Assembly: GCA_025357895.1 (NCBI GenBank)
Contig: JANYLL010000373.1
Span: 1 to 33,663, forward strand
Direction: 5' to 3'
From: Ignavibacteriota bacterium
GTDB taxonomy: Bacteria; Bacteroidota; Ignavibacteria; Palsa-1295
DNA: 33,663 nucleotides
In this document: positions 1 through 33,663 of the stretch, in pieces
Layout: every line of letters begins with the position of its first letter
How positions within the stretch are numbered: position 1 is the stretch's first letter
Translations under genes and position numbers: made by a program
The notes under the pieces: generated by a model
Databases searched by the model: none
Seen by the model: only the letters and a program-made list of their open reading frames with translations
What the model was told of the DNA's origin: nothing

Positions 1-13
1 GGAAAAATACTCA

Positions 14-811
14 ATGATAAAAGTTACCCGGTCGGTCATTCCCTCACTTTTTACAGTTATGAATCTCTTCAGCGGATTCATTGCGATCAAAACAGCATTC
101 ATCGACGGCGATTTTGAGAAAGCGGGATGGTTCATTGTTCTCGGTGCTTTCTTTGACACTCTCGATGGAATGATGGCACGCCTAACGCATTCGGCAAGCG
201 AATTTGGTGTCGAACTTGATTCGCTCGCCGATGTCGTAACCTTCGGTGTTGCACCAAGCGCCATTGTTTATAAGCTTTTTTTCTACCAATTTGAAACTAT
301 CGGTATTCTCATAGCAGCACTTCCAATGATCTGCGGTGCGCTTCGTTTAGCACGATTCAATGTCCAGCTTGTCGGCTTCGATAAAGATTATTTTAAAGGT
401 CTGCCAATCCCATCTGCGGCGATACTGATTGTTTCTTTCGTCACGTTCTATTTTCTTCGCGGTGAACCTTCATTCATCTCGCATCAGGGATTGGATATTG
501 CAATGTTCATTGTAGTTATCGGTTCATCACTGATGATGGTCAGCACCGTGAAATACGAAACCCTTCCAAAATTTTCCGGCAAAGCCATCAAAACAGAACC
601 TGCAAAATTTATTGTTGTCTTGGTTGCCATCATTCTTTCGATCATCACCAAGGGTTCGGCAATATTTCCGTTCTTCCTTGTATTTATCCTCTTCGGACTT
701 ATCCGATCGATCATCGTACGCACGAAAAAAGTTGTACGAGACCGCCATGCCGGAGCACTTTTCGACGAAGAAGAATTAGAGCAGGAAGAAAAATCGACCT
801 TTGGGATCTAA
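14..811 (+). CDS. pssA: CDP-diacylglycerol--serine O-phosphatidyltransferase
   Basis: 265 aa; multi-TM; CDP-alcohol phosphatidyltransferase motif DTLDGMMARLTHSASEFGVELDSLADVVTFGVAP (DG..AR..G..D..D pattern). Confidence 0.93.
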   Translation: MIKVTRSVIPSLFTVMNLFSGFIAIKTAFIDGDFEKAGWFIVLGAFFDTLDGMMARLTHSASEFGVELDSLADVVTFGVAPSAIVYKLFFYQFETIGILIAALPMICGALRLARFNVQLVGFDKDYFKGLPIPSAAILIVSFVTFYFLRGEPSFISHQGLDIAMFIVVIGSSLMMVSTVKYETLPKFSGKAIKTEPAKFIVVLVAIILSIITKGSAIFPFFLVFILFGLIRSIIVRTKKVVRDRHAGALFDEEELEQEEKSTFGI

Positions 812-816
812 GGGTG

Positions 817-1422
817 TCAATGCAGAAATTTGCCAAATCGCTTCAACCAATTTCTTGACGACTGATAATCTGGATAAGTCTCAGCTAATCTCGACCAGAA
901 AGCTTTTGAATGATTAAAGATTACTGTATGAGCAAGTTCATGCAGTATTACATAATCAATAATATTCGGAGGAGCTTTCATTAATCTCCAATTTAAAGAG
1001 ATGTTTTTTTTCAGCGAACAGCTTCCCCACCGTGTTTTAGCATCTCTGCTCGATACTTTATTGTAAGAATATCCGAATTCTGCGGCAAGTTCAGCGATTC
1101 GTCTGCCAAAATATTCTTTTGCATGATTTTTATACCAATTTTCGAGAGTTGTTTTTTTGGTAATATCAAAGCCCGGATTTGTGGCATCGCCCAAGAATGC
1201 AACTTCATTATTTATTAATACAATATATTTCTCGCGATCTTCATTGAAAGATGAAACATGTTTATTGATCCAATTGGCTTTTTCTGCGAGAAATAAAAGT
1301 AGATCGGAATCAGAGTATCGATGAGGGATCGTAATTTTTACCTGCGAATCGGGATGCACCGTGATCCGTGCGTATTTTACTTTCTTTCTCTGTATGGTAT
1401 ATTTGCCGGTGCTGACGTTCAC
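817..1422 (-). CDS. YgjP/WLM-like zinc metallopeptidase (M48-related, DUF45)
   Basis: 201 aa; RWGSCS...ISLNWRLMKAPPNIIDYVILHELAHTVIFNHSKAFW matches YgjP-like HELAH.....HS..FW pattern. Confidence 0.88.
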   Translation of the reverse strand: MNVSTGKYTIQRKKVKYARITVHPDSQVKITIPHRYSDSDLLLFLAEKANWINKHVSSFNEDREKYIVLINNEVAFLGDATNPGFDITKKTTLENWYKNHAKEYFGRRIAELAAEFGYSYNKVSSRDAKTRWGSCSLKKNISLNWRLMKAPPNIIDYVILHELAHTVIFNHSKAFWSRLAETYPDYQSSRNWLKRFGKFLH

Positions 1423-1538
1423 GTATCTAAATAATTATTTTGTACGTGTACTAAACGGCGATGTTCGATCTAACATTTCAATCTTTTCGGCAAGAATTTT
1501 TTCTGCGACGGATAAGACGAATTTATTGTTAATACTAT

Positions 1539-1814
1539 ATGCACTACCACGTCTATATCGCCACAGAGCGAAAAGAAGCCATTCTTGATCCGCAAGGGAA
1601 AGCGACCCATCATGCACTTGATTCATTGGGAATGTCACAAGTTGCCGATGTACGTATCGGTAAATTTATTCGTCTTGCTGTTGATGCCGATTCAAAGGAA
1701 AATGCCCAATCGATTGCCGAAGAATCCAGCCGCAAACTGCTTGCGAATCCCATCATGGAGACTTTCCGAATTGTAGAGATCTTAGAAGCTACACCAAAAG
1801 GAGCAAGTCACTAA
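1539..1814 (+). CDS. purS: Phosphoribosylformylglycinamidine synthase subunit PurS
   Basis: 91 aa; [35 protein letters not shown] is PurS-like; stop overlaps the start of purQ (TAATG). Confidence 0.92.
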
Positions 1815-2536
1815 TGAAGACACGTGTCATCGTTTTTCCGGGTTCTAATTGCGATCACGATGCGATGCATGCTCTGAAAAATGTAATCGGTGAATCCGAT
1901 ACTGAATTTGTTTGGCATAAAGATGAAACGATAGGTAGAGGAGTTGATCTTGTAATCCTTCCCGGAGGATTTTCTTATGGTGACTATCTTCGCACTGGTG
2001 CAATTGCCAGATTCTCGCCGGTGATGAAAGATGTTATCAGTTTCGCAAATGATGGAGGCACAGTTATTGGAATTTGCAATGGCTTTCAGGTACTTTGCGA
2101 AAGCGGTTTGCTTCCGGGAGTGTTGATCCGTAATGAAGCCCTTAAATTCAGATGTAAGTGGGTAAATCTTCGGTCCGAAAATACCGATACGAGGTTTACT
2201 AATTCTTTGCTACCGGGCGAAGTTATCAACGTTCCAATTGCACATGGCGAAGGATTATACATGGCTGATCCAGAAACAATTAAAGATCTTGAAGAAAACA
2301 AGCAGATCGTTTTCAGATATAGTACTGAAAGCGGTGAACTTTCCCAAGAAGCAAATCCTAACGGTTCGATCAATAATATTGCCGGAATTATCAATAAAGG
2401 AGGTAATGTCCTTGGTATGATGCCTCATCCAGAGCGGGCATGTGAAGATCTTTTAGGGAGCGCAGATGGCATTAAGGTCTTCCGATCACTGGCACGGCAT
2501 TTTGAATTTGCCAAAGAAAAACAAGCAATTGTCTAA
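1814..2536 (+). CDS. purQ: Phosphoribosylformylglycinamidine synthase subunit PurQ (glutaminase)
   Basis: 240 aa; [52 protein letters not shown] motifs. Confidence 0.96.
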
Positions 2537-2569
2537 TCTCATTAAACTTTTTCATTACTAAAACCTCTA

Positions 2570-2701
2570 ATGCTGTATCTACAAAGTTTACTGTTAGTTA
2601 TAGCTTTAATCGCATTGGGAGCGGTTTTCGTCGGCATTATAAAAAATGCTCACGGACCGCGTAAAGGCAAATATCGGACTTCATGGTTTGCCAAGAAATG
2701 A
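2570..2701 (+). CDS. Small putative single-TM protein (43 aa), not in the supplied ORF track
   Basis: Manual translation MLYLQSLLLVIALIALGAVFVGIIKNAHGPRKGKYRTSWFAKK; hydrophobic N-terminus and basic C-terminal tail; fills the purQ-tatA gap. Confidence 0.5.
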   Translation: MLYLQSLLLVIALIALGAVFVGIIKNAHGPRKGKYRTSWFAKK

Positions 2702-2784
2702 GGGTAAAAACGAACCTTATCGCAGAATATCAAGTTTTCTAACATAAGGCAGGTATCATAGTATTATTAATAAAGGAGAATATA

Positions 2785-2982
2785 ATGTTTAAAAATTTAG
2801 GCGCTTTTGAATTATTGATCATTGTTGCTATCGTTGTACTACTATTCGGCGGCAAGAAGATCCCTGAACTTATGCGCGGTTTAGGTAAGGGTATGCATGA
2901 ATTCAAGAAATCTTCTGAAGGTCATAGCGATGATGAGCCTGCTGTTCCTCCTGTAAATCCACCAACGCAGAATAAGGTTTAA
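2785..2982 (+). CDS. tatA: Sec-independent protein translocase TatA/TatE family
   Basis: 65 aa; [38 protein letters not shown]. Confidence 0.93.
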
Positions 2983-2986
2983 GGCT

Positions 2987-3361
2987 ATGTTTGAGAATTT
3001 AGGCGGGGGCGAGATGCTCCTGATCTTCTTAGTTATTCTGATCTTCTTCGGACCGAAGAAGATTCCTGAACTTGCAACAAGTTTAGGAAAAGGTATGCGT
3101 AAATTTCGCGATGCTAAAGAAGGCTTGGAAGATCAATTAAAGACTGTGATGAAAGAACCGGTCGAAGCTTTGCAGGCGGCAAAAGCTCAATTTGACCAGC
3201 ATCTCACCGACGCACAAAAGCCTATGCAAGAAACTGCGCAGGCTTTCCAGAATTTAGGAATGCCAACACCAACAACTCCTGTTCCGCTACCTGCAGGCGA
3301 ACCACCTGTCGTTACTGTCTCAATGACGGAGCCAACATCTCTTTCTTCTAAAGCAGAATAA
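2987..3361 (+). CDS. Second TatA/TatB-like translocase subunit with longer C-terminal tail
   Basis: 124 aa; LGGGEMLLIFLVILIFFGPKKIPELATSLGKGMRKFRDAKEG plus helical/Pro-rich tail. Confidence 0.9.
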   Translation: MFENLGGGEMLLIFLVILIFFGPKKIPELATSLGKGMRKFRDAKEGLEDQLKTVMKEPVEALQAAKAQFDQHLTDAQKPMQETAQAFQNLGMPTPTTPVPLPAGEPPVVTVSMTEPTSLSSKAE

Positions 3362-3377
3362 TTCTTATTTATTGTTT

Positions 3378-3917
3378 TCAGATGTATCTACTGTCATACG
3401 CCCAGTGTAAGACAGCTTGTCGTTGTCTCTTACGGCAATCCAAATCCCCTGCTTTGCAATTATTCTTTATCTGAACAATGTGTCTTTTAATTGCATACCA
3501 TCGCTTTATCTGACGGTCGTCCTCTGCCGGAATTCTCCGTCCCATAAAATACCTGCAATACCATTGAAACCAACCTCGAGGATCGTCTTTATATATCCAC
3601 CCTTTTTCAATCCAAATTGTTAACGACTGACTTGCCCGGACGCCAAAAAAATTCAGTTTAGGGTCATATTTATCAGGACTGAGTTTTGCCCTCGCAAACC
3701 ATGAGGGAGGAAATTCAGCAGCACAATCCGTCATATACTTCCCTCCGAATATGCCTAAGGCAAGCATTTTTTCCGGAGTAAGTTCGGGTTTAAAGCGAGG
3801 ATCAAAGTTCTCTCCGATAGGCTCAGTCAGATAATAACTGTAGCCCGACTGCATTCTATCATTGACTTGAACAAGTTTCTTCTTAATTCGCTTATGAATG
3901 GTCAGCATAATCTCCAC
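3378..3917 (-). CDS. Conserved hypothetical protein (RGWFQWYCRYFMGRR family)
   Basis: 179 aa; motif-dense and Cys/Trp-rich: GIFGGKYMTDC, PPSWF, DPRGWFQWYCRYFMGRR, NCKAGDLDCRKRQRQAVLHWAYD. Start may be the second Met (about 3908). Confidence 0.75.
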   Translation of the reverse strand: MEIMLTIHKRIKKKLVQVNDRMQSGYSYYLTEPIGENFDPRFKPELTPEKMLALGIFGGKYMTDCAAEFPPSWFARAKLSPDKYDPKLNFFGVRASQSLTIWIEKGWIYKDDPRGWFQWYCRYFMGRRIPAEDDRQIKRWYAIKRHIVQIKNNCKAGDLDCRKRQRQAVLHWAYDSRYI

Positions 3918-3927
3918 CTATTTATAT

Positions 3928-3958
3928 AATAAAGGCAAGCTGAAAGCCTGCCTTTATT
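3928..3958 (-). terminator. Candidate transcription terminator or processing hairpin downstream of tRNA-Ser
   Basis: AATAAAGGCA (3928-3937) / TGCCTTTATT (3949-3958) perfect 10-bp stem plus inner GCT-GAA-AGC; directly 3' of the tRNA on the minus strand; no strong T tract. Confidence 0.5.
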
Positions 3959-3963
3959 GAAAG

Positions 3964-4045
3964 CGGAGGGCGAGGGAGTCGAACTCTCATAGCCTTGCGG
4001 CTGGCAGTTTTCAAGACTGCTGCAATACCATTATGCGAGCCCTCC
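3964..4045 (-). tRNA. tRNA-Ser (anticodon UGA)
   Basis: Manual fold of the reverse complement: GGAGGGC/GCCCTCC acceptor, GCAGT-CTTGAAA-ACTGC anticodon arm, GCC-GCAA-GGC variable arm, TTCGACT T-loop; discriminator G; 82 nt. Confidence 0.9.
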
Positions 4046-4123
4046 GTGGATTCGCTGAGACATAACTCTTTGCAGGTAAACGTTGTTCCAAGAACATTCG
4101 AATTTTTCAAGAAATATTTCCCT

Positions 4124-5281
4124 ATGCATAATTTCGGCAAAGAGATTCGCAAACGCTGGCTGCTTGACGATGATGTTGTATTTATGAATCATGGCTCTTT
4201 CGGAGCTTGTCCGCGGGATGTTCTGGTCGCCCAAAGTGAATGGCGCACGAAAATGGAGCAGCAGCTCGTCAAATTTATGACGGTCGATGCTCCGATAGGA
4301 TTAAAGGATTCACTAACAAAACTTGGAGCATTCGTCGGAGCAAAAGAGCAAGATATCGTTTTCGTCGAAAATGCCACATCAGGTGTCAATGCCGTCGTAC
4401 GCTCGTTAATGCCGACCTTCAAACCCGGGGATGAACTTTTTACGACGACGCATGTCTATGGGGCGATGCGAAAAACCTTGCATTATGCCGCCGATGTCAC
4501 AGGAGCAAAAGTTGTTGAAAGAACTATACCTTTCCCGATTCAAAGTGCCGACCAGGTTGTAGAAGCTGTAAAGAGCGGGATAACCGATAAAACAAAATTT
4601 GCAATAATTGATCATATTACTTCTCCTTCTGCTCTTGTCTACCCGATAGAACGAATCATTCCGCTTTTCAAGGAGCGTGGCATACCCGTCATGATCGACG
4701 GAGCTCATGCTCTTGGAATGCTTGATATTAATATGGAAAAGTACGGTGCAGATTTTTATACCGGTAATTGTCACAAATGGCTTTATGCTCCGAAAGGCTC
4801 AGCGTTTCTTTATGTTGATCCGAAACATCAAAAGAGTATTCATCCGACAAACATCTCTCACAACTATCTTACAAGTTTTAAATCCGAGTTTGATTGGGCA
4901 GGCACTCACGATCCAACAGCATGGCTATCTGTCTCTGCCGCACTTGCTTTCATAAAGGAAATCGGAGCGAATGAAATGAGAGCTTACGGGCATAATCTCG
5001 CGCTCGAAGCTCGAAAAATGTTAGCAAAATCCTGGGGGACAAATTTTGTGGCACCGGAAGATATGATCGGCATGCTTGCAACACTCGAACTTCCCGGCAA
5101 TCCCAAAGATACTGACAAACATACTGCTACATTGCATGATAGGCTTCGCGATGAATTTCATTGCGAACTTCCGGTTATCGTCTTGGGCGATCATACCTAC
5201 GTTCGTATTTCGTGCCAAGTCTATAATGATATGTCCGATTATCATAGACTCGATGCTGCAGTGAAAAAGATCTATTCCTAA
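4124..5281 (+). CDS. Class V aminotransferase (isopenicillin-N-epimerase/cysteine-desulfurase-like, PLP dependent)
   Basis: WLLDDDVVFMNHGSFGACP, ENATSGVNAVVRS, IDGAHALGMLDINMEKYGADFYTGNCHKWLYAPKGSAFLYV. Start moved from the ORF-track 3995 to the ATG at 4124 because 3995 lies inside the tRNA. Confidence 0.88.
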   Translation: MHNFGKEIRKRWLLDDDVVFMNHGSFGACPRDVLVAQSEWRTKMEQQLVKFMTVDAPIGLKDSLTKLGAFVGAKEQDIVFVENATSGVNAVVRSLMPTFKPGDELFTTTHVYGAMRKTLHYAADVTGAKVVERTIPFPIQSADQVVEAVKSGITDKTKFAIIDHITSPSALVYPIERIIPLFKERGIPVMIDGAHALGMLDINMEKYGADFYTGNCHKWLYAPKGSAFLYVDPKHQKSIHPTNISHNYLTSFKSEFDWAGTHDPTAWLSVSAALAFIKEIGANEMRAYGHNLALEARKMLAKSWGTNFVAPEDMIGMLATLELPGNPKDTDKHTATLHDRLRDEFHCELPVIVLGDHTYVRISCQVYNDMSDYHRLDAAVKKIYS

Positions 5282-5286
5282 TAGTA

Positions 5287-6045
5287 ATGACAATCGGCAT
5301 CCTCAGTGCAATGCATGAAGAGATCCATCTCATCTCTTCGAAAATTTCTGATAGACAAATCACAACGATTGGCAACCGCGATTATATTAGCGGGACCCTT
5401 GAAGGACAAAAAGTCGTTGCTGGTTTTTCCCGTTGGGGAAAAGTAGCCGCTTCACAGACTGCTACTACACTAATCACAAAATTCAATGCCGATAAAATAA
5501 TCTTCACAGGTGTTGCAGGTGCCATAGCCACTGAACTTCAGATTGGTGATGTCGTTATCAGCAAAGATCTGGTGCAACATGATATGGATGCAAGTGCAAT
5601 TCCTGCGTTCAAGAAATTCGAGGTTCCGCTGCTGGGAATTACACATTTCATAGCTGATTCTGATCTCATCCGACTCGCTTTAGATGCTGCACATAATTAT
5701 CTTTCGCTTATCAGATCACAAAATATTGAGCATTCTGCGCTCGATGAGTATAACATTCATTCACCCAATGTTCATTTCGGAACAATTGCAAGCGGGGATC
5801 AATTTATTGCTGATCATGCGAAGATCAAAGAGTTACGACATGCTATTAACGGCTTACTGTGCATTGAGATGGAAGGCGCCGCCGTTGCGCAGGTTTGCCA
5901 CGAGCATCAGATCCCCTTTGTCGTTATTCGCGCCATTTCCGATAAAGCGGATTCGAATGCCATTCACGATTTTCCAAATTTTGTAAAAAATATCGTCTCC
6001 CACTACTCTTACGGCATTATTCGGGCAGTGTTGAAGAATTTATAA
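5287..6045 (+). CDS. mtnN: 5'-methylthioadenosine/S-adenosylhomocysteine nucleosidase
   Basis: 252 aa; MTIGILSAMHEEI, IIFTGVAGAI, IGDVVISKDLVQHDMDA, CIEMEGAAVAQVCHEHQIPFVVIRAISDKAD. Confidence 0.92.
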   Translation: MTIGILSAMHEEIHLISSKISDRQITTIGNRDYISGTLEGQKVVAGFSRWGKVAASQTATTLITKFNADKIIFTGVAGAIATELQIGDVVISKDLVQHDMDASAIPAFKKFEVPLLGITHFIADSDLIRLALDAAHNYLSLIRSQNIEHSALDEYNIHSPNVHFGTIASGDQFIADHAKIKELRHAINGLLCIEMEGAAVAQVCHEHQIPFVVIRAISDKADSNAIHDFPNFVKNIVSHYSYGIIRAVLKNL

Positions 6046-6090
6046 ATCGTTTATTACTGTTTGTAACGTCTCTATTACTATAATTCTCTT

Positions 6091-7284
6091 ATGTACGGAA
6101 AAATCAAAGAAGAACTTCAGTCAGAATTACAATCGATTAAAGATTCAGGGCTTTATAAAGAGGAGCGAATTATTACCACACCTCAAGGTGTCGAGATAAA
6201 GGTTGAAGGAAAATCCGGCACATATCTTAATTTTTGTGCGAATAATTATCTTGGGCTGTCTTCTCACCCTCGTGTTATCAAAGCGGCGCATGATGCTCTT
6301 GATAAGCATGGCTACGGCATGTCCAGTGTCCGATTTATCTGCGGCACGGAAGACTTGCATAAAGAACTTGAATCCGAGATTTCAAAATTCTTGCAAACCG
6401 ATGATACGATCCTTTATGTAGCTTGCTTCGATGCGAACGGCGGAGTCTTCGAGCCGTTCTTTGCAGAAAATGATGCTATCATCAGCGATGAATTAAATCA
6501 TGCTTCGATAATTGATGGTGTAAGACTTTCAAAAGCACAGCGATTCCGGTATAAGAATTCCAATATGGAAGAGCTTGAAAACATTCTGAAAGAAACGCAA
6601 AATCTTAGGCACAGGATTATTGTCACCGACGGAGTTTTTTCGATGGATGGATCAATTGCAAAACTCGGAGCAATATGCAATTTAGCAGATAAATATGAAG
6701 CGCTTGTCATGGTTGACGATAGCCATGCTTCAGGGTTTATTGGCAAAACCGGCCGAGGCTCGATCGAGTTTGAGAATGTTATGGGAAGAGTAGATATCAT
6801 CACCTCTACCCTTGGCAAAGCTCTTGGCGGCGCAGCTGGAGGTTTTACATCGGGGCGTAAAGAGATAATCGACATGCTTCGTCAGCGTTCGCGCCCGTAT
6901 CTCTTTAGTAACTCACTTCCCCCTGCTATTGCCGGTGCTGCATTGGAAGTAATACGAATGCTGGGTGAGACAACGGAGTTGCGAGATAAACTCGAAAAAA
7001 ATACGAAGTATTTCCGTGAAAAAATGACAGCTGCTGGTTTTGATATAAAACCCGGTGTCCATCCTATAACGCCGATCATGCTCTACGAGGCACCGCTTGC
7101 ACAGGCATTTGCATCCGAACTTTTGAACGAGGGAATCTATGTGATCGGATTTTTCTATCCCGTTGTAGCAAAAGGACAAGCACGCATCCGAGTGCAAATT
7201 TCTGCCGGTCATGAACGTGAGCATCTGGATAAAGCCATTGCGGGATTTACGAAAGTAGGGAAGAAGCTTGGAGTGATTAAGTAA
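6091..7284 (+). CDS. kbl: Glycine C-acetyltransferase (2-amino-3-ketobutyrate CoA ligase) family
   Basis: 397 aa; [69 protein letters not shown]. Confidence 0.92.
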
Positions 7285-7351
7285 GTCAAAAGTAAAAAAA
7301 TCAAAAGACAAAAGTAGACTTTTTTGACTTTTGATTTTGAACTTTTGACTT
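7283..7351. repeat. Heptad-period A/T repeat folded as a long imperfect inverted repeat (possible bidirectional terminator)
   Basis: Outer arms AAGTCAAAAGT (7283-7293) / ACTTTTGACTT (7341-7351) are perfectly complementary; right arm reads ACTTTTG|ATTTTGA|ACTTTTG|ACTT (7327-7351). Lies between convergent kbl and comEC stops. Confidence 0.85.
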
Positions 7352-7358
7352 AATACTC

Positions 7359-9851
7359 TCATCGCCACTCAACTTTCCTAAAACTACTTCCGTCACTCTG
7401 AAATAGTATTGCACCTTCTTTATCAGTCCGAAGTATTGATGCACCTGATCGTATCCATCGCTTCACGATAGAAGGAGCCGGATGCCCGAAGCTATTATGC
7501 TTGCCAACCGATATGACGGCATACTTTGGTTTTGCAGTTTTTACGAACTCCTCCGATGAACTTGTATGACTTCCATGATGTGCTACTTTTACAATATCGC
7601 ATCGAAGGAAATCGCCGTATCTTTTTATGAGTCGCTCTTCATCGCCCGCTTCAATATCTCCCAGCAAAAGAGCGCTTGAGTTTTTATAAACAACTTTCAG
7701 TGCAAGCGAATGATGATTCATTCCTTCGGAGGAAAGCGGAACCGCTACTTCTTCGGTCATCGTTTCAGGATTAAGAGTGTATATATGCAAATCTTTTTCA
7801 ACAGTTATTTCATCGCCTTGATGGACTCGAATTATAGGGATATGCAATGCCTGAGATATACTATCAAGTCGGTATGCTGCATAACCCTGCGTTCTTTCGC
7901 CTGAAGTATAGATCGTTCGGCACTGGATATTTTGTATCATCGAAACTGCTCCGCCATAATGATCCATGTGCATGTGCGTAATAAATCCCCCGCTGATCTC
8001 GCCAATGCCTTCGGCTTTAAAGAGGGGCAGCATTGTTCGTTCTGCAATCGCAGAATAATTTTTGGTAATTCCGCCAAAATCAATGAGATAAGTTTTTCCG
8101 TTTGGCGCAGAAAGTAGCATAGCATCGCCTTGGCCGACATCAAAGAAAAGAAGAGAAACATTGTTGTTGTTCTTTAAAATAGAGTTTGCAAAAGGAATTT
8201 TTATAACAGATAGGACAAATACGACTGAGAAAACAATCAATGATCTTCCTAAAAAGCTATTCCTTGCATTTGCTTTGATGATGTAAAATATTGCAGCCAG
8301 ATAAAAGATAATGAGAATAGTTTGCGGACGTGGTAATTGGATCACCGACCATTCGAAACTACCAGAAAAATGTGCAATGCCCGCAATGATCTTCGTCATC
8401 GATAATAAGGCTTCTCCATAGACTGATGCTAACCAACTGCTGATTAATGAAAGGGGAACAAGCAGAAAGCCAAATATCGTAATAATAGCGGCAAGCGGAA
8501 TTCCTAAAATATTTACCGCTAGCCCGACGATAGAAACTCGGTGGAAGTGATAAAGAAAAACTGGTAGTAATCCCAAAAAAACAGAAAGAGAACCGAAAAA
8601 TCCTTGCAGAGAACGATGTGCAAATTCTAATAGGAATGTTTTTCCTTCTTTTATTTGCTCAGGAATAAATAATCTCTCGAATGAAGGATATAAAAAGACA
8701 AGTGAAAATACTGCACCATACGAAAGTTGGAAGCCGATATCGAATAAATCGTAAGGATGGAGCAATAATGTTACTAAAGCAGCGGCAGCAGTTAGATTGC
8801 CTATATCAGGCTTGCGCTCGAAGAGCCTCGCAATAAAAATAAATTCTATTACGATCAAAGCACGGACTACGCTCGGTTCCAAGCCAACAACTAAACAATA
8901 AAAAAGAACCGTTGCCATCGAAAGTGCAATACGCAACCTTCGGTAAACTAATCCTATAAGCCTCAAAAGATAATAAACAAGCAGCGCAACAATGCTGACG
9001 TTGAATCCGCTGACAACAAGAAGATGCGTAAGCCCTGCACGCTGAAAGTCATCGAGCGTTTCAGGAGTAATCCCCGTTTTATCTCCAAGTACAACAGCAT
9101 TGACAAAACCTTTTGTGAGGCTATCATCGATCGATTTAGCAATAATTGTTTTCGATCGAATAAAAAGATCGTGAAAAAATAAGCCGACTCTTTGTGAGAC
9201 GGTCAATCGTTGAATTGAATCTATAATATACAGATCAAAGGGAGAACGAAAATATGCTCTGGCCCGAATCCCTTTCTCTTTAAGATTCATACTATAAGAG
9301 ATCTCATAAGGATTTTTAGCAGATTCGATTGGCTCAAGCTCTCCATATAATTTTATTCGCTCACCAATCTTCGGCAAAAAACTCGCACCTCCTTTTTCAA
9401 GATTTGATATGGTAACAGAGATTTTTCCTTGCGTGAAGAAATCGAACGAATTACAATTAAGAGAATCTGTTTCTAAGAAAAATGAAACAGACGATGGAGA
9501 CGTCTCAGGATTAGAAATTACTGTACCGAAGATCGCAGCTTCACCTGAATAGACTGTGGCTATATGGTTAATAGTAGAATTATCAAAGCGATACTCTTGC
9601 ACTCCGAATAAAAGAAATCCTAGAGAAGCTGTACAACAAATGCCTAGGAGATAAGACCATAACCTGGATCTCTTATTCAGCAAAAGACCAGCAACTCCGC
9701 AAACAATAAAAACTAAGACGGCAAGAAAAACATCAATAAGGGAATGTGCGCCTGATATTTTTGCCGTCGCAATTCCAAACGCACAGGAAAGAAATCCTAC
9801 GAGTGCAGGACGAGCAGAAAAACCAACTGGTGTGCGAACTTCCGAACTCAA
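7359..9851 (-). CDS. comEC: ComEC/Rec2-family DNA internalization protein with C-terminal metallo-beta-lactamase domain
   Basis: ORF to 9941; RPALVGFLSCAFGIA, LTHLLVVSGFNVSIVALLVYYLLRLIGL, FFDVGQGDAMLLSAPNGKTYLIDFGG, ITHMHMDHYGG, KVAHHGSHTSS. Start taken as TTG at 9851 (TTGA overlap with the upstream stop); the ATG at 9941 would overlap the neighbour. Confidence 0.9.
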   Translation of the reverse strand: MSSEVRTPVGFSARPALVGFLSCAFGIATAKISGAHSLIDVFLAVLVFIVCGVAGLLLNKRSRLWSYLLGICCTASLGFLLFGVQEYRFDNSTINHIATVYSGEAAIFGTVISNPETSPSSVSFFLETDSLNCNSFDFFTQGKISVTISNLEKGGASFLPKIGERIKLYGELEPIESAKNPYEISYSMNLKEKGIRARAYFRSPFDLYIIDSIQRLTVSQRVGLFFHDLFIRSKTIIAKSIDDSLTKGFVNAVVLGDKTGITPETLDDFQRAGLTHLLVVSGFNVSIVALLVYYLLRLIGLVYRRLRIALSMATVLFYCLVVGLEPSVVRALIVIEFIFIARLFERKPDIGNLTAAAALVTLLLHPYDLFDIGFQLSYGAVFSLVFLYPSFERLFIPEQIKEGKTFLLEFAHRSLQGFFGSLSVFLGLLPVFLYHFHRVSIVGLAVNILGIPLAAIITIFGFLLVPLSLISSWLASVYGEALLSMTKIIAGIAHFSGSFEWSVIQLPRPQTILIIFYLAAIFYIIKANARNSFLGRSLIVFSVVFVLSVIKIPFANSILKNNNNVSLLFFDVGQGDAMLLSAPNGKTYLIDFGGITKNYSAIAERTMLPLFKAEGIGEISGGFITHMHMDHYGGAVSMIQNIQCRTIYTSGERTQGYAAYRLDSISQALHIPIIRVHQGDEITVEKDLHIYTLNPETMTEEVAVPLSSEGMNHHSLALKVVYKNSSALLLGDIEAGDEERLIKRYGDFLRCDIVKVAHHGSHTSSSEEFVKTAKPKYAVISVGKHNSFGHPAPSIVKRWIRSGASILRTDKEGAILFQSDGSSFRKVEWR

Positions 9852-12800
9852 CGAACAATGACCATTTTGCGAAATTTGCATTGTCCCGCCGTTTGCAAAC
9901 GAACGTAATACATTCCGGGATTCATCTTTGATGCATCCCATGGAATTTCATACGTGCCCGGTTTGCGGCTTTCATCAAGTATGACGGCGGCTTTATTGCC
10001 GAACATATCCACCACTTCGAGATGGACGACATCAGTTTGTGGCACATCGATCACAAATTTTGCTCGCCCGTTCAATACGGGATTCGGACGCACAGGTTCG
10101 ATAAAACTTTCCTGAGGATAAAGTATGGTATCATTGAGGAGATACACCGTTTCACAAGTAGAATCTAAAATAATTCGGCCGACAGGTGCAACCGATAGAA
10201 TACACCCGCTCGGTACCGGACTATGATCGAAATCAACTTTGTAATTTATGTCAATATCCTGATGGAAATGTATTGGATCGTCGACAGGATTTAAACTCGA
10301 TTTGAATTTAAGATAGATAAGCGGCTTCGGTTCAGTATCGCTTCCACCAGAAACGATACTACCATCAAGGGTACGATACGTATAGATACTATATCCGATC
10401 GAATCATTATTCACAACCCATTCTCCGAATTCGGTCAAGGTATTGGTCTGCACAAAACCGAAAGGATCATCTAGAAGATGCGACGGGTCATAACTGATCG
10501 TCATGACAAAACTTGTGCTGCCGAAATTTTGCATCGGTGATTTTGCGTAGATAGGAAAAAGCACTTCTTCTTTAGGCAAGATATGAACATTGTTCCTCGC
10601 CCAAAACCGTGAACTTAATTGATCGCCAAAAGCAGAAAACGTTAGCGTATCGGCAAATCCTTTCGGAAGATCAAAACTTACAATTGCCTGTGTGCTACTT
10701 GTTCCCGGAACGCTCGGAGAGTACTGAAGTTGTATCTCCCCTCTGCTCGCAGGAGGTATGCCCAGCGGAATAGGAGTAATAACGCTGAAATCTGCCGGGT
10801 TAAGTCCACCCAGATCAACCTTATTAACAGTTATCTGAAAATCATTTGGATTATCGACAAAGAGGCTTCGCATCTGGTTCTGGCAGATGAACGCTGTATC
10901 GAATGTAGCATTCAATACCGTACTCTTGAGAATAGTTTTTATATGTGCAAGTAAAATAACTTTTCGCTGCCCTCCCTGAGTATTGACATCCAGTTCAGCT
11001 TGATATAAGCCATTCGGCAGCCCTACTGGAGTGAATGTCATTGTTATTTTTGCATTCGAATCCTGCCCAACTCCAAGAACGTTATAAGGATGGAGTACAT
11101 AAGGCGGTGTTACCTTCAAGGATTTGATGTATTGGTATTTGATATTGAAATCCGCTACATTTAATCCTGTAATAATATCGGAGTTTACCAAAACATCCTT
11201 ATCTCCTTTATTAGCAATATATACGAAAGAATCTTTAGGCGGATCGGCAGCAGCATCGAAAACGCCAAAATCCAGCGTATCAATATGCTTTCGGGAAATG
11301 GAGTCGCTATATACTTGTGCATTTTCCAATATTCCCCTGCCGAATACATCGACGACATAAGCACGTAAATGCTCCGTGACTGCATTAACCTTCGAATGCA
11401 TTCTCTGATTCGGAATTTGTGTCGTAAATTCTATTGTTATTGAATCAATAACTCCTGGACCGATAGATCTCGGAAAAACGGACGGATTCACAACTGCAAA
11501 ATTTGTAGCATCACCCGTTCTTGTTGCAAATCCGGTCATTGTATAAGGATCGCTGGAAATATTTTGCAAATACACAGTTGTATCCCATTTATTGGAACCT
11601 ACATTCCCGATAGGGAAAGTAGGCGCACCAGTCATTACCCTATCACCAAAATCAATCACATAATCAACTGTCTTAAACGGTGTGATCGTCTTCAGAAGTG
11701 TTCCGCCCGGATAAGCGTAACTATCAACTTCACCGAGTGCATAAACAGTTATTCCAAAGGGCTTCGCGCTGTATATACTATGAGCGCCTTGTTTGCTTGC
11801 ATTAAATGAAATCTGCGTGTAAACATAACTCGATCCTGGAATCGGCAGGAAAGAGGCATTATAGGGCTTACCTGTAACGAGTGCACCATCGAGCGTCATT
11901 GAAGCAATACCGGCGGCATCAGCAACGATATTGATATAATTGCCCGTAAAGGTTGGATTTTCATCGAGCATAAAAGTATAGGACGTATCGAATTGCTCAA
12001 CAGGAAATATTAATGAGTATGCCGGATCTCCGTATGGTGTATGTTGCGGATCACCAACTCCATACACACTGGTATGCATATACTGGCCGACTAAAATCGG
12101 GCTTGTTGCCTGAATGGAAATGGGAGTTGTAAGCTGTTTGATCTCCCAAAAGTCACCTGCTTGCAATGTAGTGACCACTGCTCCGTTTATGCTTAATACG
12201 TTATCATCTTCTGAAGATACTATGCGGACAAGATCAGGAAGGGATTCATTAAAACGAACAACAAGTGCTGAATCTCCCCAGGCGCTGACGGGCGGCAATT
12301 GCTCGACAAGATGGTCGCGGCTTGTACCCGGCGAGTTCTTATTTTTAAATCCCTGTGGAATCTCGGTGCGAACATGTCCGGATAGAACTGCAATAGGTTG
12401 GTCTGATTCAATAAGTGATCCGGTAAGATCATTTTTAGTGTTCTGATCATCCCCTTGCACGAGAAATACATCCCCCTTATACATCAAGGCTTTGATCGGT
12501 ACGCCTGCAGGACTGCCGTTTCGAGTCATTGCTTTCGGGATGATCGTCACATTCGTGGAATCCGCTACTCCGACGATCCAGAATTCACCGGGTAAACCTT
12601 TAGAACCAAATCCATTTGGCTGCGAAGTTTGGTAATTGAGCGTACGGTATTCTGTTCCAAGAACATCAATGGGAAGTGCCATAAAAGCATCACTCGAATA
12701 GAGTTTATGGCTCATGCCATAGACAGTGATTTCTTCGTCAGAAGTAATATGCACCGCCATACCCTTAAGAATCTGTTCACTTATCGTGCATTCAACTGTT

Positions 12801-13111
12801 GGATCATTATTCGTTTTTCCGTCCGGAAGTTCAACTGTAGTGATTGTTCCCGGTGTAGTGGTAAATGTGACATCAAAGCCGATGCCGGTTACTTGGATTC
12901 TGCCTTGGGTGGCTACTTTGCTTGTAATAAAAAGTGCGAAAAAATTTTGATCTTCATTTTGGTTGACTTGCCCGCCTTGATTCTCAGCAAAAGCAACATA
13001 AAATTCTTTCCCTTGATTATCTTTTTTCTGCGCATAAGAGATAACCGGAAGGAGGAGTGCCAGCATGAATACAAAAAATATGTTCCTCAGGGAAGCGGGG
13101 GCATGTTTCAT
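9848..13111 (-). CDS. Large secreted protein: IgGFc-binding-like N-terminal module plus T9SS type A sorting domain
   Basis: 1087 aa; signal peptide; GKEFYVAFAENQGG, GHVRTEIPQGFKNKNSPGTSRDHLVEQLPPVSAWGDS; C-terminus PVRPNPVLNGRAKFVIDVPQ...VVDMFGN...GTYEIPWDASKMNPGMYYVRLQTAGQCKFRKMVIVR. Confidence 0.82.
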   Translation of the reverse strand: MKHAPASLRNIFFVFMLALLLPVISYAQKKDNQGKEFYVAFAENQGGQVNQNEDQNFFALFITSKVATQGRIQVTGIGFDVTFTTTPGTITTVELPDGKTNNDPTVECTISEQILKGMAVHITSDEEITVYGMSHKLYSSDAFMALPIDVLGTEYRTLNYQTSQPNGFGSKGLPGEFWIVGVADSTNVTIIPKAMTRNGSPAGVPIKALMYKGDVFLVQGDDQNTKNDLTGSLIESDQPIAVLSGHVRTEIPQGFKNKNSPGTSRDHLVEQLPPVSAWGDSALVVRFNESLPDLVRIVSSEDDNVLSINGAVVTTLQAGDFWEIKQLTTPISIQATSPILVGQYMHTSVYGVGDPQHTPYGDPAYSLIFPVEQFDTSYTFMLDENPTFTGNYINIVADAAGIASMTLDGALVTGKPYNASFLPIPGSSYVYTQISFNASKQGAHSIYSAKPFGITVYALGEVDSYAYPGGTLLKTITPFKTVDYVIDFGDRVMTGAPTFPIGNVGSNKWDTTVYLQNISSDPYTMTGFATRTGDATNFAVVNPSVFPRSIGPGVIDSITIEFTTQIPNQRMHSKVNAVTEHLRAYVVDVFGRGILENAQVYSDSISRKHIDTLDFGVFDAAADPPKDSFVYIANKGDKDVLVNSDIITGLNVADFNIKYQYIKSLKVTPPYVLHPYNVLGVGQDSNAKITMTFTPVGLPNGLYQAELDVNTQGGQRKVILLAHIKTILKSTVLNATFDTAFICQNQMRSLFVDNPNDFQITVNKVDLGGLNPADFSVITPIPLGIPPASRGEIQLQYSPSVPGTSSTQAIVSFDLPKGFADTLTFSAFGDQLSSRFWARNNVHILPKEEVLFPIYAKSPMQNFGSTSFVMTISYDPSHLLDDPFGFVQTNTLTEFGEWVVNNDSIGYSIYTYRTLDGSIVSGGSDTEPKPLIYLKFKSSLNPVDDPIHFHQDIDINYKVDFDHSPVPSGCILSVAPVGRIILDSTCETVYLLNDTILYPQESFIEPVRPNPVLNGRAKFVIDVPQTDVVHLEVVDMFGNKAAVILDESRKPGTYEIPWDASKMNPGMYYVRLQTAGQCKFRKMVIVR

Positions 13112-13222
13112 AATCGTACCAAAAAATCGTTAACTTGACTTACCTATAAAACACTTTCGAGGGGTCGAAGTTACTAAAATAATGTAAAAAAAATGTCATA
13201 AATAGAGGCAATTTGCCGGGTA

Positions 13223-13257
13223 CAAAATTAAAAGTTCAAAGTCAAAAGTCAAAGAAT
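13223..13257. repeat. Heptad-period intergenic repeat (direct array)
   Basis: CAAAATT|AAAAGTT|CAAAGTC|AAAAGTC|AAAGAAT in register; contains AGTCAAAAGT, also present in both arms of the 7283-7351 repeat. Confidence 0.75.
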
Positions 13258-13291
13258 AAACTCATCCCATCTTATAACTAAACTATATATG

Positions 13292-16200
13292 CTACTTTAC
13301 TACAGTAAATTTTGATGAAACCGTTGTTTGTGCATTTGTCTGGGCATCACGAACAGTTACTACAAGTGCATGAGCGCCGGAAACCTGGATTTGTTTCATG
13401 GGAATAGTAAATGAACCCTCACCGCCGGTGATCGGTGTTTCAACTATCTCTGCCTCCATTACACCACCAGCATCATAAACCTTCCATGATAGTAGTAAAT
13501 CTTTTGCTGCATAATACGAGCAGGTTATACCATTTGATTGCAATGTTACAGGATCCGGAATAGGCGAGTGGATAATGATCGGCACACGCGAAGCCAGCAG
13601 CAACCCCCTGATAGTCTGGTCACCACATTCATTTGCATAAGAAAGCCAGGCCGAATCTTTCGCCACACGATAAGCACAGGGTCCATCAATAAATTCGATA
13701 AATGGAGTGATTCTGATCCCTGTATCCTTTGTCAAATATGCATCGCAAAGAAGTGTAAAAAGCAATGTGTTCTTGGTTAGATCAGATGATAAATGCAATC
13801 CTACGCATGGAATGCTATATGTTGAAGTTGCCTCATCCCATATCGGAGAGGGCTGCTGAGGAATACCATTTGTAGGTGTGGATTCGCTCAGCGATCCCGT
13901 TCTATCTATGCCGACAGGTTTGATAAGCTTATTGGAGAATACAAGTCGCAGCGTATCGTTATCCAACTCAGGCTTATTAAGACGATCGCCATTAATATGA
14001 ATTGGAAAACGAAATGGCTGATCTCCTGCACTTGGGCGGTACGGGGGTAAAACGACGCTTAAATTCAGAAGCACTGTTTTTCGGGTCAGTGTTACGAATA
14101 CCGTATCATAATTAACCGATCCATCGTCACTGCCGGTCGGTCTCGTCAGTATTATCTTTACGGTCTGCGTACCATTGAGCGAATCTGCCGGAAAACGGTA
14201 ACGAATATGAAACGTAAAATTCCCATTAGCGGGAATGATCACCGGGAAATTCAAAGTAACTGTATCACTATTGTGAAGAGGATTAGTACGATCAGTATCT
14301 GTTAATTCAAACCCTTCAGTATCTCCGACAAAATGAACAGCACTGATCTTGACACTGACACGATACGGGTTGTATATAACGATTGTTGTATCAACGGGCA
14401 GACAATTTGATATGACACCTAATGATTCCGCAGGGATCGCTGCTATACCAGCCCGGACACTTGCCTTGACAATGACTACCGGCTCATGACGAGAATCATT
14501 ATGAGCATAGATCGTATCAATAAAATCGCCAATCTGCGTAACATTGAAATTAACAGCGAACGGAATAATACCTTTCTCCAAAATCGTTGATCCATCGGAA
14601 ATAGTAGTCGAACTCGTTGCTTTTAATGAGAAAAATGTAGGGTCGGTGTGCCGAAGAGCATTCAGAACGCCATCCATACTGCCCTTATTCAACAACGTGT
14701 CAGATTTAGTGAGAACTGAAGGCGAACCTATTAAAGGATTCATGATCGTTCCAAAATCAAGAACGGGGATCGTTGCAACAAGCCATGGTTCGGCTCCGAT
14801 GCCGGTTAGAGTATCATAATATATATTGCCGTCAGTTGTCACGATCTTCACTCTTGCAAAGCGATAGCCGGTGTCAATAATATTTTTTGCTGTATCGATC
14901 TGGGGCGAGAATGCAACACTGAATGAGTGTGAATTTTTCAGACTCTTAAGTGTATCAAGTGTCCAATCAACAGAAGGATAGCCCGGGAGCGTCGCAGGAT
15001 CAAGAATAAAATCCTGCGGATTCCCATCACCTGTAAAAAAAATGGAGTTGATAGCGGTAGTATCATCACCGGTATTTATTACGGGAATAGAAACAGTATT
15101 TGAAGATTTTCCGACTCGTATTTTACCGAATGAATACCCATTAGAGTTAATAATAGAATTGATGCCTCTGCCGACGAGATATACTTTCTGAGTATCATTC
15201 CTGTTTTGAGAATTACTTGCCACATAAATTGAATCCTTAAAATGACTTATAACAAGTGGCTGAAAATGAACTCCCTCAGTTGGAAACTGAGTAAAAGGGG
15301 GTATATCTTTGGATTTGATATACGGATCCGCACTAAATGCACTTCCCAAAAGATAATTATTATAGGTCGATTGACCATCATGAATTGCTAAATTATCTGT
15401 TCCAACGCTTTTGATAGTGAAGAAAGAATCCTTTTTATTACCTACATGAACTCGTCCGAAGTTTATGGTGGTGGGGTCAATAGAAATAAGTGGAGTGCCT
15501 GAACTACCCGTCACTGTTATAAATACATCATCCGTATTTGATGACCAGACACGAAGTTTTGCTTTAAAATCTCCATCGGTTATCGGATGAAATTTGAAAT
15601 TTACCTGCATCAGATATCCCGGAGGGATAGTGAAAGGCTTTTTGATCGTATCGAGCAATGCAAAAGAGTTTGAATCACCGTTTTCCCATGAGTAGCCATA
15701 GATCGTGATCGAATCACCGAGAGGCATTGGAACAGAAACCGATTGCAAGCCGGTCAATGAGTCCTTAATATTTCCGGTTAAGATCTTCCCGAAATCAAGA
15801 TCTTTTGCAATAAGATCATGTAAATATTTGAAACTTCCGCCGCCGGAAAAAGAATAGGAATCGAACGGACCATATCCATATGTTTCGGCATAACACGGAA
15901 GAGTACTCTCCACGCGCTGTGATCCGGCAAACGTTCGCTGCGTCGTCCAATAATACCTCGAGCCCGGGACAGGTGCAAAAATTCTGGGATCAAGAGGAAA
16001 ACCGTTCAGTGTAGTCGATCTTAGCGCAAGCGAATCGGCAATGATCGTAATAAAATGATTAAGGAAATTAAATCCGTCAGCAACGGTCGGAATCGAGTAG
16101 AACATACTCAGATTCTCCAGCGGAGGCACAACGGTAAGATCCGGATCCCCCGGTGCAGCAGAGTCTGGCAATGCTGTTCGTAAATATTTTACAACAAGAG

Positions 16201-17479
16201 CGGGCTGAGTTGTTTCAATATAAGCAAGTTTTTTTAGAGGGAATTGTGTATAGGAGCCTTTATTTAGTTTGGACTGAAATATCCCGTTTACTGAAACAAC
16301 TGTTGAATCAGATGCTGCAATAACACGGATAATATCGCCGGTTTTTGGTCTCTTGCCGTAATCATCTTGGAGCGAAGCAATAACAGCAAAATGCTGTCCC
16401 CAATTTTCCTGCGGAGGCATTTGCTCCATCAAATGGTCGCGCGACACAGTTGGATGATTTTCATAAACATATTCCAAAGAATCCGGTACGGCAGCACGTT
16501 CATGTCCGCTGAAAACAGCAATGGGTTTATCAGAAGTAATGGTCGAACCGGTAAGATCACAGTCTATGCCATTAGCAAGTTGACCGATCCAACTGAGTAC
16601 GCCATAGAACATCCCTGTCTGCGCCGTATCGTGTGCCATAATCTGCGTCGCCTCGCCTTTATTCATCGTGAAGGTAAAAGGTATGCCTCGGCGAATGACC
16701 CTATTATAAGAATCGGCAGTAAGCGTAACTGTTATAGTAGTATTATCTTGTATCGCAGCAATTCCAAACTCACTGCGCGGATTAATGCTTGCAGCAAATT
16801 GTGGTTTTACTTTTCCCCCAAAATAATTTAATGCATTACGGACGCTGGCAATAGTATAACTCCTGCCTAATGCCTCAACCGGAAGGATAAGAGATCCATC
16901 AGTTGAAAGCCATTTATGAGATAGGGTGTACACGGCGATCTCATCATCCGCTTCGATCTTAAATACTTTCGGAATAATAACTTCCGTTTGAGAACTCATG
17001 ATCTCTGCCCAGTCAGGAAGATCGATTGCGACCAATCCTTTTGCATTTGTTAAAAATGGCTGTTCCCATGCTCCGCTTGCTAAACTAATTTTACCATGAA
17101 CTTTTGAGCGAGCGGAAATATAGATCCTTCTGAGCGATGGATCATTCGAAGACTCACTTCCGACAGAAGCAAGGAAGATAAAATAAAATTCTTTGCCTGA
17201 GGTTTTATAGACAGGGATAAGAACTGACTGCGGAGTCGGAAGATGTTTTGCAAATGCAATTTGCCTCGAGGAAAGATCAACTGTCTGTTCCCGAAAATCA
17301 ACTGTCGATAGTTGTTTATCGGGAACATTGACCGCCGCCTTTTGACTCACAGCCTCCGATTCTGAAGTTTGAGAGCGCGCTGCCGGTATCAGGAAAAAAA
17401 TAAGCGCAGTAAAAAACGAATGCGCGAAAACTCGCCCACCGAACTGCTGCCGCCGATCTATTTTCTTCTCAGCCTTCAT
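13292..17479 (-). CDS. Very large secreted protein: IgGFc-binding-like module plus HYDIN/choice-of-anchor-D-like repeats
   Basis: 1395 aa; signal peptide; GKEFYFIFLASVGSES, GHERAAVPDSLEYVYENHPTVSRDHLMEQMPPQENWGQ; ISIDPTTINFGRVHVGNKKDSFFTIKSVGTDNLAI and similar repeats. Confidence 0.8.
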   Translation of the reverse strand: MKAEKKIDRRQQFGGRVFAHSFFTALIFFLIPAARSQTSESEAVSQKAAVNVPDKQLSTVDFREQTVDLSSRQIAFAKHLPTPQSVLIPVYKTSGKEFYFIFLASVGSESSNDPSLRRIYISARSKVHGKISLASGAWEQPFLTNAKGLVAIDLPDWAEIMSSQTEVIIPKVFKIEADDEIAVYTLSHKWLSTDGSLILPVEALGRSYTIASVRNALNYFGGKVKPQFAASINPRSEFGIAAIQDNTTITVTLTADSYNRVIRRGIPFTFTMNKGEATQIMAHDTAQTGMFYGVLSWIGQLANGIDCDLTGSTITSDKPIAVFSGHERAAVPDSLEYVYENHPTVSRDHLMEQMPPQENWGQHFAVIASLQDDYGKRPKTGDIIRVIAASDSTVVSVNGIFQSKLNKGSYTQFPLKKLAYIETTQPALVVKYLRTALPDSAAPGDPDLTVVPPLENLSMFYSIPTVADGFNFLNHFITIIADSLALRSTTLNGFPLDPRIFAPVPGSRYYWTTQRTFAGSQRVESTLPCYAETYGYGPFDSYSFSGGGSFKYLHDLIAKDLDFGKILTGNIKDSLTGLQSVSVPMPLGDSITIYGYSWENGDSNSFALLDTIKKPFTIPPGYLMQVNFKFHPITDGDFKAKLRVWSSNTDDVFITVTGSSGTPLISIDPTTINFGRVHVGNKKDSFFTIKSVGTDNLAIHDGQSTYNNYLLGSAFSADPYIKSKDIPPFTQFPTEGVHFQPLVISHFKDSIYVASNSQNRNDTQKVYLVGRGINSIINSNGYSFGKIRVGKSSNTVSIPVINTGDDTTAINSIFFTGDGNPQDFILDPATLPGYPSVDWTLDTLKSLKNSHSFSVAFSPQIDTAKNIIDTGYRFARVKIVTTDGNIYYDTLTGIGAEPWLVATIPVLDFGTIMNPLIGSPSVLTKSDTLLNKGSMDGVLNALRHTDPTFFSLKATSSTTISDGSTILEKGIIPFAVNFNVTQIGDFIDTIYAHNDSRHEPVVIVKASVRAGIAAIPAESLGVISNCLPVDTTIVIYNPYRVSVKISAVHFVGDTEGFELTDTDRTNPLHNSDTVTLNFPVIIPANGNFTFHIRYRFPADSLNGTQTVKIILTRPTGSDDGSVNYDTVFVTLTRKTVLLNLSVVLPPYRPSAGDQPFRFPIHINGDRLNKPELDNDTLRLVFSNKLIKPVGIDRTGSLSESTPTNGIPQQPSPIWDEATSTYSIPCVGLHLSSDLTKNTLLFTLLCDAYLTKDTGIRITPFIEFIDGPCAYRVAKDSAWLSYANECGDQTIRGLLLASRVPIIIHSPIPDPVTLQSNGITCSYYAAKDLLLSWKVYDAGGVMEAEIVETPITGGEGSFTIPMKQIQVSGAHALVVTVRDAQTNAQTTVSSKFTVVK

Positions 17480-17504
17480 TCTCTACAAACTCTTCAAAAA
17501 ATTA

Positions 17505-19634
17505 TTATTCGATCACGATCAAATGTCTGTGCTCGCTGATCCCTAACTCCGGAGCAAGAAGTTCAAGAGTGTATTCTCCGGGCGTAATGCCCTTCGTACT
17601 GATCGTAATATCCTGATCTCCTGAACTTACCATTCCCTGCATCACCGTACGAATAACCCGTCCGAGTGCATCGTAGATCTTCACGCTTGCATGAGCTCGT
17701 GATGGTATACGGAAATGCACCGTCGTCTTGCCTGAGGAAGGGTTCGGATAATTTTCCAATAGTGTCATCGATGCCGATGAAGCTTTTACATCTGCCTGTG
17801 GCTCCGGAGTGATCACGAAAGGAAAATCAACCGGAAGCATATCTACCCATAAATGGGAATGATACCATATACGCACATTGCCGATGATTACATCTTCAAC
17901 CGGCTTCGAAGTGGTAAGTTCAAGAGTTTTCTCTTCGCCCATTTCGATTGTTCCGATCTCTGTAGCTATATCATTTTTCAAACGAACGGGGATATGCTCT
18001 TTGTTCTGAGAATAAGTAATCTTTACGCTATCAAAATATACTCGCTCTGTTAAAATATCCTTTACAGTGATTGATGGCGGTGCCAGAGGAGTTGGATCAC
18101 CGGGTCGCGGGGCGACATTTGGCAAATGCTGAGACATTGACAAAAGCCCTGTAATAGGTTTGAGCAAGTAGCCGGCAGTATAGCCATAGGATACAACACT
18201 TCCCCATCCATAAGCAAGAATAGTAAAACCACTTGGTGGCGCGACGATGCGATGGATACCGGTGTCTTGATTCAATGTTGTTGCAGAATAGTGTCTCCCT
18301 TTGAAAGTGAAACCAGGAATATCAGTAAATGCTAATGGATCTACTACCTTATTATCTATTGAAAGAAGACCAACATTGCTTTTATCCGTAGCAATGATAA
18401 GATATTGCTCTTTAGCAAAATATTCAGGACTTGTTGAAATAAAATATGTAAAATCATAATAGGATTCATCCAACGGCGGAACAATAGCAAGGAATGGATC
18501 GCCGGTTCCACCGTCATTAACTGCGCTATGAGCGATCATAGCGACAAGGATCGGATTGTTTGATTCTACAGTTGCAATATTTTTGAATGCAGAATCACTA
18601 ATTGCGAAATTATAATCACGGAATTCATTCTTTTTAAAACTATTTCCCCATTTTTTTCCATTGATAGAAACGTCTGTGTTATCATCTTTAGCAAGTATTC
18701 GTAACACATCTCCCTCGGCACGTCCGAAATTTTTAGTAATGAACGAAGTACCCCAATCGGAAAGTGGTGGTATAGCTTCACACAAATGATCGCGGCTTGT
18801 TCGCTGATTCCCCATATTAAGATAAAAATATCCGATCGGAGCTTCTGTTCTGGCATGGCCACCATAAACGACGACCTTCTGCGTCGAAGTCACGGTAGAT
18901 CCCGTGAGATCACCATTAGGAGTAAAAGGATCAGCCTGTATCTGCACTGCTTCACCCGCATTGAGAACGAAGGTTAGTGGAGCATTGGCAGGGCTGCCTT
19001 TTTGTGTTAATGCTGTTGGAGTGATCGTTACCGTATTATTATCTGTAAAAGAAGCAACACAAAACTCCGAAGGCATTTCCTGACCCGTTAGTTGCGTTGA
19101 AGTATAATAGCTCATCACCCGATATTCAATTCCGGCAACGCTTCTGGGAAGCGCAAGGAAAGCATCTGCAGTAAACTGCTTATTGTTCATTCCGTAACAG
19201 GCGATCGGTGTCGTAGAGACCACACTGAATACTGTTTGATCAATTAATTCACTGCTTTCAATAATGGCATCGCGGTTTGGATAGCCAATATCCGCATCAG
19301 TCGATAAACGGTAAGATGTCGCTTTACCTGCATCCAAATGAATGACCTTCTTCCACTTCGGAAATGCTTTACAGGTGATGGTGATCGTTGTAGAATCACC
19401 TGCCGAAGCAAGATAAATATCCTGATAACGTGTGTTCGACTGATCATAACCTGAGGACTCATTCTGCATGAAGCATAGCAGAAATTCCGTGCCCTGGCTG
19501 GTGACAGTTCCTGTTTGCCCGTAGCCTCCGCATGGCTGCGCTGAAAGCTTATCAGGAAGAATTGATAGCACACCTGCAAGTACGAAGCAGATAATTGAAA
19601 TGCGTTTTAAGGAAAGCAAGTTTGATGAATGCAT
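17505..19634 (-). CDS. Secreted IgGFc-binding-like protein with T9SS type A sorting domain (paralogue A)
   Basis: 709 aa; GTEFLLCFMQNES, GGHARTEAPIGYFYLNMGNQRTSRDHLCEAIPPLSDWGTSF; C-terminus LLENYPNPSSGKTTVHFRIPSRAHASVKIYDALGRVIR. Confidence 0.85.
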   Translation of the reverse strand: MHSSNLLSLKRISIICFVLAGVLSILPDKLSAQPCGGYGQTGTVTSQGTEFLLCFMQNESSGYDQSNTRYQDIYLASAGDSTTITITCKAFPKWKKVIHLDAGKATSYRLSTDADIGYPNRDAIIESSELIDQTVFSVVSTTPIACYGMNNKQFTADAFLALPRSVAGIEYRVMSYYTSTQLTGQEMPSEFCVASFTDNNTVTITPTALTQKGSPANAPLTFVLNAGEAVQIQADPFTPNGDLTGSTVTSTQKVVVYGGHARTEAPIGYFYLNMGNQRTSRDHLCEAIPPLSDWGTSFITKNFGRAEGDVLRILAKDDNTDVSINGKKWGNSFKKNEFRDYNFAISDSAFKNIATVESNNPILVAMIAHSAVNDGGTGDPFLAIVPPLDESYYDFTYFISTSPEYFAKEQYLIIATDKSNVGLLSIDNKVVDPLAFTDIPGFTFKGRHYSATTLNQDTGIHRIVAPPSGFTILAYGWGSVVSYGYTAGYLLKPITGLLSMSQHLPNVAPRPGDPTPLAPPSITVKDILTERVYFDSVKITYSQNKEHIPVRLKNDIATEIGTIEMGEEKTLELTTSKPVEDVIIGNVRIWYHSHLWVDMLPVDFPFVITPEPQADVKASSASMTLLENYPNPSSGKTTVHFRIPSRAHASVKIYDALGRVIRTVMQGMVSSGDQDITISTKGITPGEYTLELLAPELGISEHRHLIVIE

Positions 19635-19673
19635 AAATATCTCCTCTATATAAAAAAATCTATTCTCAAAATA

Positions 19674-21812
19674 TTACTCTATGACGATCATTGAGCTATG
19701 TTCGTTAACTCCGATTTCCGGTGCAAGTAATTCGATCGTATAACTTCCTGCAGCAAGTCCGGAAGTATTCACATTGAATGAATGCTCTCCTTCGCTCATT
19801 ACTGATTGCGATACTATCCGAGCAACTCTGCCCAACGCATCATAGATCTTCACCGTCGCGTATGCACGTGAAGGAATACGGAAGTGTACCGTCGTCCTTC
19901 CTGAAACAGGATTCGGATAATTTTCTAATATAGTGGTCTCTGTCGATGAATTTTTCACATCTGCCTGCGGCTGAGGCGTGATGATAAACGGGAAATCAAC
20001 CGGAAGCATATCTACCCATAATCTTGAATGATACCATATCCTTACATTTCCGGTGGTGACATCTTCTACAGGCTTTGAAGTTGTAAGTTCGAGAGTTTTT
20101 TCTTCGCCCGGTTCGATCGTTCCGATTTCGGTTGCAATATCATTTTTCAAATGGACGGCAATATCCCCTTTATTCTGAGTGTACATAATTTTAACGCTGT
20201 CAAAATATGCCCTTTCCGTCAAAATATCCTTAACGGTAATCGTTGAAGGCGGAACAGGCACAGGCTCTCCCGGTCTTGGTGCATAAGTATGCGACGGAGA
20301 TGATTTCGGCAGTATCCCTGTAATAGGTTTAAGTAAATATCCTGCTGTATAGCCATAGGATATCACGCTTCCCCAACCGTATGCGAGGATCGTAAATCCA
20401 TCGGTAGGCGGACGAGGTGAGATGATTCGGTGAATGCCTCTGCTTTGGCTAATCGTTGCTGCAGCATAGTGTTTTCCTCCATTGAGTGGAGATGGAATAA
20501 CCGAATAGGCTAATTTAGGAACTACTACATTATCTATTGATAGAGTACCGGCTCCACTTACTTCCGTAGCAATGATAAGGAATTGCTCGTTCGTAAAATA
20601 TTCAGAGTCGTTAGAAATGAAATATGTGAAATCATTGAAGGATTCATCTAAAGGAGGAACAATTGCAAGGAAAGGATCACCGATTCCGCTAGTAGATGAT
20701 GCAGAATGAGCGATCATTCCGACAAGAATAGGATAGTTCGATTCAACGGTAGCAATATTGTTAAGAGCAGTATCACTGTGGAGAAAAGTATAGTCACGAA
20801 ATTCATTTGCCTTAAAAGGTGCCCCCCATTGCTTGCCATTGATCTTAACCGTATCATTAGCAGCTTTGGCAAGCACACGCAAGATGTCTCCGTCCTCACG
20901 ACCAAAATTCTTCGTGATGAACGAAGTGCCCCAAGATTGGATCGGTGGTATTGCTTCGCATAAATGATCGCGGCTGACACTCCGACCCCCCTGCGAAATA
21001 GTAAAATATCCGGTCGGAACTTCCGTTCGTGCATGGCCACCATAGACAACAACTTTCTTTGTTGAAGTTACTGAAGATCCCGTAAGGTCACCCTTTGCAG
21101 TGAATGGATCCGCCTGAATCTGCACTGCTTCACCGGAATCAAGCACGAATGTCATTTTTTGTCCGGCAGGGTTGCCGTTACGAGTCAGAGCTGTAGGAAC
21201 GATCGTTACCGTATTGTCATGCTCAAAAGAAGCAACACAAAACTCAGAAGGCTGCTCCTGTCCTACCAGTTGTGTTGAAGTGTAATAGCTCATCACGAGA
21301 TAATCATAACCTGCAACACTTTTTGGAAGTGCAAGGAAAGCGTCGGCAGTGACGTGCTTATTATTCATGCCGTAACAGGCGATCGGAGTAGTCGAAACCA
21401 CTTTGAATACTGTCTGATTGATTAATTCACTGCTTTCAATAATCGCATCTTGAGTCGGATAGCCGATAACAGGATCTGAAGATATACGATAGGAGGTTGC
21501 AGCACCTGTATTCAAATGGACAATATGACTCCATTTGGGGAATGCTCTGCAAGTAATGGTAATATCTGCAGGTTGGTCAGTTGAAGCAAGATAAATATCC
21601 TGATAACGTGCATCGAAAGGATCAAATCCTACAGTTTCATTTGCCATGAAGCAAAGCAGGAATTCCGTTCCCAGGCTTGTGGCGTCGCCTTTCTGACCGT
21701 AGCCACCACAGGGTTGTGCCAAAAGCTTACTCGAAATACCCGAATATACCCCTGCCAGAACCAAGCAAAGGATTGCAATGTGTCTTAAAGAAATCAAGTT
21801 TGATGAATGCAT
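19674..21812 (-). CDS. Secreted IgGFc-binding-like protein with T9SS type A sorting domain (paralogue B)
   Basis: 712 aa; near-colinear with 17505-19634; C-terminus ILENYPNPVSGRTTVHFRIPSRAYATVKIYDALGRVARI. Confidence 0.85.
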   Translation of the reverse strand: MHSSNLISLRHIAILCLVLAGVYSGISSKLLAQPCGGYGQKGDATSLGTEFLLCFMANETVGFDPFDARYQDIYLASTDQPADITITCRAFPKWSHIVHLNTGAATSYRISSDPVIGYPTQDAIIESSELINQTVFKVVSTTPIACYGMNNKHVTADAFLALPKSVAGYDYLVMSYYTSTQLVGQEQPSEFCVASFEHDNTVTIVPTALTRNGNPAGQKMTFVLDSGEAVQIQADPFTAKGDLTGSSVTSTKKVVVYGGHARTEVPTGYFTISQGGRSVSRDHLCEAIPPIQSWGTSFITKNFGREDGDILRVLAKAANDTVKINGKQWGAPFKANEFRDYTFLHSDTALNNIATVESNYPILVGMIAHSASSTSGIGDPFLAIVPPLDESFNDFTYFISNDSEYFTNEQFLIIATEVSGAGTLSIDNVVVPKLAYSVIPSPLNGGKHYAAATISQSRGIHRIISPRPPTDGFTILAYGWGSVISYGYTAGYLLKPITGILPKSSPSHTYAPRPGEPVPVPPSTITVKDILTERAYFDSVKIMYTQNKGDIAVHLKNDIATEIGTIEPGEEKTLELTTSKPVEDVTTGNVRIWYHSRLWVDMLPVDFPFIITPQPQADVKNSSTETTILENYPNPVSGRTTVHFRIPSRAYATVKIYDALGRVARIVSQSVMSEGEHSFNVNTSGLAAGSYTIELLAPEIGVNEHSSMIVIE

Positions 21813-21924
21813 AAATTATCCCCTTTGTATAAAAAACTTCAATATGATGTAATGATTCTTGATTCAAGGACACCAAACGGTAGGGCTTTGTTACGTTGAA
21901 CATTAGCCGAACCGTGACTATATA

Positions 21925-22371
21925 TCAACAACTATCAACCCAAATTGTTACAGGTCCGTCATTAATTAATTCGACTTCCATCATGGCTCCGAAAACCCCT
22001 TCAGAAACCCTTTTTTCGCCTAAAAGATGTTTAAGATCGGTAATGAATTTCTCGTAAAGCTTTTTTGCCTTATCCGGCTTTGCTGCAGCAGTAAAATTCG
22101 GGCGGTTTCCCTTTCGTATATCGGCAAAAAGAGTGAACTGGCTTACGACAAGAACGCTGCCTGAAATCTGAACTATATCGAGATTCATTTTCCCGTTTTC
22201 ATCCTCAAAAATGCGTAAACGGACTGTTTTTCCTGCCATTTCTGCACAAATTGCTCCAGTATCATCTTCTCCGACTCCAAGAAAAACGAGAAGCCCTTTG
22301 CCGATCTCACCGGTTATTTTGCCATCCACTGTTACCTTGGCTTGGGATACTCTTTGAATTAATAAGCGCAT
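21925..22371 (-). CDS. dtd: D-aminoacyl-tRNA deacylase
   Basis: 148 aa; [80 protein letters not shown]. Confidence 0.97.
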
Positions 22372-22379
22372 TGTCTTCT

Positions 22380-22408
22380 GGGGTGTGGGGTTTAGGGTAT
22401 GGGGTTTT
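22380..22408. repeat. Heptad-period G-rich repeat at the 3' end of prmC
   Basis: GGGTGTG|GGGTTTA|GGGTATG|GGGTTTT (22381-22408), preceded by G at 22380. Confidence 0.85.
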
Positions 22409-23267
22409 CTTTTGCGATCATAACTCTTTCAATTCCTTGTAAATCCTTTACTTTCCCAACAACTTGTAACCCTGCATCAAAAAATATTTTTTCGACATGG
22501 TTGATGGCATTATAACCGATCTCCACAAATATTTTCCCTTCAGGCTTGAGTAACTTAGGAGCAAGTTCTGCGATTCTTCGGTAAAAACGCAAACCATCAC
22601 CATCATCGGTCAAAGCGATTCGCGGATCGAAGTCACGGACTTCCCTATCAAGCGTCTCAAATTCTTCTATGCTAATATATGGCGGATTGGAAACAAGCAG
22701 ATCGAGCGAAGATGGAAATCTTTTTGCAATATCATCATCAAAAATATCTGCGAGTTCAAAAGAGACATTCTCTGTTTTCAGGCGCTCCTTATTTTTATTT
22801 GCAAGAGCAATTGCATCGGCGCTAATATCGATTCCTGTAATAAGAGCCTGCGGAAGTTTCGATGCAAGAGCTAATGCAATAATCCCCGACCCTGTGCCAA
22901 TATCTAATATCCGACAATCGCCCATCGACGATCGACCATCGACTGCTTTCAAAACTTCTTCCACAAGAATTTCCGTATCGGGACGCGGAATCAGCGCAGC
23001 CGTTGAAGTAAATAAACGAAGTCCAAAAAATTCCGTCTCGCCGATAATATGCTGTAATGGCTCATGCATGAGACGACGGTTAACGAATTCATCGAAATTT
23101 ATTTCTTGCTCGTTTGTAAGAGGTTCATTGATATGTTTTTGCAGTTCACTTTTATTCCAGATTCCAAGGACGTGCAATGCAAGGTATTCGGAATTTATCT
23201 GTGCATCGGAGATTCCCTTTTCCGCGAATAGTAATCCTGCGTTGTTAATAGCTTCCTGCCAGATCAT
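22392..23267 (-). CDS. prmC: Peptide chain release factor N5-glutamine methyltransferase
   Basis: 291 aa; [59 protein letters not shown]; last residues NPIP* lie in the repeat at 22380-22408. Confidence 0.95.
22912..22945. repeat. Heptad-period repeat located inside the prmC coding sequence
   Basis: Minus strand reads GTCGATG|GTCGATC|GTCGATG|GGCGATT|GTCGG; CATCGAC at 22923 and 22937, CGACAATCG/CGACGATCG at 22912 and 22926, all 14 nt apart. Confidence 0.8.
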
Positions 23268-24601
23268 ATTGTAAGAATGCTATTAAACACATCCGCTAGT
23301 TTTCTCGTTGCTTCACGCCGCTCATATTGCGATATCATATTTGCATCCATTTCCGATGAAGGAGATTTTCCCAGAAGCCAACTCTCATAAAATCTTTTTA
23401 TCACTCTTGCTTGCCCTTCAATATCACTTTGCGCAACGGCTTCGCCACCATGGGTTTCTTTCAATAGTTCACCAATCGCGCCATTAGGTTGTGCGATTGC
23501 CAGAATAGGGCGCATCGCACCGAGATATTCATACACTTTTCCGGGTACGATATGCTCGACGCTTGGAATATCATCAACGATCAGAAGCAATGCATCGCTA
23601 TCGGTGATAAGCTCAACAGCTTGTGAATGCGGAACGTAGTCAAGTTTTTCGACAAGCGGTTTTATCATTGGCGCTTCGAACATTTCCCGTAAATCATCAC
23701 CCATACGTCCGACAAATCTCAAATGAATTTTATTCGGATCGATCTCATTCCTATCAAGCAAAAGTTCTATTGCCTTGAAAAAATTCTTTGGATTGCGTGG
23801 ACCGTAGAGGGAGCCTGAATATGTCATGATAAATTTTTCGCCGCGTTTTCGCTCTGCGCGCTTATAAATATCGTGCTCGGTATAATCTGCACTATCAAAG
23901 CCATTGGGAATATGAATAAACTTCTCTTCAGGCAGATCAGGGTATTTAGCAATTGCATCATAGGTTATACCTTTCCATGCAACATCAATTTTTTTTGCAT
24001 CCTGAAAAACTAAGCGCTCCAGATATTTATCGATCTCTCTTGGCACGAGCCAACGTTTCGGTGCAGAAACTTCAAACCCGGACCACGGATCCCTGAAACC
24101 AGCAACAAATGGAATGCCCGTTTTCTTCGATACTTTTCTTGCAATCACCGAAACGGTATAAGGCGGTGAAGAAGAATAGATCATTTCAATAGGATATTCT
24201 CCGACGATCTTCATCGCTTCTTTCACTGCGCTTTTATACCAGCCGATACGCGCATCAGGGATAAAAAAAGTAGCGCGGATAAAATTTGCAATTTTTTGCT
24301 TTAAGGAAATTTTGCTCCCTTTTTGAAATACATTAATATCAAGCGATACTCCTTCTTTTGTGCCGGTAAATTTTCGATAGAGATCATACGGCTCGAAAAT
24401 ATGTGAGCGGCGGACGATGAGATCATGCGGCAATTCTTTGGCTAATGATTCATCTCGTGCCTGATATTCAGGATTGTCCGGCACCAGAATTATCGGAGTC
24501 CAGCCGAAATCCTGCAAGTACCTGATAAACTTCGTGACGCGCTGCACACCGGGACCGCCGGCAGGCGGAAAGTAATATGTAATGAAGAGTACGTATTTCA
24601 A
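23264..24601 (-). CDS. Glycosyltransferase family 4 (GT-B) protein
   Basis: 445 aa; YYFPPAGGPGVQRVTKFIRYLQDFGW, GFRDPWSG, MTYSGSLYGPRNPKNFFKAIELLL, PGKVYEYLGAMRPILAI. Apparent TTG start at 24601. Confidence 0.88.
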   Translation of the reverse strand: MKYVLFITYYFPPAGGPGVQRVTKFIRYLQDFGWTPIILVPDNPEYQARDESLAKELPHDLIVRRSHIFEPYDLYRKFTGTKEGVSLDINVFQKGSKISLKQKIANFIRATFFIPDARIGWYKSAVKEAMKIVGEYPIEMIYSSSPPYTVSVIARKVSKKTGIPFVAGFRDPWSGFEVSAPKRWLVPREIDKYLERLVFQDAKKIDVAWKGITYDAIAKYPDLPEEKFIHIPNGFDSADYTEHDIYKRAERKRGEKFIMTYSGSLYGPRNPKNFFKAIELLLDRNEIDPNKIHLRFVGRMGDDLREMFEAPMIKPLVEKLDYVPHSQAVELITDSDALLLIVDDIPSVEHIVPGKVYEYLGAMRPILAIAQPNGAIGELLKETHGGEAVAQSDIEGQARVIKRFYESWLLGKSPSSEMDANMISQYERREATRKLADVFNSILTI

Positions 24602-24604
24602 AAG

Positions 24605-24660
24605 GTCGTCGTATTTTTTTGGTCTTTTCTGCTAAAGACTAACGACTAAAGACCAACGAC
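24605..24660. repeat. Heptad-period intergenic repeat with inverted partner
   Basis: TAAAGAC|TAACGAC|TAAAGAC|CAACGAC (24633-24660); TTGGTCTTT (24619-24627) complements AAAGACCAA (24648-24656). Confidence 0.85.
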
Positions 24661-24668
24661 TATTCCCG

Positions 24669-27398
24669 CTATTCCCGAATCTGCACCATTCGTGAGACTC
24701 TCTGCGTTGCAGCACCGGAATGGATAATAAACTCGGCCAGATAATTTCCGGTTGGTAAAGAATACACATCGAAATGCGTATAAGCGCCGTTCGTACCCAA
24801 AGGTATATTAAATTCCGAACGAACTCTTCTTCCTATAATATCTGTGAGAATTATATCCAGCTTTCCATTAGGGAGTATTTCCGGTGGATCAAGGCCAAGA
24901 GTGAGTTCTCCGCTACCAATTGGATTCGGATAGAGGATTATATATGAGTTCATCACACCAGGAGAATCAATTCCTGATAAAGAGGTATCTTTAGGTGTAA
25001 CGAAGACACCTTTTGGCAGGGCCATTTTTGTTGTCGGAGTAAGAAGGAGAAGATCTGCGCCCAAGCGGTATTCCTTGGCAGCGGTATCCTTTCCTAAACA
25101 TTTGAAAACGATAGTGTGGGTATCTTTGGTGAAAAAAATCGTATGGAGTTTCAGTGTGTCTGATGGACGTTCATATTCATCCCATGAATCAGCTGCATAA
25201 CCATTAAATGTCCCAAAATATTTTCCATCTACCGAATAAGTGAAATTTCCAAATTTTACACCAGCAGTGAGAACTACCCTTACATCAAAGGTATCGTTCA
25301 AGGGAACATAAAACTTAAAGGCTACTTTTTGATTCTCTCCTTTTGCTTCATATACTGCTATAGCTTGCTGGCTCCATTCTTCTCCCCAATCAGTACTCAA
25401 ATTTTTATAATAAAAAGGACCGTTATCGGCGTTAGCCCATGGAATAATGTCTTCGAATTCGTAGGGAATTATGCGGGTGATGGTAATAAGATCATTTGCT
25501 GTGCCATCATTGTGATGGTCACCAACAGCGCGGAGATGGTATTTCCAATCTGCTATATTCGGCATTCGGACTTTTGCATTAAAACGATAATCACGTCCTG
25601 TAACGATTGTATCAGTACCTGAAATCAGAATACTATCAAGAAATATTTGTACGTTTTCTCCTTGATCGAAACCTGTTCCGGTAACTAACAGTGTGTCTCG
25701 GTACCGCAAAGTTGTCGGCAGCGAGTCAACAATCGGTCGGATAGCAGAAGAACCAAGTATATAGACAGGTTCCGGGCGAACTTCATCATTTATTGATAAG
25801 GTTCTGGCTCCATAAATAGATGAGGGTTGTACTTCGAAATATGCATTGAATGCTCCGGAGTCATTTGCTGTAGTAGTAAATATTGTCTCAGTATTGTCAA
25901 ACTTTGCAATAATTACAGAATTTGGCTTGTACCCTGTTCCCGAGACATTCCATAGCTCGCCGCTCCTAATAGTATCACGAGATGTCCAAAAAGCCGTCAC
26001 TCGTTTATAATAATATGCAACCGTGCGAAAGTCTTCTTTGAGATCGGTAACTGTTCCGGGCTGTAGACTAAAATCGAAAGTCGTATTGAAATCAATTGCA
26101 TCCAAAATATGGAACCGATAAAAGGATTTAATAAAATTTACATGGCCTGAAAAAGGCTTGCTGAAAAGAATTCCCCAGAACCACCATGCTGAATTATAAT
26201 AATCTTCCCCACCTGTATATCTAAAGTTATTTCTTGAGGTGGAATCAACAGTAAAGATCGGATCCCCTTCAAGGACTGCACCGGTAGTATTTCGAGGGGC
26301 AGTAAAATATAAGCCGACATACCTGCCTTTACCACGCTCATGGAGAACCGGATGATAAATATGATAGTGAGTGGGATTTGATTCGCTGAAGAAGGCATGG
26401 AAATATCCATATTTACTTTTATCTATCGGCTCTTGAGAATAATTTATTTCCGTTTGGATTTGAAGGTCTCGTTTTGAAGTATTTTGTAATTCAATTCGCG
26501 CATTTACTGCAAAGGGCATTGCAAAGTAGGAAGTGAGTCCGCTTGAATCACGTCGAATTGCATACGATCTCACGTTAATTCCTGTATTCGATGAGCAAAA
26601 AAAATCTGATAAGGGAACATGCACCGCCGGATAAGGAGAATTATCCCAGTAGATATTAAGCGAAACTGAATCAAGTTGATCAAAATCATACGTCGGAAGC
26701 TTAAAATGCAATTTCTCTATCATTGCAGGTCCTTTAATATTACATAATGTTGCTTTCGTCCCGGCGATAAGTGAAGCGGTGTCAAAAAAATGAACGGGTT
26801 TTTCATTTTGCCACATAGGCACTTTCATGTCATGGATATTTTCGGCACTAATTTGGTCTTGTCTGTTCACAAAAGACTGAAGGGATCGAAAAGAAGGCAG
26901 AAGCGATGAATCTAAAACCGGACGCCAGGCAATTGCATAGTAAACAGTAATACCTGCACCAATAAAGGTTATCTTAAAATTCCTTTTATAAGGTAGCTGG
27001 ATATCGCATACTTTTGCTACCGGCGGATATGTTGTATCAAATGGTGGGCGGAGTATCCCATGAACACTGTCAAAAAAGGATGAGTAGGTGGAAGAAGAAA
27101 TAAGTTCATCATCAATATAAAGCTTAAAATTTGTGGTGGAATCAGGAATGTTGCTTACAAACCATATATGAGTAATAATCCCAGAACCACTATCTGATGC
27201 GAGAATAAAATTTCCATCTTGTGGATCACGTGCAGCTGGATAGCCATAACTAATTCTATATCGCAGCGGCTCACGATCAGGTCCGTCAAGCCTTGCGATT
27301 GCTCGCGGATCGGTCATGCGCGAATAGGGGTTTATTTGTGCCTCAGATATACTCCAGACACTGCCAATAATAAATATGCAATAAAAAGTAATTTTCAT
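24669..27398 (-). CDS. Secreted DUF2961 (GH172-like) protein with T9SS type A sorting domain
   Basis: 909 aa; signal peptide; SGSGIITHIWFV, YVGLYFTAPRNTTGAVLEGDPIFTVD, YTGGEDYYNSAWWFWGILFSKPFSGH, YRFHILDAIDF; C-terminus LYPNPIGSGELTLGLDPP. Confidence 0.78.
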   Translation of the reverse strand: MKITFYCIFIIGSVWSISEAQINPYSRMTDPRAIARLDGPDREPLRYRISYGYPAARDPQDGNFILASDSGSGIITHIWFVSNIPDSTTNFKLYIDDELISSSTYSSFFDSVHGILRPPFDTTYPPVAKVCDIQLPYKRNFKITFIGAGITVYYAIAWRPVLDSSLLPSFRSLQSFVNRQDQISAENIHDMKVPMWQNEKPVHFFDTASLIAGTKATLCNIKGPAMIEKLHFKLPTYDFDQLDSVSLNIYWDNSPYPAVHVPLSDFFCSSNTGINVRSYAIRRDSSGLTSYFAMPFAVNARIELQNTSKRDLQIQTEINYSQEPIDKSKYGYFHAFFSESNPTHYHIYHPVLHERGKGRYVGLYFTAPRNTTGAVLEGDPIFTVDSTSRNNFRYTGGEDYYNSAWWFWGILFSKPFSGHVNFIKSFYRFHILDAIDFNTTFDFSLQPGTVTDLKEDFRTVAYYYKRVTAFWTSRDTIRSGELWNVSGTGYKPNSVIIAKFDNTETIFTTTANDSGAFNAYFEVQPSSIYGARTLSINDEVRPEPVYILGSSAIRPIVDSLPTTLRYRDTLLVTGTGFDQGENVQIFLDSILISGTDTIVTGRDYRFNAKVRMPNIADWKYHLRAVGDHHNDGTANDLITITRIIPYEFEDIIPWANADNGPFYYKNLSTDWGEEWSQQAIAVYEAKGENQKVAFKFYVPLNDTFDVRVVLTAGVKFGNFTYSVDGKYFGTFNGYAADSWDEYERPSDTLKLHTIFFTKDTHTIVFKCLGKDTAAKEYRLGADLLLLTPTTKMALPKGVFVTPKDTSLSGIDSPGVMNSYIILYPNPIGSGELTLGLDPPEILPNGKLDIILTDIIGRRVRSEFNIPLGTNGAYTHFDVYSLPTGNYLAEFIIHSGAATQRVSRMVQIRE

Positions 27399-27490
27399 AA
27401 TAACTGATAAACACTGAAATATTATGGAAGTTACATACTCGGAATTATCTTAGTTGCATGAAAGTATGATCCTTTTAATGATGCAAGAAC

Positions 27491-28999
27491 TTATCTATTT
27501 TTCAGAACATAAATATATCGCGGAGATGTCGTAAACGGTCCAACGCGCGAACGATATATTAATGGCTCTGTGTCATTACAACTTCGGGAAAATACATACC
27601 CGCGAAATTTTTCTCCATGGGAAAAAACGCTTTCATCAGTTATGATAAAGTCATAAGAATGATTTTCCAGAGAACATTCCCATGACTTCATTAAGTGCCG
27701 AGATGTCGAATCACCAACCACCATGACATCGGCAAATGCCAAAAAATTTGCATGCCGAAGGATACCACGTGGAAGCGGTATTAAATGATGTGAGGCTATG
27801 AGGATATTCCCATCCATAGAAGTAACTTCTCGTATAAAATTTTCTCCTGCTCTGTAATCCTTATCTCTAATATCGATCAATTCTTCGCCGCGAGGATTAT
27901 ATAACAATGCTAAAAGCTGCATCAATGTAACCCATGGGATAAACTTACGCCACCGAGGATTAAGTGAATATTGAAGATTGCGTAAGGAAATTGTAAATGC
28001 AATTGCAAAAACAGCAGTGAACGGCATTGCCACGTTTTTATATGACAGAATATCTCCTAAATGCATTGTCAGTTGTATTGCGGCTGTTATGAGCATAAGT
28101 ATAATAAGACCAAAAGCACTTCCTAAGAACTTTTTCAATCCAAAATGTGATCGTAAACAAGAAAAAATAATTACCGTGCAGCCTATCCCAAAGAATGAAA
28201 AGAGAAAGTTCGAAAAAACAAATGGCAGTCTCAAAACATCAAATCCGGAAGCTTTTGCATTTGGTATTGAATATACATAAAAGAAATACCAATTGCCATT
28301 TGCCTCAACCAGTAAATATGTGCCGAACAGAAAACAGAAAATAACTGTAGCAAAGAAAAGTAAGGCTCCGCGAGAATGCTGCACAAGAAATATCCAAACT
28401 AGAATCGGGATTATGTAGATAAACGCTTGTTGTTTTGTAAAAACAGCAAGTGCTAATATGAATGCTGAGAATATTATCGCATAAGACTTTTGAGAATATA
28501 CTATAATACCAAGAGAGGAAAGAATGAGCAAATTGAACAATGCATCGACGCTTGCAAGGTCATAGTAGTAACCTGTCACACCAAAAGCAGCAAGATATAT
28601 TATTGGGGCGAGAAAGCTATGCCATTTGCTGTCAGAAACTATCTTATGTGTCACCAGAAAAATTAGACCTCCTGAAAAAAGAGTAGAACTGAATGAAACA
28701 ATTCTGCCTGCCGAATACGATACACCTGTAAGATGCATTATTGTCGCTGTCACATAATAGTAAAATGGCTGGTAAAGCCAGTTTACAAACTCAATCGTTG
28801 GTTGTACATATAATTGCTTCCCTGAATAAATTCGTGCAGCGTGTTCGATAATCGAACCTTCCATCCATCCTATCTCATATGGGAAAATAATTCGTTTGAT
28901 GCTTAAAAAAAGGAATAACCCAATAAAAAAAAGCGATAATCCAACAACCAATGCTATTGCAAGAGAGGAGTTTTTAATCCACAATTTTTGGAGCAACAT
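27491..28999 (-). CDS. Polytopic membrane protein, probable GT-C (ArnT/GT39-like) glycosyltransferase
   Basis: 502 aa; many TM segments; GWMEGSIIEHAARIYSGKQLYVQPTIEFVNWLYQPFYYYVTATIMHLTG near the N-terminus is GT39-like. Confidence 0.7.
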   Translation of the reverse strand: MLLQKLWIKNSSLAIALVVGLSLFFIGLFLFLSIKRIIFPYEIGWMEGSIIEHAARIYSGKQLYVQPTIEFVNWLYQPFYYYVTATIMHLTGVSYSAGRIVSFSSTLFSGGLIFLVTHKIVSDSKWHSFLAPIIYLAAFGVTGYYYDLASVDALFNLLILSSLGIIVYSQKSYAIIFSAFILALAVFTKQQAFIYIIPILVWIFLVQHSRGALLFFATVIFCFLFGTYLLVEANGNWYFFYVYSIPNAKASGFDVLRLPFVFSNFLFSFFGIGCTVIIFSCLRSHFGLKKFLGSAFGLIILMLITAAIQLTMHLGDILSYKNVAMPFTAVFAIAFTISLRNLQYSLNPRWRKFIPWVTLMQLLALLYNPRGEELIDIRDKDYRAGENFIREVTSMDGNILIASHHLIPLPRGILRHANFLAFADVMVVGDSTSRHLMKSWECSLENHSYDFIITDESVFSHGEKFRGYVFSRSCNDTEPLIYRSRVGPFTTSPRYIYVLKNR

Positions 29000-29042
29000 A
29001 CTGAGTTCTATATACCAAATCCAGAAAATACGAGAGAGAATA

Positions 29043-29882
29043 TCATATCTGTTTCTTCCTCAACAAATACGAAGCTTCCAGCGCCAGAAGTTCACGCAAA
29101 CCCGGAATACGTTTTAAAAAATTTGCCTTGATCGGAGGCAAACCGAATTTGAGTTTAAAAACCGGACGGAGGAAGTAAAGTTGCTCATCTACTAATTCTA
29201 ATAGGGCATTTTTTATTGCCCTACGCATCTTGCCTATTGTAAGCCTGATTCTCCGCAGCATTGAAACTTCTTCCACATCAATTTGCAATCTTGCATTTTT
29301 ATAAGATTTGGCAAATAATCCTTCCGGCATAAGCTGGATGAATGGAAGTTTTCCCATTTTATTACCGAGTAAATGCTGATGCGCGCCGAATGGTGAGTAA
29401 TACGGAGGGAAAACGACATAGAGCCATCCTCCGGGTTTCATAAAATCCATGACGTGGCGAAGGCTGAGTTCTGTTTCTTCAAGATGCTCGATCACATCAC
29501 GAAGCAGTACAAGATCGAAATGTCCCTCCCATTTTTCAGGCGGAGCTTGCGTAATAATATTATGAATTGCGAATTCGCCTTTGGTACCGATAGCATCGAA
29601 AATTTTCTCCGAGCTTTCGATCGCAAGATCACGAATATCAATACCGACAATTTCCGCAGCGCCTTCATCGGCAAGAGCAGCAAGGACGCCACTTTCGCCG
29701 CAACCGATCTCGCAGATTCGTGCTCTGGCAAGTTGAACGCCTTTGCTTTTGAGATAAGGCACGATATATTCGCTTCCCAAGCCATATTGATAGCCGAAGT
29801 AATATCGCTCGTAAGAATTAATATCCTTGCGTTTGGCAAGTTTATCAACTTTCTCCTGTGTTCTCGGTGGAAATTTTGGCAT
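29043..29882 (-). CDS. Class I SAM-dependent methyltransferase
   Basis: 279 aa; ARICEIGCGESGVLAALADEGAAEIVGIDI, HFDLVLLRDVIEHLEETELSLRHVMDFMKPGGWLYVVFPP. Confidence 0.88.
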   Translation of the reverse strand: MPKFPPRTQEKVDKLAKRKDINSYERYYFGYQYGLGSEYIVPYLKSKGVQLARARICEIGCGESGVLAALADEGAAEIVGIDIRDLAIESSEKIFDAIGTKGEFAIHNIITQAPPEKWEGHFDLVLLRDVIEHLEETELSLRHVMDFMKPGGWLYVVFPPYYSPFGAHQHLLGNKMGKLPFIQLMPEGLFAKSYKNARLQIDVEEVSMLRRIRLTIGKMRRAIKNALLELVDEQLYFLRPVFKLKFGLPPIKANFLKRIPGLRELLALEASYLLRKKQI

Positions 29883-29895
29883 TAATAAATTTTTA

Positions 29896-29979
29896 GCTGG
29901 TTGCTGATAGTTGAGAGCTGATAGTAATAAACGAGTGAAATGACCCTATTCTATCAGCTATTTGCTATCAGCTATTTTT
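29896..29979. repeat. Heptad-period repeat in two inverted arms at the 3' end of a glycosyltransferase gene
   Basis: Left GCTGGTT|GCTGATA|GTTGAGA|GCTGATA|GTAATAA (29896-29930); right CTATCAG|CTATTTG|CTATCAG|CTATTTT (29951-29978); the arms are complementary (AGCTGATAG/CTATCAGCT). Confidence 0.88.
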
Positions 29980-31109
29980 TCAATTCCTTCAACAAATGTA
30001 TCCCAAGAATATTTCTTCTTTTCTTCGCGGACTCCGGCGCGTAATTTCTCTTCCAATGCTTCATTAAAAAAGTGCTCAACATCTTTTGCAACGAGTTCAG
30101 GCGTCGCTTCTTTTGTGATGATTCCGCTGATTCCGTCAATTACTACCTCAGAAAGTCCTCCGACATCGGTTGCAATAACGGGAACATCAAAATTATACGC
30201 GATCTGCACTATACCAGATTGTGTGGCAGTGCGATACGGAAGCACCACAACATTCGCAGCACTGAAATATGTTGCCACTTTATCATTTGCAATATAATCA
30301 GTTGCAAGAACAAGATTTTTTGCAGGAATTTTCAGATCATCGATTAGTTTTTGGTACTCTGCTTCGTCGCCGTAAAATTCTCCTGCTATGATCAGCCGTA
30401 ATTCAGGCAATGATTTTAAGAGCAGCGGCATTGCCCGGAGCAAAATATCCAAACCTTTATATTTTCGGATATACCCGAAAAAAAGGATTGCGGGAGCTTC
30501 ATGAGGAATACCAAGTTCTTCTCTGGCTTTTCTTTTATCTATAGACTCACCGAAGATCTGATAAATCGGATGTGCAAGCTTTATATATTTCGCATCGGGC
30601 TTTACAATTTTCAGATCACGTTCAACAGCATCGGATTGCACTATAAAATATTCTACCGCTTTGAATGCATAATTGGTAAATGCTCTATCTCCAAGACGTT
30701 TTTCATGTGGGATGACATTATCGGCAATGAATACGACTTTACATTCTTTTCCTTTTTTTCTGAGTACTGATTTCGCAACACGAGCGATCATCCCATAAGC
30801 GGGTGCAAAAAAAGGTATCCAGAATTTAAAGATGATCATATCCGGTTCAAGATCTGCAACCACTTTCCCCGCTTTACGCCAGGAAAAAGGATTGATTGAA
30901 TCGATAAGCTGAAGTGATTTAAGCGGCGCTCCTGCATCACCTTTTTCTTCTTGTGATTTTCCGGGGAAAAGTATTTTTGGATATTGACGTGAGAACGTCA
31001 CGACATGAACTTCATGCCCGTGCTTGATAAGCGCATCATGGAGGAGCGAGACGTAATGTGCTATTCCCCCGCGAAGAGGATATGCTGTGCCGATAATGAC
31101 GATATTCAT
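29958..31109 (-). CDS. Glycosyltransferase family 4 protein
   Basis: 383 aa; GTAYPLRGGIAHYVSLLHDALIKHGHEVHVVTF, AILFFGYIRKYKGLDILLRAMPLL, VIATDVGGLSEVVIDGISGIIT; C-terminal IADSK* encoded within the repeat. Confidence 0.92.
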   Translation of the reverse strand: MNIVIIGTAYPLRGGIAHYVSLLHDALIKHGHEVHVVTFSRQYPKILFPGKSQEEKGDAGAPLKSLQLIDSINPFSWRKAGKVVADLEPDMIIFKFWIPFFAPAYGMIARVAKSVLRKKGKECKVVFIADNVIPHEKRLGDRAFTNYAFKAVEYFIVQSDAVERDLKIVKPDAKYIKLAHPIYQIFGESIDKRKAREELGIPHEAPAILFFGYIRKYKGLDILLRAMPLLLKSLPELRLIIAGEFYGDEAEYQKLIDDLKIPAKNLVLATDYIANDKVATYFSAANVVVLPYRTATQSGIVQIAYNFDVPVIATDVGGLSEVVIDGISGIITKEATPELVAKDVEHFFNEALEEKLRAGVREEKKKYSWDTFVEGIEKIADSK

Positions 31110-31122
31110 AGAATTGGTGACA

Positions 31123-32265
31123 TTACATACTCATCGCTTTTTCGTATGCTGCTTCGTAAATGGGGACGATTTGTTCTTTCGTAAAATTTCCGGTTGCATG
31201 AGCTAATGCCGCTTTGCTCATCCGCTGATGAAGTTCATTATTAGTCAGTAATTCGATTGTTCTTTTTGCAATGGCTGCAACATCGCCCATCTTCACGATA
31301 AATCCGGTTTTACCATCGACATTCACTTCAGGCAAACCGCCGACATCGCTGGAAATAACAGGTACGCCGCATGCCATTGCTTCCAGTGCTGAAAGTCCGA
31401 AACTCTCGTTACCGGAAGGAATAAGGAATACGTCGCTGATCGAAAGAATAGAAGCAAGTTCTGCCTGCTTACCGAGAAAACGCGTCTGCTGCCAAATCCC
31501 AAGTTCGCGTGCAAGGATTTCGCATTCACCGCGATCAGGACCGTCACCAACAAGCAGAAATTTTGCTTTTATTCCTGAATCAAGGATGATCTTGAATGCT
31601 CTGATCGCATCACTTACACGCTTGACAGCGCGAAAATTTGAGACATGGATAAGAATTTTTTCATCACCCGGAGCCATAAGCCTACGAAGATTTTTTGCAT
31701 CGACCGGATGAAAAAAAACTGTATCGATAAAATTTGGAATTGCAATAATATCTTTTTCCACACCGTATTTTTCGATTGTCTCCCGCTTTAAGTATTCAGA
31801 AACTGAAGTTACAACATCGGATGATTCGATAGAATATTTCATCAACGGTTGGAAGCTTGGCTCTTGCCCAACGAGCGTAATGTCTGTCCCATGAAGTGTC
31901 GTAACGATCTTCAGATCTCCCAGAAGAATTTGTTTAGCAAGTAGTGCCGAAGTTGCATGCGGAATCGCATAGTGGGCATGAACAAGATCAAGCTTCTCAT
32001 ATCGCGCAACTTCGACCATCTTGCTTGTCAATGCCATGGAATAGAGCGGGAATTCAAAAAGTGGATAGGTTGACATTTCCACTTCATGATAAAAAATATT
32101 TTCAATGTAACTATCGGCATCATGTCCGATAGCGGTCAGGCGCATCGGAAGTGCGTAAGTTATGAAGTGTACTTTATGTCCGCGCTGGGCAAGTGACTTG
32201 CCAAGTTCCGTTGCAACAACTCCAGAGCCGCCATACGTTGGGTAACACGTTATTCCAATATTCAT
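31123..32265 (-). CDS. bshA: N-acetyl-alpha-D-glucosaminyl L-malate synthase
   Basis: 380 aa; MNIGITCYPTYGGSGVVATELGKSLAQRGHKVHFITYALPMRL, VHAHYAIPHATSALLAKQI, VTTLHGTDITLVGQEPSF. Confidence 0.93.
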   Translation of the reverse strand: MNIGITCYPTYGGSGVVATELGKSLAQRGHKVHFITYALPMRLTAIGHDADSYIENIFYHEVEMSTYPLFEFPLYSMALTSKMVEVARYEKLDLVHAHYAIPHATSALLAKQILLGDLKIVTTLHGTDITLVGQEPSFQPLMKYSIESSDVVTSVSEYLKRETIEKYGVEKDIIAIPNFIDTVFFHPVDAKNLRRLMAPGDEKILIHVSNFRAVKRVSDAIRAFKIILDSGIKAKFLLVGDGPDRGECEILARELGIWQQTRFLGKQAELASILSISDVFLIPSGNESFGLSALEAMACGVPVISSDVGGLPEVNVDGKTGFIVKMGDVAAIAKRTIELLTNNELHQRMSKAALAHATGNFTKEQIVPIYEAAYEKAMSM

Positions 32266-32364
32266 ACGTTTCGTTTTTCTTAGCTCATATTAACTAATAC
32301 CAATGCCAACTTGTTCATTACATTTCTGTTATGAAATCAGAGCATGATGATTCTCTTCTTCAGT

Positions 32365-33663
32365 TTAATGAACTTCCTTAAATATTTCTTGATAGTGAAG
32401 ATATTTTTGTTCAGCAAGTTTTTCGAAGAGCTGCAAGCTAACAACAGACGTATCCGGTATAATATTGGCAATTTTTTCTCGACCATTCTTCCAGATTGTA
32501 TATGCTTTAGAAAGTGCCCCTGTTCTGTAAAGGTAAGATGAATACATATAAAGTCGAGAAACAGTAAAGGCATAATCATTGGAATCACTCGGCTCAATTG
32601 AATAGAGCAAGTCATACTTATTCCCTTCCGGTTCGATGCTATAAATATCACTAAGCGCTTTCTGAACCGCCGGAACATTTTTTGCACTGCCAAAAAAATA
32701 TCGATGCGTGAATGCACTAATAAAATAGGAATCGCCGAGTTCTAATTTTATAGCTTCTTCCCATTCGTCAGATGCTTTTCGAAGGTCTCCGGTTGTCATC
32801 GCGATCACATCGCCTCGAAGCAAATGCAACGCCGCCTTGTTTTTTATTTCTTGTGCAGCAGTAGTAGTATCGAGAACTTCAAGTGCACCCTGAAAGTTTT
32901 TTAAATGAAGCAAAGATTGAACTCTGCCCTGAATTGCTCTTCCCCTTCCGCTTTCATTTACTACAATTTCATAAATACTATCAGCAAGTTTATAATTTTT
33001 GTTTTTAAATTCTTCGTCTGCCTTTTTTAACAATTTGCCAATTCTGCGAATACATGGCTGTTGAACAATAGATGTCCGCATAAAATAATAGTTCATCCGA
33101 AGTGAATCGTAATAATTCATAGGCGTTTCGAATTCAGTCATTAATGTTTTTTTCCATTCTCTATCAAACTCTGATAATGGCTTATTATAGACTGTTTCAA
33201 AATCTCTTTCCCTATATACTTTCAGAAATTTTTCAGCGCCATGTTTCTGAATAAGATATTTTGAGAATGAACCGGCGAGCACATAACTCTGAGAGGGAGC
33301 CGCAGAAAGAAACCCTGATGGCTGCATAACCTGTTGCACTCCGTCTGCGAGTTTTAATTGCAACATGCGCGCTGAATATTCATCGACAGCACGTATTCCA
33401 TCGTAATCATCTTCAATTGCAACGGCAGCACCTTCGGTCAGTCCTGTGCTCCAGCTAATATCGAATGGAAAACTTCCATAACTCGCCAGCATAATATGCG
33501 CCATTTCATGTTTTAACGAATGAAGATTTTGTTTGGTAATATAAACTGAGCGTTTCCATGGCTTAGAAATACTTGCTTCACGTGTCCCAACAAATTGATA
33601 TAATTCCTCAGATGTCGGGAACATATAGATATCTAATCCGGGTAATGATTTAATACCGTAAAC
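32365..33663 (-). CDS. TPR-like protein with peptidase-MA-like metalloprotease motif, 5' end truncated by window
   Basis: HSLKHEMAHIML zinc-site motif plus alpha-solenoid C-terminal part. The frame stays open upstream of the ORF-track Met at 33624 (VYGIKSLPGLDIYM...) to the window edge. Confidence 0.7.
   Translation of the reverse strand, partial: VYGIKSLPGLDIYMFPTSEELYQFVGTREASISKPWKRSVYITKQNLHSLKHEMAHIMLASYGSFPFDISWSTGLTEGAAVAIEDDYDGIRAVDEYSARMLQLKLADGVQQVMQPSGFLSAAPSQSYVLAGSFSKYLIQKHGAEKFLKVYRERDFETVYNKPLSEFDREWKKTLMTEFETPMNYYDSLRMNYYFMRTSIVQQPCIRRIGKLLKKADEEFKNKNYKLADSIYEIVVNESGRGRAIQGRVQSLLHLKNFQGALEVLDTTTAAQEIKNKAALHLLRGDVIAMTTGDLRKASDEWEEAIKLELGDSYFISAFTHRYFFGSAKNVPAVQKALSDIYSIEPEGNKYDLLYSIEPSDSNDYAFTVSRLYMYSSYLYRTGALSKAYTIWKNGREKIANIIPDTSVVSLQLFEKLAEQKYLHYQEIFKEVH

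Follow-up and report, generated by a model that had tools for sequence, protein, structure and literature searches.

Tandem arrays of seven-base words have been described in several groups of bacteria. In Xanthomonas the word GGGAATC (and in Nostoc GGGGA(C/T)T) forms 7-nt tandem arrays that are mostly intergenic; the GGGAATC arrays of Xanthomonas are concentrated 0-50 bp from stop codons, which they can also overlap, and in 70-75 cases two convergent arrays form inverted repeats (PMC4692102). There is one G-rich word per genome in that system, G-quadruplexes have been proposed for it, and two related species mostly retain the arrays between the same genes. The P6b stem of the Nostoc trnL group I intron is built from heptads of Class I (TDNGATT) or Class II (NNTGAGT), and one word class has repeatedly been replaced by another with the fold kept (PMC4476775). 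Repeats of TAACTGA occur in Beggiatoaceae, Cyanobacteria and some Bacteroidetes; in Beggiatoaceae they use one word, lie just upstream of start codons and are nearly all direct (one inverted in 170; PMC4679880). Geobacter metallireducens carries arrays of GGGACCG among others (PMC2700814). Heptamer arrays as such are therefore already known; as far as we found, these four papers report neither many words per genome, nor a shared word order, nor the replacement of words at essential gene junctions.

The heptad arrays of an Ignavibacteriota genome (G000) described here resemble those of Xanthomonas in lying by or over stop codons and in forming convergent inverted pairs; unlike Xanthomonas, G000 holds many AT-rich words together, and these turn over between sister species. 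With the Beggiatoaceae repeats they share a near-identical word (TAGCTGA), stops in every frame, 7-nt steps and a patchy phylogenetic spread, whereas the pairs in G000 are inverted, anchored at stop codons and built from many words. Like REP/BIME elements they are short, dispersed, palindromic and intergenic, come singly or paired and lie at gene 3' ends, yet their units are arrays of 7-nt words instead of a fixed tagged palindrome. The closest parallel to the replacement of words that we observe between rpoB and rpoC is Nostoc P6b, which is a single locus in a self-splicing intron, in contrast to the many intercistronic sites, without an intron, in G000.

The window, i.e. the whole stretch of 33,663 nucleotides that was analysed, holds such an element at the 3' end of a gene for a GT4-type glycosyltransferase (PF00534/PF13692; 29958-31109, - strand). 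The next downstream gene encodes a methyltransferase (PF08242/PF13489; 29043-29882, - strand), and the 75-nt spacer between the two is filled by the hairpin. The original prediction of two arms, each with a repeated 8-mer at an equal 14-nt lag, is borne out by the repeat positions: GCTGATAG stands at 29903-29910 and 29917-29924 (+), and its reverse complement CTATCAGC at 29951-29958 and 29965-29972, with a lag of 14 nt in both arms. The ORF likewise reads as proposed, with the GT4 gene ending inside the right arm (ATA GCT GAT AGC AAA TAG) and its TAG stop codon (29958-29960, - strand) supplied by the array as the third TAG of the arm. The arms are indeed reverse-complementary (82% over 22 nt), but the central region between them measures 26 nt (29925-29950; a short inner stem is predicted in it) and not about 20 nt.

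Two 7-nt words make up the 14-nt lag, and the element is thus a heptanucleotide tandem repeat. On the GT4 strand the right arm (29951-29977, -) reads TAGCTGA TAGCAAA TAGCTGA TAG (TRF period 14, 100% match) and, with a TAG every 7 nt, therefore offers a stop in all three frames. The left arm (29903-29924, +) consists of three 7-nt words directed at the loop, GCTGATAG TTGAGAG CTGATAG, and at its outer edge an outlying TAGCTGG (29894-29900, +) stands in phase with the array, giving TAGCTGG TTGCTGA TAGTTGA GAGCTGA TAG; the pairing of the inverted repeat (I1) reaches this outlying word (24 nt, 75% complementary). TAGCTGA holds no G runs and thus differs from the GGGAATC word and its proposed G-quadruplexes, and the element does not lie in a group I intron as the Nostoc P6b heptads do.

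The arrangement was compared with shuffled sequence in several ways. First, the 8-mer occurs five times in the window versus 0.92 expected, a count that 0 of 100 shuffles reached, and four of the five occurrences fall within the GT4 element. Second, we looked for any 8-mer that is repeated within 120 nt together with its reverse complement, both at a common lag; the element was the sole match in the window, and the pattern was found in 0 of 200 dinucleotide shuffles of the window. Third, RNA folding, which had been suggested as a check, predicts about -28 to -29 kcal/mol on either strand (z -4.1 to -5.1, with -4.7 as the summary value), better than all 200 of 200 shuffles. No Rfam family was matched at the element, the sole Rfam match in the window being one tRNA. 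The description of the element as one array and its inverted copy proved accurate for the outer words of the arms, which pair, and inaccurate for the middle words (GTTGAGA versus GCAAATA), which remain unpaired in an internal loop, so that the mirror symmetry is incomplete. Moreover, the left arm is slightly nearer to its counterpart in the rpoB-rpoC hairpin of the same genome (20/22 identical) than to its own partner (18/22), and two convergent copies of a short dispersed element therefore explain the pair no less well than a simple inverted duplication would. Nor is the GT4 element the clearest example of its class, as had been claimed: the hairpin at L068:477-537 (about 30 near-perfect pairs) and a heptad-like palindrome of AAAAGTC words between convergent genes of the window (7284-7354) are cleaner.

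A scan of named genomes returned GT4 relatives mostly from Ignavibacteria/Ignavibacteriales, along with other Bacteroidota MAGs, and on these the description of the host as Ignavibacteria-like is based. The closest relative in our genome collection, a sister species of the same genus (G001) whose GT4 is 84% identical, has the same two genes separated by a 53-nt spacer without heptads, and its GT4 ends in GIEKIGNM* versus GIEKIADSK* in G000. Comparison of the GT4 C-terminus and spacer among relatives, another check suggested at the outset, thus recovered the gene pair but not the element, which was not found in G001, G002, G005 or G006, all of which have the same pair with plain spacers. Its absence from these four genomes indicates that the element is recent in this lineage and unconserved, and that it has altered the GT4 C-terminus. 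The GT4 copy may be neutral, as the relatives lend no support to selection for the hairpin at this locus; taken alone, the locus is an ordinary finding for this genome.

The element belongs to a class that is spread over the genome. We surveyed a 433-kb sample of G000, about 14% of this 434-contig draft MAG, using plain ORFs as gene calls, and counted 22 lag-7 arrays at a score that lags other than multiples of 7 reach 0-4 times; the excess was confined to lags 7, 14 and 21. The sister genome yielded 18 lag-7 arrays in 247 kb, and one turned up in 180 kb sampled from nine genomes that belong to other families of the class. When inverted partners were scored by local lag scoring, 14 of 32 lag-7 arrays in G000 had one within 150 nt as opposed to 2 of 32 in the matched control, and other lags gave 0 or 1, multiples of 7 apart. 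With the arms being imperfect, hardly any heptad hairpin passed a stricter scan for inverted repeats that used exact 7-mer seeds and a mismatch penalty of 2 and required full periodicity in both arms. The lag-7 excess and the inverted partners show that the supposed arm-loop-arm heptad loci do form a class, and one that stands apart statistically. Its arrays are mostly intergenic and sit at or just 3' of gene ends: the GT4 and rpoB stop codons lie inside arrays, the stop codon is supplied by the array in several cases, and many other arrays fall within a few nt of a gene end. At one convergent junction (L070:4479-4843) a heptad hairpin takes the place of the ordinary terminator of G001. The words vary between loci (TAGCTGA, TAGTCKT, AAAAGTC, GAATTGA, GGTGTTA, GAAGGAT and CGACCAT). 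Exact TAGCTGA arrays also occur in 14 of 297 Bacteroidota genomes, and no inverted CTATCAGC partner was found within 300 nt at those loci that were read.

Within word families the arrays follow a common word grammar, X-Y-X-X, in which the variant Y (TAGTTNN) takes second place and a fixed terminal word such as TAGCAGA follows. The order is common to different loci, to G000 and G001 and to separate word families, which argues that arrays were copied about and did not grow separately at each site. In the window, an array of TAGTCKT words at 24632-24662 (- strand; TAGTCGT TGGTCTT TAGTCGT TAGTCTT TAGCAGA) lies 8 nt past the stop of the ORF at 24669-27398. It alone among the window arrays has a counterpart in G001, a degenerate one at the corresponding position (TAGTCAG TGAGCTT TAGTCGT TAATCTA) that is the decayed form of an older array. 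Within prmC (22392-23267, - strand) an in-frame array of CGACCAT words (22899-22943) encodes a 10-residue loop directly N-terminal to motif I (LDIGTGSG); G001 prmC has no array there. A compound repeat, made up of a TAGCTGG array, then a palindrome (CCAGTGGGACGGACTCTTAGTCC...) and then, in G001, an inverted TAGTGGC array, is present in at least four copies in the G001 sample, with shorter forms in G000 (L100:11105-11263, L112:2279-2485, L115:3970-4174 and L101:11479-11612 in G001; L260 and L255 in G000). Two contigs of G001 (C134 and C20; L286, L287) terminate in or close to long (ATCGACC)n arrays, near-perfect and with about 8 copies or more, which probably break the assembly.

The second TAGCTGA hairpin of G000 (G000:C89:17570) begins with the rpoB stop codon and has its arms in the same order as at GT4. 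It reads TAGCTGA TAGTTTA AAGCTGA TAGCTGA TAG, followed by a short loop and the inverted arm. At the same junction G001 has TAGTCGT TAGTTTT TAGTCGT TAGTCGT TAG: the start at the stop codon, the number of words and the variant in second place are all equal, and the word itself differs. A heptad stem whose words are replaced at one locus, the hallmark of Nostoc P6b, is thus found at rpoB-rpoC, not at GT4. Throughout the family a hairpin is seen directly past the rpoB stop codon in the spacer to rpoC, with sequences that are unrelated, heptads in this genus and GC palindromes elsewhere, and the spacer folds at z < -2.5 in 11 of 13 family genomes versus 1 of 17 relatives from the class; ordinary same-strand gaps in the family reach this threshold in 19-30% of cases. 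Similarly, groES-groEL gaps fold at z < -2.5 in 6 of 10 family genomes (8 of 10 below -2) and in 0 of 6 outside the family, with z-scores taken from the whole gap, as the first 80 nt alone understate long hairpins. Here the words are TAGTCGT in G005, TAGTCTT in G006, TAAGTGC in G007 and TAGTGGA/TAGTTGA in G008; G001 and G003 have other heptads, G009 and G010 long palindromes and G004 none. These junctions were not picked blind, rpoB-rpoC having come from the array found there and groES-groEL from the neighbourhood of a transposase gene in G001, a choice biased toward this genus but not toward the remaining eleven genomes. Nor does the effect extend to every junction, since rpsL-rpsG lacks a heptad hairpin in most family members, and rpsG-fusA gaps were left out of the count as they mostly have ordinary terminators at their ends in the family.

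Two further features of these spacers were noted. The groES-groEL spacers of G001 and G002 (L289, L296) share an identical AT-rich heptad stretch, CATTTTACATTTTACATTTTTAATTTT, which is thus common to two genera and lies just upstream of groEL, unlike the adjoining fast-changing hairpins. The rpsL-rpsG spacers of ten family genomes (L333, L334, L327-L332, L340, L341, L346; alignment A1) contain a candidate structured RNA with the motif GGTGGTYGA...GATCAACTC and two helices in which 13 of 15 pairs show changes on both sides that preserve pairing; the loci tested had no Rfam match, and the candidate is possibly a ribosomal-protein autoregulatory leader.

We put at about even the chance that the GT4 feature is a convergent pair of dispersed heptad-word repeat copies forming an mRNA stem-loop at the stop codon. 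By this account, a dispersed repeat unit of about 22-30 nt, with three or four words of the TAGCTGA family, would have landed between the GT4 and methyltransferase genes, or grown there, at the cost of the last GT4 codons, and the GT4 transcript would fold into an imperfect stem-loop at its stop codon, one of many post-stop stem-loops in the genome and family that derive from heptad words or from other palindromes. From folding predictions and position we infer that the class would most probably serve as intercistronic or 3'-end mRNA stem-loops. Such a structure might hold back 3' exonucleases, define a site of processing or uncouple the translation of two genes, and between convergent gene ends the heptad hairpin could stand in for a terminator. 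Any such action on RNA, and any effect at GT4, would have to be deduced from these predictions. At rpoB-rpoC and groES-groEL, and at these two junctions only, the folding statistics suggest selection on the fold. Tentatively, and at somewhat less than an even chance, we propose that a post-stop stem-loop is kept there as a structure and that its sequence is replaced wholesale between species from a dispersed lexicon of heptad cassettes (TAGCTGA, TAGTCGT, TAGTGGA, TAAGTGC and others) with the shared X-Y-X-X order, selection acting on the hairpin and not on its letters.

The alternative that fares best, possible though again short of evenly probable, is that the repeats are neutral, generated by replication slippage in 7-nt steps plus inverted (template-switch) copying and tolerated in spacers and gene ends without any function. 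The GT4 element, missing from all four relatives with the same gene pair, is what one would expect from such a process, as are the single, degenerate G001 counterpart among the window arrays and the arrays within genes such as prmC; heptanucleotide SSRs are, moreover, the commonest long SSR class in many bacteria and are credited to polymerase slippage, according to work cited in PMC4679880. Neutral decay would not, however, predict hairpins of unrelated sequence at the same pair of operon junctions in almost every family member, unless the two sites happen to be hotspots for insertion, and a word order with Y in second place that loci have in common speaks for copying over fresh growth of each array.

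An intrinsic (Rho-independent) terminator of GT4 or of an antisense transcript is very unlikely at the GT4 element, even though the stem-loop lies directly past the stop codon, the genome has many ordinary terminators and the right arm is adjoined on the + strand by a T6 run (29975-29980). Read in the direction of GT4, the stem is AU-rich, not GC-rich, an internal loop interrupts it, and the sequence after it is AACCAGCUAAAAAUUU instead of a U tract; the terminator scan calls nothing there, and the next gene is co-oriented and begins 75 nt on. We therefore rejected a terminator on this strand. The T6 run is the coding sequence for Glu-Lys-Ile (GAA AAA ATA) and is missing in G001, so that it does not represent a designed antisense terminator, and this candidate was rejected as well.

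Comparably improbable is mobilisation in trans of a REP/BIME-type element by a Y1 (RAYT) transposase. The short dispersed repeat, single or in convergent pairs, is REP-like, RAYT-size Y1 proteins are encoded in G001 and most family members, and TAGCTGR arrays adjoin a palindrome family (AGTGGGACGGAC...) in both G000 and G001. Against this, G000 (draft, 92.6% complete) has 0 matches to PF01797 (Y1_Tnp) versus 2 in G001, one G001 RAYT is flanked by its own unrelated REPs (GCCCACNATT...) with no heptad arrays of these families, and neither a target-site duplication nor a clean empty site was seen at the GT4 locus, where the G001 spacer is too diverged to align. With no PF01797 match in G000 and REPs of a different family beside the G001 RAYT, mobilisation by RAYT is not supported. 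At L266:1940-2700 in G001 the REP pair GCCCACCATTGAAATGGTGGGC / GCCCACGATTTTAATCGTGGGC is present in several copies after a gene for a RAYT-size Y1 transposase. Least credible of all is that the arrays are bound by a DNA- or RNA-binding protein reading 7-nt repeats, as hypothesized for the Beggiatoaceae repeats (PMC4679880). TAGCTGA differs by one base from their TAACTGA, and its exact arrays recur in 14 of 297 Bacteroidota genomes, but a sequence-specific reader would not tolerate words that vary by locus within a genome and that change at a given junction from one sister species to the other.

Heptad repeats have so far been reported piecemeal, in cyanobacteria, Xanthomonas, Beggiatoaceae and Geobacter, and there is no agreement on their origin and role. 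The many words of this genome, its inverted pairs at stop codons and the swap of words at rpoB-rpoC between sister species separate two entangled questions: where sequence is interchangeable, function, if any, lies in the fold. Such a genome also provides a natural set of ready replacements for probing the role of intercistronic stem-loops.
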